DNA of 64,000 bases from a virus, in IMG/VR virus record IMGVR_UViG_3300009151_000041, positions 1 to 64,000 of that record. One strand, given 5' to 3'. Under the pieces are notes generated by a model that saw only the letters and a program-made list of their open reading frames with translations, did not search any database and was not told the DNA's origin. How positions within the stretch are numbered: position 1 is the first letter of the stretch; the number at the start of each line of letters is the position of its first letter. The translations under genes and the position numbers were made by a program. Below are positions 1-64,000 of this stretch, piece by piece.

Positions 1-536
1 ACATACAAGTTAAGAGTGGTGCCATCAAATGTGCCCACAATCTGATACCAGTTTCCAGGTGTTAATGTATATGCTGGAGTAGCTTGAAATCCCCCGCTAT
101 AATACCAGGCAGATAACTCAGTAGCACCATTGGTTGAACCCAGGCCAAGATTGATAGTGCCGCCGCCATACGGATATTCTGTGAATATGTTGGGTCCAGC
201 AGGAGTATTAGTTCCATCATAGTAATGCCAGGCTTCGATTGACCACGCGGCAAGTGTGCCCAAGTTTGTGGCGCTGGCTGCATACTGTCCTGACCCAGGA
301 TCAAACTGTATGTATCCACCGTTGGCACTGTTGTATGTGGGACCGTTAACAAGAGTAAATGTCATTCCTCCAACTGTGTCAGTCCATGTAGAGTAGCCCC
401 CTGCTCCAGGATAACTTGCTGGATTGCCAGCGTCTAAACTTAATACCACTCCGGCTGGGGCGGGCAATGGCACATTGCCCACTGTGATTCCGCCCTCTAA
501 TGTGATTCCGCCTTGAATTGTTACTGGTGCTACCAT
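1..536 (-). CDS. Tail adhesin with LamG/concanavalin A-like domain, 3' end outside window
   Basis: Starts at the ATG at 536 and stays open to the window edge, so the C-terminus is missing. The first ~24 residues carry the repeated tag motif seen in five downstream genes (here 'VTIQGGITLEGGITVG'). What follows reads like a LamG/concanavalin A-type jelly-roll: 'VVLSLDAGNP', an alternating Tyr/Gly/Thr-rich sheet pattern, 'WSIEAWHYY' and 'GNWYQIVGTFDG'. Such domains usually bind glycans or surface proteins, so a receptor-binding tip or decoration protein of the tail is likely (inference). A late promoter box lies 19 bases upstream. It is first in a row of adhesins on the same strand. Confidence 0.75.
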   Translation of the reverse strand, partial: MVAPVTIQGGITLEGGITVGNVPLPAPAGVVLSLDAGNPASYPGAGGYSTWTDTVGGMTFTLVNGPTYNSANGGYIQFDPGSGQYAASATNLGTLAAWSIEAWHYYDGTNTPAGPNIFTEYPYGGGTINLGLGSTNGATELSAWYYSGGFQATPAYTLTPGNWYQIVGTFDGTTLNLY

Positions 537-554
537 ATCAGTCCTTTATTTGAA

Positions 555-562
555 TATTTATG
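555..562 (-). promoter_or_regulatory. T4-type late promoter (CATAAATA)
   Basis: CATAAATA on the minus strand, 19 bases upstream of the ATG at 536. It matches the T4 late -10 consensus TATAAATA, used by a gp55-like sigma factor with no -35 requirement. The same box at similar spacing occurs before other structural genes here. Confidence 0.6.
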
Positions 563-605
563 GCAAATCAAACAAGATAATTTCTGACTCTGACATTTTT
601 TCAGT

Positions 606-1673
606 TTAGGCATAACACACTTCTGATTCCATGCGTTCTAATCTAGCCACATATTTGCTAATGGTTTCAATTGGTTGCTGTTGTTCACGCAGGCGCAATC
701 CATCAACCCACCGACTGTCAATATCAGCAAACTCTGATAGTGAACGCAATGCACGGCCGTCTTTCACAAACTTCATTTCGTTAATATCATACACATTGTT
801 AAATCTCAAACTGGTTAATATACCATTGGCATATAAATTCATATGATAATCCGTGATTACATTGTAATAATTAACAGTCTCATCTACCACAGTCTTGCCA
901 ATCAATGAGACTTCTTCGCCTTGTGCATTCACTGTGATGGTACCAATTGGGGTGTCATCAGTCATTGGATAAGTGAATGCTCCAGCTTGTTTGTTGAAGA
1001 TCCTGTGCTGATTGATAGTTTTAAGAGTCGACCCATCACTGAATGTCAACAGATTATAGCGAGCAGTTGTTTCTTGTTGTTTGATCCATAGCGGATGTGC
1101 AGAGGCAAATACACCATTATCAAAGTCCCAAACTTTGATCAAGTCAGACATTTGAATATTTTCAATGGCGGTTGTGCTTTCATCTGCCAGTGTGATCAAT
1201 GTGCCTTCGGCCAAACATATCTCTGGCATCCAACTCAATACAGTAGGACTATATGCAACACCTGCACTATTTACAGCATAGGCCAGCACATTGATTGTCT
1301 CACTAGGATATACAAACTCACTTGCACTAAAACTAATAGTTTGACTGCCAGTTAGTCCTGTTGTATAAGGCCCTGGACAACCACCAGTTCTAATGGCAGT
1401 TCTTTCTGCTGATGAACTTGATCCAGTGCAACTGTCTGTACTCAACGCATAAGTTGTTTGTCCTGGTAATCCGTAAATAACTCCAGTTTCAAGAACAGTG
1501 CTGCCACCATCATTGGTAATATTAAATGTTATTGATCCATTGGGATTGCCGCTGCCAAAAGAGTGTGCAGTGATATCCAGGGTGGGAATATTCACCACTG
1601 GGGGTTCTGCCCCTATATTGATTCCGCCGCCGATGTTGATTCCGCCGCCTATTGCTATTCCTGGTGCTGACAT
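606..1673 (-). CDS. Tail adhesin-tag protein with C-terminal Hint (hedgehog/intein) domain
   Basis: 355 aa. Residues 1-25 are the shared adhesin tag ('IAIGGGINIGGGINIG'), residues 30-150 a Thr/Ser/Gly-rich beta region, and residues ~150-300 a Hint domain. The Hint signs are Cys153 at its start ('EICLAEGTLITL'), a block-B 'TINQH' with His223, and a block-F-like 'YYNVITDYHMNLYANG' ending in 'ILTS'. Hint domains make an N-S acyl shift at the Cys and cleave or ligate the chain. The C-terminal His-Asn needed for protein splicing is absent (Thr-Ser instead), so N-terminal thioester cleavage or transfer is more likely than splicing. About 55 extra residues follow. It sits inside the adhesin array, so release or cross-linking of a tail tip is conceivable (inference). 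Confidence 0.8.
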   Translation of the reverse strand: MSAPGIAIGGGINIGGGINIGAEPPVVNIPTLDITAHSFGSGNPNGSITFNITNDGGSTVLETGVIYGLPGQTTYALSTDSCTGSSSSAERTAIRTGGCPGPYTTGLTGSQTISFSASEFVYPSETINVLAYAVNSAGVAYSPTVLSWMPEICLAEGTLITLADESTTAIENIQMSDLIKVWDFDNGVFASAHPLWIKQQETTARYNLLTFSDGSTLKTINQHRIFNKQAGAFTYPMTDDTPIGTITVNAQGEEVSLIGKTVVDETVNYYNVITDYHMNLYANGILTSLRFNNVYDINEMKFVKDGRALRSLSEFADIDSRWVDGLRLREQQQPIETISKYVARLERMESEVCYA

Positions 1674-1692
1674 GATTGTTCCTTGTTGTTAT

Positions 1693-2796
1693 TTAATTAC
1701 TGACTGAGTATAGCCAGTTGGTGCTGCTATCTGCCCCTGTTGCTACAAATGTGCTGGTTGCTGTGTTCCATACCACTCCCCGCAGGTATCCTACCGCAGC
1801 ACTGCCATTCAATAGTGTTGGCACACTCCAGTCAGTGCCGTTGGTTGTTGTTAGATATATTGGTTCGCTGGTTGCTCCCACTTGAAGTTGCCCAACTCCC
1901 ACAATCACACCAAATGGACCTTCTGCTAGTGATACTATTGTTGCAGCACTGGTAGAACCAGCCATTGTGACCGGAGAAGTCCATGTGGTGCCGTCTGGTG
2001 AGGTAGCATATGCAAGGCTGCCAGGTATGGAGCCAATTGTAATAAACAACTCATAGTAGTCTGACCATACGACTGATCGTGGCGGAAAGCCCGAGCCAGG
2101 CATTGCAGCCGCAGCCCATGTGCTACCATTTGCAGAGTAAGCATACCAAGGAGCACTATCAAATGAGTTGTATCCTGTCACAACAAAATTTCCTGCAGTG
2201 TTCACAGTTATAGCTGCACTAGTAAAGAATACTCCACTTGCAGCACCAGGAATAGATGTGGGTGTGGTCCAAGTTTCGCCGTCTGTGGATGTCATGTAAG
2301 CAGGAACACCGCCGGCCATTTGCATGATTGCTGCAAACACTCCGGCACTGTTAACTGTCAATGCCCATATATTACCAACTGTTGTGGAGCTGCATACTGC
2401 GGCAGTGGTCCAATTGACTCCATCAGCTGAAGTAGTGTATATAGGATATGAATTAGGATTACCATTGGTGCCAATTGCCAAGAAGTAATTGTGATAACTT
2501 GACCAGGTCACACGAGTTATGAATGTACTGCCAGATACCCTCAAAGCTGGACCAGTCCATGTGGCGCCGTCTCCTGACACAGCACTGCCAAAGTTGCCGC
2601 CATTATTGCCAACTGATACAATCAGTCCTGATAAATCAATTGCAGTGCCGTTGGGCTGCAGGAGAGATGTGAACGCACCTGAATTCATTATGGTGGGGGT
2701 GCCAAAGGTCACTGCTGGGGATGGTGGTCCAGCGGGTGGCGAAGTTATTAAAATTCCCTCACCAATATCTATCCCGGGTCCAATTGTGATTGTCAT
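1693..2796 (-). CDS. Tail adhesin, Asp-box beta-propeller
   Basis: 367 aa. The N-terminal tag 'ITIGPGIDIGEGILI' is followed by about six repeats of the Asp-box type S-x-D/N-G-x-x-W (SGDGATW, SADGVNW, STDGETW, SANGSTW, SPDGTTW, TTNGTDW), spaced roughly 45-55 residues apart. That spacing fits a six- or seven-bladed beta-propeller of the sialidase/BNR-like fold. The Asp-box is structural, not catalytic. I see no Arg-triad arrangement that would prove sialidase activity, so a carbohydrate-binding adhesin is the modest reading. It lies between the Hint protein and the GH19 lysin with very short gaps, as in one late transcript. Confidence 0.75.
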   Translation of the reverse strand: MTITIGPGIDIGEGILITSPPAGPPSPAVTFGTPTIMNSGAFTSLLQPNGTAIDLSGLIVSVGNNGGNFGSAVSGDGATWTGPALRVSGSTFITRVTWSSYHNYFLAIGTNGNPNSYPIYTTSADGVNWTTAAVCSSTTVGNIWALTVNSAGVFAAIMQMAGGVPAYMTSTDGETWTTPTSIPGAASGVFFTSAAITVNTAGNFVVTGYNSFDSAPWYAYSANGSTWAAAAMPGSGFPPRSVVWSDYYELFITIGSIPGSLAYATSPDGTTWTSPVTMAGSTSAATIVSLAEGPFGVIVGVGQLQVGATSEPIYLTTTNGTDWSVPTLLNGSAAVGYLRGVVWNTATSTFVATGADSSTNWLYSVSN

Positions 2797-2799
2797 TGT

Positions 2800-3414
2800 T
2801 TATGCTCCTAGCACATGTAGTGCGTGTTCTGTGTGGCTGATTCGATCTTCCAGGCCAATATAGCCACCATTGATGGCCTTGGTCAATCCTTTCACATCGT
2901 TGGCATCAGCAAATCGGTTCAAGTTGTTCTGTTCCCAGAACCAACAGGCTGACTGTGCTGCACCTTCAAATGTGGCTAGATATTCTGCTGCTTCTTCTAC
3001 TGGAATGCTGAGTGATCCTGCAAAGAATGTGTAATTGTCTCGGCCGGTCAACTGTATTAGGCCACGCCCGCAGTATCTGTATCCATCGCCAGACGATTCG
3101 GGACCATTGCCCATTCTGTTGGCGTAGATTCTATTGGCAATCTGTTCGGGTCGATTGGCATATTGTGCTGCCAAATCCCCAGTGGGAAAATACTTGGCAA
3201 AAAGTTTTTGTAGGCTGGCAGCCTTGTAGTTGAGATTTTCTTTGATGAAAACAAAGTTGCCTGACTCATGAGCGCACTGTGCAACAAAATGTGCCACTCT
3301 TAACGGTGTGTTGATTTCATAATCATCCAACAGCTGATCCAGTGCTTCGTGCCAGTGATCAATATAGGGATTCTTCACCATTTGTTTTAGTTGTTCTAGT
3401 GCGAGCATGCTCAT
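2800..3414 (-). CDS. GH19 chitinase-like endolysin
   Basis: 204 aa, a normal size for a single-domain phage GH19 lysin. GH19 lysins cut the glycan strand of peptidoglycan. Catalytic Glu50 is in 'CAHESGNF' and a second acidic residue, Glu59, in 'IKENLNY'. The family signature 'YCGRGLIQLTGRDNY' lies near residue 115, and the C-terminal 'LTKAINGG' is also typical. There is no signal peptide, so release depends on a holin that I cannot identify in the window. The gene is embedded in the adhesin array, 3 bases from the propeller gene. The ATG at 3414 has a weak Shine-Dalgarno, and a second in-frame ATG follows two codons later. Confidence 0.88.
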   Translation of the reverse strand: MSMLALEQLKQMVKNPYIDHWHEALDQLLDDYEINTPLRVAHFVAQCAHESGNFVFIKENLNYKAASLQKLFAKYFPTGDLAAQYANRPEQIANRIYANRMGNGPESSGDGYRYCGRGLIQLTGRDNYTFFAGSLSIPVEEAAEYLATFEGAAQSACWFWEQNNLNRFADANDVKGLTKAINGGYIGLEDRISHTEHALHVLGA

Positions 3415-3430
3415 GGTAGTTCTCAGTCAG

Positions 3431-3784
3431 TCACAGTGTGGCATCCACCCAAGATAGGGTATCTTCATCCCAGACATACAGTTTGCCATCTGTGGGCATG
3501 TCAACAGGTGCATGCCACAAGCAGGTTGATTCGTTCAGTGTCCAGCTCGCAAACGGCTGGGGAGGAATGAATGCGTCACGCTCGCTATCATAAACAAATC
3601 CTATGCCAGCATAATTCTTTCGCAATGGGGTGCCACCCAAAACATGCACACCGCCCCTTGTGTTATAACTGGTTTGAACAAATGAACTTGGATCGCCAAA
3701 CAATCCAGTGTCCACTGTTGGTTGATCTATCACTATCACTCTGGTGACAATGTTTTTTTCATCTATCTGTGCAAAATGCGACAT
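3431..3784 (-). CDS. Conserved phage virion-associated protein
   Basis: 117 aa starting 'MSHFAQIDEKNIVTRVIV'. Short proteins with this opening recur beside fibre genes in T4-like phages and are usually called hypothetical structural or fibre-associated proteins. It is Trp- and Asp-rich at the C-terminus ('LYVWDEDTLSWV'), with no catalytic motif. Position between the lysin and the glycine-rich adhesins suggests a late protein, perhaps an adhesin or fibre accessory (inference). Confidence 0.7.
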   Translation of the reverse strand: MSHFAQIDEKNIVTRVIVIDQPTVDTGLFGDPSSFVQTSYNTRGGVHVLGGTPLRKNYAGIGFVYDSERDAFIPPQPFASWTLNESTCLWHAPVDMPTDGKLYVWDEDTLSWVDATL

Positions 3785-3798
3785 TCTATATCTCCTTG

Positions 3799-4740
3799 TT
3801 AAATTGTTAAACTGCCAGAACTGGTAAAAATATATGTTCTGTATCCATTGGCCACACTCAATGACGGACTACCTGTGGTACTGGTTGCATTTGCATATGA
3901 GTCTGAGTAACGGATAATAACCACACCCTTGCCACCATTACCGCCAAAATAACTGCCACCGCCAAAATAGGCTGCGCCACCACCACCACCACCGGTGTTC
4001 ACAGTGCCATTAGTACCGGGACCGGTTGTGGTAGAAGAACCACCACCACCTGAACCACCTACTCCGGCCGTGCCGCTGTTGACTCCTCCACCGCCACCGC
4101 CACCTGCAAAATACACACTTGAGCTAACCACTTGACCTACTGAGTAAGTGGTGGCTTGTGTGGTGGTGATAATTGTGCTTGTGGTGCCTACACCACCGTT
4201 GCCACCAGCCGTGCCAACTGCATCAGCTCCTACTGCACCTGCTCCACCGCCCCCGCCACCAGAGTTACTCGAGCCACCATTTCCACCGCGATTGCCTGAT
4301 CCACCTGATGCACTGCTGGGTTGTAACGCATTTCCATAATGTGTAAGATCGGCACCGTTCCAACTGGCACCACCACCTGAACCACCTGCTGTGGCATTAG
4401 TGTATGGGCTGTAAAATCCACCTGTGCCGCCGCCAATGGCTGTAACATTGCCAAAACTGTTTGAAATAATTGAGTTTATGCCATTATTGCCGCCCCCGCC
4501 ACTAACCCCGGTGCCGCCAGCTCCCACGGTAACTGTTATTGCCGAACCCTGGGTTACTGAAAATCCTATGTTAGCTACATAGCCACCTGCACCACCACCA
4601 CCGCAACCTAAATTAGTTGCACTTGCACCTGAGCCGCCGCCGGCAACCACCAAGTATTCAACGCTGCTGAGCACAGCAACGGGTGATGTCACAAGTACTC
4701 CGCCGCCAAATACTACTCCGCCTGTAACTGTTATTCCCAT
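3799..4740 (-). CDS. Glycine-rich tail adhesin 1
   Basis: 313 aa. The tag 'ITVTGGVVFGGGVLV' is followed by 'VEYLVVAGGGSG', then ~200 residues of Gly-rich repeats with 'ITVTVGAGGTG', ending in 'GVVIIRYSDSYANATST' and 'GYRTYIFTSSGSLTI'. Poly-Gly stretches of this sort form polyglycine-II bundles in T-even gp38-type adhesins at the fibre tip, which decide host range. It is the first of three consecutive paralogues, diverged in the middle and conserved at both ends. The start follows 'GGAAAATATC', a leader shared by the paralogues. Base composition on the coding strand is extremely G-rich, which creates long proline-rich shadow frames on the other strand. Confidence 0.8.
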   Translation of the reverse strand: MGITVTGGVVFGGGVLVTSPVAVLSSVEYLVVAGGGSGASATNLGCGGGGAGGYVANIGFSVTQGSAITVTVGAGGTGVSGGGGNNGINSIISNSFGNVTAIGGGTGGFYSPYTNATAGGSGGGASWNGADLTHYGNALQPSSASGGSGNRGGNGGSSNSGGGGGGAGAVGADAVGTAGGNGGVGTTSTIITTTQATTYSVGQVVSSSVYFAGGGGGGGVNSGTAGVGGSGGGGSSTTTGPGTNGTVNTGGGGGGAAYFGGGSYFGGNGGKGVVIIRYSDSYANATSTTGSPSLSVANGYRTYIFTSSGSLTI

Positions 4741-4779
4741 GATATTTTCCTACGTTGTTGTGTGGTCATGTGCGATTTC

Positions 4780-5709
4780 TTAGAATGTGATTGAGCCGGA
4801 AGTGATCCATTTATACACTCTATATCCACCGCTAACAACAGGATATCCAGCTGCTAAGTTTGTGGTAGAGGTGGCTGCTGCAAATGAGTCGGCGTAGCGA
4901 AGGAAAACTACGCCAGAGCCGCCTGCTAGTCCGTTTCCGGCAGCTGCATTACCACCACCACCACCACCACCACCAGTGTTAGCAGATCCTGCTGTGCCCG
5001 GAGTGTCCTGATTTGCACCATTGCCGCCGCCGCCTGATGCAGGAGTTGTCCCGCCGCCGTAGCCGCCGCGTGTGGTCCCAATGTAGTGCCCGCCGCCACC
5101 CCCGCCGCCACCATACAATACACTTGATCCTGATATAGCACTGCTGGCAGCTATACCGCCGTCGCCGGCAGGGCCAGTTCCGGTTGTGTCTGCATTTCCT
5201 CCCGTGCCGCCAGCGCCACCACCACCACCACCTTGTTGGTGCCTTCCGCTAACTTGTGCGCCGTATCCTCCTGCATATCCTTGTACAGGAGGTCCCGCTG
5301 TGCCGGAACCGCCTGCACTGCCTAATACACCACTGGTCGGTCCGGATCCACCACCGCCACCTGAACCACCTGAACCACCTGCTTGATCTCCTATTGTACC
5401 ATAGTTTCCATAACCACCGCCAATAGCTGTTACAGTTGCAAATACACTGTTTGATCCAGGATTGCCAGTGGTACTGGCTGCAACACCTGTTCCGCCACCA
5501 CCAACTGTGACTGTGTACGGAGTGCCGAGAGCAATAGCAAATCCTGTGGCAGTTCTAAACCCGCCAGCGCCGCCGCCGCCGCCACCAGTTGACCCGCCTC
5601 CCGAGCCGCCACCAGCGACCACCAGATATTCAACCAGTGGCACACCTGACGGTAATGTCACACTGACTCCGCTGCCAAATGTCACTCCGCCTGTAATTGT
5701 TATTCCCAT
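4780..5709 (-). CDS. Glycine-rich tail adhesin 2
   Basis: 309 aa paralogue of its neighbours. The tag 'ITITGGVTFGSGVSV' is followed by 'VEYLVVAGGGSGGG' and a central Gly-rich domain with long Gly runs broken by aromatic or polar patches. The C-terminus reads 'GVVFLRYADSFAAATST' and 'GYRVYKWITSGSITF'. The C-terminal ~40 residues are almost the same as in adhesin 3, while the centre differs, as expected if the tip loops vary and the ends fold or attach. Likely role is receptor recognition by analogy with gp38-type polyglycine adhesins. Starts at the ATG at 5709 after 'GGGAAAATAAC'. Confidence 0.8.
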   Translation of the reverse strand: MGITITGGVTFGSGVSVTLPSGVPLVEYLVVAGGGSGGGSTGGGGGGAGGFRTATGFAIALGTPYTVTVGGGGTGVAASTTGNPGSNSVFATVTAIGGGYGNYGTIGDQAGGSGGSGGGGGSGPTSGVLGSAGGSGTAGPPVQGYAGGYGAQVSGRHQQGGGGGGAGGTGGNADTTGTGPAGDGGIAASSAISGSSVLYGGGGGGGGHYIGTTRGGYGGGTTPASGGGGNGANQDTPGTAGSANTGGGGGGGGNAAAGNGLAGGSGVVFLRYADSFAAATSTTNLAAGYPVVSGGYRVYKWITSGSITF

Positions 5710-5743
5710 GTTATTTTCCCATGTTGTTGTTTATATTGATTTC

Positions 5744-6634
5744 TTAGAATGTGATTGTTCCGGAAGTGATCCATTTGTACACTCTATATCCACCTGCAAC
5801 CACTGGATAGCCGGCTGATAAGTTTGTGGTGGATGTGGCTGCTGCAAATGTATCTGCATAACGAATAACCACCACACCGTCGCCGCCTGATGCTCCTCCT
5901 AAAGAGTCAATACCACCGCCACCACCGCCACCTGTATTTACAGTGCCAGCCACTGCACTAGTTGGGCTAATTGGGCTAGTTGCACCTGCACCACCGCCTC
6001 CTGTGCCGCCCGCAGAAACAGCACCGGTGTTATAAGAGCCACCGCCGCCACCTCCAGCATAGGTGTTGGATGTGCCTGTTATTGAGCTTGCAGTTCCCGC
6101 ACCACCGGTCCCGCCCTGGCCTGTGCCAGGAACATTTTGACCCACAGCACTGGCACCACCTCCGCCACCACCTGAACTGTAGCCACCAAGGCCACCGTCT
6201 TTGCCTTGACCAACTGTTCCTGTTCCTCCAGCAGTAGAACTCGAATTATTTTGACCGCCACCACCGCCTGAACCACCGTTTCTGCCTGCTCCAGCACTAT
6301 ATCCGCCACCACCACCACCTCCGGTAGAGGTCACACTAGAAAATACAGAATTTGTTCCATCAGTACCAAATTGTGTGCCAGACGCTGCGCCGGGACCGCC
6401 ACCGCCAACTGTTACTGTGATGGGTGTGCTGGCTGCTACCGTAAAACCTGTGGCAGTTCTAAACCCACCTGCGCCACCACCGCCACCAACTCCGGCACCA
6501 GCTGTATGTGCGCCCCCGCCACCACCACCTGCAACTACTAAGTATTCAACTGTTGAAGGTGCATTTGCGCCCGTAGGCGATGACAATGTCATTCCGTTGC
6601 CAAGTACCATTCCGCCTGTGATAGTCATTCCCAT
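5744..6634 (-). CDS. Glycine-rich tail adhesin 3
   Basis: 296 aa from the ATG at 6634. That ATG is one base after the stop of the o-spanin-like gene, and homology with the paralogues begins there ('MTITGGMVLGNGMTL'). Then come 'VEYLVVAGGGGGG', a Gly-rich centre with 'ITVTVGGGGPG', and the C-terminal 'GVVVIRYADTFAAATST' and 'GYRVYKWITSGTITF'. An upstream in-frame start at 6694 would add 20 residues that lie inside the preceding gene, so I reject it. Same inferred role as adhesins 1 and 2. Confidence 0.8.
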   Translation of the reverse strand: MGMTITGGMVLGNGMTLSSPTGANAPSTVEYLVVAGGGGGGAHTAGAGVGGGGGAGGFRTATGFTVAASTPITVTVGGGGPGAASGTQFGTDGTNSVFSSVTSTGGGGGGGYSAGAGRNGGSGGGGGQNNSSSTAGGTGTVGQGKDGGLGGYSSGGGGGGASAVGQNVPGTGQGGTGGAGTASSITGTSNTYAGGGGGGSYNTGAVSAGGTGGGGAGATSPISPTSAVAGTVNTGGGGGGGIDSLGGASGGDGVVVIRYADTFAAATSTTNLSAGYPVVAGGYRVYKWITSGTITF

Positions 6635-6635
6635 G

Positions 6636-6950
6636 TTATTTGCCTGCACTTTCAAATATCGTTTTCTGTTGTGAATACCATTGTATCCAAGCATCCAGTT
6701 TCACAGCACACTCATAGTAGCTGCTGTAGTTCACGCTGATGGTGTTACTTACTTCACTCAGCTGTGGTTGGTCTTTTATTTTCTGCAAATCCGGACAGGC
6801 CTGCTGATATGTAGCACCGGGTGCTGCCGGGAATGCCGCAGCAACAGGTACCACAGTGGCACATCCCCCACACATGGCCAGCATCAATAACAGCACAATA
6901 ATTATTCCAATTGTGATGCTGCGTTGTGCTTGTTCTTTTTGATCAATCAT
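6636..6950 (-). CDS. o-spanin-like lipoprotein
   Basis: 104 aa. A hydrophobic N-terminus leads to 'LAMCGGCATVVPVAAAF', where either Cys could be lipidated. The rest has 'FPAAPGATYQQACPDLQK', 'NTISVNYSSYYECA' and 'WIQWYSQQK', a pattern I associate with outer-membrane spanin subunits of T4-like phages. O-spanins span the periplasm with an i-spanin and fuse the membranes at lysis. The lipobox is imperfect (Met or Gly before Cys), so confidence is moderate. The start at 6950 overlaps the upstream stop by one base (TGATG). The i-spanin-like gene lies one gene upstream. Confidence 0.65.
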   Translation of the reverse strand: MIDQKEQAQRSITIGIIIVLLLMLAMCGGCATVVPVAAAFPAAPGATYQQACPDLQKIKDQPQLSEVSNTISVNYSSYYECAVKLDAWIQWYSQQKTIFESAGK

Positions 6951-7795
6951 CAGCAGTTCCACCGTCTACGAGCTTTGCAGATGGCCTTGTCCGGAGTCTT
7001 GCTGCATGAGATGCTGTGCATTTTCATTTGTCCACGGCTGCGTGAACAGTAGCTTGATCTACGCTTGGATGCCTTGGAGCCCTTCTTCAGCTTGGAGGGC
7101 TTGGTGGTCACAGCAGTCTTTAGTTTTGAACCCGGATGCTCTCTACGATAGGTATTCACAGCTTTTTGACTCATGCCGTCTGTCTTGTCACGCTTGTTGG
7201 CCTTTTGCCAGGCTTCAGATTCCATCAGTGGGTCAGATGTCACAGCAAACACATACAGCTCATCTTCTGTGAGACTTTCTAAATCCTCCCATACTACATC
7301 AGCATCCACACCATTGTGCTGGGCAATCTGTTCCACAATTGATTCAATCAGGTCAAATTCTTCAGCAAGTTCTGTGTGTTCCGCCACACCTTGCTGACCA
7401 ATTTGTACCAGCCATTCTAATTCGTCATCGGCATCTTTGACATTGAAGAATTTGACATTGGGGATTTTCTTGGCAGCAAACCATTTATTGGCCACTTTGA
7501 CCATTAACGCACGATGTTGTGGATCATTAACATCTGGTTCGTAGCCTCCTGTTAAGTTTGCCCATAACGCACTTGGGTTGCCATCCCTGTCATAACCTAA
7601 CAATTCACGCCACTGTTGTTGTAAGCGGCCTGGTACATACTGGTCTAACTCAGTATCACTCATCCATTCTTTACCGATATCAACAGCCTCCGCCACACCT
7701 TGCTTGGGCTTTTTACCAGCCTTTTTCATTGAAATAGCAATGGCTGCTTGTTGAGCAGGGTTTGCTGCTTCTGTAATGATATCTGTTACTTTCAT
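6950..7795 (-). CDS. Phage protein with DUF6321-like basic C-terminus and QGVAE repeats
   Basis: 281 aa. Residues 1-200 are acidic and contain two copies of a 'QGVAE' peptide, encoded by a 16-base identical repeat. The C-terminal ~90 residues are very basic and Cys-bearing: 'WQKANKRDKTDGMSQ', 'HPGSKLKTAVTT', 'SKLKKGSKASKRRSSYC', ending 'ARRRWNC'. That tail matches my memory of a domain (DUF6321) common in marine and freshwater T4-like phages. Its function is unknown, though the charge suggests nucleic-acid contact (inference). Overlaps the spanin gene upstream by 4 bases (7792-7795) and the lipoprotein downstream by one. Confidence 0.7.
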   Translation of the reverse strand: MKVTDIITEAANPAQQAAIAISMKKAGKKPKQGVAEAVDIGKEWMSDTELDQYVPGRLQQQWRELLGYDRDGNPSALWANLTGGYEPDVNDPQHRALMVKVANKWFAAKKIPNVKFFNVKDADDELEWLVQIGQQGVAEHTELAEEFDLIESIVEQIAQHNGVDADVVWEDLESLTEDELYVFAVTSDPLMESEAWQKANKRDKTDGMSQKAVNTYRREHPGSKLKTAVTTKPSKLKKGSKASKRRSSYCSRSRGQMKMHSISCSKTPDKAICKARRRWNC

Positions 7796-8250
7796 CGTGC
7801 TCTCTCCGCTGATTGATTGTGAGCTCTAACAAATTCCTGTGGAATTTCACACTGCCCACCGGGCATGAACTTTGTGTCATATTTAACCACTTCTCGATCA
7901 ATGTACTGTCGAACAATCTGTGTTTGTCCGCGAATTACACGAATCTTTTCCTGTGCTGCTGTGTCTATCTTTGTATTGGTCGCTGCACTCTTTTGTTCAG
8001 CCACTGCCAGCTTGGCTTCTACTTCTGCCACACGCTCGCGCCACTCTGCTTCCACAGCCAAACCGCCACGAAAGTAAACCCCTATGATCAAAAGTGCAAT
8101 GCCCAGGACTCGAAAGGGCAACTGATATTGCCATATGACGGGAATGCGATGTGCCAACAAGCCTGCCGCAGTAAGTACCAAACCCGCCAGCAGCAGAATG
8201 TTACAGAACCATAAGATCAAGGCGTCCGGAAGAAAGTGTAAAATCCACAT
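7792..8250 (-). CDS. i-spanin-like membrane protein
   Basis: 152 aa. There are two or three hydrophobic segments in residues 1-65 ('LILWFCNILLLAGLVL', 'VLGIALLIIGVYF'). A charged Ala/Glu-rich coiled coil follows at about 65-120 ('EWRERVAEVEAKLAVAEQ'), then a C-terminal 'GGQCEIPQEFVRAHNQSA'. TM-coil-short tail is the architecture of inner-membrane spanins (Rz), and the ending resembles Rz-like proteins. Two or three TM segments rather than one is unusual for a classical Rz. A late promoter box lies only 5 bases upstream of the ATG at 8250. Confidence 0.6.
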   Translation of the reverse strand: MWILHFLPDALILWFCNILLLAGLVLTAAGLLAHRIPVIWQYQLPFRVLGIALLIIGVYFRGGLAVEAEWRERVAEVEAKLAVAEQKSAATNTKIDTAAQEKIRVIRGQTQIVRQYIDREVVKYDTKFMPGGQCEIPQEFVRAHNQSAERAR

Positions 8251-8254
8251 GCCA

Positions 8255-8262
8255 GTATTTAG
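8255..8262 (-). promoter_or_regulatory. Possible late promoter (CTAAATAC)
   Basis: CTAAATAC on the minus strand, the same core as the boxes before structural genes. It is very close to the ATG at 8250 (4 bases between), so either the mRNA is nearly leaderless or the match is chance. Confidence 0.4.
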
Positions 8263-8275
8263 CTGGTATCATGTT

Positions 8276-9070
8276 CTACTTTAATCCAAGTTCTTTTCGG
8301 ATCTTAGTAGCAGAAATATCTGTAATTGACTCGTCAAAAGACTCTTCACCAGCGGTGTAGCCCACGCCACGGCCCCAGCCAATATGCACGATATTGGGCA
8401 CCACTTGTATTTCATACTGGCCTTGATATAATGGATCTAAGTCACGTCGAATAAAACTCCGGACTCGTTCCACTTCAAATGGATTAGAACCCTGCCAGCC
8501 CTGCACATCTCTCACTTGAATAACAACTTGCCCGGTTTTTTTCAACAGTCGTTCAAACAGTGCACGATGTCCATCATGCCAGGGCTGCCAGCGACCCAGC
8601 ATTTGCACAGTTTCACGTTTGAAGTCAAATGTAGGACGCCGACGATTGTCTATAATGTGCTCTTTAATAAAGTCAGCCCATTTTTCACAGTTTTGTTCTG
8701 GCACACGAAAATCATAAACATCTGGTTCCACAAACATGGCATTGGTATCAGCGTAACGACCTTCACGGATGGTGTCCATCCATATGCACCAATCTGCTTT
8801 GAATACATTGCGCATTTCCACCAAGGGCGCCACAAAGTCCGCAATCATATAATCGTATGCTGACAGCTTGTCGGCCAGTTCTCTCATTCTTCGTGCTTGA
8901 CGAATGCGTCCTGACTCTGAAAAGTCCCAGTCATTATATTGTTCGCGGATTTCGTCTGCGTTCAGCCAACCCACCACTTTGCCGGCGGCTTCTAGTTGTG
9001 CTCGCAATTCCCGTGCCAGTGTGGTTTTACCCGAGCCTGGCAGGCCCATGATTAAGATGCGTTGTGCCAT
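8276..9070 (-). CDS. P-loop kinase / NMNAT-like nucleotidyltransferase fusion
   Basis: 264 aa. Residues 1-~145 form a kinase of the APS-kinase-like P-loop group, with Walker A 'GLPGSGKTT' (9-17). Residues ~150-264 form a nucleotidyltransferase with 'GRWQPWHDGH' (159-168) and 'ISATKIR' (252-258). These are the HxGH and KMSKS-like motifs of NMN/NaMN adenylyltransferases and their relatives. T4-like phages often carry such a fusion annotated as adenylylsulfate kinase or cytidylyltransferase, and the true substrate is open. A NAD synthetase lies elsewhere in this window, so the NMNAT reading is worth testing. I chose ATG 9070, two bases after the upstream stop, over ATG 9082. Confidence 0.75.
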   Translation of the reverse strand: MAQRILIMGLPGSGKTTLARELRAQLEAAGKVVGWLNADEIREQYNDWDFSESGRIRQARRMRELADKLSAYDYMIADFVAPLVEMRNVFKADWCIWMDTIREGRYADTNAMFVEPDVYDFRVPEQNCEKWADFIKEHIIDNRRRPTFDFKRETVQMLGRWQPWHDGHRALFERLLKKTGQVVIQVRDVQGWQGSNPFEVERVRSFIRRDLDPLYQGQYEIQVVPNIVHIGWGRGVGYTAGEESFDESITDISATKIRKELGLK

Positions 9071-9072
9071 TT

Positions 9073-9693
9073 TTATTTCCATTTCCGTGATGTTTGTTGT
9101 GCTAAATCATCTGTGGCATGGTGTGCCACAGGGTGAAAATACTTTGTGTTAGTATCTTCTGCTAGGATATCACGAATCCTCAAATTCGTGATATCTATGG
9201 GCCATTCCAGTTGTCTTTGTAGCTGTGTGAGATATTGTTCCTGATAAAGATGCAATAGCTCATAACTCAAAAAGGCCGGCGCTGCTAGGTCTTGAAACTG
9301 TTCTAGTGCTGCGGGCAGAGTTGCACCGCCACGCACACGATCCTGTTGCATGCGCACAATGTTTTGATCGCGTCCTAGAATGGCAAATTGTACTCGATGA
9401 CCAAGACGTTGACATTCACGCACAAATCCACGAAAGTCCGGCACAGTCACCTCACCATTGTTCATGTACGGCACACTCATGCTGGTCACAAAGAAATCAG
9501 CACTACGCCAGTTAAAGTTGCCCAGTCTTTCTGGATGCTGCCAGTATTCTGCAAAGGGTTCTTGATCGTGTCCAATCCAGTAGGTGTCTAATAGTGCTCG
9601 CCATCCTGCTACTCTAGGGTGCAGGGCAAATATTTTTGACCATAAATGATTGCCTGACCCTTGGGGACCTGTTAAAATTAAAATTCTTTTCAT
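9073..9693 (-). CDS. P-loop NTPase-like phage protein
   Basis: 206 aa from ATG 9693. A near-N-terminal P-loop 'LTGPQGSGNHLWSKIF' has Asn where a kinase would have Lys in GxxGxGK, so ATP hydrolysis is doubtful. Sulfotransferase-like or divergent kinase folds are possible. No other motif is clear. The start overlaps the stop of a 17-codon mini-ORF (ATGA). The gene ends two bases before the kinase/nucleotidyltransferase fusion, so the two are probably co-translated. An alternative start at 9756 reads through the mini-ORFs in another frame. Confidence 0.65.
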   Translation of the reverse strand: MKRILILTGPQGSGNHLWSKIFALHPRVAGWRALLDTYWIGHDQEPFAEYWQHPERLGNFNWRSADFFVTSMSVPYMNNGEVTVPDFRGFVRECQRLGHRVQFAILGRDQNIVRMQQDRVRGGATLPAALEQFQDLAAPAFLSYELLHLYQEQYLTQLQRQLEWPIDITNLRIRDILAEDTNTKYFHPVAHHATDDLAQQTSRKWK

Positions 9694-9743
9694 GCGATAG
9701 AGTTTAAAAATTCCTGTGTTTGATCTGTAATCACGCCGGTCAT
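9690..9743 (-). CDS. 17-residue mini-ORF linking two genes
   Basis: ATG at 9743 overlaps the stop of the 42-residue ORF (ATGA), and its own TGA overlaps the ATG of the P-loop gene at 9693 (ATGA). It encodes 'MTGVITDQTQEFLNSIA'. It may be only a translational bridge, or the remnant of a frameshifted C-terminus of the upstream ORF. Its double overlap is the only support. Confidence 0.35.
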   Translation of the reverse strand: MTGVITDQTQEFLNSIA

Positions 9744-9868
9744 TTGGGCTCAACATGCCCTAACACCTGTACACAGTCCACAGCAGGATCTATTAGAGTA
9801 GAATCAAAATGATAGTTACTGCGTTTTTTTGATTGTTCCCAGTTGCTGATCATATTATTATATTTCAT
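9740..9868 (-). CDS. Small hypothetical protein, 42 aa
   Basis: Starts 'MKYNNMISNWEQSKK'. The ATG at 9868 overlaps the TGA of the TctC receptor by four bases (ATGA), which favours translational coupling. No membrane segment or known motif. I do not recognise it. The tight packing (receptor, 42 aa, 17 aa, P-loop protein, kinase fusion) suggests one transcript of at least five cistrons. Confidence 0.5.
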   Translation of the reverse strand: MKYNNMISNWEQSKKRSNYHFDSTLIDPAVDCVQVLGHVEPK

Positions 9869-10836
9869 TCTTTACTTAAATCAATCTTGCTTAGTACAGG
9901 AATAAAGGCAGCACGTAATTCATCCATTTGACGCTTTAGGCCTGCAGGAGTCAATTCTGATTCTTCATAAAAGATCACGTTGGCATCAGCATATTCTTTG
10001 TATTCTGCTGAACGCACAGCAGCTGAAAATTGCTGTTGATACCATTCCACAATGTCCGACCGTGTGCCCGGGGGCAGTTGAATTGACCAAGCAGCATATA
10101 CATTGATACCGGGCACCACTGTGTTCAGCAGTGGCACAGCGGGATACTGTGGCATGCGACGAGTGCCGGTAAATCCAATGGCCTTTATCTTGCCAGCGTC
10201 TACCATGGCCCTGGCCACTGCAATGGGCATGATACCAAACTCTGTTCCGGCCTTGCCGTCGTATGATGCCACACTTTGTACAGCAGCCACAGGGCCGTTA
10301 AACTTGATTGCTTTGACTTGATCCTTGTTGCCTCGCGCACGATCCATCAAGTATTCAAATGCAGTTCGGTGCGCACCGCCACCTGTGGCCACATTGATTG
10401 TTCTGCCGGACGCAATGTATTTCACAAACTCCTGCGGAGTGTTGATACCACTTGAGGGATGAGCAACCAGGACCAATGGGCTTTTGCCAATGGTCAGCAC
10501 GTCCACAAAACTGTCGTAATTGTATTTCTTTATGCTCTTTTCCCATATGTCATTTGTGACATAACTGCTCATGTGTGAAGGCAAATTGATAGTGTGTCCG
10601 TCTGTGGGTGCATCCAGGAATCGATTGTTGGCCACAACTGAATCAGCACCGGGCATGGGCTGCACAATGTAGGAGAATCCAGGATTGCGCTTGGCCACAA
10701 TTTCAGCCAGTTTGCGGAAGGCCATTTCGTTTCCTGCTCCAGGAGCATTGCCCACAATGGCTGTGACAGTTCGAGAAGGCTCCCAGGCCCAGGCTGCAAC
10801 GGGCAACAGGGCCAGCACAATGAATTTTTTTAGCAT
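9865..10836 (-). CDS. TctC/Bug-family periplasmic solute receptor 1
   Basis: 323 aa from ATG 10836, with 'AAGGAG' well placed. A signal peptide ('MLKKFIVLALLPVAAWAW', cut near residue 17) precedes a mature Bug fold: 'TVTAIVGNAPGAGNEMAFR', 'GYTINLPSHM'-like loops, 'VATGGGAHRTAFEYLM', 'VAAVQSVASYDGKAGTEF' and 'AIGFTGTRRMPQYPAVP'. Bug proteins bind small carboxylates or amides for tripartite tricarboxylate transporters. They are abundant in Burkholderiales and rare in phages. No TctA/TctB partner is visible, so the phage receptor would have to feed a host transporter or act as a decoy or sensor (inference). It diverges from typical TctC at the ligand loop ('GNAPGAGNE' versus the common PGGxxD). 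Confidence 0.85.
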   Translation of the reverse strand: MLKKFIVLALLPVAAWAWEPSRTVTAIVGNAPGAGNEMAFRKLAEIVAKRNPGFSYIVQPMPGADSVVANNRFLDAPTDGHTINLPSHMSSYVTNDIWEKSIKKYNYDSFVDVLTIGKSPLVLVAHPSSGINTPQEFVKYIASGRTINVATGGGAHRTAFEYLMDRARGNKDQVKAIKFNGPVAAVQSVASYDGKAGTEFGIMPIAVARAMVDAGKIKAIGFTGTRRMPQYPAVPLLNTVVPGINVYAAWSIQLPPGTRSDIVEWYQQQFSAAVRSAEYKEYADANVIFYEESELTPAGLKRQMDELRAAFIPVLSKIDLSKE

Positions 10837-10949
10837 GGTTGATTTCTCCTTAAATAGCATGTAAAATATCTCTTATATATCAAAAATTTCTATGAATACG
10901 GAAATTTCTTAATCAATGTCAAAATTTATCACACTGTTCCAAAATTTTT
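10837..10949 (-). other. Divergent intergenic region upstream of TctC receptor 1
   Basis: AT-rich gap between two divergent genes. On the minus strand a TTGACA lies at about 10918-10923, but the matching -10 (TATTCA at 18 bases) is poor. The Shine-Dalgarno AAGGAG for the receptor is at the left edge. No clear plus-strand promoter or terminator is visible. Confidence 0.4.
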
Positions 10950-11795
10950 ATGATAGCTATACTTTTTCCTGCTGGTGCATTTGGCAGCACTATTGAATAT
11001 AGTCTGCGTGAGTTTACTCAAGGATTACACAAAGTTACTGCCACTGTGACCAGTAGTGGCAGCATGCATTCGTTTTCCAAAGAATTTCACCCGGTGTTGT
11101 TGACAGAAATAAAAAAAATCTCTCACAACAGCTATGAAATAGTCACGCCAGTTTATCCCGGGCTGGATTATCTCAACCCAGCTGCAACTGTGCAGGCAAT
11201 GATAGAATTTTTGCCAGCAAAAACCATTTTGATACATTTTGACACAGCCAGTCAAGTTGAGCGAAATCAATTGTTTTGTTATCATAAAATTCCAACGTTT
11301 ATACAGCAAGTTTTACAAAATAAAGTTTCTGCGTGGAATCCGTCCTACAGCCTGGTTGAACACATGCAACCTTATGAAGTTAGAGAAGCGTTGAGTTTTT
11401 TAACTGACCAAGCAGAAGATTATATTGCTGTGAAAAATCAAGTGCCTGCTGGTTGGCTGAGTGTGACTCCTGACCAAATACTGTATGACTTTGAACACAC
11501 TATATCTCGCATGATTGACTATTGCGAATTAACTGCGGATCCTGATACCAATCCTGCTGAATTTTATGCTGTATGGTTCCAGCGTCAGCAGTATATTCTA
11601 AATGAATTTCACACAGTTCAACAGATCATTCTGAACATAAACAATCAAGATTTCAACTGGACTTCCATATCAATCATGGCAGAAGCCATAGTTCAAGCCA
11701 AACTGCGTCAGCAGGGTTGGGAAATTGCCTGTTATCAATTAAATCAGTTTCCTACCAACATACAGGATCTAAGAAAGGTCATGCTTCCATTATGA
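10950..11795 (+). CDS. Hypothetical protein, possible sulfotransferase-like fold
   Basis: 281 aa. I do not recognise it with certainty. The N-terminus 'MIAILFPAGAFGSTIEYSL' has a loop like the phosphosulfate-binding loop of sulfotransferases (G-x-G/F-x-S-T before a helix), and the rest is alpha/beta in appearance. No catalytic residue can be assigned. It is on the plus strand, opposite to most genes around it. The downstream methyltransferase starts inside its last codons (ATGA overlap), so the two form a unit that may modify a small molecule or surface group (inference). Confidence 0.6.
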   Translation: MIAILFPAGAFGSTIEYSLREFTQGLHKVTATVTSSGSMHSFSKEFHPVLLTEIKKISHNSYEIVTPVYPGLDYLNPAATVQAMIEFLPAKTILIHFDTASQVERNQLFCYHKIPTFIQQVLQNKVSAWNPSYSLVEHMQPYEVREALSFLTDQAEDYIAVKNQVPAGWLSVTPDQILYDFEHTISRMIDYCELTADPDTNPAEFYAVWFQRQQYILNEFHTVQQIILNINNQDFNWTSISIMAEAIVQAKLRQQGWEIACYQLNQFPTNIQDLRKVMLPL

Positions 11796-12526
11796 ACACT
11801 CGAATTTGTTCCCTAATCACTCACACTCTCACACAGGCATTTAATTTGCCTAAATATCAAAATATCAAAATTAACGCGGACACTGTGGTGGAAGACCTGC
11901 CGTGGACACCAGCACGCTATAGAAAGTTCAAAGACGCTGTGGCTGCTGAACTGGCCCTGCCCTGTGACTATCACGGAACACTGGCAGAAATCACAGCTGA
12001 TCTGTCAGAACGCTATACCAATAGATTCTTCCGTGAAATATGGCGCCCACGAACCAGCGATTATGATCACTCAGGCTGGGCACTGGTAGAAGAAATCAAC
12101 CGACTCAATCCTGACCGTGTGCTGGATGTGGGCTGTGGATATCATCCTTTTAAAGGCCGCATCACGAATATTATAGGTATTGATCCCTACAATGACGCAG
12201 CCGATTATGAAGTAGACATACTGGATTACCGGGTAAAGCCTGAGAGCTACGATGTGATTATTGCACTGGGTTCAATTAATTTTAATAGCCAGGACGAAAT
12301 TGAAGAGCGATTCGCGCACTGCGTATCTTTATTGAAACCTGGCGGTAGATTTTATTTGCGAGCCAACCCGGGAATCTCACACAAAACAGGCCCGTATGTG
12401 GACATTTTTCCATGGTCGTTTGAAGTGGTAAATGAATTTGCTGAACGCTACAATCTGCGGTTAGAAACGTTCAAAAAAGAACCTGCTGAATTAGGCCGTC
12501 TTTATTTTGTCTACAGCCGACTGTGA
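11792..12526 (+). CDS. Class I SAM-dependent methyltransferase
   Basis: 244 aa. The ATG at 11792 overlaps the stop of the preceding gene by four bases. An upstream GTG/ATG frame would lie inside that gene. The Rossmann methyltransferase signs are motif I 'RVLDVGCGYHPF', an acidic motif II ('VDILDY'), motif IV 'YDVIIALGSINF' and post-motif 'LLKPGGRFYL'. Substrate unknown: 'NP/DPPY' is absent, so DNA adenine methylation is unlikely and a small-molecule or protein target is more plausible. Its last 36 bases overlap the convergent SGNH gene. Confidence 0.8.
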   Translation: MNTRICSLITHTLTQAFNLPKYQNIKINADTVVEDLPWTPARYRKFKDAVAAELALPCDYHGTLAEITADLSERYTNRFFREIWRPRTSDYDHSGWALVEEINRLNPDRVLDVGCGYHPFKGRITNIIGIDPYNDAADYEVDILDYRVKPESYDVIIALGSINFNSQDEIEERFAHCVSLLKPGGRFYLRANPGISHKTGPYVDIFPWSFEVVNEFAERYNLRLETFKKEPAELGRLYFVYSRL

Positions 12527-13207
12527 TGCAGTGGCAATTTCGTCACGTTGAAATCTTGCCAGCACATCTTGAAATACCAGTTCATGCCCGGATGCCAATA
12601 AATGATAGTATTCACTGACCTCATGTCCCTGCTGTGCTGCCCATCCAGACCAGTTCATTGGATCATGATTTTCCAATTCCCAATGCAACATTAAAGGTTC
12701 GACGAATGCCTGTTGTTTCTGCATGCCTGGTGTGACATGCCAGCGTTGATCAAATATCAAATCGTCCATGTATGTCATTATAAACGGTTGCCCAGATGCC
12801 AATAGTTCCAGCGTGACTAACTTGATCAGCTGCAAACAACTTATTTTATCCCGAAGTTCTGAATGTAAATTTCTATAATAAAAATCCGCATGCTCATGTG
12901 CTTTTTTGCCCGGCATCAATGTTTTCCAAGGGTCACCTTTGGGATCAGTGCTGATAAAATCATGTCGATCAATCCAAGTCCAATTTATCACATAAAGTGC
13001 AGACTCGTTGCGGGCCAATTGATCTAACACTTGACTGGCAATAAAAAAATTACCGCGTCCTGGCCAAGCGTAGCATTTGTATTGTAAGCCCAACGAGCGT
13101 GACAGTAGTGCAGGCCATGTCAGTTGACTGCATTGATGTCCAGAAATTGCCACGTCAGGCATTTCGCTGCCCCATATGAACGAGCAGCCAAAACTTTTTA
13201 ATTTCAT
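12491..13207 (-). CDS. SGNH/GDSL hydrolase-family phage protein
   Basis: 238 aa. Block I 'FGCSFIWGSE' carries the candidate nucleophile Ser. 'PGRGNFFIASQVLD' supplies the Gly/Asn of blocks II-III. 'HEVSEYYHLLASGH' lies where the family has the catalytic Asp-x-x-His. SGNH proteins of this type are common in T4-like phages and may de-esterify surface polysaccharides, but no activity is proven for this group. It lacks a signal peptide. The 3' end overlaps the plus-strand methyltransferase by 36 bases. Confidence 0.7.
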   Translation of the reverse strand: MKLKSFGCSFIWGSEMPDVAISGHQCSQLTWPALLSRSLGLQYKCYAWPGRGNFFIASQVLDQLARNESALYVINWTWIDRHDFISTDPKGDPWKTLMPGKKAHEHADFYYRNLHSELRDKISCLQLIKLVTLELLASGQPFIMTYMDDLIFDQRWHVTPGMQKQQAFVEPLMLHWELENHDPMNWSGWAAQQGHEVSEYYHLLASGHELVFQDVLARFQRDEIATASQSAVDKIKTA

Positions 13208-13213
13208 AGTGAA

Positions 13214-13747
13214 TTATATACCAGCGGCGCTTTGCCAGCTCCGTAATTCAGGGTCGGGTTTGTATATTCTTTTTACAGGCAAGCCTGCTGCTGTGCGCAT
13301 TTCATTCAAGTCACTCTCGTGTGTGCGCTGGTAGTCGTTGGGCGTGAGTGGCACTGTTTTGGCAAACAGTTCAGGATCCCAGTCATGGCGTTTGCCGTCG
13401 TAATGCCATTGCCAGTCAGACGCTGAATATTCAGTTAGTGTTTCTAGATCCTCTAGCATTTCGTTGATGTTGCCAGGTGCGGCTGAGCGTCTGCGCATTT
13501 CCACATACACTAGATATCTGTTGGGTTTGATTTCGCCAGGTGAACGATCAGCATCCAGCACAAAATCATAGCCCTTTTCAAACCAGCTCACTAGGTCTTT
13601 TGCGGCTGCTTTGTCACGCACAAAAAAGCTGAGCACAATGATATCAGCATCATCGCCCATTTTAGAGCTAAATTCGTCCACGTGAACGGTGGGCTTCATG
13701 AGCCCGTCTAAATCACGATACTGGAGACCTTCATGCAAGTGGCGCAC
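13214..13747 (-). CDS. Conserved T4-like phage hypothetical protein
   Basis: 177 aa from a GTG at 13747 preceded by AGGAG at 6 bases. An ATG at 13699 would shorten it by 16 residues. Contains 'DIIVLSFFVRDKAAAKDL', 'DFVLDADRSPGEI' and 'LVYVEMRRRSAAPGNI', a conserved core that I have seen in hypothetical proteins of marine T4-like phages. No function known. The 5' end overlaps the end of the upstream gene by 17 bases, and they are likely co-expressed late genes. Confidence 0.65.
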   Translation of the reverse strand: MRHLHEGLQYRDLDGLMKPTVHVDEFSSKMGDDADIIVLSFFVRDKAAAKDLVSWFEKGYDFVLDADRSPGEIKPNRYLVYVEMRRRSAAPGNINEMLEDLETLTEYSASDWQWHYDGKRHDWDPELFAKTVPLTPNDYQRTHESDLNEMRTAAGLPVKRIYKPDPELRSWQSAAGI

Positions 13748-14354
13748 CGGCTGCTCCTGGTTGGGGGTTTTGTTGTAGGTTTTGTTGTGCATCTTGGGCC
13801 TGTGCATCGCTTTGATTGGCTTCTTGATCTAGGTCTTGCTCGTATGCTTGATCCAAATCATCAAGATCAATGTCCTGATCTTCCATTTCGATTGAACCTG
13901 TTTTGATGTCGCTCATGAGCGCTTTGGGCATGGTTATTGACACCAGCCACACGTCTTTTTCTGTCATGCGGGCTTTGTGTGTGCCCGGTCGATAGTCTGA
14001 GGGAGTTTCAATTTTAACAGGTATTTTGATCTTTTGTTTTTTGTATACTACTTCGCAGTCAAATGGCAACAGTCGTTTGCCGCCACGTGGATCGGGCATC
14101 AAGTCCTTGGGCCACATGAAAACGGCAGTCACGCGGTACTTGCCTACTTCAGGCCCAGCCACAAGCTCCCCAATTTCCCAGTTGCGAAATGCGTATACAT
14201 CCAGTTCATCCAGTACACGTTCCATGTCTAAGAGCGTGGCAATAGAGCCGTCGCTCATGTATAGGTCTTTGATGTTGTCAGCGACCTGCCAGTAATCTTC
14301 GTGATTCTTGAACAGTTCTTTGTCGTTGATGCCAAATTTGTTGTGTGTCTGCAT
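13731..14354 (-). CDS. Conserved T4-like phage hypothetical protein under late promoter
   Basis: 207 aa. The core 'RNWEIGELVAGPEVGKYRV', 'VFMWPKDLMPDPRGGKRLL' and 'SDYRPGTHKARMTEKDVWL' is conserved in T4-like phages of unknown function. The C-terminal 45 residues are low-complexity Asp/Gln-rich. A CATAAATA late box lies 8 bases upstream of the ATG, so it is probably a virion or assembly protein (inference). Confidence 0.65.
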   Translation of the reverse strand: MQTHNKFGINDKELFKNHEDYWQVADNIKDLYMSDGSIATLLDMERVLDELDVYAFRNWEIGELVAGPEVGKYRVTAVFMWPKDLMPDPRGGKRLLPFDCEVVYKKQKIKIPVKIETPSDYRPGTHKARMTEKDVWLVSITMPKALMSDIKTGSIEMEDQDIDLDDLDQAYEQDLDQEANQSDAQAQDAQQNLQQNPQPGAAGAPLA

Positions 14355-14361
14355 GGTAATT

Positions 14362-14369
14362 TATTTATG
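14362..14369 (-). promoter_or_regulatory. T4-type late promoter (CATAAATA)
   Basis: CATAAATA on the minus strand just upstream of the ATG at 14354, overlapping the end of the radical SAM gene. The short distance to the ATG (7 bases) predicts a very short or absent leader. Confidence 0.5.
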
Positions 14370-15279
14370 GCAAAAACACTGTGTTGATGTTTTTGGTTTT
14401 GCTGTGTTTGACCAGGGGGTAAATGGTGGTGGTAGTTTGATCATTTGTGGGACAAAATTTACACTGTGCAATAGGATCATCCAACTGTTCTAGCCACGCA
14501 AGAGCTTGGTCAGGCCAATGCTCAATGGTCAGCGGCTGATAACTGTGCAGCAATTGTCTATCCTCGTGGCTGATATCCAAGTTAAATTGTTGGTCAAATT
14601 CTGGCATCAATGCCACTGGCCCGCATTTGTACAATTTTCCCCGGATGAAATGATAGCATTTATACTGGGCGAATCCACACATCTGATGTGCAAAAAAAGG
14701 ATCAGAATTACGCAGAGTGAATTGTCCTTGAGTATTTTTGTAAACCGACGCATTGGAAAAACTGTTGCTCAAATGTATTCGGACCATGACGTTGTTTACA
14801 TCACGCAATGAATAATATGCATCAGGGTCTCCAGGATTTATTTGGTTAATGCCAATTCCAAATTCATCAATGGGAGTCTGCAAGAAACTTTTGATATTAT
14901 TTCGAATGATGTCAAAATGATCTAAATTGTGAAGGCTTATTGAAATAGTGGAAGTAATTGACTGGGCAAGAGCAGCATACAATGCGGGATTTTGCTTTAA
15001 TTGCAGTCCATTGGAAAGTATTTGTATTCCACAGCTAAATGTATCACGCAATCCTGTAACCCAATCTGTAACAGTGGGATTTAATAAAGGCTCGCCACCC
15101 ATGATCACAATGTTTTTTAAATCAACATATTCGCTCCACTGCCGATACACATCAGCATAATCACTCCAGCGTTGCCAACCACGAAAATCATGATTATTAA
15201 AACGATTGCAATTTTCACATGTTAAATTGCATACATTAGTGATGTAAAATTCTACTTTGTTTTCAAATATATATTTCAA
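14365..15279 (-). CDS. Radical SAM protein 1
   Basis: 304 aa. The 4Fe-4S/SAM motif CxxxCxxC is at Cys17, Cys21 and Cys24 ('VCNLTCENC'), followed by 'IVIMGGEPLLNP' (the GGEP SAM-binding motif). The C-terminal half has more Cys: 'MCGFAQYKCYHF', 'KLYKCG' and 'QCKFCPTND'. They could hold an auxiliary cluster of the SPASM/twitch kind. The family makes radicals to modify peptides, RNA or small molecules, and the substrate is unknown here. A late box CTAAATAC lies 19 bases upstream. A second radical SAM gene at 44-45 kb has a different architecture. Confidence 0.8.
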   Translation of the reverse strand: MKYIFENKVEFYITNVCNLTCENCNRFNNHDFRGWQRWSDYADVYRQWSEYVDLKNIVIMGGEPLLNPTVTDWVTGLRDTFSCGIQILSNGLQLKQNPALYAALAQSITSTISISLHNLDHFDIIRNNIKSFLQTPIDEFGIGINQINPGDPDAYYSLRDVNNVMVRIHLSNSFSNASVYKNTQGQFTLRNSDPFFAHQMCGFAQYKCYHFIRGKLYKCGPVALMPEFDQQFNLDISHEDRQLLHSYQPLTIEHWPDQALAWLEQLDDPIAQCKFCPTNDQTTTTIYPLVKHSKTKNINTVFLP

Positions 15280-15297
15280 CTTGATTCCGCCTGGTCA

Positions 15298-15305
15298 GTA
15301 TTTAG
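15298..15305 (-). promoter_or_regulatory. T4-type late promoter (CTAAATAC)
   Basis: CTAAATAC on the minus strand, 19 bases upstream of the radical SAM ATG at 15279. Same spacing as the boxes at 555 and 34006. Confidence 0.55.
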
Positions 15306-15354
15306 TGATTGATCACAACCAAATCTGTCCACATATCTTGATGATTTGCCAACC

Positions 15355-15362
15355 GTAAATAT
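15355..15362 (+). promoter_or_regulatory. Late-type promoter (GTAAATAT) for phoH
   Basis: GTAAATAT on the plus strand, divergent from the box at 15298. It lies 36 bases before the chosen TTG start of phoH, with an AAAGGAG Shine-Dalgarno between. Confidence 0.45.
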
Positions 15363-15397
15363 CATTGTCCATCAAGGACAAAAGGAGTATAGACACT

Positions 15398-16135
15398 TTG
15401 AGCAGAAATCGCGCCCTAAAAGCACAACAAAAAAAGATGAATCAGGCTGTGGAAAATACCATACACTTCAATCAAACTCTACGTCCGCAACCGCGTAGAA
15501 TTGACTTGGTCCCTCGCACACGAAACCAGGAACGATTGGTAATGGCACTACAAAACCCTGACGCTGACATAGTAGTAACAGTGGGTCCTGCAGGAACAGG
15601 CAAAACTTATCTAGCAATGTTAGCGGCCATACGAGCCTTGAGAGAAGGCACATGTGATAGGATAGTGATGACACGCCCAGCAGTGGGTGTGGAGGGAGAA
15701 AGTCATGGTTTCCTCCCGGGCAATCTAGTTGCCAAAATGGAACCGTGGACCAGACCGCTGTTGGACGTCATGCGAGAGTATTATCGCCCAGCAGACATCT
15801 TGGCCATGATAGAAGATCAGGTTGTGGAAATTTCGCCTCTGGCATACATGCGTGGCCGCACCTTTAAAAACTCATGGATTATAGCCGACGAAATGCAAAA
15901 TGCAACTCCGGCCCAGGTCAAGATGCTGATGACCCGCATAGGTTCTGGCAGTAAGATTGTTGTCACAGGTGACGTTGAGCAAGCTGATCGCAATAGAGGC
16001 GACAACGGCTTGATGGACCTGTGTGAACGATTACAGGCGCAGCCTGTTGCAGGTATTGCTGTGTGTGCCCTAGAAGGCAGAGATATTCAGCGCCACAGCA
16101 TCATTGGGTCAGTGTTGAAATTGTACGCAGATTAG
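15398..16135 (+). CDS. phoH: PhoH-like ATPase
   Basis: 245 aa. PhoH proteins are P-loop ATPases related to superfamily 1 helicases and are frequent phage auxiliary genes, with a role in RNA or phosphate-stress metabolism still debated. Walker A is 'TVGPAGTGKTYLA', and the family block 'VMTRPAVGVEGESHGFLPG' and Walker B-like 'WIIADEMQNATP' follow. 'IVVTGDVEQADR' is typical of the C-terminus. The start TTG at 15398 has AAAGGAG nine bases upstream. An earlier TTG at 15365 has none. The stop overlaps the convergent HAD gene by four bases. One of few plus-strand genes in this half. Confidence 0.9.
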   Translation: MSRNRALKAQQKKMNQAVENTIHFNQTLRPQPRRIDLVPRTRNQERLVMALQNPDADIVVTVGPAGTGKTYLAMLAAIRALREGTCDRIVMTRPAVGVEGESHGFLPGNLVAKMEPWTRPLLDVMREYYRPADILAMIEDQVVEISPLAYMRGRTFKNSWIIADEMQNATPAQVKMLMTRIGSGSKIVVTGDVEQADRNRGDNGLMDLCERLQAQPVAGIAVCALEGRDIQRHSIIGSVLKLYAD

Positions 16136-16758
16136 GAGGTGATTATCGCGTAAATTTCCCGCCAATTTTTGACGACCGGATACGGGCACTCATGATTCAT
16201 GTTGTGCCCGTGTTCTACTAGTAAACTTTTCAAGCCCAGAGCATGACCAACATCAGCGTTCTCGGGCTTGTCTTCTATCCAGTAACATCCTGAATCCTTG
16301 TACTCACTCAGTGCAGTGTGTTTGTCTGCACCTGTGTCCAGGCATGTGATTTTTTCAAATGCAGTCTTGCCAAACAATTTGTGCAGATTCATTTCTCTCA
16401 GTTTGCCTGCATTCGCATCCAAACTCAAACTGGTAATGCAATGAAACCCATAGCCATGTTCTTCGTGTAGGCGTTTGACGTAGTACATGGCATCGCGCAA
16501 GGGAGGCAAGAATCCAATGGCAGCCGATTCGTTGAAAGTCTTGACCACTTTCTTGGCATCCTTTTCTTCCAGCTCGTTATAGTGATGATGTAGGTAATAG
16601 CTTTTTTTATTGTCAGCTGTGAGTGTGTAGCCACGCTCCTGCATCCAAACTGAGAATGCCCATTCCCAGTCCAATAACACACCATCAGCATCAACTAGGA
16701 TCAGTTTGTGCGGGTTGTGCTTCTGCGTCTTTTTTGCGGTATTCAACTGTGTATCCAT
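16132..16758 (-). CDS. HAD-superfamily phosphatase
   Basis: 208 aa from ATG 16758 (ATGs at 16764 and 16791 are alternatives, none with a good Shine-Dalgarno). Motif I 'LILVDADGVLLDW' gives the Asp nucleophile and general acid (Asp23 and Asp25), motif II is 'CITSLS', a Lys is near 'GADKHTAL', and motif IV is 'WIEDKPENADVG'. The pattern is like phage 5'-nucleotidase/HAD proteins that may dephosphorylate nucleotides. Substrate not determinable. The N-terminus overlaps the upstream gene by up to 68 bases in another frame, which is long even for this phage. Confidence 0.75.
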   Translation of the reverse strand: MDTQLNTAKKTQKHNPHKLILVDADGVLLDWEWAFSVWMQERGYTLTADNKKSYYLHHHYNELEEKDAKKVVKTFNESAAIGFLPPLRDAMYYVKRLHEEHGYGFHCITSLSLDANAGKLREMNLHKLFGKTAFEKITCLDTGADKHTALSEYKDSGCYWIEDKPENADVGHALGLKSLLVEHGHNMNHECPYPVVKNWREIYAIITS

Positions 16759-16999
16759 TTTCATTAAACAATCGGGTAATGGTAGATTCATAGTGTTCCA
16801 TGTAGTACTCTACAATTCTATCAAAGTCTCTGGGCACTTGAACTCCGCCCATGCTGCATTTTACTACAGAAAGTTCCTTGAAGTCAAGTATAACATTGGC
16901 AGTGGCATGGTCTCTTGTTTTTAAGTTTTTGGCCACAGCCATTACTTCGTCAATTTGACCAGAAGGTTTTTTATAGTAAGTTAGGATTAGGTATCTCAT
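16691..16999 (-). CDS. Conserved T4-like phage hypothetical protein
   Basis: 102 aa, opening 'MRYLILTYYKKPSGQIDEV', with 'KTRDHATANVILDFKE' and 'VPRDFDRIVEYY'. A short conserved protein of T4-like phages with unknown role. The ATG overlaps the stop of the ACP-like gene upstream (ATGA), and its C-terminus is overlapped by the HAD gene. It belongs to the tightly coupled run from the clamp loader downward. Confidence 0.65.
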   Translation of the reverse strand: MRYLILTYYKKPSGQIDEVMAVAKNLKTRDHATANVILDFKELSVVKCSMGGVQVPRDFDRIVEYYMEHYESTITRLFNENGYTVEYRKKDAEAQPAQTDPS

Positions 17000-17208
17000 T
17001 TGATATTTTGTTCTATAATGTATAGTAAATCTTTCACAGTTTCAAACCAAGCTTCGGTAATATTGACATTGATTTGAAATTGTCTGTCCACAAAATCCAC
17101 AGTCATTGACTCGTCAAACACATCAAACTTTAAGTCTGTAAATGCAGTGTTCACAGTCACATCAGTTCCAGTGTAGTGCGTTAGCCAATTGATCAAAATC
17201 TCTTCCAT
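16996..17208 (-). CDS. Acyl-carrier-protein-like small protein lacking the carrier Ser
   Basis: 70 aa, acidic, with the size and pattern of an acyl carrier protein: an N-terminal helix, then 'TAFTDLKFDVFDESMTVDF', then 'VDRQFQINVNI' and a final 'TVKDLLYIIE' helix. In ACPs the phosphopantetheine sits on the Ser of DSL(D/E). Here residues 29-32 are D-V-F-D, so the attachment Ser is missing. It is either a pseudo-carrier used for binding or a chance resemblance. Overlaps its upstream neighbour by 16 bases. Confidence 0.5.
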   Translation of the reverse strand: MEEILINWLTHYTGTDVTVNTAFTDLKFDVFDESMTVDFVDRQFQINVNITEAWFETVKDLLYIIEQNIK

Positions 17209-17903
17209 TGTTTACTGTTGTATCTGTTGATTATGTCTGTGAATTTGTTTTGTGACAGTGGGGTTATGTGCAAATACTTACACAAGTCAGTGTATGTGTC
17301 AAAGTTTTTTTCCAACAGTTGATCCACTTGCACAAGATAAGGCGTCCTGGGCATTTGATTTTTTAATTCATCCCAAGTGACCAGATCATGGTTTAAATTT
17401 TTAATCAACAGTTTTCTTTTTATCTGATTGGAAATTTTGATTGATTTTTGACTGCCGATCAGTCTGCGTAAATCTCTTTGATAAAACTGCTCGCCCATGG
17501 GCTTGTAGACTTTTTCGTATGCCCATCTTTCAGGCTCGTATTTGTTTTTGTGTGTGACATACAACACTCGCAAATTTTCTACAAATGACAGTTTGAATGC
17601 TGTGTTAGGATGACATCTAAATAAAATTAACCTAGGATCAAGCAAGGCCTGCTGGGTGCGAGGAGTCACATAAGAATTCCAGCCAGCTTCGCTTACTGTG
17701 AGTGAATCAGTATAGTCATGCAGGTTGTTGAACCATTTTTCACTGGCTTCGTGTGCAGTGCCATCATTGAATAGCAGTTGATCAAATGGCACAAATTGTT
17801 GAACTTCAGGGCTGAGAGAAACCAACGCATAAATCAAACTTCCACAGTATCCGGTTTTATATGCAATTGCTACCAGATTGTCATGTGTTAGTTTAATTGA
17901 CAT
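17193..17903 (-). CDS. Hypothetical protein with sulfotransferase-like N-terminal loop
   Basis: 236 aa. Not confidently recognised. 'IAYKTGYCGSLIYALVS' near the start resembles the phosphosulfate-binding loop region of sulfotransferases. 'ILFRCHPNTAF' and 'VLYVTHKNKY' follow as core beta strands, and the C-terminus ends in a basic helix. The plus-strand gene at 10950 has a similar start and may be a distant relative. Overlaps the clamp-loader stop by 16 bases, so it is translated with it. Confidence 0.55.
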   Translation of the reverse strand: MSIKLTHDNLVAIAYKTGYCGSLIYALVSLSPEVQQFVPFDQLLFNDGTAHEASEKWFNNLHDYTDSLTVSEAGWNSYVTPRTQQALLDPRLILFRCHPNTAFKLSFVENLRVLYVTHKNKYEPERWAYEKVYKPMGEQFYQRDLRRLIGSQKSIKISNQIKRKLLIKNLNHDLVTWDELKNQMPRTPYLVQVDQLLEKNFDTYTDLCKYLHITPLSQNKFTDIINRYNSKQWKRF

Positions 17904-18811
17904 AACTCTATTAAGGTGGCACTCAAGTTGATTTCTTGATCAGCCACCAGTGGCACATTGGCTGCACCATTCCTTATGATCACAATGGCTTGGTCTTGTT
18001 TTTCCACAGTGTCTGCCCACAGGTCTAGATTATCATACATCCAACGGAAGATTTCATTTGATTCTTCCGCATCTGCACTTTGACACAGCACAGTTCTAGC
18101 TTCGCGCACACGCCCTGCTTTGAACAGATCCACACAGTCCAGTTTCCAGTCTTTCGCACTCTTATCTGCGGCATTGGGCGGCACCAGTCGGCCACTTTGG
18201 CTATTGGGCTGTACCAAGTTCAAACACTTGCGCAGGTCAGGATATGTGGCTTTGACATAGGTATCTAGTGTGTCCAAATCAAACTCCACACCTTCTGACA
18301 CAAGCACAGTGGCCACTCGGGCAGTGAACTCTGTGTGATCAGTTTTGGTGATGTGGAAACCTTGACAACGACTGTGTAAGGGTGCAATGATTCTACTGGG
18401 ATAATTGCAGGTGAGAATGAATCGCACACTCTGTGAATAGTCTTCCATCAAGTTGCGAAGTGCAGGCTGTACAGATGTGGGATTCATATAGTCAGCTTCA
18501 TCAATCAACACCACTTTAAACTTGCCAAATGGCATGGTCTGACAGAATGAAATTAACTTGTCTACCCATTCAATCTTACGAGCTTCCTTAGAGCCGTTAG
18601 CATACATCACATCAAAACTATCTAAGCCCAGTTCATTGATTAACAGTTTGGCCAAAGTGGTCTTGCCTGTGCCTGCCGGACCGCTCAACATTAGATGTGG
18701 AATTGATCCATCACAAATCCATGATTGCACCTGTTCTCTTTGTGATTCATCCACAAATACATAACCGTCCACTGTGTTGGGACGATACTTTTCTACCCAT
18801 AGTTCTTTCAT
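17888..18811 (-). CDS. 44: Clamp-loader ATPase subunit (T4 gp44-like)
   Basis: 307 aa, close to T4 gp44. It is the AAA+ subunit that loads the sliding clamp onto primed DNA. Seen here: the opening 'LWVEKYRPNTVDGYVF' typical of RFC/gp44 proteins, Walker A 'GPAGTGKTT' (44-52), Walker B 'VLIDEAD' (101-107), sensor 1 'FILTCNY', and the arginine-finger motif SRC (147-149). A partner gp62-like subunit is not obvious. The gene starts in the last codon of an unknown 68-residue gene (4-base overlap) and is followed by the sulfotransferase-like gene. This is the strongest T4-superfamily marker in the window. Confidence 0.92.
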   Translation of the reverse strand: MKELWVEKYRPNTVDGYVFVDESQREQVQSWICDGSIPHLMLSGPAGTGKTTLAKLLINELGLDSFDVMYANGSKEARKIEWVDKLISFCQTMPFGKFKVVLIDEADYMNPTSVQPALRNLMEDYSQSVRFILTCNYPSRIIAPLHSRCQGFHITKTDHTEFTARVATVLVSEGVEFDLDTLDTYVKATYPDLRKCLNLVQPNSQSGRLVPPNAADKSAKDWKLDCVDLFKAGRVREARTVLCQSADAEESNEIFRWMYDNLDLWADTVEKQDQAIVIIRNGAANVPLVADQEINLSATLIELCQLN

Positions 18812-19014
18812 AAGCTGTTTACAGTTTGTTTGAATAGGTTAAAAGTTTCCGGGTCCATGCACATTTCAAACTTTACTTGTTCATAGTCCGGGTTGCGGCT
18901 GAAGTCGTATGTGCTGGCAATCTGCACTTGCGTCCAGTCTTTGGGCACTGACAATGACGTTACAGTGAGATAGGTTCTCACACCAGCTGATTCATTTATT
19001 AGATGTTTTTGCAC
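18808..19014 (-). CDS. Small conserved hypothetical protein upstream of clamp loader
   Basis: 68 aa, 'MQKHLINESAGVRTYLTVT' to 'FNLFKQTVNSL'. It lies where T4-like phages have replication genes, overlaps the gp44 start by four bases and the preceding gene by 23. No recognised motif. It is too short to be gp62, which is nearly three times longer in T4. Confidence 0.55.
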   Translation of the reverse strand: MQKHLINESAGVRTYLTVTSLSVPKDWTQVQIASTYDFSRNPDYEQVKFEMCMDPETFNLFKQTVNSL

Positions 19015-19249
19015 TTAAAGTTCTCCAAACTTGTTTTTGATCACGTTCCAGTTGTTGCTGATCCAACCACTCCTGTTCAGGAGCATAGGTTGGGCATTTG
19101 TTTAGCATGTCTTCCAATGCAAATTGTACACGATATAAGTCTTGTTTGCAACGCCAAGTGGTAAAACCGTCCATTTTGGGATCTGTTGTGGCATGATAAC
19201 ATTTCTCGAGTTCAGAAACGATATCATTAACATTCCAATCAATTATCAC
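18992..19249 (-). CDS. Small hypothetical protein
   Basis: 85 aa starting with GTG at 19249, overlapping the stop of the co-chaperonin gene (GTGA). Mostly helical and charged ('IVSELEKCYHATTDPKMDG', 'EQEWLDQQQLERDQKQVW'). Unknown function, co-translated with both neighbours. Confidence 0.55.
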   Translation of the reverse strand: MIIDWNVNDIVSELEKCYHATTDPKMDGFTTWRCKQDLYRVQFALEDMLNKCPTYAPEQEWLDQQQLERDQKQVWRTLSAKTSNK

Positions 19250-19644
19250 GTGTGTTGCATGTGTGTGGGTTTGGCTTCCACATGAATGGCACCAGAGAAT
19301 GTTTCGTCTTGTGGCTGTTCGTCACTCACGATCAACAGATCATCTGGGTCAACTCTGCGCAAAGTCTTTTTGCCAGTTTCATCTTCTACATCAATGCCCC
19401 GAGTCCAGCGACCATGCGCCACGCACACCCATTGCCCTACCGTGACATCATGTTGTTCTGGTCCAACAGCATAAACCTGCCCCCAACGCGGGCGAATACC
19501 TGTGCTTTTGCCATTGTCGTTGAGCAACACAATACCACCAGTGGTAAAGCGTTCATCAAACGTCATGTCAGTCACAATGACTGAATCATTTAAGGGTTTG
19601 ATTTGATGTCGGTCAAATCGGTGTGCGCTGAACGCTGGTTTCAT
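19246..19644 (-). CDS. GroES/gp31-like co-chaperonin
   Basis: 132 aa. The single-domain GroES beta-barrel pattern is seen in 'IKPLNDSVIVTDM', 'TTGGIVLLND' (end of the mobile loop), 'RWGQVYAVGPEQHDVTVG' and the C-terminal 'VDPDDLLIVSD'. T4 gp31 replaces GroES so that GroEL can fold the major capsid protein, and a similar role is expected. The ATG at 19644 has AAGGAAAAGAAGG just upstream. Flanked by a structural-type small gene and the clamp-loader run. Confidence 0.8.
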   Translation of the reverse strand: MKPAFSAHRFDRHQIKPLNDSVIVTDMTFDERFTTGGIVLLNDNGKSTGIRPRWGQVYAVGPEQHDVTVGQWVCVAHGRWTRGIDVEDETGKKTLRRVDPDDLLIVSDEQPQDETFSGAIHVEAKPTHMQHT

Positions 19645-19856
19645 CCTTCTTTTCCTTTTCTTACTTGAACCTGTTGGCTGTATTGCTTGTGAAGCTGTTG
19701 AGGCTTTGCATGAGTAACCAAGCCAGCATCATTGATAACGTCTCCGCGGGCGTTGACCTTCATGTTGCCTACAGCTCGCACCTGTTCGTTTTTCAGTGCC
19801 AAACTACGCATGTCCAATGTTTTACCATTGGCTGTTCTGTGTACATTTCCTGCCAT
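19641..19856 (-). CDS. Conserved small T4-like phage protein
   Basis: 71 aa from ATG 19856, which has AAGGAG seven bases upstream. ATG 19862 is the other option. 'MAGNVHRTANGKTLDMRSL' and 'VRAVGNMKVNARGDVI' recur in hypothetical proteins of cyanophages and related T4-like phages. Function unknown. A late box at 19876-19883 lies 20 bases upstream, so it may be a virion or assembly component. Confidence 0.65.
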   Translation of the reverse strand: MAGNVHRTANGKTLDMRSLALKNEQVRAVGNMKVNARGDVINDAGLVTHAKPQQLHKQYSQQVQVRKGKEG

Positions 19857-19875
19857 GATCATCTCCTTAAAACAA

Positions 19876-19883
19876 TATTTAAC
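19876..19883 (-). promoter_or_regulatory. Late-type promoter (GTTAAATA)
   Basis: GTTAAATA followed by TTG on the minus strand, overlapping the stop codon of the upstream gene and 20 bases before the ATG at 19856. Confidence 0.45.
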
Positions 19884-20397
19884 GTAAAAATTCCGCGGGA
19901 TCTAATTCGTAATACATGCTGTTGATTTGATGCACCCCCAGCTTATACAACACAAAACTGGCTGTGCTGGATCCACGGCCCACGCCCCAAATCAAATTGT
20001 TTTGACTCATCACATCCACAAGGTATTTGAGATATCTCAGCAGATTAAACAAGTCACGTTCTTGAAATAGCAGTAGTTCTTCTCCACAGCGTTGCAGTTC
20101 GGCGTCTGTGGCGCATAGACTCAACACATGTTCTGCTATGTCTAAGTTTTGATAATCCTCGCCCATGTACCAACGACTTTGACACTGATGATCGTATTCC
20201 TCTGTGGGCATGGCTTCCATTAGATCATTGTATGCAATCAGTTTAGGCACATTGTCCAACATGAGTGCGGCTGTTTCTAAATCTACCGATGCATCCACAA
20301 TCATGCCATCAAACCCAGAGGGATCAAATCCACGCATGATCAAATCAACCAGATCAGTTTCGTTGAATATCAGTTCACCGTGTTGATTCTGCTTCAT
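19879..20397 (-). CDS. DNA polymerase III alpha-like fragment protein
   Basis: 172 aa. The C-terminal half reads like the palm/PHP junction of DnaE: 'LRYLKYLVDVMSQNNLIWG', then 'GVGRGSSTASFVLYKLG' and 'INSMYYELDPAEFLR'. It stops just before the region with the catalytic Asp pair. Short stand-alone proteins of this kind occur in many T4-like phages, so this is probably a conserved gene and not a fresh truncation. Without the catalytic Asp residues it cannot polymerise DNA. A nucleotide-binding or regulatory role is possible. Overlaps the next upstream gene by four bases. Confidence 0.75.
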   Translation of the reverse strand: MKQNQHGELIFNETDLVDLIMRGFDPSGFDGMIVDASVDLETAALMLDNVPKLIAYNDLMEAMPTEEYDHQCQSRWYMGEDYQNLDIAEHVLSLCATDAELQRCGEELLLFQERDLFNLLRYLKYLVDVMSQNNLIWGVGRGSSTASFVLYKLGVHQINSMYYELDPAEFLR

Positions 20398-20624
20398 TGT
20401 ATTTTGATTTTGTCGCCAAAGTCAACGTCAGATTTCTTGTATGATTCTTGTAGTTTTTCTTGATACTTGACATTATAACTTTCAACAGCCATGCGTATTT
20501 GATTGCAAAGATGACCATTGCCAGTTCGCATGGCCATGCTGAGTTTGCTATTGAGATCGGCAACCTTGGCACTCAACTCGTCAAGAGTCAAATTGTCCAA
20601 GCTGCCGATTAGTGGGTGTTCCAT
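20394..20624 (-). CDS. Small conserved T4-like phage protein
   Basis: 76 aa, 'MEHPLIGSLDNLTLDELSA', then a helical coiled stretch ending 'DVDFGDKIKIQ'. Seen beside tail or replication genes of T4-like phages, function unknown. It is coupled to the DnaE-like gene by a four-base overlap. Confidence 0.65.
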   Translation of the reverse strand: MEHPLIGSLDNLTLDELSAKVADLNSKLSMAMRTGNGHLCNQIRMAVESYNVKYQEKLQESYKKSDVDFGDKIKIQ

Positions 20625-20667
20625 AATGCATTGTAACTTAATTGCAATGCTGTGTCAATGCTTTTGG

Positions 20668-21582
20668 TCAAGCAAATGCCGCACCATTGTTGCCAATGCA
20701 GAACCATTTGGAGCTTGCCCCGATGTTGATGTACATCAACGTACAACTGGCTCCACGGGTAGAAAAAGTAATGGACCCTGTACCAGATGATTTCCAGCCA
20801 GCATTACTCACCGTGACTACCATGTTGCCCGACGTAATGTCCACAGCAGAAAACACTTTGATTTGTCCTTCGGAGCCTGGTAATAGCGTGGCAGTTTCTG
20901 CAGCCGATGTGCTAAAGTAGCTGGTGGTATTGGTCAGGCTGGCTGCTGTTGATCCAGCAAGATCTTCACCTACTGTGAGGAAAAGTGGGTTGACCAACAC
21001 ATTATTGGCACGAGTCACATCATTGATAGTAATGGTTGAACCGTTATCTTCAGATGAAAAATCAAACACAAATGTACCAGTTGTGTTGAATGTGATCACC
21101 TGACCTGAAAGGCCTTGTATACCAGTTGTACCCAATGAGACTGCGGTGGGCAATGTAACTGTGAAAGCAGTGTTGCTTACCACAATGGCCACACGCAAAA
21201 TGCCAAAGAATCCGCTGTCTGGAAAGTTGATAAAAGAAAGATTAATTGAGCCTGCGCTGGGTGTAACTGTTTGATACTGTCCCTCTGCATAGTTGAGAAC
21301 TACTGGACCCGAAGGAGCAGTAGCATTAATTCTTGTGGTACTAACATCATTTAAATTAACAGCATAAATGGTATTGTTATTCATGTTGTTGTCTGGCGTG
21401 GCAGTGCCAAGCAGAGCTGCTTTCACAACAGCTTTAGATTGTAAGTCATTAATTTCTGTTTTAGCATACTGGAAATTTAACTTTATGTTGGTAAAGTTGT
21501 CACGGAAACCTTGACTGTTGTTGTCTTGTCCGGCTACTGGATATGATCCGTCAATTGCTGCTGGGTTAATATTACTTGCCAT
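20668..21582 (-). CDS. Tail/fibre structural protein
   Basis: 304 aa. The N-terminus 'DNNSQGFRDNFTNIKLNF' resembles the fibre-attachment segment 'GDSLRQAFIKTNDNFSEL' of the 1599-residue fibre nearby. The body is Thr/Asn/Ser-rich beta structure ('VSNTAFTVTLPTAVSLG', 'GTFVFDFSSEDNGSTITIN') and ends in an aromatic-poor Gly/Ser tail. A virion protein at the baseplate or fibre base is likely (inference). 'AAGGAC' lies upstream of the ATG at 21582. Confidence 0.7.
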   Translation of the reverse strand: MASNINPAAIDGSYPVAGQDNNSQGFRDNFTNIKLNFQYAKTEINDLQSKAVVKAALLGTATPDNNMNNNTIYAVNLNDVSTTRINATAPSGPVVLNYAEGQYQTVTPSAGSINLSFINFPDSGFFGILRVAIVVSNTAFTVTLPTAVSLGTTGIQGLSGQVITFNTTGTFVFDFSSEDNGSTITINDVTRANNVLVNPLFLTVGEDLAGSTAASLTNTTSYFSTSAAETATLLPGSEGQIKVFSAVDITSGNMVVTVSNAGWKSSGTGSITFSTRGASCTLMYINIGASSKWFCIGNNGAAFA

Positions 21583-21594
21583 TTTTTGTCCTTG

Positions 21595-24500
21595 TTAGAC
21601 CAAGATATTGCTCTTGGGAAATACTAGATATTTATCATAGGTATCTGTTGGATTGTACATATCCACAGGTGCTATGAACTGCAAACTGTTTTCGTCAAAT
21701 GTAGTTTCATCTGTAACAATTGTAAGCAGGAACAACCAACTGATTTCTGTAAGTCCATCGCCTGGGACTGTGGGATAGTACAAGAATGCAGTTCTGTAGA
21801 ACTCGCCCTGTAAGACCTGCACAAAATTATTTACTCTGGTTTGAGTGGTTAATGTTAACTGCAAACACTGTGACAGCGGGTCAACATGAATGGTATAAAT
21901 TGCCATGCGTTGATCAGCTGTTTTTGCAGTCATTGATCCACTTGAAGTGGTAAGCGTGACTGGAGTAGTGCTGCCTGCGGTGGCTGTGATTCTAAATTGT
22001 GTGTTATCATAAATGTCAAGCACATAATATATGACAGTCAAGCTCAGTCCGCCAATTAGATTGGCAGTAAACTTAATCTGTTGTCCAGCTACCATGTGTG
22101 CGGTACTTGATGTGGTTATTCTGTTGGTAACTGCGCTGGTAGCAGTGCAAATTAACAACTCACCGTTTGGAATTATGGTAGAAGAATCTAAAGGCGCAGC
22201 AGCAAAATAAGTTTCTGGAATGCCCGAAACACCGCCGGACGGCGCATCCCATGTTTGCCATGCATCATTTGGAGTGGCATAATTGCTGCCAGGTGGGCCA
22301 ATATAGTTTTCCTGTTGGGCAAAAATTATGGTTTTGCCTTCTACGTTATTGATAATTCCATCAAGGCCGCCCAATTCATTGATATAGGTCAACGATCGAT
22401 TGTTAACATCTGCCCAAGCCAAACTGGTACAAATGTTTACAGTTCCAATGAACACCTTGCTCCCAGTAAAAAATCGATCAAACGTGGTCATTGTAGGAGG
22501 GCGCGGCATCCAATGTTGACCATCAGTGTCCCAATTTTTACTCAGTACTCTATCTAGAATATAACGATCTACTTTGAAGTCAACTGAGTTGAGTTGCTGG
22601 TCAAAGTAAGTTTGTATAAAATATGCAATTTCTTTGGCTCGACCTGGATTCACATAAGCAATTACCCAGGCTGGAGTAAATCCCAGCACACGTCCATTGG
22701 GTTGCTTGCTGGTCATCCAAAGTGGCAAAGTGTTTGAGATTTGTCCCACAACATCAATCACTTGATTTCGCATGTTGATCAAGCTGTTGGGATACACTGA
22801 AGTGATTATGGTGCTGCCGTCTGCAGGGTCAACAATAGCATAAGGCAATGTAACAATCTTGTTTACGCTTTTGCCTGCATCATTTACAAGATTGTCAATA
22901 ATTTTACTATAAACAACTTCATACACAACTTCGCCTGTCACAGGATCAATGGCTTGCGCTGTATTAATTTCGCCCAAGATAAGATTTTTCCAATAGTGAT
23001 TTTCGTACAAGCTGGCCACATAACGTTCTAGTGTGTCAGGTGCTAGTCCAAACGCATGAGCATAAGTTACTTGCACGCTCTTACCAAAGTTGGGATCATC
23101 GGCACGGTACAGATATGATGGAGGGAAAATTTCTTCGTTATCTAACAAGCTGCGAATTAGCGCACGGTCATTGGGCGGCGGCATGGCTCGCACATAAAGA
23201 TTTTGATAAGGTCTATCGTATTCGCGAATTAATTTTATGTTGAAAGTTTTAAAAACACTGATTGCATCACGGCTACCGGTTGCTGCCATCACAGCAGTAA
23301 GGTTGGCTCCCGACCCACCAAATCCTTGTGTGACAGTAACTGTGGGCACAGATGTGTATCCATTTCCGGGTACAGCGGTGCCTGCAGGGGGTGGTAACAT
23401 AGATATATTGGTAATAGCACCGCCTGTTATTGTGACAGGACCTGCTATCGCGGGCACTGCACTTGCGCCAACAGGCGCGCCAATAGCAATAGTAGGCTTG
23501 TTAATGTTGCTATAGCCTGTACCGCCATTATTAATTTGTATACTCTCTACTTCATAGATGGTTTGATTGGTATCTTCGGCATAGGCATTAACAGTAAACA
23601 CAAAAGTTTGATCAAATGTTGTGCCCAAGCTGGCTAGATTTCTGTTGATGGCAAAACTTTGGTCAAACGTAGTAAGACCAAGATCCAGGGCAAATGTATC
23701 AAAGCTCACACGACCCACAATGTCACCTGATGGCAAGAGTTCCAGAGCTTGAGGCAATGAATTGTATGCGCCGCTCTTGAGACGATATCGCATGGTACGG
23801 CCGCCACGATTGGTTGCCTGTACTCGGAACATGCTGATTGCACCGTTTACAATACTGCCTAAATCTGCTGGGCTGTCCCACACAACTTCAGCGTCAACTG
23901 CACCAGTAATGGCCAAAGAGAATGGATACGCTTCACTGGCCAAAATCATATTGGCAATCATGGAACCAGCAGCAGTGGTCAGTGTGACTGGTGTGTTGAC
24001 CTCTGTAGACGAAAAAGGACGAGTGCTTACTTTGAATTGAAAAGGATTTGGTATTTCAATAACATAATAAATTGTTTGGGAAGACGCAGTTATTCCACCA
24101 AATGCTGTGCCAGTAAATATCAACGCTTGTCCAACACCCAAATTTGCAGTACTTGAACAAGTGATACGTTTGGTAGCAGTATCAGTTTCGGTACATTCAA
24201 TCACAAGCGTGGTTTCTACAGCACCAGTGGCATTGGTCAATGTGGGAATTGAACTGTCAGCCAAATGCACGGTGAACACAGTGTTATAGGAAGTTATTTG
24301 GTCATTGGTAATATTCCACACTGCGGTTTGACTCACAATGTTATCAATATAATATAGCGTTCCGGCAGTTAGCCCACCAAAATTACTTGCCAGTCTAATG
24401 GGCAAATTTTGTTCAAGAGTATTTGTTATGTAGTTGGCTGTGACATAACCGGTTGCTGCCACGGTTTGTGTGATGGTCATGGCAGGAGTGATATACTCAT

Positions 24501-25524
24501 TTTGATAAACCACAACGTTAAAACTATATTCAGTTTCGGTGGTTCCTTGATCAGGAATATAACCATAGTACCATCCTGACGTGGGATCTAATGTCAATCC
24601 TGGTGCAAACCCAGCGCCCTCATTTACTGATATAGCATAGGTAATAGGTTGGCTTATGTAGTTTTCACCCACAAACTGATAGGCAAAATAGTTGCTGCTT
24701 CTAAATGTTCCAAGATTGCTTGGAACTGCATTGGTTATAAATGGCGCTTGATATGGAGTTTCATCCGCGGTGATGTATGTGCCACCGTTAATGTCCACAT
24801 CTGAATTGACCAATAGCACCGCATCACTGGCTTGCATTTGACTGCGACTATACACAAAAATTTCAAATGTTCTCAAACTGGAAGCATGACCGTTGCTGAC
24901 TTGCAGTGTAAATTGAAAGTTTCTGCTGATACTTTGACTGACAAAATCATAAGGTTTAACGTCTTGAGCACTGATATCATATCCGGCCACAGCATCTGCA
25001 TTTGGTGTGGGCTGAACATATCCTGTAAGACGCCCATCTAAACTCAAACGCAGGCCGCCAGGCAACACGCCTGCAGCCACAGTGACCACTGTGGTATCAG
25101 GAGTGTAAACTTCTTGAAATAAAAATTGATAATCTACAGGATCACTGTCATAATACACTGCAACCAGACCCGCAGGAGTAATCCACACTGGTTCAGGAAT
25201 TACTGCCACTGTGATAGTGAATGTTCTATCGCGAATGTTAGTGGGATCATTTGCAGGATACACTCTCACCGTGAATTTACTGATGGTGTCTCGGCCTACT
25301 TCGGTTGGTACACCTTGTAGGTTGGTCATGCGGTCTGGTGTTCCAGAAATTGCACCATTGGCTGCGCATTGTATGCCATCTGGCAATCTACCAGCTATGA
25401 TGACATAACGAAGTTCAGCACTGGGCTCTCCAGGCAATTCACTTTGCAAGGTGAGCTGGAAGAACACACCAACTGGTATTACACCAAGGTTGCCAGCAGG
25501 GGTGATCCATACAGGTTGTGCCAT
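21595..25524 (-). CDS. Giant tail protein with putative Ig (He_PIG-like) domains
   Basis: 1309 aa from ATG 25524 ('MAQPVWITPAG'). The upstream in-frame ATG at 25563 would lie inside the previous gene. Repeated 'WITPAG' openings and cadherin/He_PIG signatures occur ('GRLPDGIQCAANGAISGTP', 'AGVLPGGLRLSLDGRLTG', 'ALELLPSGDIVG'), giving at least four Ig-like modules in the first ~650 residues. A mid-region 'RALIRSLLDNEEIFPPSY' looks globular. Two copies of a ~60-residue module with 'TTSSTAHMVAGQQIKFT' and 'SSTANLGVGQALIFTG' are also visible. It probably forms a long fibre or baseplate spike that contacts the cell surface. There are only two bases between its ATG and the upstream gene. Confidence 0.75.
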   Translation of the reverse strand: MAQPVWITPAGNLGVIPVGVFFQLTLQSELPGEPSAELRYVIIAGRLPDGIQCAANGAISGTPDRMTNLQGVPTEVGRDTISKFTVRVYPANDPTNIRDRTFTITVAVIPEPVWITPAGLVAVYYDSDPVDYQFLFQEVYTPDTTVVTVAAGVLPGGLRLSLDGRLTGYVQPTPNADAVAGYDISAQDVKPYDFVSQSISRNFQFTLQVSNGHASSLRTFEIFVYSRSQMQASDAVLLVNSDVDINGGTYITADETPYQAPFITNAVPSNLGTFRSSNYFAYQFVGENYISQPITYAISVNEGAGFAPGLTLDPTSGWYYGYIPDQGTTETEYSFNVVVYQNEYITPAMTITQTVAATGYVTANYITNTLEQNLPIRLASNFGGLTAGTLYYIDNIVSQTAVWNITNDQITSYNTVFTVHLADSSIPTLTNATGAVETTLVIECTETDTATKRITCSSTANLGVGQALIFTGTAFGGITASSQTIYYVIEIPNPFQFKVSTRPFSSTEVNTPVTLTTAAGSMIANMILASEAYPFSLAITGAVDAEVVWDSPADLGSIVNGAISMFRVQATNRGGRTMRYRLKSGAYNSLPQALELLPSGDIVGRVSFDTFALDLGLTTFDQSFAINRNLASLGTTFDQTFVFTVNAYAEDTNQTIYEVESIQINNGGTGYSNINKPTIAIGAPVGASAVPAIAGPVTITGGAITNISMLPPPAGTAVPGNGYTSVPTVTVTQGFGGSGANLTAVMAATGSRDAISVFKTFNIKLIREYDRPYQNLYVRAMPPPNDRALIRSLLDNEEIFPPSYLYRADDPNFGKSVQVTYAHAFGLAPDTLERYVASLYENHYWKNLILGEINTAQAIDPVTGEVVYEVVYSKIIDNLVNDAGKSVNKIVTLPYAIVDPADGSTIITSVYPNSLINMRNQVIDVVGQISNTLPLWMTSKQPNGRVLGFTPAWVIAYVNPGRAKEIAYFIQTYFDQQLNSVDFKVDRYILDRVLSKNWDTDGQHWMPRPPTMTTFDRFFTGSKVFIGTVNICTSLAWADVNNRSLTYINELGGLDGIINNVEGKTIIFAQQENYIGPPGSNYATPNDAWQTWDAPSGGVSGIPETYFAAAPLDSSTIIPNGELLICTATSAVTNRITTSSTAHMVAGQQIKFTANLIGGLSLTVIYYVLDIYDNTQFRITATAGSTTPVTLTTSSGSMTAKTADQRMAIYTIHVDPLSQCLQLTLTTQTRVNNFVQVLQGEFYRTAFLYYPTVPGDGLTEISWLFLLTIVTDETTFDENSLQFIAPVDMYNPTDTYDKYLVFPKSNILV

Positions 25525-25526
25525 GT

Positions 25527-25817
25527 TTATGATTTGGGATATTTTGCTTTGACAGCTTGACACGCTGCAATGTATGCAGCCATGGCTGCTGGGTCACCTT
25601 TGACCACAGCATCAAGATAATCAGTGATAGGAGGATATTCTGCGCGGCGTTTGTCAGCGTAGTTCAGTGTGTTGAATTGTGATTGAGTGCGAGTACTTCT
25701 TATGTGATCAGCTTCCGCATCAGTAACAGCAACGTAATCTTTGGGAATGATATGATCTTGGCTGCCGTCCGCTTCGTAGGCATAAATTTCGTTGTTTGGA
25801 CTTTTATAATGTTTCAT
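25527..25817 (-). CDS. Tail fibre assembly-like small protein
   Basis: 96 aa. The C-terminal 'YPPITDYLDAVVKGD' and 'IAACQAVKAKYPKS' match the pattern of short phage proteins placed between fibre genes (DUF4376/fibre-assembly-like, from memory). N-terminal 'HYKSPNNEIYAYEADGS' is a beta-hairpin-like start. Between two fibre genes and probably late. Confidence 0.65.
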   Translation of the reverse strand: MKHYKSPNNEIYAYEADGSQDHIIPKDYVAVTDAEADHIRSTRTQSQFNTLNYADKRRAEYPPITDYLDAVVKGDPAAMAAYIAACQAVKAKYPKS

Positions 25818-25826
25818 TTGTGTTCC

Positions 25827-28800
25827 TTATCGCAATTCATACCATTGGTAACTAAGTGGAGGATTGCCACCGCCTGCGGAGTACAGCTTATACTGCCAAC
25901 CAGCAGGAATAATTGCAGAGAGTGTGGCATAAAAACTAGGATATTGCGAGTACCATTGCGCAACCACTGTGGCATTTACATATTGACTGGCTTGAGTATA
26001 GAGATACATGTATTGACCGCCGCCTGGATATCCCACTATAGATACCTGTATTGGACGATTGCCATTGGTATAGTAAGTATCAAGATTTCGGTAGTCAGTC
26101 CAATTTTGCCAAGTTTGACCGTAACCAATACCTAAACTGCTAGTACCGACTGAGAGTGACCAAGATGCATAACTATCAATCGGATATCTATTGCTAGTTA
26201 CTATGCCGGTTGCCCCTGATGGAATAGTTCCAATATTGTAGACAATACCATAATCAATAGTTATGGGCCCTGAACAGTTGTTGATAATATAGTGTTCGTT
26301 AACTAAGTTGCTGGTGCCGCCGGTTACAGAATACATCATCACGCTGCCACCAGACCCTGTAAAAACAAGAACTCGTGTATTACCATCTGGAGTGTAAGTC
26401 CCTCCGTTAAGTGTAGTACTGATAAAATTATAGTTGGTTTTGGAAATACCAGCTGCTACCAGTCGACCAGTACTGGTAATGTTGACATTACCAGTTGTGC
26501 TGAGACTAGTTAAAACCCCAACACCGGTAATATTGCCTTGAGTTGCATTGGTCACTGTGCCAGCTGTGGTTGCTGATCCGGCTGTGGTTGCTGATCCAGC
26601 AATGTCAGCCACTCTGGCAGAGTCAACTCGCACGCCGTAAGTGGCTGCACCGTTCCAGCCCATCAAGGTTGGATATGTTCCTGACCAGGCATAAGTTGCA
26701 TTGGTATTATCAACTGAGTTACCATCCGGACTGGTGCTCTGCGATGCATCAAAAATTGTATGACCATTGCCATAATTTTTCCACATCATTTGGCCGGCAA
26801 CGGCACCATTTGTTGTGCCAAAATAGTTGGTTCGGTTTGATGTGAATGTTCCAGCTGTGGTAGCAGATCCAGCTGTGGTAGCAGATCCAGCTGTGGTAGC
26901 AGATCCAGCTGTGGTAGCTGTGCCAGCTGATGTGGCGTATGTTGCGTTGGCCACAGCACCTGACACATTGCCACCAGGTATGCTTGTTAACCCTGCACCA
27001 GACCCATTGAATTGACTGCCAGTTATTGTACCAGTAACTGAAACAGTACTATTAAAGCCGATTGATAAAGCCCAATCACTAGCACTAGTGACAGTAGCAG
27101 CACTAGCAGTTATTACGCCAGTGGCCCCTGATGGAATACTTCCTATAGCTCCCCCAAGGCCGTATCGAACACTTATAGTCCCTGAACATCTGTTTATAAA
27201 ACAGTATTCTTGAAGCGCGGTGGTAGGTGAACCACCGCCAACGTTGGGCATGTATAATGTGCCGCCAGTTCCTGAAAAAACCACAATTCGTGTTGTTCCA
27301 GAAAAATATTCAGAGCTATCGTTTAATGTCATTGAACTAAAACTATAGTTGGTTCTGTAAATACCTTCTGCCACCAATCTACCAGCACCAGTAATGGTAA
27401 CGTTGCCACCTGTGGACAAATTGCCACCTGTGATTGTGCCAGTCACATTCAAACTTGTTAATGTACCAACACCAGTAATATTACTTTGTGTTCCATTACT
27501 CACTGTGCCAGCTGTGGTTGCCGTGGTTGCTGATCCAGCACTGTCACTGTAAGTTGCATTGGCCACTTTGGATACATTGCCACCAGGTATGCTTGTTAAA
27601 CCTGCACCCGATCCATTAAATTGACTACCAGTTATAGTGCCAGTTGCAGAAAATGCCCCTTGGTCAGTGAATGAAAATCTCTGTGTGGGAGTTCCAGAAA
27701 CATTGGTCATGTATCGCAACGTCCATCCTGTGTTGTCACCAAACTGAATTGTGTTTGTATTTGGCGATACTGCGTTATTAATCAGTAATGAACCGCCCAA
27801 GGTCAAACCAGTTAGTGTACCAAGTGATGTAATATTTCCTTGAGTTGCATTAGTCACTGTGCCAGCTGTGGTTGCCGTGGTTGCTGAACCAGCTGTGGTT
27901 GCTGATCCGGCTGTGGTTGCTGTGCCAGCTGATGTGGCGTATGTTGCGTTGGCCACAGCACCTGATACATTGGTACCTAACACACTATTAGCGGTATTTG
28001 CAGTTGTAGCTGTGGTAGCAGTTGTGGCTGATCCAGCACTTGTTGCATAAGTGGCATTGGCCACTGTGCCTGATACGGCATTACCTGCTACGCTATTGGC
28101 ACTATTGGCTGTGGTAGCAGTTGTGGCTGATCCAGCACTTGTTGCATATGTTGCATTTGCTACTGTGCCTGTGACATTTCCACCAGGTATGCTGGTCAAT
28201 CCTGAGCCAGAACCAATAAATTGACTGCCAGTAACTGTGCCAGTAGCACTGATCAAGCCAACAGTTCTTAAGTTACCAACTTGTGCGTTGCCTGTTACTG
28301 TGGCAATACCGCCTGTCGCAATATTGCCACCAGTTACATTACCACTTGCACTTACTGCTGAACCCAACAAACTTGATCCAGTAACTGTTCCGGCAGCCGA
28401 GACCAATCCATCAGTTAAGATATTGCTGCCAGTTACATTACCACTTGCACTTACAACTGACCCTAGCAAACTTGATCCTGTTACAGTTCCAGCAGCACTA
28501 ACTAGGCCAGCTGTTCTCAAGTTTCCACCTTGTATGTTGCCAGACACTATTGCTAGACCATTTGCTGTGATATTTGCACCAGTTACATCACCTGTTGCGC
28601 TGACCACACCAGTGACAAAAGAACCTGTGCTGGCCACAGTAGAAATAACAGTGTTTGCTATTGCAAATGTGATATTGCCTGGATTGTTGACAGCCGCACC
28701 AACCACAATAAATGTGCCTGGATTGCCTGCCACTGAACAAACATAGAGTTGTTGATTTACAGTGTTAAACCACAAATCGCCCACAATACTAGGCGTGGGT

Positions 28801-29093
28801 TGTGAACCGGATGCAGTAGCACCGCCAACGTTTTTCCAACCAGTGCCCGAATAAACTTTTAGCAGTGTAGTGGTTTTATCCCACCATAACTGACCAACAA
28901 GTGGTGCAGGAGGTGCTGTGTTTTTAGAAGCATTTTCTAGCAATCGAATAAAGTTATCAGCCAACATCTGCCCGTACTCGGCATAGTTTTGGCCAATCAG
29001 CGTCATTGAACTTGAGGTGTTTATAGTGCCAGATGCAATATTGGCATAGATCGTGCCGTCGGTTAATGTAACTGTATACGGTGTGGTAGCCAT
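25827..29093 (-). CDS. Long tail fibre protein A
   Basis: 1088 aa. Residues ~1-115 are a globular attachment domain ('PPAPLVGQLWWDKTTTLL', 'VGDLWFNTVNQQLYV') that also begins fibre C at 34032. Residues ~150-900 are repeats of 'ATYATSAGSATTA' and 'GNLRTAGLVSAAGTVTGSS' type, predicted as beta-helical or collagen-like shaft. The C-terminus from ~950 is unique ('YGQTWQNWTDYRNLDTYYT' to 'PLSYQWYELR') and would be the tip. A CATAAATA late box lies 26 bases upstream. An 18-base tandem repeat (x4) lies within the shaft at 26851-26922. Confidence 0.85.
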   Translation of the reverse strand: MATTPYTVTLTDGTIYANIASGTINTSSSMTLIGQNYAEYGQMLADNFIRLLENASKNTAPPAPLVGQLWWDKTTTLLKVYSGTGWKNVGGATASGSQPTPSIVGDLWFNTVNQQLYVCSVAGNPGTFIVVGAAVNNPGNITFAIANTVISTVASTGSFVTGVVSATGDVTGANITANGLAIVSGNIQGGNLRTAGLVSAAGTVTGSSLLGSVVSASGNVTGSNILTDGLVSAAGTVTGSSLLGSAVSASGNVTGGNIATGGIATVTGNAQVGNLRTVGLISATGTVTGSQFIGSGSGLTSIPGGNVTGTVANATYATSAGSATTATTANSANSVAGNAVSGTVANATYATSAGSATTATTATTANTANSVLGTNVSGAVANATYATSAGTATTAGSATTAGSATTATTAGTVTNATQGNITSLGTLTGLTLGGSLLINNAVSPNTNTIQFGDNTGWTLRYMTNVSGTPTQRFSFTDQGAFSATGTITGSQFNGSGAGLTSIPGGNVSKVANATYSDSAGSATTATTAGTVSNGTQSNITGVGTLTSLNVTGTITGGNLSTGGNVTITGAGRLVAEGIYRTNYSFSSMTLNDSSEYFSGTTRIVVFSGTGGTLYMPNVGGGSPTTALQEYCFINRCSGTISVRYGLGGAIGSIPSGATGVITASAATVTSASDWALSIGFNSTVSVTGTITGSQFNGSGAGLTSIPGGNVSGAVANATYATSAGTATTAGSATTAGSATTAGSATTAGTFTSNRTNYFGTTNGAVAGQMMWKNYGNGHTIFDASQSTSPDGNSVDNTNATYAWSGTYPTLMGWNGAATYGVRVDSARVADIAGSATTAGSATTAGTVTNATQGNITGVGVLTSLSTTGNVNITSTGRLVAAGISKTNYNFISTTLNGGTYTPDGNTRVLVFTGSGGSVMMYSVTGGTSNLVNEHYIINNCSGPITIDYGIVYNIGTIPSGATGIVTSNRYPIDSYASWSLSVGTSSLGIGYGQTWQNWTDYRNLDTYYTNGNRPIQVSIVGYPGGGQYMYLYTQASQYVNATVVAQWYSQYPSFYATLSAIIPAGWQYKLYSAGGGNPPLSYQWYELR
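26851..26922 (-). repeat. 18-bp tandem repeat (four copies) in fibre shaft
   Basis: Four in-frame copies of CCAGCTGTGGTAGCAGAT (the last one diverged at its end), each coding six residues (A-G-S-A-T-T). Length change by recombination or slippage would keep the frame and alter shaft length. Confidence 0.85.
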
Positions 29094-29119
29094 TCTGAGT
29101 GCCTTATTCCTATTTTCTA

Positions 29120-29127
29120 TATTTATG
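29120..29127 (-). promoter_or_regulatory. T4-type late promoter (CATAAATA)
   Basis: CATAAATATAG on the minus strand, 26 bases before the fibre A ATG at 29093 and just after the end of fibre B. Confidence 0.6.
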
Positions 29128-29151
29128 GTAAATCAATGTGGTGTTTTGACA

Positions 29152-32100
29152 TTATAAAATCAATGCTTCAACCATTTTAACACCAACATCATCACTGCTT
29201 TCAAGAGCCACAGCAAACACATCATTGGCATGTGCCACTCCGGCCACTGCACATCCGTCATTGTGTGCTACCAGTCGTTGCCCTTTGCGCACAGTGCCAA
29301 TGACTTTCACCGGCACTCGACCTTTGAGTGCAACAAATGTGCCATTCTCAAGACCGTCATTCATTTTGAACGCAGGGTTCTCACTCACAGCACCAATGGC
29401 TCTGTCGCCAATCTGACAGGCTGTGACTTCGGCATCGCCGCCCACTGCAAGCACTGTGCCAACTTCATATTCTTGATCAGCCAAATATTTTTCTGCCAAG
29501 TCAGCGTATTGTGCTGATGTGGCTTTGGCAAACACAGTGTTAAAGTATGTTGTTGAACTACCAATATTACCAACACCATTGGCGTTGTTGTTGTTGATGT
29601 TACCGCCGCTAATATTGCCGGTTGAAACAGTCAAGCTAGATCCTGTGATGCCAGCGCCGGTTACCGCACCTGATACGCTGACACTGCTGCCGGTCATTAC
29701 ACCACCAACTACTGATGCACCTGTTACTGTGCCACTTACGCTGACACTGCTACCAGTCATTACACCACCAACTACTGATGCACCTGTTACTGTGCCTGAC
29801 ACACTGACACTGCTACCAGTCATTACACCACCAACCACACTGGCAGCTGTCACCGTTCCAGTTATAGATACTGTGGCACCATTGACCACAGCACTAGTAT
29901 TACCAATTGTGGCAGCACTGATACTTGCACCAGTAAATGCAGCACCTGAATTACCAATTGCAGCAGCGTTTACTGTGGCAGCAGTGACAGTGCCACTTAC
30001 GGATACACTTGTTCCCGTATGTGTGGTAGCATTAACATTGGCCCCGCCTAATATGTTACCGCCAGTAATGTTACCGCTTGCACTGACTGCACCACTTACG
30101 TTAGCACCGTTGCTTATCACCCATATGTTGGCGGTGCTGTTGTAGGTAAGACTTGCATACTGTGCGCCAGCAGGACCAACTTCAATACCGCCGCCATTTG
30201 CTGCCGCTGCGGTAGCAGCGTTGTTGGCCACGTTAATGGTCAAGTCATTGGTTGTGACGTTGTTACTGTTGATGTATGTGACATTGCCAGTCACACTCAA
30301 ATTGCCCTGGATAATAACTGCACCATTTACCCCGGCAGTAGCAGGATCAATTGTGATTATTGAATCAGTTGATGTGATTGTGTTGCCCGACAATGATAAT
30401 GTGCCGGCAGTCAATCCAGTAGTGGCAATTACGTTGCCGCCTGTGACGTTTCCGCTTGCACTCAACACACCAGTAATGTATTCACCTGTGGTTGCAAACA
30501 CAGCCACATTGCTTGTGCCGCCTACGCCAACTGCGATATTACCACCTGAACTCACAACCGTGACGTTTGATGTACCGCTGTTGATGTTGGCCACACTTGT
30601 GATCACGCCAGTCAACAATGCACCATTACCTAAGATGTAATTTCCAGTCACGTTGCCAACCGCAGATAATGCACCAATCAAACTCACAGCATTTGTGCTT
30701 TGTGTGATTGTGATAGGAACTGCGGTATTCCCAGTGGCATTTTGATAGAAAATTCTAAAATTATTAGACCCATCAACATCTACATTCCAAGTTGAATTGC
30801 CTTGTGCAGTCAGTCCTGAAATGTTGGCCCATGCCAACACAATTTGCCCGCCTTCCAATTGTGGACTTGGCGAATTGACTATGATATTATTGGCTGCTGT
30901 CACTGCCCCGCTGGCGCTGATTACACCGGTCACATAAAATCCAGTGTTGGCTGTTGTGGTCACAGTGCTGCCGCCAAGGCCAGTGGTTATATTGCTGTTT
31001 GCGGCCACAGTGATATTGGATGTGCCGTTGGTGATATTGGTTCCAGCGGTTACACTGATACCAGTAAGTTGACTGCCGTCACCAATTATATAAGCTCCTC
31101 TCACATTGCCAATTGCCGAAACGTTACCAGCAGTTATGTTGCCTACAATACTGGCCAATCCACTTGCACTGAAGTTATTTCCAGTTACATTTCCAAATGC
31201 ACTGAGATCTTGAACTGCGTTTACATTGCCACCCTTGATGTTGCCACCGGCAGATATAATACTGTTAACAGTTAGATTTCCACCATTGACATTACCGCTG
31301 GTGCTAATCTGCCCTGTTGGATTGGTTTGAAAAATATTTCCTGTGGTGCTTATATTGCCAGCAAAAAGATTACCAGTTGCAGAAATCAATCCACCTGTAA
31401 GCAAATTACCACTGTTTATATTACCAGTTACCGAAACTGTGGTGCCTGTTAGTGATGTGGCATTGACATTGGCTCCACCTAATACATTGCCAGCAGAGAT
31501 GTTGCCTGTGGCAGAGATCAATCCACCAGTTAGGATATTGCCACCAGTTATGTTACCAGTAACACTGACCACATTGCCAGTGATAGAAGGTGTAGCACCT
31601 TGAAGCACAGTGGTTCCACCTGCGGGGTTGATAATGGTTATGGCTGTGGCATTGGCTGAAATTTGAGCATTGCCCAAATAGATTGTGCTGTTGCTCAACC
31701 ACAAGTCTCTCCATCTCTGACTGTTTGAACCTAGATCATAAGTGATGTTAGATACTGGCAACAAGCTATTCAGTATATTGCCGCTGACACTTAAATTGCC
31801 ACCAGTAATATTAGCAGTTGTGGTAATAGCACTGGTTGAGTTCAATGCACTCACAACGTTTGAACTCAAACTCAAACCAGCTGCGTTTAAGTTGCCACCT
31901 GTGATGTTGCCAGTTACAGATACCGTGGTGCCTGTCACATTACCAACTATAGCACCAATCAAGTTGCCACCTGAAATATTGGCAGTTGTGGTGATGTTGG
32001 ATGTTGAGTTCAGTGCTGATACAACATTTGAACTCAAACTCAATCCAGCAGCATTTAGGTTACCACCAGTGATGTTTCCTGTGACCGATACAGTTGTACC

Positions 32101-33951
32101 TGTGTGAGTGGTAGCATTGACGTTGGCACCACCCAGGATATTACCACCAGTGATGTTGCCTGCAACTGACAGTGCCGAGCCACCAGTATTGGCTATGGCC
32201 ACTTGAGCATTGCCTAAAAACTGCACAGTCGAATTGCCTGCTACTGGACCGATGTTGATGTTAGTGGTAGAATTGGCAGCACCTAACGTACCGATGTCAA
32301 TGGTTTTGATGTTGGCAGATGCTGTGATTCCGTTGCCAATGGCAATGGTCTGGTTGGCAGTGGATCTGCCTATGTTTATGGCACCAGTTTGAGCGGTGCC
32401 ACCCAGGGTCAGCGTGCCAGTGGTTTGACTGGTTCCAAATGATTGATTTGTTGTGGTTCCTGAAAAAGTCACTGCCCCAGTAGCGCTCAATGTTGTGGTA
32501 GTTACAGTACCGGTTCCTGATACCAGTCCTGTTCCAAACAGCAAGTTACCACCTGTGATGTTGGCAGTTGTGGTGATGTTGGCAGTTGAGTTTATGGCAG
32601 ATACCACATTTGAGCTCAAACTCAAGCCAGCAGCATTTAAATTACCGCCAGTTATGTTTGCACTTACTGATACTGTGGTACCTGTATGTGTTGTGGCATT
32701 AACATTAGCGCCGCCCAATATGTTTCCGCCTGTGATGTTGGCAGTTGTGGTGATGTTGGCAGTTGAGTTTATAGCAGATACCACATTTGAGCTCAAACTT
32801 AGTCCTGCTGCATTCAAGTTACCACTGGTGATATTACCAGTTACCGAAACTGTGGTACCTGTATGTGTGGTGGCATTCACATTGGCCCCACCTAGTATGT
32901 TACCACCTGTGATGTTGCCAGTTGTACTAATATTACCAGTGCCCACAATGCCAACGGTGTTCACGTTACCTGTTGAGCTCAGTGTGGCACCTTGCACTAG
33001 TGCCGCTGAAATAATATTTCCAGCATTGAGGTTACCTATTGCTGAAATCAATCCACTGGTCAAATAATTTGCTGCTGTGCTGTTGCCAGTGCTGGAAATC
33101 AAACCATTGTTTAATAGATTACCACCAGTGATATTACCCGTTACCGACACAGTGGTTCCAGTCAAATTGCCAACAAGTGTGCCAATCAAGTTACCGCCGG
33201 TAATGTTGCCGCTTGCACTTACAACTGAACCCAATAGGCTTGAACCAGTAACAGTGCCAGTGGCAGATATCAATCCGCCTGTGCGTAGATTGCCACCAGT
33301 TATGTTGCCACTTATGCTGAGACTGGTTGCAACCAGTGTGCCCACAATATTGCCAGCTGTGACATTGCCTGTAGTGGAAAAATCACCTGTTCCCACAATA
33401 CCCACAGTGTTTACATTGCCAGTTGAGCTGATCAACGCACCCACTACAGATCCGCCAGCAGACACCACTCCAGCAGCATTAACGTTGGCTCCTGTAACAT
33501 TACCATCAGCACTGACTATGCCTGTAACCGATTGGGATCCACTGACCTCTTGCCCACCAATAGTCCAAACAACTATATTGGCCACATTGCCAACAGATAC
33601 AGTTGCATTGCCTCCTGCTGTGGGGATCAAAATACTGGTATTTCCGTTGTAAATGGCATCGCCCACAATATTGCCAGTAAGACTGGCGTTGCCACTCACA
33701 GCAAAATCACCAGCTATAGTTACCAAATTGGCACTTACAACCATCACATTTGCCACACCTCTTACACCAAATGCAACGTTAGAATTGGCATTTACAAACA
33801 CATTTGAATTACCGTTGACAATGGTAGGAATGGTAATAGCACTTGTATAAAGTTCAGAAAAATTATCGTTTGTCTTGATAAAAGCCTGGCGCAGGCTATC
33901 GCCCTGCCCGTCGTTGGCCACGGTTCCTACATTGATTATTTGCTGGGTCAT
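29152..33951 (-). CDS. Giant tail fibre protein B with repetitive shaft
   Basis: 1599 aa. The N-terminus 'NDGQGDSLRQAFIKTNDNF' is the common T4-like fibre-attachment segment. About 1300 residues of 15-30-residue repeats follow ('VSVTGNITGGNL', 'AAGLSLSSNVVSA', 'TGNILGGANVNATTHTG'), a likely triple beta-helix. The last ~130 residues are non-repetitive ('SAQYADLAEKYLADQEYE', 'GTVLAVGGDAEVTACQ', 'VALESSDDVGVKMVEALIL'), a C-terminal domain common on cyanophage fibres that resembles a chaperone or auto-processing head. Starts at ATG 33951, late box GTAAATAC 20 bases upstream. Divergent from fibre C. Confidence 0.85.
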   Translation of the reverse strand: MTQQIINVGTVANDGQGDSLRQAFIKTNDNFSELYTSAITIPTIVNGNSNVFVNANSNVAFGVRGVANVMVVSANLVTIAGDFAVSGNASLTGNIVGDAIYNGNTSILIPTAGGNATVSVGNVANIVVWTIGGQEVSGSQSVTGIVSADGNVTGANVNAAGVVSAGGSVVGALISSTGNVNTVGIVGTGDFSTTGNVTAGNIVGTLVATSLSISGNITGGNLRTGGLISATGTVTGSSLLGSVVSASGNITGGNLIGTLVGNLTGTTVSVTGNITGGNLLNNGLISSTGNSTAANYLTSGLISAIGNLNAGNIISAALVQGATLSSTGNVNTVGIVGTGNISTTGNITGGNILGGANVNATTHTGTTVSVTGNITSGNLNAAGLSLSSNVVSAINSTANITTTANITGGNILGGANVNATTHTGTTVSVSANITGGNLNAAGLSLSSNVVSAINSTANITTTANITGGNLLFGTGLVSGTGTVTTTTLSATGAVTFSGTTTNQSFGTSQTTGTLTLGGTAQTGAINIGRSTANQTIAIGNGITASANIKTIDIGTLGAANSTTNINIGPVAGNSTVQFLGNAQVAIANTGGSALSVAGNITGGNILGGANVNATTHTGTTVSVTGNITGGNLNAAGLSLSSNVVSALNSTSNITTTANISGGNLIGAIVGNVTGTTVSVTGNITGGNLNAAGLSLSSNVVSALNSTSAITTTANITGGNLSVSGNILNSLLPVSNITYDLGSNSQRWRDLWLSNSTIYLGNAQISANATAITIINPAGGTTVLQGATPSITGNVVSVTGNITGGNILTGGLISATGNISAGNVLGGANVNATSLTGTTVSVTGNINSGNLLTGGLISATGNLFAGNISTTGNIFQTNPTGQISTSGNVNGGNLTVNSIISAGGNIKGGNVNAVQDLSAFGNVTGNNFSASGLASIVGNITAGNVSAIGNVRGAYIIGDGSQLTGISVTAGTNITNGTSNITVAANSNITTGLGGSTVTTTANTGFYVTGVISASGAVTAANNIIVNSPSPQLEGGQIVLAWANISGLTAQGNSTWNVDVDGSNNFRIFYQNATGNTAVPITITQSTNAVSLIGALSAVGNVTGNYILGNGALLTGVITSVANINSGTSNVTVVSSGGNIAVGVGGTSNVAVFATTGEYITGVLSASGNVTGGNVIATTGLTAGTLSLSGNTITSTDSIITIDPATAGVNGAVIIQGNLSVTGNVTYINSNNVTTNDLTINVANNAATAAAANGGGIEVGPAGAQYASLTYNSTANIWVISNGANVSGAVSASGNITGGNILGGANVNATTHTGTSVSVSGTVTAATVNAAAIGNSGAAFTGASISAATIGNTSAVVNGATVSITGTVTAASVVGGVMTGSSVSVSGTVTGASVVGGVMTGSSVSVSGTVTGASVVGGVMTGSSVSVSGAVTGAGITGSSLTVSTGNISGGNINNNNANGVGNIGSSTTYFNTVFAKATSAQYADLAEKYLADQEYEVGTVLAVGGDAEVTACQIGDRAIGAVSENPAFKMNDGLENGTFVALKGRVPVKVIGTVRKGQRLVAHNDGCAVAGVAHANDVFAVALESSDDVGVKMVEALIL
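29670..29870 (-). repeat. 60-bp tandem repeat (about three copies) in fibre B
   Basis: A 20-codon unit coding 'MTGSSVSVSGTVTGASVVGG' occurs three times in a row with only a few base changes, near the 3' end of the shaft. High identity compared with the rest of the shaft suggests recent duplication. Confidence 0.8.
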
Positions 33952-33971
33952 ACGGTTTCAGTCCTATTGAT

Positions 33972-33979
33972 GTATTTAC
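33972..33979 (-). promoter_or_regulatory. Late promoter for fibre B (GTAAATAC)
   Basis: GTAAATACATCAA on the minus strand, 20 bases before the ATG at 33951. It is the mirror copy of the plus-strand box at 34006, sharing the 12-base core TAAATACATCAA. Confidence 0.6.
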
Positions 33980-34005
33980 CAAATGATCTGGCTTGTGTTT
34001 GGCTA

Positions 34006-34013
34006 CTAAATAC
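34006..34013 (+). promoter_or_regulatory. Late promoter for fibre C (CTAAATAC)
   Basis: CTAAATACATCAA on the plus strand, 18 bases before the ATG at 34032, with GGAG as Shine-Dalgarno between. It forms a divergent late promoter pair with the box at 33972. Confidence 0.6.
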
Positions 34014-34031
34014 ATCAAACTGGAGCAATAG

Positions 34032-36287
34032 ATGAGTTATGTAATCAATAACAGCAGGGGTAACATTGTAGCGGTAGTACCTGATGGCACAATAAACACC
34101 ACCGCTACATCCGTTAATTTGGTGGGCCGTGGAGTTACGCCTTATGGTTTGCCCGAAAATGAAAACTATGTTTATTTGCTTGAAAATTTTGCCAAACCTG
34201 CCCCTCCATTGGCACCGGTATTGGGGCAACTGTGGTATAACAATAGTGAAGATATAATGGCTGTGTATGGGTCAGCCAATGCCTGGATTGATCTAGCCAG
34301 CATAGACTATGTAGAGGCTCAAAAAGTCAGCCCTGCATTCACAGGTGCGCCCACAGCACCCACAGCAGACTATGGAACCAATACAACCCAGTTGGCAACC
34401 ACAGCATTTGTACAAGGCGAAAAGGCCAGTCCGTCCTTTGCTGGGATACCAACTGCACCAACAGCCTCTTCCTCAACGTCTACCACACAGATTGCCACAA
34501 CAGCATTTGTTCAATCTCAAAAAACTTCGCCTGCATTTAGTGGCATTCCTACTGCACCTACTGCCAATGCTGGAACCAATAACACCCAGTTGGCCACAAC
34601 AGAATTTACAACTGGTGCAGTAGCCACATTACAGGCATCAACCACAGCCACAACAGATTCATTGCAGTCATTAAAAGCACCACTTGATAGCCCGTTATTT
34701 ACTGGTGTGCCCACTGCACCTACACCTGCAGACAACGATGTAAGTTTGAAAATTGCCACCACAGCATTTGTGAGATCATCTGCTCCAGTATTATCAGTTG
34801 CCAGTAAAACTGGTGCTGTGACACTAACAGTTTCAGATGTGTCTGGTGCTGCACCTCTAGCAGGGCCAACATTTACCGGCACAGTGATTGCGCCAACTGC
34901 GTCATATGGAACCAATTCAACTGTTGTGGCCACTGCTGCATTTGTGCAAGGTGAAAAAGTCAGTCCTGTATTTACTGGTGTGCCAACTGCGCCCACAGCC
35001 GGTGCAGGTACCAGCAACGCTCAAATCGCAACCACAGCATATGCAGATACCGCAGTGTCCAATTTGAATGACATAGTTAACAATACCTATGCTCCCATAG
35101 CAAGTCCTACATTCTTGGGCACGCCTAGATCAACCACATTTGCTTATGGTACCAATGGCACCCAAATTGCCACAACTGCTTTTGTGCAAGGTGAAAAAGT
35201 CAGTCCTGCACTAACTGGCACACCAACAGCACCCACAGCAACTATTGGCACAGCAAACACACAAATTGCCACCACACAGTTTGTTTACAACATTACTGGC
35301 AATTTGGGTACAATGAGTCAGCAAAATGCCAATGCAGTTGCAATAACTGGTGGGTCAATAAGTGGCATAACTCCTTTGGCAGTAGTAAGTGGCGGCACAG
35401 GATCATCAACCGCAGCCGGGGCAAGAGTTAACTTGGGATTGGCATCTGGTGCAACAACCACAGTTGGTTCAATAGCAACACAAAACGCCAATTCTGTTGC
35501 TATTTCAGGTGGCTTAATAAGTGGCATTAACTTAACTGCCGGTAGTCCTACATTTACTGGCACACCAACAGCGCCCACAGCCTTCGTTGGAACATCTACC
35601 ACGCAGATTGCCACAACAGCATTTGTTCAAACAGCTACGTCAAATGCCATTGGAACATTAGGAACTATCTCAACACAAAACGCCAATGCAGTAAACATCA
35701 CCGGCGGAGCTATCACCGGAGTCACTCCAATATTGCTAACCTCAGGTGGTACTGGTGCTTCATCCGCTGCCGCAGCAAGAATCAATCTCGGTCTGGCATC
35801 AGGGGCAACTACTTCAGTAGGCTCCATAGCTACTCAAAATGCCAATGCAGTAAACATTAGTGGTGGAACTATCTCGGGTATTAATCCATTGGGCATTGCC
35901 GAAGGCGGCACTGGTGCTTCAGATGCAGCCAACGCTAGAATAAATCTGGGTCTTGGGTCTGGTGCCACTACCACTGTAGGCACTATAGCTATACAAAATG
36001 CCAGCTCTGTAGATATCACTGGCGGCACTATTAGCGGATTGAGTTCACCGTTGCCGGTAGCAAGTGGTGGCACCGGCGGCAATACTGCGGCAGCGGCACG
36101 TTCAGGTATTGATGCGGCATGGACTGGACTGACCATTACAGCCGGTGCTGGACTTACTGGTGGTGGCGATTTAACTAACAATCGCACACTGGCCATTGCT
36201 ACTACCAGCAACGGCTACGGCAATCGAACTGTCAGCAGTAGCACGCCAACCGGTGGTAGCAATGGCGACATCTGGTATCAAATCTAA
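34032..36287 (+). CDS. Long tail fibre protein C
   Basis: 751 aa on the plus strand. Residues 1-~95 share the attachment domain of fibre A ('GTINTTATSVNLVG', 'LAPVLGQLWYNNSED'). About ten repeats of 'FTGAPTAPTADYGTNTTQL' and 'ATTAFVQGEKVSP' type follow, a motif frequent in phage fibre shafts. A second repeat class from ~430 reads 'ALAFCTQNANAV'-like 'TQNANAVNITGGAITGV' and 'SGGTGASSAAAARINLGLA'. The C-terminus reads 'GAGLTGGGDLTNNRTLAIA' and 'GGSNGDIWYQI', a usual fibre end. The next gene, a glycine-rich adhesin, follows three bases after the stop. Confidence 0.85.
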   Translation: MSYVINNSRGNIVAVVPDGTINTTATSVNLVGRGVTPYGLPENENYVYLLENFAKPAPPLAPVLGQLWYNNSEDIMAVYGSANAWIDLASIDYVEAQKVSPAFTGAPTAPTADYGTNTTQLATTAFVQGEKASPSFAGIPTAPTASSSTSTTQIATTAFVQSQKTSPAFSGIPTAPTANAGTNNTQLATTEFTTGAVATLQASTTATTDSLQSLKAPLDSPLFTGVPTAPTPADNDVSLKIATTAFVRSSAPVLSVASKTGAVTLTVSDVSGAAPLAGPTFTGTVIAPTASYGTNSTVVATAAFVQGEKVSPVFTGVPTAPTAGAGTSNAQIATTAYADTAVSNLNDIVNNTYAPIASPTFLGTPRSTTFAYGTNGTQIATTAFVQGEKVSPALTGTPTAPTATIGTANTQIATTQFVYNITGNLGTMSQQNANAVAITGGSISGITPLAVVSGGTGSSTAAGARVNLGLASGATTTVGSIATQNANSVAISGGLISGINLTAGSPTFTGTPTAPTAFVGTSTTQIATTAFVQTATSNAIGTLGTISTQNANAVNITGGAITGVTPILLTSGGTGASSAAAARINLGLASGATTSVGSIATQNANAVNISGGTISGINPLGIAEGGTGASDAANARINLGLGSGATTTVGTIAIQNASSVDITGGTISGLSSPLPVASGGTGGNTAAAARSGIDAAWTGLTITAGAGLTGGGDLTNNRTLAIATTSNGYGNRTVSSSTPTGGSNGDIWYQI

Positions 36288-36290
36288 CAC

Positions 36291-37700
36291 ATGGCAACTA
36301 CTACTATAACCAATATTGGGTATACTGGCACCATACAAAATGCCACAGTAACTGGAGAATTTGGCATTCCAGTCAATGCACATCTATGGGGTGCCGGCGG
36401 CGGCTCATCCAATGCAAATGGCAATGCTGGCGGCTACAGCAAGGTATACTTTATTGCCAAGCCCGGGGATATATTAACAGTGGCTGTGGGGCAAGGTGGA
36501 GGCCGTGGTGGCCCTAATATTAATCCTTCGACTCCTAGTGGATTTCCTGGTGCGGCCTATAGTGGGTTATTATTTAACAGTCGATACCCACCCCCAGGCA
36601 CGGCAGTTTATCCTTATGGTAACGGAACATCATTCCTTGATCAATGGGGAGTATGGGGACCAAATCAAAATGACAATATATTTTTAAGACAATACAGCAT
36701 CAGGTTTCCGACCACTGCAAATGTAATCTTTCAGGTGTCTTGCAATAATTCTTGTGTTATTTCTCTTGACGGCAATCCCATAATCAACAGACCTCCTGGA
36801 ATGAATCCTAACACAATATCAGAAGCATTTGTGAATGTTACCAGTGGTACTCGTATATTGACAATTAGTGCTCAAGGCACAGTAGGTGCTCTTAACCGTG
36901 TGGGTGTTATATTTGGTACAGGCGACCAAACAACATTTGCAGGAGGTCACGGAGGTCAATCAGACAACGAACGCGGCATCCAGAATGGTGCCGGTGGAGG
37001 GGGCGGTGGCGCAACTATTCTAAGCCTTAATGATGTGGTAATTGGTGTGGCAGCAGGCGGAGCAGGTGGCGCCACAAGACCAGCAACTAGTGTCAGTACA
37101 GATTATCGTTACAACAACGGACAAGATGGTCAAGATTTGATTGGATTCAATGGTCAAGGTGATGCTGGTCCGGGTGGTGGTGGTGGTGGTGGACTGTGGG
37201 GAGGCCAAGGCGGTGCTGCCGGAGGTGGCGGAACCAACGTTGGCGGTGTTGCAGGCTCTAACGGAACTTCACAAGGGGACGAAAGATCCCAACCTATTGG
37301 ACGACAACCTTTTATTAATAGTCTTTATCCTGGCGGTAATGTTGCAACTGGCGGGCTTGGCCTGGGCTACTATTCTTCGGGTGGGAATGGAGCAGTTGTG
37401 CTTGAATATCAAACCGGCGGTGGCGGCTATGTAAAAGATGATGGTAGTTGGAAAGCAGTTCAAACTGCTTACGTAAAAGATGCTGGAGTTTGGAAACCCA
37501 TTCAAACCACCTATATCAACGAAAATGGTGTCTGGAAACCCATTCAAGGTGTGCCGGTGCCCACATTCACACAATTTTATGGTGCATTTGCACCGGCATC
37601 AAGAAGTTTTGGATCAAGATTAACACCCCCGCCCCCGCCTCCAGCACCAGATTATGGCGGCTACAATACTACTGGCTACGGTGATTATAGTATGTTCTAA
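36291..37700 (+). CDS. Glycine-rich fibre-tip adhesin with three-fold SH3-like C-terminal repeat
   Basis: 469 aa. Gly-rich throughout ('[19 protein letters not shown]', '[16 protein letters not shown]'), a middle PA14/GLEYA-like stretch (~110-210: '[15 protein letters not shown]', '[17 protein letters not shown]'), and then three copies of '[12 protein letters not shown]', '[12 protein letters not shown]' and '[12 protein letters not shown]' before a Pro/Tyr-rich end. Unlike the three adhesins at 4-6.6 kb it lacks the ITxxGGI tag. Directly downstream of fibre C, it has the position of T-even gene 38, whose product caps the long fibre. A terminator follows the stop. Confidence 0.8.
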
Positions 37701-38017
37701 ACTGAGAAACTTGATCCGCATCCGCAAGTGGATTGTGCTTGCGGATTTTTTATTGTGAAGCTGGCACCTTGCAGGTCTTCTTTATAGTCAATTGATGCGC
37801 CGTTGAGATATTGCATGCTCATGGCATCCACAACCACCCGAACTTCTTCGTAAGCAAAGTCAAAGTCATCTTCGTTTTTGACTTCTTCAAACGTGAATCC
37901 ATACTGGAATCCCGAGCATCCGCCACCTTGCACAAACACTCGCAACATGAGACTGGGATTGCCTTCTTCGGCAATCAGTTCACGCAATTTTGTAACAGCA
38001 CCAGTTTCTAAGTTCAT
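37697..38017 (-). CDS. A-type Fe-S carrier (IscA/ErpA-like)
   Basis: 106 aa. It has the HesB/IscA signature with the three cluster-binding cysteines: Cys34 in '[11 protein letters not shown]' and Cys98/Cys100 in '[11 protein letters not shown]'. Such proteins receive Fe-S clusters and pass them to apo-enzymes. The window codes for two radical SAM proteins that need clusters. The ATG at 38017 shares a base with the SOD stop (TAATG), and upstream in-frame starts lie inside that gene. The last four bases overlap the convergent adhesin stop, and the adhesin's terminator hairpin lies inside this coding region. Confidence 0.9.
37721..37751 (+). terminator. Rho-independent terminator after the plus-strand fibre genes
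   Basis: Stem TCCGCAAG / CTTGCGGA with a 9-base loop followed by six T. It ends the plus-strand fibre unit but lies inside the Fe-S carrier gene, in codons of the conserved C-G-C-G-S motif. Confidence 0.8.
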
Positions 38018-38565
38018 TATAGTCTTTCGTTGCAAACGTCCCAGTTGATGATCTTCCACATGTTGTTGAGATATGCCTCTTTATCTGCTTGATAGTCCAG
38101 AGCCCAGGCGTGTTCCCACCAGTCCACTAGGCAGCAGATGTCTGTGCGCACAGCATGATTGGCAATGGTCTTGATGGCACCACCTGCGCTCAAGTACACC
38201 CAACCAGATCCCTGGATCTTCATGGCAGCTTCTTTAAACTGCTCTTTGAAATCTTCCCAAGTTTTGAAGTTATCTTCAATCAATTGGAGAACTGCGCCAC
38301 GGGGGCGATTGGTGCCTTTAGGAGCCCGAAGCTGAGGGAAGAATTTATTGTGTAAAAAACTGCCAGCACGATTAAAATCCGCATTGCCTTCTCCTGCGTT
38401 GTAACGCTTGGCATAGCCTTTGGCCAAGTGTTCAAAGTGATAGTCTATGGTGGCTCTGCTCATCACGGGCTCAAGATCTTTTGGGCTGTAGGGCAGAGGG
38501 GTGGTTTCCAGCTTGGCCGGGCGGGTGCTGGCTTCTAGTAAATCAAGAGTTTGACGAATTTCCAT
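38017..38565 (-). CDS. sod: Fe/Mn superoxide dismutase
   Basis: 182 aa. All four metal ligands can be aligned: His43 ('TIDYHFEHL'), His72 ('[10 protein letters not shown]'), and Asp148 plus His152 ('[15 protein letters not shown]'). The second-shell 'EHL' differs from the usual 'KHH'. The C-terminal '[16 protein letters not shown]' is typical. Converts superoxide to peroxide, cytoplasmic, no signal peptide. Located between infA and the Fe-S carrier with almost no gaps, so oxidative-stress and cluster functions are transcribed together. An AATAAATAC late-type box ends five bases before the ATG, overlapping the infA stop. Confidence 0.92.
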
Positions 38566-38573
38566 GCAAGTAT

Positions 38574-38795
38574 TTATTTGCGTCTTGTGATACGCCCACG
38601 AGTCAAATCGTAAGGGCTAAACGCAATTTCTACTCGATCACCAAGAAGAACTTTGATATTGTTGGTGCGCATACGCCCTGACAAATATCCAATTACCACA
38701 TTGTTCATGTCATCTAATTTGATTCTAAACATTGCAGCAGGCATGATTTCTTCTACCACACCTTCCATATTGATTGTTTCTTCTTGTTTTGCCAT
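38574..38795 (-). CDS. infA: Translation initiation factor IF-1
   Basis: 73 aa, the exact length of bacterial IF-1, with the OB-fold pattern 'NMEGVVEEIMPAAMFRIKL', 'GYLSGRMRTNNIKVLLGD' and 'DLTRGRITRRK'. IF-1 binds the 30S A site and helps IF-2 and IF-3 in start selection. Phage copies are very unusual. Here it could tune initiation towards phage mRNA, including the predicted leaderless ones. Upstream is the PP-loop gene, 19 bases away, and downstream the SOD gene, 8 bases away. A GTAAACAC sequence, one base off the late box, precedes it. Confidence 0.9.
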   Translation of the reverse strand: MAKQEETINMEGVVEEIMPAAMFRIKLDDMNNVVIGYLSGRMRTNNIKVLLGDRVEIAFSPYDLTRGRITRRK

Positions 38796-38814
38796 ATAAG
38801 TGTTTACTTAGTTG

Positions 38815-39939
38815 TTAATGCCCTAGATTGTAAAATTTACTAAAATTTGATTTGAGATAAAATATTTTGTCTGGCACTTTTAACGCAGTTTCATTTAGAT
38901 ATCGGCGAAACCCAGACTCTTGCACAATATTGTATAGTCCTTTGAGATAGTCGATGGCCATCTGGTCTTTGACTTTTAACTTTTCCACCAGAGTTGGATT
39001 GGCACCATACAGATCTGTTTGCATGACGTTTTTATCAGAGCTGAGCTGTATTCCACCATACTGGTAAATTTTAGTTTTCTGTGCCACACTCACTCCTATT
39101 GTGAGTTCTGGATGCCGCCCACAGGCTGTTGAATAATCAAAGTATTTTTTGTTTGTAAAAGAATTTATATTGAGCTGATTGCATGTCAAAATTTCTGCAT
39201 CATCACCATCTTGAAACTTTATTGGCAGTTGATTCATGGCATTTGCCAGCAAATGACTTTGTTTGAGATGCAGTATAGGATCTAGGAAAAATGGTTCAAC
39301 ATTACTAACACCTATCACTTGTCGCATTGGACGATCTTCTATAGCTGACCACCAAGTGCCATTTCTAAATTTCAAAGTGGGTTTTTCGTGCCCAGACAAT
39401 AGTGCCCAGTTATAGGCACCGTGATTGGCTGCACAGTATTCATAGCTTTGAAGATCAACTCCGCCAAGATCAAAAGATCTAGTGTCGCCAAAATCTTCCA
39501 AGGCCCAATTCTCATTTTTTATAATTTCTGATCGCTTGTTCCAATCTAAAATGTCATGATGTGTGATCTTGGTTGTTTTGTCCCAGTAGTGTTCTTTCAA
39601 CCAGTCAAGATGTCTCAACGGATACCAAGGCACACGTTTGTTTGCCAAACACACTATTTCATCAATGCGAATGCGATTGCGAGCAAACACATTCAACACA
39701 GTTTGACTGTCTGTGCCGCCTGACCAAAAGAAAACCAGACGTTCGTATTTGTTTCGAATGTGTTTGGCATGCCGATCCATCAACAGGTCAAATGATTCCG
39801 CAGGTTCCTTAGTCCAGTCTATGGCACTGTATTCTAGATCATTGCAATGAAATACTATTGGTGATCTTGATTTATAGTTTTCATACCAAGCCAAGTATGG
39901 GTTGAAATACCTGTTGCCATTGACTGTGTAATAGAACAT
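38815..39939 (-). CDS. PP-loop ATPase-like enzyme (asparagine synthase-like fold)
   Basis: 374 aa from ATG 39939, two bases after the receptor stop. A TTG at 39990 would overlap the receptor. The PP-loop 'LVFFWSGGTDSQTVLNVF' (SGGxDS) binds ATP and adenylates a substrate, as in asparagine synthase, tRNA thiolases and NadE. N-terminal 'FYYTVNGNRYFNPYLAWY' and later 'MFILDPILHLKQSH'-like 'EPFFLDPILHLKQSHLLA' are not diagnostic, and no glutaminase domain is present. The product is unknown. Tight coupling to a TctC receptor suggests the ligand and the substrate may be related (inference). Confidence 0.7.
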   Translation of the reverse strand: MFYYTVNGNRYFNPYLAWYENYKSRSPIVFHCNDLEYSAIDWTKEPAESFDLLMDRHAKHIRNKYERLVFFWSGGTDSQTVLNVFARNRIRIDEIVCLANKRVPWYPLRHLDWLKEHYWDKTTKITHHDILDWNKRSEIIKNENWALEDFGDTRSFDLGGVDLQSYEYCAANHGAYNWALLSGHEKPTLKFRNGTWWSAIEDRPMRQVIGVSNVEPFFLDPILHLKQSHLLANAMNQLPIKFQDGDDAEILTCNQLNINSFTNKKYFDYSTACGRHPELTIGVSVAQKTKIYQYGGIQLSSDKNVMQTDLYGANPTLVEKLKVKDQMAIDYLKGLYNIVQESGFRRYLNETALKVPDKIFYLKSNFSKFYNLGH

Positions 39940-39941
39940 TG

Positions 39942-40916
39942 TTAAGGAACGATAGATTTGATTTTGGATCTTTGAATGATTCGAGTCCAAGTGTTTTGTT
40001 GATCTTGGTGCAACTTTTCAAAGGAATCTGGCCAATCATCTTGTGCAGGATCAATCACGCCTTTGTCGCGCAGTTCTGCAAATGCACGAGTCCATGCTGT
40101 CTTGCTGTCTGCTCTGATTTTGCGAACAATAGCATCGGGAGTTCCTGCGGAGGCCATGATCACATACATCTGGCGAACCACAAAACCGTCAAGTCCTTGT
40201 TGTGCCATTGTGCGAGTATTTGCAAATGCCGGCCACGGGCGGTTGTTGATCACTGCAATAACGTTGAACTTGCCCAAGGCAGCATTTTGCTCAATAAGCG
40301 CACTGGTAGGCGTCACAACAAAATCCAACACCCCACTGGACAGATCATTCATGATCTGTGGTGTGCCTTTGTACGGTACCGCAGTCATTTCTATACCAAA
40401 GTGATTTGACAGACTGGCGCCAAAAATGTGATGCGGAACACCAATGCCGGGCATGGCATAGTTCAACACCTTGGTCCGTGCCCAGGCTTCAAATTCTTTC
40501 AGATTGGTAACTTTTGAGTTGCTGTTTACCACAACAACAAACGGAGTAGCATCACCTAGATAGGCCACACCTACCATGTCTTTCTGCCACTCATATCCAG
40601 GATTACTCAAAATATGTTGAGGACCCAGGTTACCAGTTTGAACCATGCTTAATGTGTATCCATCCGCTGGCTCACTCAGCATGTGTTTGATACCCAAGTT
40701 GCCACCGCCCCCAGGACGATTTTCAACCACTACTGGTGTGCCCCAAATATCACTCATGTGCTTGGCCCACACCCTGGCAGCAATGTCAGTGCCGCCACCA
40801 GGTTGAAATCCAACCATAACTTTGATTGGTTTAGATGGCCAATTAGCCACTTGTGCAGTGGCAACTGCTGCCAGAAATATTGCAGATACTGCAACAAAAA
40901 TTTTCAATAGACTCAT
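39942..40916 (-). CDS. TctC/Bug-family periplasmic solute receptor 2
   Basis: 324 aa. A clear signal peptide ('VAVSAIFLAAVATAQVA') and textbook Bug motifs: 'WPSKPIKVMVGFQPGGGTD' (the ligand-binding PGGxxD loop), 'VVENRPGGGGNLGIKHM', 'PADGYTLSMVQTG', 'AMPGIGVPHHIFG', 'VPYKGTPQIMNDLSSG' and 'VVTPTSALIE'. Starts at ATG 40916 with AAGGAG. It is much closer to ordinary bacterial TctC than receptor 1, which suggests a separate and perhaps more recent capture from a Burkholderiales host. No transporter subunits are nearby. Co-translated with the PP-loop gene. Confidence 0.92.
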   Translation of the reverse strand: MSLLKIFVAVSAIFLAAVATAQVANWPSKPIKVMVGFQPGGGTDIAARVWAKHMSDIWGTPVVVENRPGGGGNLGIKHMLSEPADGYTLSMVQTGNLGPQHILSNPGYEWQKDMVGVAYLGDATPFVVVVNSNSKVTNLKEFEAWARTKVLNYAMPGIGVPHHIFGASLSNHFGIEMTAVPYKGTPQIMNDLSSGVLDFVVTPTSALIEQNAALGKFNVIAVINNRPWPAFANTRTMAQQGLDGFVVRQMYVIMASAGTPDAIVRKIRADSKTAWTRAFAELRDKGVIDPAQDDWPDSFEKLHQDQQNTWTRIIQRSKIKSIVP

Positions 40917-40936
40917 ACTAACTCCTTTTTAAAAAA

Positions 40937-41323
40937 TTATTCGAATTTTAACTCCGCAGTGATCTTCTTCAGTCGATCAAATCGGAAACTGCGCCACTCT
41001 TGCTTTTCCATGTCAAACACCCGCAGGCTGTGTGGGTCTGGTTCTTTGCGAGGCTTCTTGCTTTCTTTAACAATGCCATCCACTGGTGATGACAGTTTTA
41101 TTGCGTCCGGGGGAATTTTGTCCCAGTTGAGTGTGCAAAGCATTTCGCGATCAGTGCCATCTGCCTTGACAAAGGTCACCGTGATTGTGCTTTTTTGTAG
41201 TAGGCTTTTGATCCAATCACGGATGATAGCCTTGTTGACATCATCTGCTTCTTGGTATTGTGTGCCTGGTGCTCCTCGGAGCAGCCGCACCACTTCTTGT
41301 TTTTCCCATGTTTCCATATCCAT
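40937..41323 (-). CDS. SH3-like beta-barrel phage protein (DUF2693-like)
   Basis: 128 aa from ATG 41323, with GAGGAGA upstream. 'ITVTFVKADGTDREMLCTLN' is the recognisable core, and 'SLRVFDMEKQEWRSFRFDRL' ends the domain. Phage proteins with this core are annotated as SH3 beta-barrel fold proteins of unknown function. Twenty bases upstream of the receptor gene on the same strand. Confidence 0.7.
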   Translation of the reverse strand: MDMETWEKQEVVRLLRGAPGTQYQEADDVNKAIIRDWIKSLLQKSTITVTFVKADGTDREMLCTLNWDKIPPDAIKLSSPVDGIVKESKKPRKEPDPHSLRVFDMEKQEWRSFRFDRLKKITAELKFE

Positions 41324-41361
41324 AATGAGTTCTCCTCTATAAGTTAATAAACGCTTTTTGT

Positions 41362-41649
41362 TCATGTAAATTTTAGCAAAAATACAAGATACTTTTTTTC
41401 ATCCACAATACGATATCCATCTGTGATGTTGCCATCCACAAGGTTTAGTTTGATTCCATAGTGTTCTTCCATGTAACCTTCAAAGTCGTATGCATCAAAT
41501 TCTTTAGCGGTGGCTTGATATTCTCGGCGTATTTTTTTTAAAGCCGCCCAATACGTCCAACGCTTGCGCCTGAACTCGAGCTCAGGATCGTCATCGTCAT
41601 AGTCTTGTAACGGGGGAATACTAGCCACGGCGCATGGTTGCGATGTCAT
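41362..41649 (-). CDS. Hypothetical protein
   Basis: 95 aa from ATG 41649, overlapping the end of the upstream gene by 29 bases. Acidic start 'YDDDDPELEFRRKRW', then 'ALKKIRREYQATAKEFDAY' and 'GYRIVDEKKYLVFLLKFT'. I do not recognise it. Helical and charged, possibly an interaction module. Stop lies 38 bases before the next start. Confidence 0.55.
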   Translation of the reverse strand: MTSQPCAVASIPPLQDYDDDDPELEFRRKRWTYWAALKKIRREYQATAKEFDAYDFEGYMEEHYGIKLNLVDGNITDGYRIVDEKKYLVFLLKFT

Positions 41650-42019
41650 GTGCTTCTTCGTTTGAGAAGATGGGCACAGCATTGGACTTGTGCATGGTAC
41701 CCACACCAATCATTTTGGTACCAGTGTATTGTGGTATGACCTTGCTGGACACAGGACCCAACACAGAGTCAGCACGACTGGGAATTGCATGTCCGCTAGG
41801 ACGGCCTGCAGGTGTGCTCAATTTGTAGTCCAGTGGGGGTGCTTTCATGGCACGACTGCGGCGTTTGTCGTCAGCATCCACGTCCCACTTCTTTTGCAGT
41901 TCCTTCCACGAAGCATCAAGCTCGCGGGCTTTTTTTGCTTCTTCTGCATTACGGAATTTCACTTTGCCTTTGCGCTTGCCGCCAAGACTCAAACTGGGGT
42001 GGTGGAGGTGCATACTCAT
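41621..42019 (-). CDS. Basic hypothetical phage protein
   Basis: 132 aa from ATG 42019, which overlaps the stop of the small Cys gene (ATGA). The longer frame from 42058 would lie inside that gene. 'LGGKRKGKVKFRNAEEAKK' and 'ASWKELQKKWD' make a basic helical N-half. The C-half is 'PAGRPSGHAIPSRADSVLG' and 'TKMIGVGTMHKSNAVPIFS', a conserved tail that I have seen in phage hypothetical proteins. Function unknown. Confidence 0.6.
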   Translation of the reverse strand: MSMHLHHPSLSLGGKRKGKVKFRNAEEAKKARELDASWKELQKKWDVDADDKRRSRAMKAPPLDYKLSTPAGRPSGHAIPSRADSVLGPVSSKVIPQYTGTKMIGVGTMHKSNAVPIFSNEEAHDIATMRRG

Positions 42020-42174
42020 CGTGGGTCTTTCAAAGGTTGCGCAGGCCGGGTGGAACAAAACTCACAGGTTGGATCGTCACACTTGGTGTCAATCCATTCA
42101 TTGGTCACTTGATTGTAGTAGGCATCATACTGTTCAGAATACGCAATGTCTTTTTCACCATTATTCTTAATCAT
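42016..42174 (-). CDS. Small Cys-rich protein, predicted leaderless
   Basis: 52 aa, 'MIKNNGEKDIAYSEQYDAYY' to 'PLKDPR', with 'KCDDPTCEFC' as a possible metal site. Too short for usual cut-offs. The ATG at 42174 is exactly six bases after a consensus -10 box, so it falls at about the transcription start, and there is no room for a Shine-Dalgarno. No other in-frame ATG exists. Confidence 0.65.
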   Translation of the reverse strand: MIKNNGEKDIAYSEQYDAYYNQVTNEWIDTKCDDPTCEFCSTRPAQPLKDPR

Positions 42175-42180
42175 GTATTG

Positions 42181-42209
42181 ATTATAGCATGAGTAGGTTT
42201 ATTGGTCAA
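42181..42209 (-). promoter_or_regulatory. Sigma70-type early promoter TTGACC-N17-TATAAT
   Basis: -35 TTGACC at 42209-42204, 17-base spacer, -10 TATAAT at 42186-42181 with extended TGC before it. Drives 42016-42174 and downstream genes. Confidence 0.85.
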
Positions 42210-42213
42210 GTAC

Positions 42214-42233
42214 TACTTTTTACTTAAAAAGTA
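42214..42233 (-). repeat. Inverted repeat at the stop of the upstream gene
   Basis: TACTTTTT-4-AAAAAGTA, an 8-bp perfect stem overlapping the stop of 42220-42534 and lying just before the promoter. It includes the recurrent AGTACTAC sequence at its right-hand side on the minus strand. Confidence 0.6.
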
Positions 42234-42534
42234 TCAAGGCCATGCACCCTGCTTGCAGTATAAACCCAAAGCCAATTGTGATGATATTGAGCATGTCTTT
42301 TAGCACCACCGCCCGCAAGAACAGCAGCACTAGGCCGCCCCATAAGAATAGGATCATATCCAGTCCCGGGGTCTTGTCCGATAGCCCAGTCATCAGTGCT
42401 AGAAAACTGGGCAAGGTTGCACAGTGCAACACAATGGCTGCCAGCCAGCCCAGTGTGTCTGCGGAGAGTGTGGCCAAACTGTTGCTTAGAAATTCACGGA
42501 TAGCAATGATTGTTACAGGAAATTTAAAAGGCAT
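42220..42534 (-). CDS. Small membrane protein, three TM segments
   Basis: 104 aa. Hydrophobic segments near 27-50, 58-78 and 83-102 ('WLAAIVLHCATLPSFLALM', 'MILFLWGGLVLLFLRAVVL', 'IITIGFGFILQAGCMALIL'). Similar 3-TM proteins with 'LDMILFLWGGL' occur in T4-like phages, function unknown. Next to the SleB hydrolase, so a lysis role is tempting but unproven. Starts two bases after the SleB stop. Confidence 0.65.
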   Translation of the reverse strand: MPFKFPVTIIAIREFLSNSLATLSADTLGWLAAIVLHCATLPSFLALMTGLSDKTPGLDMILFLWGGLVLLFLRAVVLKDMLNIITIGFGFILQAGCMALILFK

Positions 42535-42536
42535 GA

Positions 42537-43109
42537 TTATGCTCCGTAGAAAATGTGACGACCAATTTTGTCAATTTTGGGCTTTTTCCAGCCCGGGCTG
42601 ACATAATCAGCATGATAGTAAAGTGCGCCTTTTAATCCAGGCAGTCTAAAGTTTTCCAGCAAGACTTTTTTGGCTACCAGTTCACTTTCGGCCCACAAGG
42701 GCTGGTATACCGGTCGGGTCTTGTGAGTGGTTTCGCAAACCCACGAAAATTGGCAGATTACTCGTTCGTAGATCACGTTCTTTTGATGCACAACACCGCA
42801 AACTGAATTTCCAAAACGTCCAGAGTCCACACGGTTCATTGTGACTTGGGCCACAGCTACTTTGCCTTCAAACGGCTCCGAGGCAGCTTCCCAGTAGATG
42901 TTGCGAGTCAAGCAATCCAACTGACGGATTTTTTCTTGAGCAGTTACATAACCAGCAGGCATTGATTCAATGCCGGACCGGAGCTCTGCTAGTTTGTGGT
43001 TGCATACTGCAATCACGGCCAATATTACCAACCAAAGTCCTGCGACTTTGAAGGCACGCGAACTCCAGATGGCAAGTTGATTACTGATATAGTTTACTTG
43101 TGTTTTCAT
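42537..43109 (-). CDS. SleB-type cell wall hydrolase
   Basis: 190 aa. An N-terminal TM or signal anchor (~24-41) precedes a Hydrolase_2/SleB domain: 'CLTRNIYWEAASEPFEGKV' with the catalytic Glu of YxEA, 'AVAQVTMNRVDSGRFGNSV', 'CQFSWVC', and 'GALYYHADYVSPGWKK'. These enzymes are lytic transglycosylase-like and cut peptidoglycan. The anchor suggests it works from the periplasmic face, unlike the cytosolic GH19 lysin. Its leader has only a weak Shine-Dalgarno (AGAGTAAG). Confidence 0.85.
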   Translation of the reverse strand: MKTQVNYISNQLAIWSSRAFKVAGLWLVILAVIAVCNHKLAELRSGIESMPAGYVTAQEKIRQLDCLTRNIYWEAASEPFEGKVAVAQVTMNRVDSGRFGNSVCGVVHQKNVIYERVICQFSWVCETTHKTRPVYQPLWAESELVAKKVLLENFRLPGLKGALYYHADYVSPGWKKPKIDKIGRHIFYGA

Positions 43110-43196
43110 GGTAGTTTTACTTACTCTGATGGTGGCGGATCCGGACGTTTCCGGGCCAAAATGGTGCCGTTTTGGAGTAAACGGCGCAGTTATCTA

Positions 43197-44009
43197 TCAA
43201 AACTGGCAGACCGGTATTGGCAGCATCTTGTGCATGTTTCTAGCACGAGTGTCTTGATACCGCTTGAGTTTTTTTCTGTCATCCGCTGATAATTTGGCAC
43301 TACCGGGCATGTCTGAGTCCACTGCCTTGCATTGTTTCAAAAAGTCCAAGGCCATCATGCGTTCAAGATCTGGATAGCTCATGCCCAGTTGTCCTTCGTC
43401 TGTGCGCCCATCATCCCAGAGACCGTCAGTGGGTTCAGCGTCGATGATCTCTTGTGGCAGACCAAATTCTCGTCCCATGTCCCACACCACGGTTTTCATG
43501 CAGTCGCCAATGGGCGAAATATCCACACCACCGTCGCCGTATTTGGTAAAGAAACCCACACCAAAGTCTTCCACGCGATTGCCTGTGCCCACCACAAGAC
43601 CGCCATGGCTTTGTGCAATTTGATACAAGGTCATCATTCGCAATCTAGCACGGCTGTTGGCAAAAGCCAGTTCAACTTGCGATGCATCTATTGCACCACA
43701 AAATGGATCAGTCTTCTTTTCAAACGCAGAAAACACTGTTGTTAGATCCACGCTCATGTGTGTTACTGTGTCAGGATATCGTTCCAGCAACCAAGTGGCT
43801 TGCATTGAACTGCGATTGTTTAAGGTCTTGTTTTGCCGAATAGGCATTTGCACCACAATGGTTGTCAGCCCGGTTTCGGCGCACAAGGCACTCACAACCG
43901 ATGAGTCGATACCGCCCGAAACACCCACTACCAGTGTGTGAATGTTGGCGCCCTTGGTGTAGCTCTTGATCCATTTTACAATGTGCTTGATACGTTGTTT
44001 AGAGTTCAT
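43197..44009 (-). CDS. nadE: NH3-dependent NAD+ synthetase
   Basis: 270 aa, usual length for ammonia-dependent NadE. It adenylates and amidates NaAD to NAD+. PP-loop 'VVGVSGGIDSSVVSAL' (SGGIDSS, 31-37), 'GLVVGTGNRVEDFGVGF', 'KYGDGGVDISPIGD' and 'PTDGLW' with 'DEGQLGMSYPDLERMM' cover the ATP, NaAD and Mg sites. No glutaminase domain. The ATG at 44009 lies six bases after the -10 of a perfect consensus promoter, so a leaderless, strongly expressed early mRNA is predicted. The only other NAD-related candidate is the fusion at 8276. A GC-rich hairpin follows the stop. Confidence 0.93.
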   Translation of the reverse strand: MNSKQRIKHIVKWIKSYTKGANIHTLVVGVSGGIDSSVVSALCAETGLTTIVVQMPIRQNKTLNNRSSMQATWLLERYPDTVTHMSVDLTTVFSAFEKKTDPFCGAIDASQVELAFANSRARLRMMTLYQIAQSHGGLVVGTGNRVEDFGVGFFTKYGDGGVDISPIGDCMKTVVWDMGREFGLPQEIIDAEPTDGLWDDGRTDEGQLGMSYPDLERMMALDFLKQCKAVDSDMPGSAKLSADDRKKLKRYQDTRARNMHKMLPIPVCQF

Positions 44010-44015
44010 GATAGT

Positions 44016-44044
44016 ATTATATACAAATAGTTAAGTTGTGTCAA
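44016..44044 (-). promoter_or_regulatory. Perfect consensus sigma70 promoter TTGACA-N17-TATAAT for nadE
   Basis: -35 TTGACA at 44044-44039, 17-base spacer, -10 TATAAT at 44021-44016. The TGA stop of the radical SAM gene is inside the -35 box. Confidence 0.9.
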
Positions 44045-45450
44045 ATTTTCAGAGAATACTTTGAAAACTCGTCTATCAGCCAAGGAAACACCTTGGGCCA
44101 GCTTGTCCCACGGCGACGATCAATTTCATTTAAAAAATAAAATAAATTTTGTATTTCTATTTGATTAGGGCCGCCATGGGCCGATTGCTGCGCAATGCCT
44201 TCTAGATATCTGCGACTTGATTGTTGTTCTTTACCTATCATAGGTTTTAAGGCAACGGCACGGGCAAAGTCTGATTGAAAAATATCGCCAAAAATATCAA
44301 TGAACATGTAGCTGGGCGAATTTACAGAATTTTGATAGTGATAAATTTGTCGATCTTGTTGCCAAATATTGATTTTTTCAATCAACTCGGGCAATGTTTT
44401 GATAGTCAATGGTGTAATAGTGCTACTGACAATGAGATTGATCCAAGGCTGTTGAACTAGATATTCAAAGTTGCTCTGCCACACTTTGAGATCCAGTGGA
44501 TATCTAACATACTCTTGTGGAGCTCCCCAGCAGTCTAAGCTGGCTGTTATTTCAAACTCTCTCAACTTGTTGCTATTAACAAGTTTTTTAACTTTTGCAA
44601 CCAGTTGTTGAACACGTTCTAACTTTGCATTGAGATTGGTAAAAATTTGCAGCTTGAGTTCAGGAGCAGGGTACTGCTCAAATAAATCCAAACATTGATT
44701 GGTTTCGTCTTGATATAACGGTTCACCTCCCAAGATATTAAACACAGTAAGGTGCTGTGAGTTCAGTCGAATCCAGTCAAATAACTTTTGTTTATTGCTT
44801 TCGATGTTGACACTTTTGTCAAACGCAGTAAGGTGTACCCCTTGTTGATGGAATGCACCGTGTTTTTTATTCTCTGCGTCCCACAGACTGCTAAAATGCG
44901 GGCCACAATATAAACATTTTAAATTACAAGTATTGTCAAAATAGATCTCTAAAATGCGTGGAGTGACGGCAGTTGCATTGCAGTTAACATCTAGTTCTAT
45001 AGGAGCATGGATTCCAGGAAAATCCAAATTGGTAATTCTATCACTTTGTCCACCCGCAGCTTCAATGTTTTGACAGTAGTTGCAACCATTTTTTGGCCAT
45101 TGGCCTTGCAACATTCGTTGTCGATCTTCTAGCTTAGTAGGAGTGTTATGAAAATCAAATTTGTCAATGTCAAATTTATGAGCGTTGGTTCTATGGCAAC
45201 TGGCAGTACTTTCTTTTGTTAAAAATACTGTGCTCCAGTTCCATTTTAGTTGACATGCTGTTTCAGTTTTAATTGGAAATCGTCGATTGGTTAGTTTGCT
45301 GTTTTTTGCATACTGACCTGGGCGATATCCAAATATTTGCTGACATTCATTTTGAATGTGATCAGGCAGCTGATTAAAATCCTGTTCATGATCACATTCA
45401 GGCCAACTTGGATCTTTTATGTTTTGATAAAACTCTTTCCAAGTAGACAT
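44041..45450 (-). CDS. Radical SAM protein 2 (twitch-type, phage family)
   Basis: 469 aa. The radical SAM core starts late, at Cys175/Cys179/Cys182 ('TCNLKCLYCGPHFSSLW'), with 'VFNILGGEPLYQDETN' for SAM binding. The ~165-residue N-domain has 'GCNYCQNIEAAGG' and further Cys. Phages of the T4 kind carry similar long 'twitch domain' proteins whose substrate is unknown. It ends inside the nadE promoter, so nadE may be expressed both by read-through and from its own start. The leader shows no good Shine-Dalgarno. Confidence 0.8.
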   Translation of the reverse strand: MSTWKEFYQNIKDPSWPECDHEQDFNQLPDHIQNECQQIFGYRPGQYAKNSKLTNRRFPIKTETACQLKWNWSTVFLTKESTASCHRTNAHKFDIDKFDFHNTPTKLEDRQRMLQGQWPKNGCNYCQNIEAAGGQSDRITNLDFPGIHAPIELDVNCNATAVTPRILEIYFDNTCNLKCLYCGPHFSSLWDAENKKHGAFHQQGVHLTAFDKSVNIESNKQKLFDWIRLNSQHLTVFNILGGEPLYQDETNQCLDLFEQYPAPELKLQIFTNLNAKLERVQQLVAKVKKLVNSNKLREFEITASLDCWGAPQEYVRYPLDLKVWQSNFEYLVQQPWINLIVSSTITPLTIKTLPELIEKINIWQQDRQIYHYQNSVNSPSYMFIDIFGDIFQSDFARAVALKPMIGKEQQSSRRYLEGIAQQSAHGGPNQIEIQNLFYFLNEIDRRRGTSWPKVFPWLIDEFSKYSLKI

Positions 45451-45459
45451 GCTACAATA

Positions 45460-45957
45460 TTACCATTTTGTCCCCGGTTTGGGCATTGATTTTAGTTTGT
45501 TCCATACTTCTGCTTTCTCTTTGCATTTCTTTTCTAACTTGCGATAGCGTTCGCCCAGTCGGCGCAGTTCATCCCACTCTTTTTCCAGTTCAGGATTTGG
45601 TGTGAGAATGTTCAGTCTCTCTTCTACCTTTTCCATCCAGTCCTTGAGACTTTTACCATTGATATCAAGATCAGCGTTTTTGCCTCGGAGGGTCATCTTG
45701 CCACTTTGTTCAATGGTGGCAGCGGTGGTGTTGTAATCTGGACTGAGTCGAAAACTACCAGTGCCTGTGGTGTTTGTGGTCCAAATAGTGTTGGGACTGG
45801 GGCCTGTTCCGCCGTTGCCAATAGTGAATCCACCAGAGCTAGTACTGATAGTTACATTTGGCACGGTGTTTGCTTCATACCCTACACCACCTGGTGGAAT
45901 CGCACCATATGAAGGATGAGTTGTTAGGTTTTTTGTCCAGTCAATGTGATTTGCCAT
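45460..45957 (-). CDS. Conserved phage structural-type protein with C-terminal coiled coil
   Basis: 165 aa. N-half Thr/Ser/Gly-rich beta ('ISTSSGGFTIGNGGTGPSP'), then 'SGKMTLRGKNADLDINGKSL', and a C-terminal coil from ~110 ('WMEKVEERLNILTPNPEL', 'LRRLGERYRKLEKKCKEK'). The middle block is common in T4-like phages. A virion or neck-associated role is possible. Overlaps the upstream gene by 34 bases. Confidence 0.65.
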   Translation of the reverse strand: MANHIDWTKNLTTHPSYGAIPPGGVGYEANTVPNVTISTSSGGFTIGNGGTGPSPNTIWTTNTTGTGSFRLSPDYNTTAATIEQSGKMTLRGKNADLDINGKSLKDWMEKVEERLNILTPNPELEKEWDELRRLGERYRKLEKKCKEKAEVWNKLKSMPKPGTKW

Positions 45958-46094
45958 GTTCCGTCTTTGTTGTCAATCCACTGAACTGTGTCGCCTACTT
46001 TCCAGCCCAGCTCTTCACACAATTCAGTGCCAAGATCCAACAACAGTTCTTCGGGATTGTCGGGATCCTCAATTACATTCACAGTTCTAGTCAT
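45924..46094 (-). CDS. Small AbrB/SpoVT-like beta protein
   Basis: 56 aa from ATG 46094, with the neighbouring ATG 46097 also possible, overlapping the BI-1 stop. 'ELLLDLGTELCEELGWKVG' and 'DTVQWIDNKDGTWQITLT' have the swapped-hairpin rhythm of AbrB-type antitoxins or regulators, but lack the basic DNA-binding loop, so this is only a resemblance. Conserved in T4-like phages. Confidence 0.6.
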   Translation of the reverse strand: MTRTVNVIEDPDNPEELLLDLGTELCEELGWKVGDTVQWIDNKDGTWQITLTGQKT

Positions 46095-46782
46095 CATTTT
46101 TGGTGCCAAACAGTTGCAGTAGGTTAACAAAAATGTTGATAAAGTCCAAGTACAAGGTGAGCGCACCTAGGATTTCTGCAGGTGTGTCTGGATCATCCAC
46201 ACTGACCATTTCACGGATTTGCTGTGTGTCATAGGCTGTGAGGCCCAAGAATATCACAATAGCAATAGCAGAGATAACCATGGTCATCACCGAACTGCCA
46301 ATGAAGATATTCACAATGCTTGCAATGATGATGGCAATCAAGCCAATGAACATGAACTGTCCAAGACTCTCCAAACTACGTTTGGTAAAGTATCCGTAAA
46401 AACTCATGGTAGCAAATAGAATAGCACTTGACACAAACGCCATTACCAAGCTACCTGTGGTATAAACATGCACAATAGCGCCCATACTGATACCCATAAT
46501 ACCTGCAAACCCATGCAACAAGCCCACAGCCACTGAGTGTGATGGGTTGTTGGCAAGTGCATAGCTTACTCCAAATATTGCTACCAAGGGCAAGAACAGC
46601 GTGATCCATTTCATCACCCCAGTGAAAAAGAATGCCATGGCGGCCGGACTGGATGCTAATACTCCAGCTACCACTGCTGACGTAACAATGGCCAAGAGCA
46701 TGTGATTGTACACACGCAACATGGCCGAGTTCACTTCTTCAGCGGTTCTGTAAGATGTTTCCGGTATGGTTGCTTCGAACAT
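46087..46782 (-). CDS. Bax inhibitor-1/YccA-family membrane protein
   Basis: 231 aa from ATG 46782 (GGAG at 6 bases). Seven hydrophobic segments and the family signatures 'MLRVYNHMLLAIVTSAVVA' near the start, 'FLGLTAYDTQQIREM' and the highly typical C-terminal 'GALTLYLDFINIFVNLLQLF'. In E. coli the relative YccA inhibits the membrane protease FtsH. In general these proteins conduct Ca2+/H+. A phage copy might shield phage proteins from FtsH or delay membrane damage (inference). It sits among early small genes, downstream of the promoter at 47132. Confidence 0.92.
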   Translation of the reverse strand: MFEATIPETSYRTAEEVNSAMLRVYNHMLLAIVTSAVVAGVLASSPAAMAFFFTGVMKWITLFLPLVAIFGVSYALANNPSHSVAVGLLHGFAGIMGISMGAIVHVYTTGSLVMAFVSSAILFATMSFYGYFTKRSLESLGQFMFIGLIAIIIASIVNIFIGSSVMTMVISAIAIVIFLGLTAYDTQQIREMVSVDDPDTPAEILGALTLYLDFINIFVNLLQLFGTKNDD

Positions 46783-46924
46783 GTTTTTCTCCATGAAATT
46801 TAAAATGCTGGACAGCACGAGCAAACTTGTTTCGTATCAATTGCTCGCGTTGTTGCTGGGACATAAACAAGGGCCATGATTCTTCATGGTGTTTATGTGA
46901 TTGCTGTTCTCTATCCTGGATCAT
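46739..46924 (-). CDS. Small hypothetical protein overlapping BI-1
   Basis: 61 aa. Its ATG overlaps the stop of the upstream gene (ATGA), and its 3' end overlaps the BI-1 start by 44 bases. 'SWPLFMSQQQREQLIRNKF' and 'RAVQHFKFHGEKH' make it helical and basic. The coupled start supports it, but the long overlap leaves doubt about its C-terminus. Confidence 0.5.
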   Translation of the reverse strand: MIQDREQQSHKHHEESWPLFMSQQQREQLIRNKFARAVQHFKFHGEKHVRSNHTGNILQNR

Positions 46925-47109
46925 TTTGCGGCTAGTGCTTCTTTCTCAGCGGTAATCTCTTTGCGGCGTTCCTTGATGCCTTTGCTCATTTCCTGCAGGG
47001 CCTTGCGAGCACGAGCAGCCGAAGCTTTCACACCTTTAGTTGCAAACTTCTCGTTTTCGGCGAGGTAAGTTTCATATGCGGCCACGATTTGTTCATGTTG
47101 TGTTGTCAT
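46921..47109 (-). CDS. Small basic histone-like protein
   Basis: 62 aa from ATG 47109. Ala/Lys/Arg-rich, 'FATKGVKASAARARKALQEM' then 'KERRKEITAEKEALAAK'. It resembles short H1-like or KfrB-like phage proteins and may bind nucleic acid. First gene after the operator-bearing promoter at 47132, with a Shine-Dalgarno-containing leader (AAAGGA). Confidence 0.6.
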   Translation of the reverse strand: MTTQHEQIVAAYETYLAENEKFATKGVKASAARARKALQEMSKGIKERRKEITAEKEALAAK

Positions 47110-47131
47110 GATAGTTCCTTTATAAAAAATA

Positions 47132-47160
47132 ATTATACACTGTGCTCTGCACAATGTCAA
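47132..47160 (-). promoter_or_regulatory. Perfect consensus promoter TTGACA-N17-TATAAT with palindromic spacer
   Basis: -35 at 47160-47155, -10 at 47137-47132, 17-base spacer. The spacer contains TGTGC-AGA-GCACA (47141-47153), a perfect inverted repeat and so a possible operator. Confidence 0.9.
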
Positions 47161-47188
47161 GAAAAAACCTGGCGTTTGGCACTCCTGC

Positions 47189-47431
47189 TTAGAGGTATAT
47201 GTGTCTTCGGTTCCAGGTGTCCCATACTGTGACCAAGTCCCAGTCGTGTGTCCACGTCAATCTAAAATTCTCAAAGGCCTGTTGATGATGTATCATCAAC
47301 TTGTTGCCCGACACTGATGCATGTTCTATTTTGTGTGATCGAATCCAAGTCTTAAACTGTGATTCAGCCTGCTGACTGCGCAGGATTACAATGTACAGCG
47401 GTTCGGCTGTACGAAAATTAGAAATGCTCAT
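47189..47431 (-). CDS. Small hypothetical protein
   Basis: 80 aa, 'MSISNFRTAEPLYIVILRS' to 'WDTWNRRHIYL'. Rich in His and Trp ('FRLTWTHDWDLVTVWDTWN'), no recognised motif. Starts directly at the stop of the upstream gene (adjacent). Probably an early protein. Confidence 0.55.
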   Translation of the reverse strand: MSISNFRTAEPLYIVILRSQQAESQFKTWIRSHKIEHASVSGNKLMIHHQQAFENFRLTWTHDWDLVTVWDTWNRRHIYL

Positions 47432-47686
47432 TTAGTGGATTGTGGCCCCATCAGGGATGCGAGATTGCAGTAGATGCTTGATATTTACATCATTTAACAG
47501 TTCGGCAAAACTTTCATCTATGTCAATCCTATCATCATCATGTTCAGCGGCACGTTCTTCATCTACGCCAATTAGGCGCATCATGGCACCCACATGCAGT
47601 TGCCGTTGACCATTGGCATACAAAACTGCCATGACCTCCAGCATTACTGTACGCACGAATTCATACAATGGATCTGTTTCTTGCAT
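47432..47686 (-). CDS. Conserved T4-like phage hypothetical protein
   Basis: 84 aa, 'DPLYEFVRTVMLEVMAVLY', 'QLHVGAMMRLIGVDEERAA' and the final 'IPDGATIH'. This arrangement is common in T4-like phages, function unknown. It has no Shine-Dalgarno, and the ATG lies six bases after CATAAT, a -10-like box without a good -35. The terminator at 47718 isolates it from upstream genes. Confidence 0.65.
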   Translation of the reverse strand: MQETDPLYEFVRTVMLEVMAVLYANGQRQLHVGAMMRLIGVDEERAAEHDDDRIDIDESFAELLNDVNIKHLLQSRIPDGATIH

Positions 47687-47717
47687 GTAGTAATTATGAT
47701 TTGATCAAAATAATCAA

Positions 47718-47741
47718 CAAAAAGGCGACCGAAGTCGCCTT
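47718..47741 (-). terminator. Rho-independent terminator with UUCG loop
   Basis: Minus-strand stem AAGGCGAC / GTCGCCTT closed by a TTCG tetraloop and followed by TTTTTG. It ends the unit of 47763-48119. Confidence 0.85.
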
Positions 47742-47762
47742 GTTTGTGTGCAAAGTTAGCAA

Positions 47763-48119
47763 TCAGGCCTTTGCAGCCTCAACCAATTGCTCAGCGGTAA
47801 CAGTAGCTTTAGCCTTGGCTTTGACGCCAGTGGCAACCACTTTGACTTCGCCTTTCTTGGCAACCTTGGCACGTTCGGCCAGCTTGTTGGCTACCACGTA
47901 GCCAGCATCACCTTCAGTAATGCCCAGGGTCTGCAGGTGTTGCAGGGCTTCCATCTTGGTCATTGCACGGGGCAATTCTACCAAGTTGATCTCAGTGCAT
48001 CCAGCCTTGTTCAGGATCTTGATGCGGGCCACCAGGTCGTTTGCAAAACGAGCCTTAACGGTGCCATCGGCGTTGATTGCGGTACCAGCCACGGTAAAAG
48101 TTTTTTCAGTTGCGGACAT
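47763..48119 (-). CDS. Small phage protein with Lys/Ala-rich tail
   Basis: 118 aa from ATG 48119 (AAAGG upstream). 'EKTFTVAGTAINADGTVKA', 'RIKILNKAGCTEINLVEL' and 'TKMEALQHLQTLGI' form a compact alpha/beta part. The C-terminal ~35 residues are Ala/Lys/Val ('VKAKAKATVTAEQLVEAAK'). Abundance-type codon pattern and a strong promoter with its own terminator suggest a highly expressed early protein. Function unknown. Confidence 0.65.
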   Translation of the reverse strand: MSATEKTFTVAGTAINADGTVKARFANDLVARIKILNKAGCTEINLVELPRAMTKMEALQHLQTLGITEGDAGYVVANKLAERAKVAKKGEVKVVATGVKAKAKATVTAEQLVEAAKA

Positions 48120-48187
48120 AATGTTGCCTTTCAAAGTTTACTTACAGAGTTTAAAAAATGTTTTGCATCGCTGCTCAACATATCAAT

Positions 48188-48216
48188 ATTATAGCAAAAG
48201 AGCAGATTCTGGTCAA
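48188..48216 (-). promoter_or_regulatory. Early promoter TTGACC-N17-TATAAT
   Basis: -35 TTGACC 48216-48211, -10 TATAAT 48193-48188, with TGC before the -10. A 16-codon ORF begins six bases downstream, in the leader of 47763-48119. Confidence 0.85.
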
Positions 48217-48252
48217 CCACTTTTGCAATAATTTTGATTTGATTTGCCCAAA

Positions 48253-48381
48253 TCACTGGGCCAATTCCTTGCTTTGGGTTTGGATAGTTTGCACACCTCG
48301 GTCAAACATTCGAGCAATGCCCGAAAAGCCAACGGCGCTAACCACCAAGCCTAAAATGAATCCAATTATGAGTTTGCTCAT
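48253..48381 (-). CDS. Small single-TM protein, 42 aa
   Basis: 'MSKLIIGFILGLVVSAVGFS' then 'GIARMFDRGVQTIQTQSKEL'. One membrane segment at the N-terminus followed by an amphipathic tail. The ATG at 48381 is 9 bases after the stop of the upstream gene with AAGGA between. Similar tiny membrane proteins occur in T4-like phages. Too short for usual ORF cut-offs. Confidence 0.7.
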   Translation of the reverse strand: MSKLIIGFILGLVVSAVGFSGIARMFDRGVQTIQTQSKELAQ

Positions 48382-48390
48382 GACATTTCC

Positions 48391-49170
48391 TTATACAATT
48401 TTAACACGGTTCAGTTGAGTTTTACCATCGCGGTGACCTTTTACTGTGCCGGCAATGCTGAAGCGATCACCTGCCGCAAGTGGATTACGATAGCTGAAGA
48501 ACACAGGCTGGTCAGCAACATTCACAGCAGTGATCCAGTAGATGTTGTAGTTTTGGCTGTAATTGGCACTCACAATCTCCACATCCATGCCCACCTTGTC
48601 ACCAACAGAGCCAACCGTACCACCACGGGCCATCTGTATGCGGGCTTGATGTTCTTGACGAGCCATACTGCGCAAACGGCTTTGGGGCAAGCAGGCAATC
48701 ACAGCCAATTCATATTTGTGCTTTTGCGGAAAGAAACGATTTGTTACTGCCAGCACCTTTGAGGTGGCTTGATCAAAGTCATTCAGCTGACCCTTGAGCG
48801 CACGGAAGGTAAGATCATTGCGCAGGAAATTCTGGCATTCCGCACCTTCTGCAATATCTTCTGGCAGGAGACATTCGGGGTGATGCAGGAACTGCAACAT
48901 GACGTCACGATTGCGTGGCGTGGTACTCAGCACTTCGCCCTGCTCGCCCATGATGTTGCGACCCTCTTTCAGATACTCACCGTTGATGCGTTGAGCGGCA
49001 CAGGCCGCGGCCCACACATCTGCTACAGCATAGCCGGGATGCCCGCCACCGGGTGTGACTTGCACAGCACGACGTGGACGGTATTCTTCGGGGGTGTGAT
49101 CATCAGCATGGCCCAAGCGAGCCACGTCTCGAGCACTCCGGCCGGTGACGTCAATAAAACCTGCCATCAT
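48391..49170 (-). CDS. Conserved phage hypothetical protein with OB-like C-terminus
   Basis: 259 aa from ATG 49170 (AAGGAG). 'GGHPGYAVADVWAAACAAQ', 'NRDVMLQFLHHPECLLPED' and the C-terminal 'AAGDRFSIAGTVKGHRDGK' then 'TQLNRVKIV' are the clear blocks. The ending looks like a small OB-fold strand pair, known from phage proteins of unknown function that may bind RNA or ssDNA. The frame from 49272 would lie inside the upstream gene. Confidence 0.65.
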   Translation of the reverse strand: MMAGFIDVTGRSARDVARLGHADDHTPEEYRPRRAVQVTPGGGHPGYAVADVWAAACAAQRINGEYLKEGRNIMGEQGEVLSTTPRNRDVMLQFLHHPECLLPEDIAEGAECQNFLRNDLTFRALKGQLNDFDQATSKVLAVTNRFFPQKHKYELAVIACLPQSRLRSMARQEHQARIQMARGGTVGSVGDKVGMDVEIVSANYSQNYNIYWITAVNVADQPVFFSYRNPLAAGDRFSIAGTVKGHRDGKTQLNRVKIV

Positions 49171-49180
49171 GTTTGGCTCC

Positions 49181-49421
49181 TTAGCAATAAAAAGGTGTAC
49201 GGAAGCCCAGGGCGGAGTACACACATTCGCGCACAGCGGTGTCAGTGGCTTCGCCAAATTCTGCCTGCTCACTCAATGCACACAGAGCGCGGTAGGTTTG
49301 GGGCCACGTCAACTTGTTCTCACGGGCACTCACAACCACGGCGTGAACTGCGGCGTTGCCGAGTTCGGTGAACATGGCATAGTCTTGCACGGCACCAGTC
49401 ATGTTGTATTCAATTTCCATT
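49181..49421 (-). CDS. Small hypothetical protein
   Basis: 80 aa if started at ATG 49421, which has AAGGAG at 5 bases. An in-frame ATG at 49445, six bases after the -10, would give a leaderless form eight residues longer. 'MEIEYNMTGAVQDYAMFTE' and 'KLTWPQTYRALCALSEQ' are conserved-looking. Function unknown. Ends 10 bases before the next start. Confidence 0.6.
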
Positions 49422-49450
49422 TTGAACTCCTTTTTGCTTAACATATCCAT

Positions 49451-49479
49451 ATTATAGCATTTTGGCAATTATTGGTCAA
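49451..49479 (-). promoter_or_regulatory. Early promoter TTGACC-N17-TATAAT
   Basis: -35 49479-49474, -10 49456-49451, extended TGC. The spacer start AATAATTGCC is identical to the promoter at 50311. Confidence 0.88.
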
Positions 49480-49489
49480 CCGTTTTTGT

Positions 49490-49963
49490 TTATACTACTT
49501 CAGTAGTACTTTCCAACGCCTCGCTCAACAGCGTCAAACGCTTGCTGAGGGGGTGGGTGTTTTCGTAAGTGGTACCAACATACCACACGCCATCTTTCAT
49601 GATGTAGTAGAACTCAGCACCACAGCCGTCTGCCTGCTCCAAGAATTCTTCAAAGGTGTTGGCAACTTTCCACACACTCACTTCGCCGCGATCACGGCCA
49701 TAAAAGGTGCACCAGTCCCGAGTGAGCTCTTTGTATGCTTCCACTTCTTCTGGCGGCAGGTCAAACTGGCTAAACGCATGCTTCTCACCAATGCTAGGAC
49801 GCAGGCTACTCAGATCACCAAGTGCTACGAGTTGATTGGCTTTGGCTGAATCATAGTACTGGTCAAGAATCTGGCCATTGTGTTCCAGATAGCCATCCCA
49901 ATGGCAGTAGATTGATTTGACTTTGTCACCATGCATGACACCAATGCGTGAATTTGTACTCAT
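49490..49963 (-). CDS. Widespread phage protein ('CHWDGY' family)
   Basis: 157 aa. 'SRIGVMHGDKVKSIYCHWD', 'QLVALGDLSSLRPSIGEK' and 'FEEFLEQADGCGAEFYY' are features of a family I have seen in many unrelated phages without known role. 'WCTFYGRDRGEVSVW' is also typical. Starts at ATG 49963 with GAGGAG. The stop codon region forms an AGTACTACT hairpin (49493-49508). Confidence 0.75.
   Translation of the reverse strand: MSTNSRIGVMHGDKVKSIYCHWDGYLEHNGQILDQYYDSAKANQLVALGDLSSLRPSIGEKHAFSQFDLPPEEVEAYKELTRDWCTFYGRDRGEVSVWKVANTFEEFLEQADGCGAEFYYIMKDGVWYVGTTYENTHPLSKRLTLLSEALESTTEVV
49493..49508 (-). repeat. AGTACTACT-type inverted repeat
   Basis: TACTACT-TC-AGTAGTA (7-bp stem) at the end of 49490-49963, between the last codons and the next early promoter. 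Related repeats occur at 42214, 50615, 53730 and 63244. Confidence 0.5.
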
Positions 49964-49988
49964 ATCCTACTCCTCTGTTTAAAATCAA

Positions 49989-50017
49989 ATTATAGCAAAT
50001 TGGCCGTTATTGGTCAA
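49989..50017 (-). promoter_or_regulatory. Early promoter TTGACC-N17-TATAAT
   Basis: -35 50017-50012, -10 49994-49989, extended TGC. The TGA stop of the upstream gene lies within the -35 box. Confidence 0.88.
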
Positions 50018-50280
50018 CCAAATTCACACATGTACTGGGCCACAGTAGGGTCCAGTTTCACAAGGTCCCGAGCGGCTCCGTTGAGTTCGCGGTAACGGGC
50101 CTGCACTTGGCTCCGGCTCAGTTCACCATCACAGCTCAAATTTTCAGGACTGAGAGCGCAGTCAATCACTTCGGCCACTCGCTTGCGACCTGCCGCAGTT
50201 GCAACCTCGTAAGGTGTGTGATTGCCAAACATGGCATTCCATTTGTTCTGACGATCAATGTAGGCTTGCAGTGCTTTCAT
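50014..50280 (-). CDS. Small helical hypothetical protein
   Basis: 88 aa, 'MKALQAYIDRQNKWNAMFG' then 'RKRVAEVIDCALSPENLSC' and 'SQVQARYRELNGAARDLVK'. Mostly helical, no known motif. Strong leader (AAAAAGGAG) after the promoter at 50311. Its stop is embedded in the next promoter. Confidence 0.6.
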   Translation of the reverse strand: MKALQAYIDRQNKWNAMFGNHTPYEVATAAGRKRVAEVIDCALSPENLSCDGELSRSQVQARYRELNGAARDLVKLDPTVAQYMCEFG

Positions 50281-50310
50281 TTCAACTCCTTTTTGTGTTA
50301 ACTAGTCTCT

Positions 50311-50339
50311 ATTATAGCAAATTGGCAATTATTGGTCAA
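50311..50339 (-). promoter_or_regulatory. Early promoter TTGACC-N17-TATAAT
   Basis: -35 50339-50334, -10 50316-50311, extended TGC. The TGA of 50336-50521 is inside its -35 box. Confidence 0.9.
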
Positions 50340-50521
50340 CCAAAATAGTTTTCCACAGCATCCTCAATGCCTTCTTCGAAGGTATCGCTGTAAAAGCCCT
50401 CGATGTCCTGCTCAAAGAACTTCATCAGTTCTTTCTTAGAAGGAGTCTTGCCATTGAGTTCTTTGGCGTAAGCCTTGACTGATTTGATAGCATGTTTTGG
50501 AACAGTGATAGTGATTTCCAT
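50336..50521 (-). CDS. Small hypothetical protein
   Basis: 61 aa from ATG 50521 (AAAAGGAG). 'MEITITVPKHAIKSVKAYA', 'TPSKKELMKFFEQDIE' and an acidic end 'EEGIEDAVENYFG'. The leader and first codons resemble those of 49181-49421, suggesting a shared 5' end. Function unknown. Confidence 0.6.
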   Translation of the reverse strand: MEITITVPKHAIKSVKAYAKELNGKTPSKKELMKFFEQDIEGFYSDTFEEGIEDAVENYFG

Positions 50522-50551
50522 TTGGAACTCCTTTTGCGTTAATATGTCCAT

Positions 50552-50580
50552 AGTATAGCAGATCGGGAATTATCGGTCAA
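50552..50580 (-). promoter_or_regulatory. Early promoter TTGACC-N17-TATACT
   Basis: -35 50580-50575, -10 TATACT 50557-50552, extended TGC. Lies right after the terminator at 50588-50614, forming a terminator-promoter pair. Confidence 0.85.
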
Positions 50581-50587
50581 CCAAAGG

Positions 50588-50614
50588 AAAAGCCCTAGTG
50601 TTAGTAGGGCTTTT
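50588..50614 (-). terminator. Rho-independent terminator
   Basis: AAAAGCCCTA / TAGGGCTTTT, a 10-bp stem with a 7-base loop, usable on both strands. Ends the unit of 50629-50838. Confidence 0.82.
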
Positions 50615-50632
50615 GTAGTACTTGAGTATTAC
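50615..50632 (-). repeat. AGTACTAC-type inverted repeat
   Basis: GTAGTACT-TG-AGTATTAC with one mismatch, overlapping the stop codon of 50629-50838. Confidence 0.5.
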
Positions 50633-50838
50633 TTTTTAAACTCGCGTTGCACATAGTACTTGACCAAAGATCGCTGGCACATGGTGATCAAGTCCCCATG
50701 GTCCTCAGGCACAATAAAGCGATATGGGCATCGTCCCCAGGACTTGTGCGTGACAAACTGATTGTACCAGCGTCGGTGTTCTCGGTTGGCAGGATCAAAC
50801 ACAGTGTACGGGCGACAATTAAATTGCAGAATGCTCAT
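50629..50838 (-). CDS. Small conserved phage protein
   Basis: 69 aa. 'QFNCRPYTVFDPANREHRR' and 'WGRCPYRFIVPEDHGDLIT' are conserved blocks of short proteins present in many T4-like phages. Function unknown. Nine bases downstream of 50848-51387 on the same strand and closed by the hairpin and terminator. Confidence 0.65.
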   Translation of the reverse strand: MSILQFNCRPYTVFDPANREHRRWYNQFVTHKSWGRCPYRFIVPEDHGDLITMCQRSLVKYYVQREFKK

Positions 50839-50847
50839 GCAGTTTCC

Positions 50848-51387
50848 TTAGGTAAAATCAAATAATTTTTCCATGGTGGTTTTTGCCACATACGGCTTAT
50901 TGTCTATGTGGGATTCATCTTTGATATTCCCAATTGGTAACTTGTAGTGAGCATCCTTGTATTCTTTGATCAGTTGTCTCTCAAGTTGTTTAACATGAAA
51001 ATGTTCATCTGCAACACTCGGGCTTTCGACTCTGGTTAAATCGCGAACGATAATTTTCATGCCTTTGCGATTTAACCGAGTATTTGTTTTGGCGAGATAT
51101 CTATTATCAATATCTCGCATGTCATCACCGGCTGATCCATCTGCCAACTGCTTGAGCCAACCTTCAAGATGCCCAGACTGGCGATAGATGCGTTCGCCAG
51201 GAATTGATTTTTTATCAACACTAATACCGTGCTTGATTATTTCGTCATTGTATTCAAAGGTGTACACATAATTTATTGTGTTAAACCCTTTTACAATTGC
51301 AGAAATTTCCACTGGAGCATTGATTTTTTCTAGGTCAATTTCGTAGATTAGATACGGTGATGTTTGTTTAACTGTGCAAGCTGTCAT
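50848..51387 (-). CDS. GIY-YIG nuclease-like protein
   Basis: 179 aa from ATG 51387 (GAGGA upstream). 'INYVYTFEYNDEIIKHGIS' could be the GIY and YIG strands (YVY / KHG), 'GERIYRQSGHLEGW' supplies the conserved Arg helix, and 'VADEHFHVKQLERQLIKEY' a Glu for the metal. The match is approximate and the 'YIG' Tyr is missing, so activity is uncertain. If real it could be a homing-type or restriction-like endonuclease without an intron here. Confidence 0.5.
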   Translation of the reverse strand: MTACTVKQTSPYLIYEIDLEKINAPVEISAIVKGFNTINYVYTFEYNDEIIKHGISVDKKSIPGERIYRQSGHLEGWLKQLADGSAGDDMRDIDNRYLAKTNTRLNRKGMKIIVRDLTRVESPSVADEHFHVKQLERQLIKEYKDAHYKLPIGNIKDESHIDNKPYVAKTTMEKLFDFT

Positions 51388-51398
51388 TGTGTTTGTCC

Positions 51399-51962
51399 TC
51401 AATTAATTACAAGATGTTTGAAATATTCAAAATGTTGTTCCAGCGTCCATGTTTCTGGATCAATTGGTGTTCCATCATGTGTTTCAAACTCAGCTTCAAA
51501 CACTTGACTGTACCGTCGGAATGGCAGCCACATGTCTGGTGTGTGACTGGCCCAACCGGCGTCTTTGAGTAGAGCGTGTTTTACTCGGCTCAACTTTACT
51601 GTTGGTGCATTCAATGCCTGTTCAACAGTGATTGCCCCGGTCAACAACAGATCTCGAATGCGTCCCAACGGAATCAAATGTTCAAAGTCTGTTTCGATGT
51701 CGGCCCCTTGCTCATGGTAGTGTGCAGCCATGTTGTCGCGTTGCTTGATGCAGTACTCGTGATACCGACGAATTTTTTCATCAATGTCATTGCGGATTTC
51801 TCGCAACAATTGCTGATCATTTTTTATAGATCGATATTCATGGACGAATTGAACCAACTGGGCGTTACAACGTGTTGCCACTGTTTTGTAGGTTTCTGTA
51901 GTACGTTTGGTTTTGCCATACACCGGAGCAGTAAACTGTTCAAGTGATTCTTGTAGGGTCAT
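51399..51962 (-). CDS. Hypothetical protein
   Basis: 187 aa. Largely helical N-half ('SLEQFTAPVYGKTKRTTET', 'QLLREIRNDIDEKIRRYHE'), with 'LIPLGRIRDLLLTGAITVE' and 'TPDMWLPFRRYSQVFEAEF'. Not recognised. It overlaps the ParB-like gene by four bases and is followed 11 bases later by the nuclease-like gene, making a three-gene unit from the promoter at 53094. Confidence 0.55.
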   Translation of the reverse strand: MTLQESLEQFTAPVYGKTKRTTETYKTVATRCNAQLVQFVHEYRSIKNDQQLLREIRNDIDEKIRRYHEYCIKQRDNMAAHYHEQGADIETDFEHLIPLGRIRDLLLTGAITVEQALNAPTVKLSRVKHALLKDAGWASHTPDMWLPFRRYSQVFEAEFETHDGTPIDPETWTLEQHFEYFKHLVIN

Positions 51963-53017
51963 TTTTGTTCTCCTTCGGGAAACAAGCCCGGGGCAACATT
52001 GCCATCGGTAATGCCCATTTTAGCACCTTCGCCGTGGTAGGGCAAACTCAACTTGGTACCACCGTTGCGAATATACAACTCACGCATGAAGTTGCTCATG
52101 GCAGTTGGTGCAGTCCAGGTGCCGCCCGGATTCACATGTTCCCATTGTACTTTGGCCTTGGCATGTATCAACCCGGAACTCTTGAATGTTTTCTTAACAA
52201 CATCTAGCAGTTCGCCTATCCAACACTCGGGCAACGCTGTGGTTTCGGTACGGCTCAACTTGTGCAATTCTAACAGGCCAATGTAAACACCTTGGTCAAT
52301 TTCTTCTTGCAGTGGAAAGCAAATCTTGATAGAATTCAAAATTTCAAATAACACTTTGCCCTTTTCATCAACCTCAATGCCTTTTTGTGCATATTTAAAG
52401 TGGCTGAAGAAGTAGTCGTTGTCGCCACGCAGGTTGTCACTTGCACGTGAGCCTTTGTCTTGCAAGTCAATACCAGCGGCGTCAAATTGATCTTGCATGG
52501 TTCTAGCATGAACCACTTTGATATCTCGACTGCCATTTTTGTAACGTACCAAGGCGTTGCGGTGCAAGTCTCCAGGAGTAAGACGTTTTACACCTGTGTC
52601 GTTGAGCATCTCAAAGGCATAACTTGCAAAGTTTGGATCTTCTGTTTCTACCACAGCACAGGGAATTTCTCTAAAGCCCAAGATACCTGCGGCAATGGTA
52701 CGATGCTGGGCGTCATACAAATAGATATTGTCTTTACCAATCAACCGGCAAGCGGATCCTGGTGAGCAGATGCGTGGATCCCATTTACGCATGATGTTGA
52801 TAATGTGCTTGTGCAATACATCACGCTGAACTTCATAGTCAATCCACAGATCTTCAATCTGGATCATTGAACTGACAGGGTATTTGTGACTAAGAGCTCT
52901 TGCACGGGTGCGCCATGCATCAAGTTCTTTTTGTGTGACGTTGTAATGTGCTTTGAGTTGAGTTTCAACTTCGGCAATAACGTCAGTGAGTTTGCGAGTA
53001 AGGCGTTTTGCAGCCAT
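51959..53017 (-). CDS. ParB-like nuclease-domain protein
   Basis: 352 aa. The ParB/Srx core is seen in 'WIDYEVQRDVLHKHIINIM', 'CRLIGKDNIYLYDAQHRT' and 'IAAGILGFREIPCAVVE'. The D-x-Q-H-R motif corresponds to the DGQHR of the CTP-binding ParB/Srx fold. No HTH is clear downstream, so partition is unlikely. A phage ParB-like nuclease or DndB-like regulator is another option. First gene after a consensus promoter with a ~70-base leader. Confidence 0.75.
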   Translation of the reverse strand: MAAKRLTRKLTDVIAEVETQLKAHYNVTQKELDAWRTRARALSHKYPVSSMIQIEDLWIDYEVQRDVLHKHIINIMRKWDPRICSPGSACRLIGKDNIYLYDAQHRTIAAGILGFREIPCAVVETEDPNFASYAFEMLNDTGVKRLTPGDLHRNALVRYKNGSRDIKVVHARTMQDQFDAAGIDLQDKGSRASDNLRGDNDYFFSHFKYAQKGIEVDEKGKVLFEILNSIKICFPLQEEIDQGVYIGLLELHKLSRTETTALPECWIGELLDVVKKTFKSSGLIHAKAKVQWEHVNPGGTWTAPTAMSNFMRELYIRNGGTKLSLPYHGEGAKMGITDGNVAPGLFPEGEQK

Positions 53018-53093
53018 TTTTAATTTCCTTTTAAAATGATGCGCAATGCATCTGGGTTCGAGCCGCCTAGTACCATACTTGGCTAGCCCTTGT

Positions 53094-53122
53094 AGTATAT
53101 ATGATTATGATTAAATTGTCAA
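53094..53122 (-). promoter_or_regulatory. Early promoter TTGACA-N17-TATACT
   Basis: -35 TTGACA 53122-53117, -10 TATACT 53099-53094. Upstream of the ParB-like gene. Leader 53087-53018 holds a GGCTCGAACC stretch similar to a tRNA T-arm complement, without a tRNA fold. Confidence 0.8.
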
Positions 53123-53123
53123 C

Positions 53124-53450
53124 CTATACAATAGCCGCTTTCTGAGTTTGTCGATCACTATGAAACACAGTTCCGATGCGTCGAATGGTGTCAGCGGCTG
53201 TCTGGGGCGAGGCCTCAAACATTTCAACAATGTCGTCTTTTGTGATGCCTTTCACAGTTTCAAACACATAGATTTCATAATGCCGCTGAGAGTTAAACTG
53301 AGCCCGGAGACGCCAGTGCATGATGTTGGGAGGCTTGGGCGGTTCTGTACCTTTGAGTAGGGCAAAGGTGGTCTCAGCGGGATCGGGCAACAGCTCCACA
53401 GCCTCAAGGCCATTGCAGTCCCACATCACCACAAAACGATTGTTTTTCAC
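53124..53450 (-). CDS. Widespread phage hypothetical protein
   Basis: 108 aa from a GTG at 53450 that overlaps the upstream TGA (GTGA). 'LRAQFNSQRHYEIYVFETV', 'GITKDDIVEMFEASPQTAA' and 'DTIRRIGTVFHSDRQTQK' are blocks shared by many T4-like phages. Probably a regulatory or structural small protein, unknown. Ends two bases before the -35 of the next promoter. Confidence 0.7.
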   Translation of the reverse strand: MKNNRFVVMWDCNGLEAVELLPDPAETTFALLKGTEPPKPPNIMHWRLRAQFNSQRHYEIYVFETVKGITKDDIVEMFEASPQTAADTIRRIGTVFHSDRQTQKAAIV

Positions 53451-53671
53451 AGACGGAACCTTGATAACACAGAGCAGGCTTCGGTCATGTCTTCCACTGC
53501 TTCGTCATCAACCAGAGCCAGTTCCGTCATGGCCAATTCAGTGCGAGCACGGCGGAACAAGTCTGCGGCATATTTAAAATCGTCGTCGGTGGCCATGTGA
53601 TACCAGTCTTCCATGGTTTCACGATCTGCATTAAGCAGGAAGTTAAGATTGTCGCGGTCCCAGTCGTTCAT
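53447..53671 (-). CDS. Small conserved acidic phage protein
   Basis: 74 aa, 'MNDWDRDNLNFLLNADRET', 'WYHMATDDDFKYAADLFRR'. An acidic helical protein common in T4-like phages, unknown function. Start ATG 53671 has AGGAG at 7 bases, behind promoter 53697. Confidence 0.68.
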   Translation of the reverse strand: MNDWDRDNLNFLLNADRETMEDWYHMATDDDFKYAADLFRRARTELAMTELALVDDEAVEDMTEACSVLSRFRL

Positions 53672-53696
53672 TTGAATCTCCTAAAAACATGCTGTA

Positions 53697-53725
53697 AGTA
53701 TAGCATGGTAGGGATTTTGTGTCAA
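53697..53725 (-). promoter_or_regulatory. Early promoter TTGACA-N17-TATACT
   Basis: -35 53725-53720, -10 53702-53697, extended TGC. Preceded by an AGTACTACT-GA-AGTA sequence. Confidence 0.85.
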
Positions 53726-53744
53726 GTACTACTGAAGTATTGGT

Positions 53745-53987
53745 TTATGACCACTGTAGCACAAACGCAAAAAAGTCACGGTCAGAATCAAAGTAAAAAA
53801 TGTATCGGCCTGGTTTTTTGTCTGTGCTGCCTTCAACCAGTTGCCAGCGCCATTCGGCTATCAGTTCGGTCTTGCACCAGGCCAACACACGGTCTAGCTC
53901 GCCGTAGGGCTTGAGTATTTCACGGGCATAGCGAAAGCTGTCCCCTGGGCGTATTTGTAAGGTGGATTGATGTCTCAACAGGTTCAT
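53745..53987 (-). CDS. Small protein of the 'F-D-F-x-L-K/Q-W-S' paralogue set (1)
   Basis: 80 aa from ATG 53987, one-base overlap with the DD-peptidase stop (TGATG). It ends 'YFDSDRDFFAFVLQWS', the ending also found in the four genes at 54804-55763. Middle: 'LDRVLAWCKTELIAEWRW'. Unknown function. Confidence 0.65.
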   Translation of the reverse strand: MNLLRHQSTLQIRPGDSFRYAREILKPYGELDRVLAWCKTELIAEWRWQLVEGSTDKKPGRYIFYFDSDRDFFAFVLQWS

Positions 53988-54796
53988 CAATTGTATGTAT
54001 TGACAAATTCCTGCGTTTGTAAATTTTGATCCAGCACATGGTTGTACATGATATTTTTCACTGTGTTTAGGCGTTCGGCTTTGTTGCGACTGCCCAAGAC
54101 CACAATCACATACTGTTGGGCATTTTGTTCTGCAACCAGGCCCACGCACCAACCTGCACTAGAAGTTAGTCCAGTTTTGCTTACTACAATGTTGTCAAAT
54201 GTAAACAGGATCGTGCCCGAAGTATGGGCCAAACGAATGGTTCGGATCTGTTTTTTGTAGCGAGTTTCAAATGCCACTTGTTTTTTGGTGCTGGTATCGC
54301 GAATGAACCAATAGTTTGCAGCCACAGTCATCATCACAGCTACATCATGCACCGTGGAGGTATTGCCTGCACCCAAGCCACTTGCATCTTCAAACCGTGT
54401 GTGCTTGAGATCCCAGTTTTCAGCATGCCTATTCATTTCTTTAATAAAAGCCGTTCTGCCACCAGGGTAGTCTTCTGCTAAGGTTTCGGCTGCACCATTG
54501 TCAGATTTTACCAACATGGCTTCTAACAGTTGTTCTCTAGTGTATTGTTGCCTAGGCAAAAAACTGCCCACCCGCCGGGTCAGCGTAAGTCGTCTGCTGA
54601 GATCCTTGTCATAGTCCAAGGCAACCATAGCAGTCATGATCTTAGTTATTGAAGCAATAGCCCGCACACGGTCCGCATTACGACTCAGTTCAACCTTGTG
54701 AGTGGTAGAGTTCAGTAGTAATACTGAGTCTGAATTTGGTGCAGGCCTGGCATGAGCCAAGTTTACTGCCAGCAACACAAACAAAATCCATTTCAT
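53987..54796 (-). CDS. D-alanyl-D-alanine carboxypeptidase/endopeptidase (S11 family)
   Basis: 269 aa. A signal peptide ('ILFVLLAVNLAHARP') and the three penicillin-binding motifs: SxxK at Ser49-Lys52 ('IASITKIMTAM'), SxN at Ser98-Asn100 ('VKSDNGAAE'), and KTG at 207-209 ('VVSKTGLTSSAG'). It would cut D-Ala-D-Ala or cross-links in periplasmic peptidoglycan. Phage copies are rare. It has no C-terminal amphipathic anchor as in DacA, so it resembles the PBP7/PbpG-like endopeptidases. It is surrounded by small early-type genes rather than lysis genes, so it may remodel the wall during infection and not only at lysis (inference). Confidence 0.92.
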   Translation of the reverse strand: MKWILFVLLAVNLAHARPAPNSDSVLLLNSTTHKVELSRNADRVRAIASITKIMTAMVALDYDKDLSRRLTLTRRVGSFLPRQQYTREQLLEAMLVKSDNGAAETLAEDYPGGRTAFIKEMNRHAENWDLKHTRFEDASGLGAGNTSTVHDVAVMMTVAANYWFIRDTSTKKQVAFETRYKKQIRTIRLAHTSGTILFTFDNIVVSKTGLTSSAGWCVGLVAEQNAQQYVIVVLGSRNKAERLNTVKNIMYNHVLDQNLQTQEFVNTYN

Positions 54797-54803
54797 AGTC
54801 TAC

Positions 54804-55001
54804 TTATCTCCACTTCAATGAAAATGCTGTGGCATCTTTTTCGTGTTCGAACATGAAAAACGTATTGCCAAATATCGCCCTAACATGCCAGATATAGTAA
54901 GGCTCATTCAACCAGCCACCTGGACCAATGTTCTCTTCACACCACCGCACCATTTCATTTTGTAAATGATGACTGTGCTGGTCAAACACAAATTCAATCA
55001 T
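54804..55001 (-). CDS. Paralogue set member 2
   Basis: 65 aa from ATG 55001 (ATGA overlap with the previous stop). 'ENIGPGGWLNEPYYIWHV', ends 'FEHEKDATAFSLKWR'. The Phe-acidic-x-acidic-hydrophobic-x-Leu-Lys-Trp ending is shared with its neighbours. The 7-base gap to the DD-peptidase suggests co-expression. Confidence 0.65.
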   Translation of the reverse strand: MIEFVFDQHSHHLQNEMVRWCEENIGPGGWLNEPYYIWHVRAIFGNTFFMFEHEKDATAFSLKWR

Positions 55002-55339
55002 GACCACTTCAACATGAACCAGGTCAGGTCCTTTTCATCTCTAAACCAAAATTTAGCATTGTTGGCATACCAGCGTCCATTGGGATTGGTCTTCCAAGGT
55101 GAAGATAGTTCTCCAAATGCATGATTGCACCACAACATCATGTCGTCCCACATTCGGCGACTGTCTTGCCATTCAAGATTGCGTGGTTCCACTGTGTGAT
55201 ATCGAGTGCCAAACACTGTGCCGGTATCACGCACCAATTGTACATCTTTGTAGTAGCCCATACTTTTCAATACACTGCGGTCAATCTCGGCGGCAAGTTG
55301 TTTGGCGGCTGTGTCAATAATATCTTGTTCTATGTTCAT
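54998..55339 (-). CDS. Paralogue set member 3
   Basis: 113 aa from ATG 55339 (ATGA overlap). The N-half 'IIDTAAKQLAAEIDRSVLK' is an added helical part that the other members lack. 'MMLWCNHAFGELSSPWKT' and the ending 'FRDEKDLTWFMLKWS' align with members 2 and 4. Confidence 0.65.
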   Translation of the reverse strand: MNIEQDIIDTAAKQLAAEIDRSVLKSMGYYKDVQLVRDTGTVFGTRYHTVEPRNLEWQDSRRMWDDMMLWCNHAFGELSSPWKTNPNGRWYANNAKFWFRDEKDLTWFMLKWS

Positions 55340-55548
55340 GACCACTTGAGTTGATAAAATGTTGCTAGTGCCGGATCTCGAAAACTAAACACTGTATGGT
55401 TTGGGCGTTCTTGAGTGAACCCATCCCACTGTGGAGGATGGTATGCCCATTCAAAATCTTCATTCACGACCAAGCCATCGCGAATCAGTTGGTCTTTCAA
55501 TTGAAAGATCTCAATGAGTGCTATGTCTGTAATGACAACTCTATGCAT
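55336..55548 (-). CDS. Paralogue set member 4
   Basis: 70 aa, 'MHRVVITDIALIEIFQLKD' then 'WAYHPPQWDGFTQERPNHT' and the shared ending 'FRDPALATFYQLKWS'. Overlaps neighbours by 4 and 28 bases. Confidence 0.65.
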   Translation of the reverse strand: MHRVVITDIALIEIFQLKDQLIRDGLVVNEDFEWAYHPPQWDGFTQERPNHTVFSFRDPALATFYQLKWS

Positions 55549-55763
55549 CGGGCCTGTCCATTTCTCAACACAAATAACAGTCTATCCTGTGGATCACGAA
55601 ACCACCATACCATTTCATTTATGTTGATTTGAGTGATGTAGCGATCGCCCGGCAGGCCAAATGTTTCTATGCCCCAGACAGACACTTCATCCCACTTGGT
55701 TATGGTGTCGTACGGTCTGCCCCAGGCCAACCAGGCACCGTGTGGAAATTCACGGTCGTGCAA
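55521..55763 (-). CDS. Paralogue set member 5, start uncertain
   Basis: About 80 aa if started at a TTG near 55763. A longer frame from 55862 would overlap the upstream gene by 113 bases. 'WDEVSVWGIETFGLPGD' and 'MVWWFRDPQDRLLFVLRNG' match the set, but the final 'LKWS' has become 'LRNG' with a 10-residue extension, as if by a late frame change. Confidence 0.5.
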   Translation of the reverse strand: MHDREFPHGAWLAWGRPYDTITKWDEVSVWGIETFGLPGDRYITQININEMVWWFRDPQDRLLFVLRNGQARCIELSLQT

Positions 55764-56004
55764 GCCAGTCAACTCGTATGATACTGTCGCACTTGACCCA
55801 ATCTCGTTCGTAGTACAGTCGATTGTCTTGGATGCCAAAGTGGTTGCAGAAACTTTGTCCATATCTCATGTTCATCAATGCGTCCCAAGTGTATTCGCGC
55901 TTCCACAGTTCATAGTCTTCTATGCTGACACTATTGTCTTCAACCAGTTCTTGATAGTCTTCAGTCATGTCACTGACCATATTTGCAAACACAGTTTCGC
56001 CCAT
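55750..56004 (-). CDS. Widespread phage hypothetical protein (MGETVFANMV family)
   Basis: 84 aa from ATG 56004 with AAGG five bases upstream. 'MGETVFANMVSDMTEDYQE' and 'YTWDALMNMRYGQSFCNHF' are strongly conserved in T4-like phages. Acidic and Cys-bearing, function unknown. Confidence 0.7.
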   Translation of the reverse strand: MGETVFANMVSDMTEDYQELVEDNSVSIEDYELWKREYTWDALMNMRYGQSFCNHFGIQDNRLYYERDWVKCDSIIRVDWLARP

Positions 56005-56026
56005 AAACACCTTTAGAGTTAAAAAA

Positions 56027-56749
56027 TCAATCCCAGAGGGCCTGGTAGTATTTGCCAAACAAGCGGAAGCCATTGTCAATCCGCGTTTGCACTACCTTCA
56101 TTCCTTCATAATCGCATTTGTAGGTGTCGTTGGGACCACGCCGCATTTCGGTGTACTTGTGATCGCCCTTGGCGACTTCGTTACCGTCTTTGTCCACAGG
56201 CACCCACAGTATGTCGTGTTCACCTTCACGGAAAGCATCTTCCCAAGAGTCATCAACCTTGCACTCAAACGCAAAGATCATTTCACTCATGGCCCAGTCC
56301 CAACGCTTGAAGTGGTTTTCATCTGTGTCCCACTCGTTCTTCTTGGGAGGTGCCGCAGTGCTTTTGAGTTCGTCAGGCACATCCTCATCGTCTACAAACG
56401 GGCTACCGTGTTTCTTTTCTTTGAGTTGTTTCAGCATGGGCAGAATGATAGGACTCAAGGTATGGTCCATGCTCCAGGTGTCATAGTGATCAATCTTTAC
56501 ATAGTTGATGGCTGGATGCACACGGTCCAGTACCCATTCAATGGCACGACTGATGGGTGCAAGTCGATCACTCCAACGTTCTGTCCACTCTGGACGTTCC
56601 ACATATTTGTGTTCACGCTCTTCGGCCAGTGAACGAATCACAGTGTTGTCTCGGGCGCATTTGGACCAGTCAGTCCACCAGAACATGTAGTCCAACATGG
56701 TGTAAGGTGAGATCCAGTGATCTCGATAACCGCTAATGTATACTTTCAT
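56027..56749 (-). CDS. Conserved T4-like phage protein (MKVYISGYR family)
   Basis: 240 aa. The opening 'MKVYISGYRDHWISPYTML' and 'VHPAINYVKIDHYDTWSMD' are typical of a widespread phage hypothetical family. 'EMIFAFECKVDDSWEDAF' and 'GFRLFGKYYQALWD' end it. A small insertion around 120-140 is low-complexity. Overlaps the upstream gene by four bases. No function known. Confidence 0.7.
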   Translation of the reverse strand: MKVYISGYRDHWISPYTMLDYMFWWTDWSKCARDNTVIRSLAEEREHKYVERPEWTERWSDRLAPISRAIEWVLDRVHPAINYVKIDHYDTWSMDHTLSPIILPMLKQLKEKKHGSPFVDDEDVPDELKSTAAPPKKNEWDTDENHFKRWDWAMSEMIFAFECKVDDSWEDAFREGEHDILWVPVDKDGNEVAKGDHKYTEMRRGPNDTYKCDYEGMKVVQTRIDNGFRLFGKYYQALWD

Positions 56750-56982
56750 TCTTGTTCTCCTAACATTCTATCCATTCTTTCTTTTAGTTTAGGACTCAAT
56801 CTACCTACACTGATCAATGTACTGTGTGCTGTGCCAGGATTGAATCCATACTTGATGCTGTGTATCAATTCTAAGTGTGCCGCACTGGCCAAGCCCAATG
56901 CTTCATCACGCTCACGCTCTGCAGACTCTACTCGTAGTTTAGCCCAATCTTCGGCAGCTTTAATTTGTTGTTCAGGAGTCAT
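56746..56982 (-). CDS. Small helical hypothetical protein
   Basis: 78 aa, 'MTPEQQIKAAEDWAKLRVE', 'RERDEALGLASAAHLELIH' then 'VGRLSPKLKERMDRML'. Coiled-coil-like. Unknown. Coupled to 56027 by ATGA. Confidence 0.6.
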   Translation of the reverse strand: MTPEQQIKAAEDWAKLRVESAERERDEALGLASAAHLELIHSIKYGFNPGTAHSTLISVGRLSPKLKERMDRMLGEQE

Positions 56983-56988
56983 TTACTT

Positions 56989-57195
56989 TTACCAACTTCC
57001 ATCATCTACCCAAAAACGCACAGTCAAACATAACCAACTTGCACGCCAGGTGCGTTCGTTGGGACTGGGCCAGCCATCATTGTACTCACGGCAAGCCCGC
57101 GGCACCAAGCTCCAATGCAGTGGGTTCAGTGAGAAAACCACCGAAGCACCACTGTATCGAATCCACTTTAGATATCTACTGTGATCAGTTGCCAT
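56989..57195 (-). CDS. Conserved phage hypothetical protein
   Basis: 68 aa. 'SRYLKWIRYSGASVVFSLN', 'PLHWSLVPRA' and 'NDGWPSPNERTWRASWLCL' are features of a Trp-rich family common in T4-like phages. Overlaps the metallophosphoesterase end by 28 bases. Function unknown. Confidence 0.68.
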   Translation of the reverse strand: MATDHSRYLKWIRYSGASVVFSLNPLHWSLVPRACREYNDGWPSPNERTWRASWLCLTVRFWVDDGSW

Positions 57196-57989
57196 CTGTC
57201 TGCTGACTCCTCATAGTTGATATAGCCTCTTGGGTTGCACACCACCCGGGTGCTGCCAATCATGTAGTCAAAGTCATGATGTGTGTGCCCGTGTGTCCAC
57301 AGTCGAATCTGCGGATGGTCAATAATATAGTCATCAAGACTGCTGGAGTAGCCGCCGTTCATGATAGTGTCATCTGCATAACGCGGATGTGTAGATAATC
57401 TGCTGGGCGAATGATGCCCCACAATCACAAACTTTTGATCAAACTTGCCTTGGATGATTTCTTGTATATAACCCACAAATCTGCGATGTTCTTCAACTGC
57501 ATCTTCGGGCAAAAATCTAACATTAGTACCCAATGTGGTGTTGCGCACACATCGGAAGTCATTCATCATGCTCTTCATGTGATACAGTGTGATGGGATCT
57601 TCGTTGTTCATGTCTGTCCACAAGGTGCCACCAATGAATGTGACATCATCAATCTGTTTGATTTCATTGTCCAATAGGTAAACATTGCTCAAAAAATTAG
57701 ATTCCAACATGCTCTTGATAATATTGTAAGTGGTAGCAAAGTCTCCATGATAGTGTTCATGGTTGCCCAAGATATAAATCACATGCGGAAATTGAAACGA
57801 ACAGCGTTTGAAAAAATCCACAATTCTATTGCTTCTAGCACTTTCCAAAATACCGTGCGGGTCTGGACGGCCAATATCAGCCGCAACACAAATGTCACCT
57901 GAAAGGATTAACACATCAGCATGGTCGCTGTTGTCAAAATACAAGTCTCCAAATTCAAGATGCAGATCCGATGCTACGGCTATTTTCAT
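57168..57989 (-). CDS. Metallophosphoesterase
   Basis: 273 aa. All calcineurin-like metal motifs are present: 'VASDLHLEFGD' (D8, H10), 'LILSGDICVAAD', 'YILGNHEHYHGD', 'FVIVGHHSPSR' and 'LWTHGHTHHDFD'. It could cleave phosphodiesters or nucleotides, perhaps a cyclic-nucleotide or NAD-related signal, but the substrate is not visible. Starts at ATG 57989 inside the end of the upstream TM gene (35-base overlap). Confidence 0.85.
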   Translation of the reverse strand: MKIAVASDLHLEFGDLYFDNSDHADVLILSGDICVAADIGRPDPHGILESARSNRIVDFFKRCSFQFPHVIYILGNHEHYHGDFATTYNIIKSMLESNFLSNVYLLDNEIKQIDDVTFIGGTLWTDMNNEDPITLYHMKSMMNDFRCVRNTTLGTNVRFLPEDAVEEHRRFVGYIQEIIQGKFDQKFVIVGHHSPSRLSTHPRYADDTIMNGGYSSSLDDYIIDHPQIRLWTHGHTHHDFDYMIGSTRVVCNPRGYINYEESADRWQLITVDI

Positions 57990-58362
57990 TCAGTTCTTTC
58001 AGTTGCTGTTTGAGTGTTTTTACGGCTGACTCATCACCATTGTAAATTGCGGCGCTTTTGCTAGGATACCTTTGCCGAAACCGTTCGCGTATTTCTTCTA
58101 GGTCTCGACCCTGACACACAAACACCATGGTCTGTGCATTGTAGCACAAAAACTGATCTCCGTCAACCTCTACTGTGAGTGCAATTAGCTTTTCCGCTTC
58201 AAGATCCTGGGCAATCTCGCCCAGTTCTTCTGTCAGTCGGGCTTCAATCCGGGCTTCGATTCGTCGAGCTATCCAAAACACCAACAGGTTGAATGCCATA
58301 ATGACCAGGGCCGTTACTGTTGAGACTTCGCCCAACCACATTAAAAATTCAGCAATTTCCAT
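57955..58362 (-). CDS. Membrane-anchored small phage protein
   Basis: 135 aa. One TM at ~15-32 ('VSTVTALVIMAFNLLVFWI'), then a Glu/Arg-rich helix ('ARRIEARIEARLTEELGEI') and 'IALTVEVDGDQFLCYNAQT', 'QGRDLEEIRERFRQRYPSK'. The C-terminal block is common in phage small proteins. A GTAAATAC sequence three bases before the ATG resembles a late box but leaves no leader. Confidence 0.6.
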   Translation of the reverse strand: MEIAEFLMWLGEVSTVTALVIMAFNLLVFWIARRIEARIEARLTEELGEIAQDLEAEKLIALTVEVDGDQFLCYNAQTMVFVCQGRDLEEIRERFRQRYPSKSAAIYNGDESAVKTLKQQLKELNENSRSIGSAS

Positions 58363-58375
58363 AATGTATTTACTT

Positions 58376-58690
58376 TCAGCCTCGCATGGATTCCAGGGTG
58401 ATCATCTTGCCCAACTCACGTTCAAAGTCCATTTCATCAGGAACCACATACAAACGGTGACTGTGGCGATCGGTCTTGTGATCATATTGACGGAATGTCA
58501 CAATCTTACCGCCCATGGCGTTGCGCACTGTGATATTGAGCCCTTGATCACTATCTACGTCTTCAGATGTTCTCAGCAGTCGAGACACTTTGCTTCCACG
58601 CACTGTGTCTGCTGGCATATTGCCATCACGGAGATCGCGATTGAAATCCCAACCCCACTTCATGATAAAATTCCAAATCAACCTAATCAT
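58376..58690 (-). CDS. Small conserved phage protein
   Basis: 104 aa from ATG 58690 overlapping the cupin stop (ATGA). 'MIRLIWNFIMKWGWDFNRD' and 'GLNITVRNAMGGKIVTFRQ', 'THRLYVVPDEMDF'-like 'SHRLYVVPDEMDFERELGK' are typical of T4-like phage hypotheticals. The N-terminus is amphipathic. Unknown function. Confidence 0.65.
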   Translation of the reverse strand: MIRLIWNFIMKWGWDFNRDLRDGNMPADTVRGSKVSRLLRTSEDVDSDQGLNITVRNAMGGKIVTFRQYDHKTDRHSHRLYVVPDEMDFERELGKMITLESMRG

Positions 58691-59142
58691 ACCCCAGCCT
58701 TTCTTGTTGCCAAATATTGTTCCCACTGCACCCATTGATTACGAACCAAGAAGCCCCAGTCTCTTTGCTTGATACCGGGCATGAACAGAGTCCAACATTC
58801 CACATCAGGATCCAGCTCTACCCTGTGATAGGTGTTGGCACTGGCCCAACGGAATGATCCTGGCTTGCACCAACGAGCAATCTCGCCGATCTTTTCGCCC
58901 CGGGAATTGAACTGTGGGCGCCATTCCCAGTAACCACCTTTCAAGATCACGGTGGCAAACGGCCACGGATGGTCATGCACGTCGTCTGGATCTGACTTTA
59001 GAAACTTGTGTACAAACACATTGAATGGGAATCGTTTCCTGTCCTTGAGAAACACATAATAGCGTTCCAAGTAAGGCTCACCATGCACACGGTCCATGAT
59101 TATGCGATATCGACCCAAACGCTGGAAGAGTTTTTTAAGCAT
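58687..59142 (-). CDS. Cupin-fold phage protein, predicted leaderless
   Basis: 151 aa. 'DPDDVHDHPWPFATVILKG' with clustered His and Asp and 'CKPGSFRWASANTYHRVEL' form the two cupin motifs, and 'YLERYYVFLKDRKRFPFNV' precedes them. Cupins bind metals and act as oxygenases or isomerases, but phage members are uncharacterised. The ATG 59142 is exactly six bases after TATAAT. The earlier in-frame TTG/ATG at 59157 lies inside the promoter. Confidence 0.72.
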   Translation of the reverse strand: MLKKLFQRLGRYRIIMDRVHGEPYLERYYVFLKDRKRFPFNVFVHKFLKSDPDDVHDHPWPFATVILKGGYWEWRPQFNSRGEKIGEIARWCKPGSFRWASANTYHRVELDPDVECWTLFMPGIKQRDWGFLVRNQWVQWEQYLATRKAGV

Positions 59143-59148
59143 ATGATG

Positions 59149-59177
59149 ATTATACAATAAATTTCAATTTCAGTCAA
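59149..59177 (-). promoter_or_regulatory. Early promoter TTGACT-N17-TATAAT
   Basis: -35 TTGACT 59177-59172, -10 TATAAT 59154-59149. Directly after a terminator and six bases before the cupin ATG. Confidence 0.88.
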
Positions 59178-59205
59178 GAAAAAACCCTACTAGATGTAGG
59201 GTTTT
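59178..59205 (-). terminator. Rho-independent terminator of the HTH gene
   Basis: Minus-strand stem AAAACCCTAC / GTAGGGTTTT, 5-base loop, followed by TT. Ends 59244-59513 and touches the next promoter. Confidence 0.85.
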
Positions 59206-59243
59206 GTCTGTGTGATCCTTGTGAACGGATCAGCGAGTTTGGT

Positions 59244-59513
59244 TCAAACGAGGCCCATGGCCAAAGCGCGATAGCCAGCAGCCACCAACTTGCGTGAAGG
59301 CTTACCAATCACATACTCAGTGACTTGCACGCCATTGCCAGCTTTACGGCTGTTGGCATAAACTGCAAAGCCAGCTTGACGAACACGAGACACTTCAGCC
59401 GAAATGTTCTTGATGCCAAAACGCTTTTCAGCTTGGCTGGCAGAAATTGCTTCACCGTTACGCAGAGCGTTGAACAGTTTAAAAGTTTTGGTTTCAGGAT
59501 TAAAACGCATCAT
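59244..59513 (-). CDS. Helix-turn-helix DNA-binding protein
   Basis: About 89 aa from ATG 59513 (59510 also possible), AAAGG upstream. A winged-HTH pattern is seen in 'LFNALRNGEAISASQAEKR', 'FGIKNISAEVSRVRQAGFA' (recognition helix) and 'VYANSRKAGNGVQVTEYVI' (wing). It is probably a regulator of phage genes. Its own promoter region has two palindromes at the -35 and at the start site, so autoregulation is plausible. Isolated by its own terminator and facing a divergent plus-strand unit. Confidence 0.72.
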   Translation of the reverse strand: MMRFNPETKTFKLFNALRNGEAISASQAEKRFGIKNISAEVSRVRQAGFAVYANSRKAGNGVQVTEYVIGKPSRKLVAAGYRALAMGLV

Positions 59514-59537
59514 AATAAAATACCTTTCTTTAATGTA

Positions 59538-59589
59538 GCTGTGTTGCACAGCATTCCACTATTGTACGGAGTTTGTGTTAGAAACACAA
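59538..59589 (-). promoter_or_regulatory. Promoter with two palindromic operator candidates
   Basis: Promoter on the minus strand with -35 TTGTGT (59589-59584), 17 bases, and -10 TACAAT (59566-59561). TTGTGTT-AGA-AACACAA (59573-59589) covers the -35, and GCTGTG-TTG-CACAGC (59538-59552) lies at about +2 to +16. Both are perfect inverted repeats. Confidence 0.55.
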
Positions 59590-59727
59590 TACAGTTTGGC
59601 CCAACATTTGCCAAAATAAAATGTTTTGGCAATCTCTCCAAAACACGTAAACTCATTTGAGGGCTGCCGCGTTGTATATGTGTAGCAGGAAAGTTCTTGT
59701 TACAGTTTCAAATCAAAGGAGATTACT

Positions 59728-59925
59728 ATGAAACAATTGATCGCACTCATTGCCGCTGCTTTTGCAGTTACCGCTTTTGCAGCCGAACCTGCCAAGAAAG
59801 AAGAAAAGAAAGTAGAAGCCAAGCCTGCTGTCACTGCCCCTGCTCCTGCAGCCAGTGCTCCTGCCAAGGCCGATCCCAAAAGTGCACCGACTGGCGATAA
59901 AAAAGCCGAAGCTGCTAAGAAGTAA
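59728..59925 (+). CDS. Secreted Lys/Ala/Pro-rich small protein
   Basis: 65 aa. A clear signal peptide ('MKQLIALIAAAFAVTAFAAE', cut after AFA) is followed by a disordered Lys/Ala/Pro mature part ('KKEEKKVEAKPAVTAPAPA'). This is the look of small exported proteins of Burkholderiales, so a host origin is likely (inference). Excellent Shine-Dalgarno (AAAGGAG). On the plus strand next to a divergent HTH gene. Codon pattern resembles a bacterial gene more than its neighbours. Confidence 0.78.
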   Translation: MKQLIALIAAAFAVTAFAAEPAKKEEKKVEAKPAVTAPAPAASAPAKADPKSAPTGDKKAEAAKK

Positions 59926-60133
59926 TCCCTTAAGGTTCTCGTTAATTCGACTGCAAGGGGTTGATCCAACTCTAATTGAAGTCGATGACGAGGCCCTCTG
60001 TTGTGCTTATCGTAGAGCCAAGATCGTTCATGGTCAACCCGACCAAGATGATGAGTTGTCTGACTACGTAAGCACTCGATTACAACTGGCTCGGTACTTT
60101 GCCATCAAACGATACCAAGAAGTTTGGGGGTAA
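59882..60133 (+). CDS. Small conserved phage protein, start uncertain
   Basis: The recognisable part is 'RLQGVDPTLIEVDDEALCC' to 'ARYFAIKRYQEVWG', with 'QDDELSDYVSTRLQLARYF', a C-terminus found in T4-like phages. No ATG lies in frame near the start of this part. GTG 59882 or 59855 would overlap the secreted protein, while an ATT near 59945 has AAGG at 9 bases. A non-standard AUU start or a reading from inside the previous gene must be assumed. The stop is within the terminator loop. Confidence 0.55.
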   Translation: MHRLAIKKPKLLRSNPLRFSLIRLQGVDPTLIEVDDEALCCAYRRAKIVHGQPDQDDELSDYVSTRLQLARYFAIKRYQEVWG

Positions 60134-60150
60134 TTCCCCAAACTTTTTTT
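60121..60150 (+). terminator. Rho-independent terminator
   Basis: AGTTTGGGG / CCCCAAACT, a 9-bp stem with loop GTAATT and six T. The stop codon of the preceding gene lies in the loop. Confidence 0.88.
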
Positions 60151-60155
60151 GCCTT

Positions 60156-60163
60156 CATAAATA
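60156..60163 (+). promoter_or_regulatory. T4-type late promoter (CATAAATA)
   Basis: CATAAATACC, right after the terminator and 29 bases before the ATG at 60193. Confidence 0.55.
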
Positions 60164-60192
60164 CCTGTGCAAGGATAATAACAGCGTACATT

Positions 60193-60624
60193 ATGTTGCA
60201 TACCATAACAACCATTACCGAAGAAATTGTAAAACTGCTCAAGGACGATCCTGTTCGCCCTGAGATTCCTGTGAGTGACCGTATCAACAGCAACAGCAGA
60301 ATCTACATGCTCAAAGATGGAGACAAAACGCAGGCTATTACCTGTGTGAAGTTTTTGGATGTAATTCCTGCCGCAGTAGAGGACATGGCCGGCTTGGTTG
60401 AGAGCGCCACAACTGCGGTATTTTACACCATTTGGTCGTACACCGCTGGCTCAGGACGTGACTTGATCATAGCGGCCCAAAAGTCAATTGAGTCAGAGTT
60501 TCCGGGTATCCAAACCTATGTGACACTGAGTCCCAAGACCGAAATGGCTCGACGCTTTCACTTGAAGAACGGTGCCAGAGAATTGCGCGAAAATCCCGAT
60601 ACCATCAACTACATCTACAAGTGA
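60193..60624 (+). CDS. GNAT-like T4-like phage protein
   Basis: 143 aa from ATG 60193. An upstream frame start at 60124 lies in the terminator. 'QAITCVKFLDVIPAAVEDM', 'AVFYTIWSYTAGSGRDLII' and 'TLSPKTEMARRFHLKNGAR' are conserved in T4-like phages, and the last one looks like the C-terminal part of GNAT acetyltransferases. No acetyl-CoA loop is certain. The next gene starts in its stop (GTGA). Confidence 0.65.
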   Translation: MLHTITTITEEIVKLLKDDPVRPEIPVSDRINSNSRIYMLKDGDKTQAITCVKFLDVIPAAVEDMAGLVESATTAVFYTIWSYTAGSGRDLIIAAQKSIESEFPGIQTYVTLSPKTEMARRFHLKNGARELRENPDTINYIYK

Positions 60625-61298
60625 TACCAAATCAAAGCATTCAAGTAACAGATTACTTAACTTGGGAATCTTGCGATGACCCAAGATTCACTCATCTACC
60701 AGTTGACGCGCCTACACCCAGCAGGAATCATCTACCCAAATGGGTCAAAGAGTTGAGTGGGAACATAAGAGAATATCTTCCAGATGGATTTGCACAAGAT
60801 CACACCATAAGACACTGCTTGGGATTCCGTGGACTTATGGACATTGGATATACCATGCCTTTGCCCGAAGTGGTTGGCGGTGGTGATAGTGAATTTGCCC
60901 GGGGAAGATTACATCCAGAAATGATCCACGGAACTCCCTGGGCACAGACTTGGCCCACATGGGCACCATCAGATCATTGGGTAGATCCGGCCCACAATGC
61001 ACCAGATAGCAGTCCTTATCGGTACAGGCTGAAACTATTACATTGGGGGTGGCGTGCCAAAATGGCACCAGGATGGCGATTGCTCACGCTGCCCACGTTG
61101 TGGGATTGGAGTGAAGATTTCAATACATTTTCTGGTGCACAGTCTGCCAATTTAGAAAGCAGTGCTTGCATTTACAGCATTCCAATTGATCCTGCCTACT
61201 GTTATTACAACATAGAAACTGTGATGGCCATTCGCAGAGATAGAATGATACCCAAGGGCGCCATCACTTTTTGTGTGGTACCAATTTACCAGCCATAA
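60621..61298 (+). CDS. Conserved T4-like phage protein
   Basis: 225 aa, GTG start at 60621 overlapping the previous TGA. 'GFRGLMDIGYTMPLPEVVG', 'GWRAKMAPGWRLLTLPTLW' and 'SIPIDPAYCYYNIETVMAI' with 'IPKGAITFCVVPIYQP' match a family of T4-like phage proteins found near structural genes. No catalytic motif. Beta-rich, perhaps virion or assembly related. Confidence 0.68.
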   Translation: MIPNQSIQVTDYLTWESCDDPRFTHLPVDAPTPSRNHLPKWVKELSGNIREYLPDGFAQDHTIRHCLGFRGLMDIGYTMPLPEVVGGGDSEFARGRLHPEMIHGTPWAQTWPTWAPSDHWVDPAHNAPDSSPYRYRLKLLHWGWRAKMAPGWRLLTLPTLWDWSEDFNTFSGAQSANLESSACIYSIPIDPAYCYYNIETVMAIRRDRMIPKGAITFCVVPIYQP

Positions 61299-61318
61299 GT
61301 AATCATGCTCGTGTAGCA

Positions 61319-61347
61319 ATCCGGTCCTGCAAGGGGCGGGACCGGAT
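61319..61347 (+). promoter_or_regulatory. GC-rich hairpin in the 5' leader of the next gene
   Basis: ATCCGGTCC-11-GGACCGGAT, a 9-bp perfect stem without T-run, between 61298 and the ATG at 61376. Possibly an mRNA stability or processing element. Confidence 0.55.
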
Positions 61348-61375
61348 AACACACATCACACACAAGGAGAATAAC

Positions 61376-61603
61376 ATGAGCAAAACACCTTACGAGATCC
61401 GTCTTGAACTTCTTACCTTGGCCAAGGAAATCCTCCAGGCGCCAATTTACGAAAAACGCAGTGAACTGACCAATGAATATCATTCCAAGTTGACCGACGC
61501 TAATCGTGGAAGCCTTTCGTTCCCAACCATGCCAGACTTTCCGTCCACAACGGATATTATCAACAAGGCAGAAGAACTCAAGAAGTTTGTAGACCAAGCA
61601 TAA
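61376..61603 (+). CDS. Small conserved T4-like phage protein (MSKTPYEIRL family)
   Basis: 75 aa from ATG 61376 (AAGGAG at 7 bases). 'MSKTPYEIRLELLTLAKEI' and 'TTDIINKAEELKKFVDQA' are well conserved in T4-like phages, function unknown. Followed at once by a bidirectional terminator, with its stop at the base of the stem. Confidence 0.78.
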   Translation: MSKTPYEIRLELLTLAKEILQAPIYEKRSELTNEYHSKLTDANRGSLSFPTMPDFPSTTDIINKAEELKKFVDQA

Positions 61604-61627
61604 AAAAAGCCCCGCAAGGGGCTTTTT
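61603..61627. terminator. Bidirectional terminator with GCAA tetraloop
   Basis: AAAAAGCCCC-GCAA-GGGGCTTTTT, a 10-bp perfect stem with A/T runs on both sides. It closes the plus-strand unit and the convergent minus-strand 61646 gene. Confidence 0.92.
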
Positions 61628-61645
61628 AGTTTGCGCTATCGGAGT

Positions 61646-61876
61646 TTACTTCTTGTTGAAGGACCAATAGATCACTGCCAATGCCACCAAACCAACCAAA
61701 CCTTGAGAGCCAAGGGCACCCACGAATTTGATAAGACTTGCGGTCACATCGATTGCCAAGAACGGAACTGCGGCACCAAAAAGGATTTGCAGAATGACGC
61801 CAGCGGCAATCAACTTGATGCCGATATCAATAATACCGACCAATAGGCCATTGGCCTTAGATAACACATTGTCCAT
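61646..61876 (-). CDS. Small two-TM membrane protein
   Basis: 76 aa with two long hydrophobic segments, 'IDIGIKLIAAGVILQILFG' and 'GLVGLVALAVIYWSF', and a Lys-Lys end. This size and topology fit a pinholin or small holin, so it is a candidate for the missing holin, but many phage membrane proteins look alike. AAGGAG precedes the ATG. A late-type CTTAAATA box is 45 bases upstream. Confidence 0.65.
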   Translation of the reverse strand: MDNVLSKANGLLVGIIDIGIKLIAAGVILQILFGAAVPFLAIDVTASLIKFVGALGSQGLVGLVALAVIYWSFNKK

Positions 61877-61920
61877 AAAATAGACTCCTTAAAAAAACAA
61901 GCCTAGGGCCTGCGGACAAA

Positions 61921-61928
61921 TATTTAAG
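61921..61928 (-). promoter_or_regulatory. Late-type box (CTTAAATA)
   Basis: CTTAAATATTTG on the minus strand, between a terminator and the two-TM gene. The leader contains AGGCC-CTA-GGCTT followed by G and seven T, a terminator-like hairpin that might attenuate. Confidence 0.4.
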
Positions 61929-61940
61929 GAAGCAAAAGGA

Positions 61941-61965
61941 AACCCGCATATTTCAGCGGGCTTTT
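61941..61965 (-). terminator. Rho-independent terminator after SWIM gene
   Basis: Stem CCCGC / GCGGG with an 8-base loop, T-rich on both sides. 16 bases past the stop of 61981-62331 on the minus strand. Confidence 0.7.
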
Positions 61966-61980
61966 TGGGTGGTTTGGCCA

Positions 61981-62331
61981 TTAACTGCGCAGTTCTTTCA
62001 CATGCTTGCAGTCCCCACGGAATCGAAATCCTGAGCAGGTGCAAGACCAATCACCACGCACCTCATTCACTTGGTAGGTGTCGCCCTTGCTACCTTTCAC
62101 CGTCCATGTACGGCCTTCGGGTTCGGGTGCAGACACTTGGGTTTTAAACTGCACAGGATTCACCACAAACTTGCGCCCACGCATGTCCATGCGGATGGGA
62201 TTTCGAAACACCTTGATGGCTTCTGTGCCCCGGGCTCGGAAAGCATACATCTTGCTCTTGCCATCATCCAGCAGGTAGATGCCGTTGGGTACAGAGTCTT
62301 TCCAATCGGTTGTTTCAGCAAACCATTTCAT
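61981..62331 (-). CDS. SWIM zinc-finger-like phage protein
   Basis: 116 aa. The C-terminal 'DWSCTCSGFRFRGDCKHVK' fits the SWIM pattern CxC-x(n)-CxH, a small zinc domain for DNA or protein contact. The N-half 'WKDSVPNGIYLLDDGKSKM', 'VNPVQFKTQVSAPEPEG' is beta-rich. It may act on DNA by analogy. ATGA overlap with the upstream gene. Confidence 0.75.
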   Translation of the reverse strand: MKWFAETTDWKDSVPNGIYLLDDGKSKMYAFRARGTEAIKVFRNPIRMDMRGRKFVVNPVQFKTQVSAPEPEGRTWTVKGSKGDTYQVNEVRGDWSCTCSGFRFRGDCKHVKELRS

Positions 62332-62639
62332 TCTTCTTCCAATCCAAAATGACTCAAAATCTGATTGCGAACTTCGTAGTTGCCGTCAGCATATTGCTCA
62401 CCAATGTCGGCACATTTCTGCACAATCAACTCGGCGAACTTTTCTACACTCTCAAGTATTTTTAACCCACCACGACCGTCATCCGATCCATTCCAATGTT
62501 GAGATTCTTCCCATAGTTGTTTAATTCGTTCGTTCATTCGGGGTTTGAGTTTGGGGGCATATGGTCCCCGACTACACACATGAGCCACATCAAAGTCTGG
62601 GTAGGTATCCGCACAATGCGGGCAGGTGATTTGTTTCAT
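62328..62639 (-). CDS. Small phage protein with N-terminal zinc ribbon
   Basis: 103 aa. 'MKQITCPHCADTYPDFDVA' and 'HVCSRG' give a CxxC...HxC site. A helical C-half follows: 'FAELIVQKCADIGEQYADG', 'VRNQILSHFGLEEE', similar to common phage hypothetical proteins. Unknown role. ATGA overlap with 62636-62752. Confidence 0.68.
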   Translation of the reverse strand: MKQITCPHCADTYPDFDVAHVCSRGPYAPKLKPRMNERIKQLWEESQHWNGSDDGRGGLKILESVEKFAELIVQKCADIGEQYADGNYEVRNQILSHFGLEEE

Positions 62640-62752
62640 TTTGCCATGATCCTTGCTAAAACTTCACGGGCCTGGGAGAGGTCTCGGATGGGGAACTCCA
62701 TGGGTTCCCAGGCAGTGTAGGGCTGTGTCCAGCGGATGGTGTAGAGTGTCAT
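62636..62752 (-). CDS. Short protein, 38 aa
   Basis: 'MTLYTIRWTQPYTAWEPMEF' and 'PIRDLSQAREVLARIMAK'. Found by eye because it is below usual cut-offs. Its TGA overlaps the next ATG (ATGA), and the gene before ends three bases upstream. Coding-like in its coupling and conserved aromatic content. Confidence 0.6.
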   Translation of the reverse strand: MTLYTIRWTQPYTAWEPMEFPIRDLSQAREVLARIMAK

Positions 62753-62755
62753 GGT

Positions 62756-62899
62756 TTAGATTCCGGTATGAAACGGGTTGCGTTTGCGAAGATGAGCCAG
62801 TGCGGCCTCTTTGGTTTCAAACCTGCCACTGATGGGTGTTTGGTGTGCGCCGCGCACAATGAACCAACCTCCAAGTATACCATTGTAAACAACTTTCAT
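62756..62899 (-). CDS. Short protein, 47 aa
   Basis: 'MKVVYNGILGGWFIVRGAHQ' to 'LAHLRKRNPFHTGI', with 'GRFETKEAALAHLRKRNP', the usual shape of tiny phage proteins of the type 'xxF.TK..A..HL..R'. ATG 62899 is one base past the upstream TGA with GGAG at 8 bases. Confidence 0.62.
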   Translation of the reverse strand: MKVVYNGILGGWFIVRGAHQTPISGRFETKEAALAHLRKRNPFHTGI

Positions 62900-62900
62900 A

Positions 62901-63176
62901 TCACATGCTCCAGTAGGATTCTGACGAGGGCGAGCAGAAGTAAGGCGTGTTCACATCTTCCATGAACTTCTTGCCAGTCATGATGTTGGTGCGTTCTACC
63001 ATAGGGGCTTGGTAGTGCTTGGTGTCCACAATGGTCAAGTCATTCACTGACCAACCTGCCTTGCGGCAAAGACGGGTGCGGGTGGCACGAGCGGCACCAA
63101 AAGTTTTGTATGCACGGGTTCGGTGGGGACCGTCTGTAACGATGAGTCCGGTACCTTTTGCGACTATGTAAAACAT
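62901..63176 (-). CDS. Widespread conserved phage protein
   Basis: 91 aa. 'AYKTFGAARATRTRLCRKA', 'VERTNIMTGKKFMEDVNTP' and the ending 'YFCSPSSESYWSM' are hallmark blocks of a small protein found in very many T4-like and other large phages. Function unknown. Behind the promoter at 63207 with AAAGGAG. Confidence 0.78.
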   Translation of the reverse strand: MFYIVAKGTGLIVTDGPHRTRAYKTFGAARATRTRLCRKAGWSVNDLTIVDTKHYQAPMVERTNIMTGKKFMEDVNTPYFCSPSSESYWSM

Positions 63177-63206
63177 TCTGGCTCCTTTGTTGCTGTCTAT
63201 GTGTGT

Positions 63207-63235
63207 ATTATAGCAGTTTGGGAATTATTGGTCAA
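63207..63235 (-). promoter_or_regulatory. Early promoter TTGACC-N17-TATAAT
   Basis: -35 63235-63230, -10 63212-63207, extended TGC, the same upstream core as at 50311. Drives 62901-63176 and the coupled short genes. Confidence 0.9.
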
Positions 63236-63243
63236 CCGAAAAA

Positions 63244-63263
63244 ACTAGTACTAAAGTATTAGT
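63244..63263 (-). repeat. AGTACTAGT-type inverted repeat
   Basis: ACTAATACT-TT-AGTACTAGT on the minus strand, one mismatch, followed by six T, directly after the stop of 63259-63657. It may act as a weak terminator. Confidence 0.55.
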
Positions 63264-63657
63264 CTATAGCCCTGCGAAACACAATTTCCTGCTGGGCAAA
63301 GGCCTGAAGTTCCCAGGGCTGTTGCAGGTATGGTGTTTTCTTTGAGTAGAATCGGCCCTGCCAAGTGCGGCCTCGGGGCGTGATTTTTAGCACACCCCGG
63401 GCCAACTGCCGTACATGCACCAGTTCGTGGGCCAGGGTAGAACCCAGTGTATGCAGGTTCCGTGAGGGTTTAATCACCACAAGATAAGTGTCAATGCCCG
63501 GCATGGGCACAGTGGTTCCCATGTCCTTGAGCTCCGGGTCCATCTTAACCATTAACAATTTTTTACTGTTAGTAAGTCCCAACTGACTTAACATGCTGGG
63601 CAAGATACTTTCAATAAACTTTTTGGTCTTGGGACCTGCTTCGACATAAAATTCCAT
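63259..63657 (-). CDS. SprT-like zinc metallopeptidase-like protein
   Basis: 132 aa. 'LGSTLAHELVHVRQLARG' has the HExxH zinc-protease motif, and 'PWELQAFAQQEIVFRRAID' supplies the downstream Glu-containing helix common in small phage peptidases. 'IDTYLVVIKPSRNLH' precedes it. Could process phage or host proteins. Starts at ATG 63657 behind promoter 63683. Confidence 0.78.
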   Translation of the reverse strand: MEFYVEAGPKTKKFIESILPSMLSQLGLTNSKKLLMVKMDPELKDMGTTVPMPGIDTYLVVIKPSRNLHTLGSTLAHELVHVRQLARGVLKITPRGRTWQGRFYSKKTPYLQQPWELQAFAQQEIVFRRAID

Positions 63658-63682
63658 AGGTGCCTTTGCGTTGTAAGTGCTG

Positions 63683-63711
63683 ATTGTAGCAGATTAAGAT
63701 TTATTGGTCAA
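63683..63711 (-). promoter_or_regulatory. Early promoter TTGACC-N17-TACAAT
   Basis: -35 63711-63706, -10 TACAAT 63688-63683, extended TGC. The stop codon of the TM gene ends one base before the -35. Confidence 0.82.
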
Positions 63712-63939
63712 TTACAACCAAAGTTTTACCACCAAGCCGGTGGTGTAAATCACTAATACTATGGCATTAACTGCTATCAAACTGGCTTCACGCCACATGA
63801 TGCTGACTACAAGCCACAGCACCGTTCCAATGTTTAGCAAGATTGGACCCAAAGGATAGATGTTGAGTGACGTACAAAGTGCCCCTGCACAGATTACTGT
63901 GGTGGCAGCCCACTTGATGTACCAATCTAATTTCTTCAT
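63712..63939 (-). CDS. Three-TM small membrane protein, predicted leaderless
   Basis: 75 aa, three hydrophobic segments ('AATTVICAGALCTSLNIYP', 'ILLNIGTVLWLVVSIMW', 'AVNAIVLVIYTTGLVVKLW'). Similar tiny 3-TM proteins are common in T4-like phages, function unknown. The ATG is exactly six bases after TATAAT, with no Shine-Dalgarno. Confidence 0.75.
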   Translation of the reverse strand: MKKLDWYIKWAATTVICAGALCTSLNIYPLGPILLNIGTVLWLVVSIMWREASLIAVNAIVLVIYTTGLVVKLWL

Positions 63940-63945
63940 AGACTA

Positions 63946-63974
63946 ATTATAACAGTTTGGGAATTATTGGTCAA
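63946..63974 (-). promoter_or_regulatory. Early promoter TTGACC-N17-TATAAT
   Basis: -35 63974-63969, -10 63951-63946. The rightmost member of the early promoter family in the window. Confidence 0.88.
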
Positions 63975-64000
63975 CCAACCATTATCTATTAGTAGAAACC

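Follow-up and report, generated by a model that had tools for sequence, protein, structure and literature searches.

A short N-terminal tag shared by six adhesin-type genes of a viral contig and by unrelated proteins of uncultured phages: a candidate docking peptide

Six neighboring genes at the left end of the window, the 64,000-nucleotide stretch of environmental tailed-phage DNA analysed here, encode proteins that open with the same short tag and continue into different modules. The tag recurs in more than 100 proteins of uncultured phages and was not found in bacterial genomes, and it is therefore probably a standard plug by which host-recognition parts are swapped. The explanation that we favor, and hold to be probable though far from secure, is that the tag is an N-terminal docking peptide by which exchangeable adhesins are attached to the virion, with long tail fibers as the most likely site. 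The virus contig is 103,143 bp long; the window covers its first 64 kb, and the rest was read as L001 and L002 (other loci also carry L numbers). The left end of the window is the contig end; the tag genes, all on the minus strand, extend from position 6634 down to it, and the gene starting at 536 is truncated there. The tag genes, their tags and modules, and the untagged genes between them are as follows:

3-536, minus strand: gene 1, LamG module; cut by the contig end
480-536, minus strand: tag MVAPVTIQGGITLEGGITV of gene 1 (profile of independent tags)
3-479, minus strand: LamG/ConA-like lectin module of gene 1, partial (Pfam PF13385, 7.5e-11)
1611-1673, minus strand: tag MSAPGIAIGGGINIGGGINIG of gene 2 (606-1673; profile of independent tags)
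606-1610, minus strand: central domain and C-terminal Hint module of gene 2 (Pfam Hint 0.028, alignment)
2746-2796, minus strand: tag MTITIGPGIDIGEGILI of gene 3 (1693-2796; profile of independent tags)
1693-2745, minus strand: probable Asp-box beta-propeller of gene 3 (five xDGxxW repeats)
2800-3414, minus strand: endolysin, untagged, between tag genes (phrog_181, 4.4e-75)
3431-3784, minus strand: phrog_7759 protein, untagged, between tag genes (1.8e-36)
4690-4740, minus strand: tag MGITVTGGVVFGGGVLV of gene 4 (3799-4740, Gly_rich_2; Pfam, profile)
5659-5709, minus strand: tag MGITITGGVTFGSGVSV of gene 5 (4780-5709, Gly_rich_2; Pfam, profile)
6584-6634, minus strand: tag MGMTITGGMVLGNGMTL of gene 6 (5744-6634, Gly_rich_2; Pfam, profile, AlphaFold2 model)

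An earlier note on this DNA had described six adhesin genes with one common N-terminal tag. All six start codons (536, 1673, 2796, 4740, 5709, and 6634, minus strand) proved correct, and each protein begins with the tag. A 15-column profile was built from 99 tags of other contigs, with the window and its close relative L003 left out to guard against circularity, and was scored at all 2,792 start codons of the 574 ORFs of the whole 103-kb contig. The six genes took ranks 1 to 6 of the 574 ORFs, with 38.0, 36.5, 30.5, 25.6, 18.3, and 11.7 bits; the seventh-ranked ORF reached only 2.0 bits, and no tag occurs elsewhere on the contig. Only one of 11,480 shuffled ORFs attained 15 bits at any position. 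The sharing of the tag by six genes is thus confirmed. The tagged run does contain six genes, but one is the truncated gene at 536 and two untagged genes are interspersed. The pattern given for the tag applies, although the general consensus is wider. As for the modules, LamG (Pfam, 7.5e-11) and three copies of Gly_rich_2 (1e-15 to 1e-22) were found as claimed. The Hint module is weak in Pfam (0.028), but 11 relatives all keep its Cys and His. The propeller of gene 3 is probable, judged from five Asp-box-like xDGxxW repeats, and Pfam gave no confident hit for it.

The tag consists of about 2.5 hexads, [IV]x[IV]GxG-Ix[IVL]GxG-[IV]x[IVLF]. A first scan of IMG/VR, using a DNA pattern for M-x-[I/M]-T-h-x-x-G-h-x-h-G-x-G-h-x-h with third bases left free, returned 48 stretches, which were mostly N-termini of real ORFs with unrelated continuations. 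The same pattern matched 40 stretches in 257 Gb of bacterial and archaeal genomes, where it identified membrane proteins and GM repeats and no tag-like protein. With a start-codon-free pattern and a profile scan, the candidates numbered at least 112, and at least 110 distinct tag proteins were kept. Across an alignment of 90 tag proteins, the consensus was conserved only at MxIxIGxGITIGxGI. Among the tag proteins listed, the core Gly-6 was present in 109 of 110 and Gly-12 in 107 of 110. Because the search patterns fix some positions, the degree of conservation is partly a product of the search; this does not apply to the N-terminal location seen in the second scan or to the free use of codons. 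The core began at residue 3 in 79 of these 110 proteins, and because different codons were used in 61% of their identical-residue pairs, the tag is conserved as a peptide and not as DNA. The search of other phage genomes, which the earlier note had proposed as a check, thus found the tag N-terminal in more than 100 phage proteins with at least 43 module families.

Pfam and PHROGs gave no dedicated model for the tag, whether it was searched alone or extended by a short piece of its module, and in NCBIfam tagged proteins matched through their modules only. Comparison of the tag with Hexapep_2 gave a sub-threshold match (0.059), and no match of the tag was found in the PDB. When isolated phages were searched by tblastn, the tag alone and the Gly-rich protein gave no match, probably owing to the low-complexity filter, so that absence of the tag from isolates is not proven; the Hint protein and the L190 fiber also gave no match in such searches. 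No convincing case of a tag naturally fused inside a long fiber was found, internal matches being mostly simple repeats or hydrophobic stretches. A signal peptide or lipobox was rejected as an interpretation of the tag, which has no basic start, no continuous hydrophobic core, and no Cys.

The regions behind the tag fall into at least 43 unrelated families by BLAST single linkage. Pfam searches of 90 tagged proteins assigned Gly_rich_2 to 26 and Laminin_G_3 to 23, with PKD, Ig, fn3, propeller types, DUF285, and others among the further modules. One tagged protein matches the GP38 tail-fiber adhesin from residue 28 on (1.3e-4, below the Pfam cut-off), and in another (L223:1181-3586) the tag is joined to a GTA head-spike-fiber domain (NF048003, 1.7e-45) and a second tag gene follows. 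The same modules were also found in other settings. A full-length LamG relative in L103 is 81% identical to the module of gene 1, and virion structural proteins of S-PM2 (1,058 aa) and Syn1 (1,357 aa) have the LamG module at their C-terminus. The Gly-rich module starting (V/I)(E/D)YL(V/I)VAGGG stands behind the tag in the window, L003, L281, L282, and L290, behind xFTFQNFxxxG in L009 and L199, behind MFAAKNFFL in L034, L042, L048, and L053, and behind GGxIS-type peptides in L014 and L183. In the window and L320 it is the tag that precedes the Hint module, and in L316, L318, and L319 related peptides take this place (e.g., MRITGGTKITGGITF); the module also makes up the last 206 residues of ~1,100-1,300-aa ORFs in L322-L325 and L327 and of a 585-aa fiber-like protein in L328. 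A module thus occurs in one of two forms, as part of a long protein or by itself after a short peptide, and the case for the peptide standing in for a covalent link is built mainly on this. Separately, at least seven genes of L009 and L199 have another shared N-terminal peptide (e.g., MFTFQNFNVSG) before the same Gly-rich module, which is probably a second docking tag.

Structures were predicted with AlphaFold2. The Gly-rich protein of gene 6 was modeled with a mean pLDDT of 89, the first 30 residues scoring 66-70 and the tag having no secondary structure, and a tag-LamG protein with a pLDDT of 77, falling to 44 and 56 in the first 20 residues; both are monomer models made from shallow alignments (19 and 22 sequences). 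Foldseek matched the Gly-rich model to Bxb1 tail-tip chains (7.9e-5) and the Pam3 fiber (9.4e-4), with low query-normalised TM-scores of 0.33-0.38; S16 gp38 itself was not among the matches. The LamG model (L103) matched ConA-like lectins, its best fold match being a cyanophage Pan3 tailspike chain. According to these models, the modules would fold independently and the tag appears unstructured despite its conservation. Since the models are monomers and the alignments shallow, an unfolded tag fits docking as well as trimerisation.

We propose that the tag, unfolded when alone, would attach to the virion by adding beta-strands at a site that is most likely on a long tail fiber, either at its tip or on a branch. 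The tag would be followed, often by way of a Pro-rich linker, by a single adhesin module that folds independently (LamG, Gly-rich, Hint, propeller, Ig/PKD, or others), and because the coupling is common, several modules could be carried at once and exchanged by recombination. This proposal is close to the docking strand for interchangeable tail tips put forward previously, of which module exchange and the fold matches to phage fiber and tail-tip adhesins speak in favor; the tail-tip location is one that we only infer, because the docking partner was not found and one tagged protein has a head-spike-fiber domain. That a single coupling peptide is common to many unrelated environmental tailed phages, with dozens of receptor-binding modules using the same virion socket and moving between lineages as cartridges, is a wider idea that we advance only tentatively.

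The neighborhood of the tag genes was searched for the putative partner. Tag genes lie at most 30 bp behind long fiber-like ORFs in L182, L187, L189, L190, L192, and L196, and tandem arrays of two to five occur in other phages (five in L190, four in L281, and three in L192). A second group is found behind an endolysin, in the window and in L242, L246, L256, L268, L290, and L306, and some tag genes adjoin tail-sheath or head structural genes (L003). The tag genes of the window sit in the lysis region, away from the fiber genes, which was counted against fiber docking. Fiber families with two recognisable N-domains were present within 6 kb of 14 of 80 tag loci vs. 1 of 63 controls, a suggestive enrichment that hints at the partner and does not identify it; that only 14 of the 80 loci had such fibers nearby was likewise counted against fiber docking. 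The C-terminal domain of the preceding fiber was rejected as a universal socket, being common to L187, L189, L190, L192, and L196 but not to L182 and L188. Tags within a genome were no more alike than tags between genomes (p 0.31), which lends no support to genome-specific tag barcodes and is more in line with a general connector; there is therefore no sign of coevolution with a genome-specific partner and no such signal by which to locate the socket. In six loci, mini-proteins of 48-53 aa, made up of the tag and a short acidic tail, are encoded beside fiber-like ORFs (L106:3358-3504; L238:4139-4291; L251:4330-4476; L263:1332-1493; L286:8074-8220; L301:2243-2392).

One outcome that the earlier note had named as fatal to its idea was a low-complexity start with no conservation in related phages; a related reading is a glycine-rich start that arose by chance. 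The composition of the tag is indeed simple, and GIGIGI-type repeats of some contigs fit the relaxed pattern; however, this pattern matched 45 of 50 records and its reversed control none, no tag protein was found in bacterial genomes, and the leave-window-out ranking and the shuffles also argue against chance. This reading is refuted here, the tag being a conserved N-terminal element under constraint at the peptide level. That the shared 5' ends reflect a DNA-level recombination hot spot or recent duplications, with no functional peptide, is highly improbable: although the window's three Gly-rich genes are paralogues and the DNA upstream of them is similar, the peptide is kept with free codon use across unrelated modules and is present in very different phages.

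Two further alternatives assign the tag a function. It could be a trimerisation or folding cap that has no docking role itself: a small beta-helix or beta-prism, assembled from three copies, would set the register of a homotrimeric adhesin. The hexad periodicity, the sub-threshold Hexapep_2 match, the strictly N-terminal position, and the lack of structure in the monomer model would suit this reading. Such a cap leaves unexplained why the same tag precedes at least 43 module families and leaves open how short single-module proteins reach the virion; we consider it unlikely, though not negligible, and a cap and docking can both hold. Alternatively, the place where the tag docks the modules might be the neck or the head (as capsid spikes or decoration) and not the tail fibers. 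L223, with two tag genes, one of them bearing the GTA head-spike-fiber domain, and the tag genes next to tail-sheath or head structural genes are consistent with this location, which we nevertheless think quite improbable given that several placed loci have fiber neighbors, that GP38, Pam3 fiber, and Bxb1 tail-tip matches were obtained, and that the spike-fiber domain may be merely another receptor-binding module.

Docking to tail fibers would have parallels in known phages. Short N-terminal peptides have been proposed to dock second RBPs on an anchor (K1E/K1-5/SP6 7- and 11-mers, KP32, KP34 MALxxLV, Menlow, and PhiK64-1 groups), and the docking peptide differs per phage group and can be only seven residues long (PMC6872550). 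By inference, the present tag would work like the K1-5/KP32 peptides. It too is short, lies at the extreme N-terminus, and is common to otherwise different proteins of one genome, as seen from the profile and the tandem arrays. Peptides of the K1-5/KP32 type are group-specific, and the modules that they link to a T4gp10-like anchor are mostly depolymerases. By contrast, a single hexad motif extends here over many phage lineages and at least 43 module families, and the anchor is putative; PHROG scans of the large structural proteins of the window showed no T4gp10-like docking domain.

A second parallel is the gp37-gp38 tip adhesin of T-even phages and S16, in which a separate adhesin gene likewise lies directly behind the distal fiber gene. 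A glycine-rich, PGII-like module of the gp38 type is present here as well (Gly_rich_2; AlphaFold2 pLDDT 89; Pam3 fiber fold match), and one tagged protein has the sub-threshold GP38-like domain. S16 gp38 attaches to gp37 via three short helices, and the glycine-rich domain of Pam3 has been described as receptor-recognising and similar to S16 gp38 (PMC9608196). Unlike S16 gp38, the tagged proteins lack a helical attachment domain, their N-terminus being the tag, with no helix predicted. The Gly-rich module resembles the Pam3 gp24 fiber and Bxb1 tail-tip chains Qa/Qb in fold, but Pam3 docks by a long N-terminal alpha-helical domain and has no such tag. The docking-peptide principle is thus known, and the breadth of this motif appears to be new; a limited search of the open-access literature yielded no description of the tag motif. 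If docking holds true, the tag would be a sequence handle by which host-binding proteins could be recognised in uncultured phages, whose genes of this kind mostly lack annotation, modular host-range evolution would be directly testable with a peptide of ~17 residues, and a natural standard connector between fibers and tips would be suggested.

The Hint module of gene 2 showed features of its own. Cys153, the candidate for the catalytic Cys, and His223 are the residues that are invariant in the alignment of 11 relatives. The Hint block reads TxxxH, not TxxH, and Pfam and PDB matches were weak, a Hint profile search giving a weak match to PI-SceI (E 0.094). In L322-L328 the Hint-like module always ends 206-207 residues past the Cys, at a fiber-like C-terminus, vs. 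202 in the window. Judged from these sequences, self-processing by a Hint-like module at fiber ends is possible.

Some other observations were made on gene content. Lysis genes (endolysin, spanin-like) are interleaved with adhesin tag genes in the window (2800-3414 and 6636-6962) and also in L242, L246, L256, L268, L290, and L306. The phrog_7759 protein was discarded as a marker of tag clusters because it is common in tag-free phages. By eye, window positions 9865-10860 and 39942-40916 encode two periplasmic substrate-binding proteins resembling the tripartite tricarboxylate (Bug/TctC) type, which are unusual for a phage. Also by eye, ClpS-like, Hsp20-like, ClpX-like, and GroES-like genes occur on this one phage contig (L002:1-342, 351-815, and 1338-2618; window 19246-19644).

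Follow-up and report, generated by a model that had tools for sequence, protein, structure and literature searches.

A phage-encoded initiation factor IF-1 and a predicted class of leaderless late genes in an apparently T4-related jumbo phage lineage

Introduction

Initiation factor IF1 was reported in huge phages in 2020 and was proposed to redirect host translation (Al-Shayeb et al., PMC7162821). Another component of initiating ribosomes, phage-encoded bS21, has been tied to late-stage replication in large lake phages with assigned Bacteroidetes hosts (PMC9723584). Messages without a leader are also found in phages: according to the paper on AR9, phage transcripts are often leaderless (PMC5312081), and lambda cI is the standard example (PMC9031893). 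The review that gives this example states that IF1 and IF2 stimulate leaderless translation in vitro and that IF3 can inhibit it (PMC9031893). In Deinococcus-Thermus, a -10 motif adjoining the open reading frames gives leaderless mRNA (PMC12340547). All of these papers are cited here from extracts of their text.

Leaderless translation is poorly understood beyond a few bacteria. Here we describe an IF-1 gene in a 64,000-nt stretch of viral DNA (the window; positions 1 to 64,000 of IMG/VR record IMGVR_UViG_3300009151_000041), whose relatives carry many start codons placed a few nucleotides after a box resembling the late promoter of T4.

Results

Identity and fold of the phage IF-1

The gene under study is the following.

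38574-38795, minus strand: infA-like gene for IF-1, 73 aa, ATG start (TIGR00008, PF01176, AlphaFold2 fold, dN/dS)

A preliminary description of this DNA had placed here a full-length 73-residue IF-1 with the features of an OB fold and had left the strand unstated. Both claims held; the gene lies on the minus strand, and a plus-strand reading of 38574-38795 is ruled out by stop codons in frame. The ORF scored 90.5 bits with the infA equivalog TIGR00008 (cut-off 61.15), covering model positions 2-69 of 69, and 67.9 bits with PF01176 (cut-off 30.2), for which it was the single match in the whole 103,143-bp IMG/VR record. By these scores, a chance match of the ORF to IF-1 is excluded. When the PDB was searched with the phage sequence, 12 distinct sequences were returned, all of them IF-1. 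An AlphaFold2 model made from a 19-sequence alignment had a mean pLDDT of 88.2, and the 14 PDB structures that Foldseek matched best to it were all IF-1s, indicating that the modelled protein has the OB fold of IF-1. Among them were the 30S-bound IF-1s in 9fco (E. coli; TM score 0.91 by query length) and in 1hr0 (TM score 0.88). The phage protein is thus like bacterial IF-1 (infA, TIGR00008/PF01176) in length, fold, invariant residues and 30S-contact arginines, and unlike it in having one residue inserted near position 31.

Tail-fibre, ribonucleotide reductase and gp44-like clamp-loader genes in the record, together with relatives of 200-364 kb, suggest that it is part of the genome of a jumbo phage related to T4. 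The neighbours of the IF-1 gene include the following, the first two lying directly downstream of it.

38017-38565, minus strand: Fe/Mn superoxide dismutase (SOD) gene, predicted leaderless (Pfam Sod_Fe_C 78.1 bits; boxed)
37697-38059, minus strand: gene for an iron-sulphur carrier family protein
39942-40916, minus strand: phage-borne gene for a TctC tripartite-tricarboxylate receptor (Pfam 140 bits), adjoining the IF-1 neighbourhood

The TctC gene may point to a host with many receptors of this type, possibly one of the Betaproteobacteria. In addition, a pair of radical-SAM proteins assigned to the same PHROG families is encoded in one record, at 44041-45450 (minus strand) and at L082:517-1788 (minus strand).

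Other translation genes were also searched for. A bS21 gene lies at record positions 85199-85354, outside the 64-kb window, and bS21 was found in 10 of the 16 IF-1 records examined, that of the window included. The IF3 C-domain was found in none of the 16, so that no phage IF-3 was found as a partner to IF-1. The S1 domain was found in none of the 11 records searched; the reported association of S1 with a lack of Shine-Dalgarno (SD) sequences therefore does not account for these phages.

Relatives, selection and occurrence

Scanning IMG/VR with the phage IF-1 produced 233 pattern matches, 225 of them relatives, and the best 80 were retained. Among these 80 of 225, the closest were 86-89% identical to the phage protein, whereas the top bacterial match, among the best 80 of 583 relatives, was 56% identical. 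For the tree, 151 placed proteins were reduced to 135 distinct rows, and 13 IF-1 rows (9 phage and 4 bacterial) that could not be placed were dropped. In this tree, which has 74 columns only and an arbitrary root, 59 phage rows including the window IF-1 and that of Sinorhizobium phage Phosso formed one group (support 96/90); the IF-1s of Bacteroides phage DAC16 and of Lak-B5 lay outside this group on long branches. The best match in the phage collection, Acinetobacter phage MD-2021a, was used neither in the tree nor in the comparisons: its IF-1 lies among leuB, leuD and truA, and the contig looks bacterial. Unannotated matches from Listeria, Staphylococcus and Enterococcus were likewise left out of the comparisons.

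The median dN/dS of phage IF-1 pairs was 0.064 (125 comparable pairs), indicating that the gene is maintained as a working protein, and the values for the window IF-1 against its three nearest relatives were about 0.07-0.12. As judged by sequence comparison, this IF-1 belongs to a phage-specific clade under purifying selection.

Occurrence was checked in contigs picked by another gene, the gp55-like late sigma. Each of the seven gp55-selected contigs that reach 250 kb had IF-1 (G001, G003, G016, G018, G019, G028 and G031); two of them, G001 and G018, could represent a single phage, given their similar-looking IF-1 matches. It was not found in eight other and 23 of 25 gp55-selected records, each shorter than 221 kb, an absence that says little because these are fragments.

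Residues facing the 30S subunit

A published model, as given in the available text, places K39 and M42 at the 530 loop, R41 and R46 at A1492/A1493, and H35, Y60, R64 and R66 at uS12 (PMC10913371). We compared K39, R41, M42, R46, H35, Y60, R64, R66 and R70 in bacterial numbering, a list drawn from extracts of two papers (PMC10913371, PMC8273347). R41, Y60, R64, R66 and R70 are identical in the phage IF-1 (elsewhere given as R43, Y62, R66, R68 and R72), and K39 and R46 show the conservative changes to R and K. The phage protein has Y for H35 and T for M42, at sites that are also variable among bacterial or phage rows, and N for Y44, which adjoins the contact strand and the A1492/A1493 contact. 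Changes at the contact surface, which the preliminary description had proposed to look for, were therefore seen in part when the protein was compared with bacterial IF-1s: most contacts are kept, and R46 to K and Y44 to N are found by A1492/A1493. Because the contact residues are mostly kept, the phage IF-1 should still bind the 30S subunit.

The phage clade differs from bacterial IF-1 at position 46 (Y/F to N/D/K), position 48 (R to K) and position 71 (aromatic to R). In the 52 near phage rows, position 46 holds N, D or K, whereas 94% of the 74 bacterial rows have Y or F there, and position 71 is R in 92% of the same phage rows but aromatic in about 95% of the bacterial ones; the bacterial rows were gathered for their resemblance to the phage IF-1, so that 'invariant in bacteria' is biased, most of all within YDLTRGRI, a search pattern.

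Late sigma and the spacing from box to start codon

With T4 gp55 as the query, phmmer found homologues in G001 (1.3e-9) and in G003 and G011 (2.1e-7), and none in G000 or G009, which are both fragments. PF16805, which we take to be the gp33 co-activator family, was searched in G000 only and gave no match there and none in the controls either, and the gp45 clamp gave a single match (E 0.009), in G003. We infer that the TAAATA box of these phages is a gp55-dependent promoter. At T4 late promoters, transcription starts about 6 nt past the box.

Spacing was counted for 621 TAAATA boxes in G001, G003, G009 and G011, with only those ATGs considered that begin an open frame of 50 codons or more. An ATG was found 4-7 nt past the box in 121 cases, with an SD-like word in 4, and 16-24 nt past it in 103 cases, with an SD-like word in 75, while the interval of 8-15 nt held only 22, indicating a bimodal spacing; the counts come from related genomes and are non-independent. 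The share with an ATG at 4-7 nt was 19.5% for TAAATA and at most 5.5% for 14 hexamers of the same composition. Ranked among all hexamers by this measure, TAAATA was 3 of 4076 in G003, 3 of 4079 in G001, 4 of 4040 in G011 and 9 of 4031 in G009, and just 75 of 3750 in the 103-kb fragment G000. The hexamers ranking higher in G001 and G003 were SD words only. SD absence from 38 of the 40 boxed genes of G003 agrees with the low count of SD-like words at the short spacing.

The arrangement is conserved between genomes. Among 383 reciprocal-best orthologues of G001 and G003, 31 and 28 were boxed, respectively, and 24 were boxed in both, compared with 2.3 expected. An excess of orthologues boxed in both was seen in all 10 genome pairs. 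There were 23 orthologue groups boxed in at least three genomes, and five groups, including IF-1 and SOD, were boxed in all five (by eye).

The base before the start codon also differed. A pyrimidine was found at -1 in 81% of the 121 box-led ATGs and in 50% of 507 SD-led ATGs (p = 1e-10). The same was observed in G028 and G031 taken together (86% of 49 versus 41% of 317, p = 3e-9), where the spacer was 5 nt in 34 of the 49. This preference fits a start by RNA polymerase at the A of the AUG, about six bases past the box. With TAAATA, the late-sigma box, only 4-7 nt ahead of the AUG, these late mRNAs would start at or near that codon, and a conserved class of leaderless late mRNAs is predicted, that of IF-1 itself among them. 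Read-through from promoters upstream could still give every box-led gene a leader. The leaderless mRNAs that had been predicted for the window are thus borne out as a sequence prediction for a subset of genes, by box spacing, orthologues and the -1 pyrimidine; SD hexamers, ahead of TAAATA in the same genome, are the strongest start-associated words, and many of its genes still rely on SD.

Boxes at individual genes

The boxes at IF-1 and SOD and the other boxed genes of the window are as follows.

38805-38810, minus strand: late-promoter-like box TAAGTA, 9 nt 5′ of the IF-1 ATG, with no Shine-Dalgarno
38571-38576, minus strand: late-promoter-like box TAAATA, 5 nt 5′ of the SOD ATG and sharing bases with the 3′ end of IF-1
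7792-8250, minus strand: predicted leaderless gene (TAAATA 8256-8261, spacer 5; orthologue boxed in 3 of 5 genomes)
13731-14354, minus strand: predicted leaderless gene (TAAATA 14362-14367, spacer 7; boxed in 5 of 5 genomes)
42537-43109, minus strand: predicted near-leaderless gene (TAAGTA 43118-43123, spacer 8; boxed in 3 of 5 genomes)
57955-58362, minus strand: predicted leaderless gene (TAAATA 58367-58372, spacer 4; boxed in 3 of 5 genomes)

A variant box, TAAACA, lies 5 nt 5′ of the IF-1 ATG, and the predicted leader of the IF-1 mRNA is 0-4 nt. The IF-1 ATG is preceded by a box in all five genomes compared, and by eye the box is kept despite an upstream sequence that differs from that of the relatives. 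Because the N-terminus of the IF-1 family is well defined, the ATG after this box is very probably the true start. The SOD orthologue is also boxed in five of five genomes, and the G003 orthologue of the gene at 13731-14354 matches a virion structural family (phrog_12928). Annotated boxed genes of G003 (10 scanned) include head/packaging, baseplate-wedge, metallophosphoesterase and radical-SAM genes. At bS21, the box is located 24 nt upstream with an SD-like word in between (four genomes shown, by eye).

Co-occurrence of IF-1 and the leaderless architecture

The 4-7 nt peak was present in sampled loci from each of the seven IF-1 subclades, with a total of 77 starts against 5 at 8-15 nt. G028 and G031, distant relatives that bear IF-1, showed a weaker leaderless peak, and their IF-1 gene is unboxed. 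The peak was not seen in the IF-1-bearing phages Phosso, DAC16 and Lak-B5 (100 kb sampled per phage), nor in T4, 121Q, Paride and S-PM2. Pelagibacter phage HTVC008M and Methylophilales phage Melnitz have no IF-1, and plausible box-led starts numbered 7 in the former and 3 in the latter (100 kb each; 10 in 200 kb), so that other T4-like phages may also have leaderless late genes in small numbers. In a wider gp55 set of 80 loci the peak was weak, 1069 boxes giving 43 starts. A constant pairing of IF-1 with the leaderless arrangement is rejected, by Phosso, Lak-B5 and DAC16 on the one side and HTVC008M and Melnitz on the other.

Discussion

The reading that we prefer, at a probability of roughly 0.6, is that a working IF-1 is supplied late in infection and sustains initiation on late phage mRNAs. 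A jumbo phage related to T4 would make a bacterial-type IF-1 late; like the IF1 of the host, this factor would occupy the 30S A site of the host's ribosomes, which would continue to initiate on late phage mRNAs as host expression fails. These mRNAs would include the conserved class starting at, or a few bases from, the AUG, and the IF-1 mRNA would belong in or near that class. The phage IF-1 may stimulate leaderless messages, and it is plausible that it favours them; a preference over SD-led messages is a possibility and not a result. The suggestion in the preliminary description, a phage IF-1 that shifts initiation toward phage messages, is thus supported in part: the clade-specific IF-1 under selection and the predicted leaderless late messages accord with it, and the shift itself is a possibility. 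Because IF1 stimulates leaderless translation and IF3 can inhibit it, according to the available text of the review (PMC9031893), late phage IF-1 without phage IF3 would push initiation toward leaderless messages. The same IF-1 would aid all initiation, and therefore sustained late initiation is preferred and plain dosage is its main rival.

According to that rival, IF-1 refills the initiation-factor pool for all mRNAs, and the leaderless feature merely belongs to the same lineage. We consider this rather unlikely, although several observations accord with it: IF-1 is present in Phosso, Lak-B5 and DAC16 where the leaderless peak is absent, the 30S-contact residues are mostly kept, and many late-box genes are SD-led, as seen in the 103 starts at 16-24 nt with 75 SD-like words. 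The 4-7 nt peak in all seven IF-1 subclades and the box at IF-1 in five of five genomes speak for more than dosage, but both are still compatible with dosage alone.

The opposite extension, that leaderless messages are truly preferred, is held just as tentatively. It supposes a second, leaderless late channel in which the promoter is joined to the start codon, and, together with the phage's own IF-1 and, in most members examined, bS21, this would make host ribosomes late in infection prefer 5′-terminal AUGs; the IF-1 mRNA, being itself leaderless, would then form a positive loop. This idea overlaps with that of sustained late initiation.

It is improbable, by a wide margin, that TAAATA beside the ATG is a translation signal, such as an A/U-rich ribosome-binding element for bS21 or bS1, on mRNAs with ordinary leaders. 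The box does lie near the start codon where SD is absent, and bS21 is encoded by these phages, but the identical box is also found 16-24 nt upstream with SD and before bS21 with a leader, T4 has the same box with a leader, gp55 homologues are encoded, and the -1 pyrimidine fits a transcription start. Bacterial IF1 has RNA chaperone and antiterminator activities, and we give least credence of all to the view that the phage IF-1 is mainly an RNA-binding OB-fold protein acting so in transcription, with translation secondary, since its OB fold and its clade-specific basic residue at position 71 would suit such a role but the residues contacting uS12 and the decoding bases are kept, which selection for RNA binding alone does not require.

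Dozens of conserved leaderless late genes in one phage lineage, together with its own IF-1 and bS21, would be a natural system for the study of whether initiation factors tilt the choice between leaderless and SD-led messages, and would offer a way to ask whether phages take over translation by such a tilt. For annotation, Shine-Dalgarno sequences alone are insufficient for calling starts and promoters in such phages.

IF1 in huge phages and some leaderless phage mRNAs are already known; the conserved late class with the box next to the ATG is newer. Among the titles and abstract openings returned from the full-text literature, which covers few subscription journals, none was found to describe a leaderless late-gene class in which the late-promoter box adjoins the start codon. 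The IF1 of huge phages is likewise phage-borne, and no mention of leaderless messages was found in the available text of that account; the IF-1 described here, in contrast, belongs to a lineage that has a predicted class of leaderless late genes (PMC7162821). The bS21 of lake phages is likewise a ribosomal protein of the initiation phase, made late there; the terms 'initiation factor', 'IF-1' and 'leaderless' are absent from the available text of that paper, whereas here bS21 and IF-1 stand beside both SD-led and leaderless genes (PMC9723584). Deinococcus-Thermus also has a promoter element by the start codon, but, as far as the extract of that paper goes, it is a cellular sigma factor and -10 motif, and here it is a phage late-sigma box (PMC12340547).

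The late promoters of T4 (TATAAATA, gp55) have the TAAATA box and a gp55-like sigma in common with these phages. In T4, however, SD follows the box and the ATG mostly lies 20-35 nt past TATAAATA, whereas these phages have a large SD-less class in which it lies at 4-7 nt.
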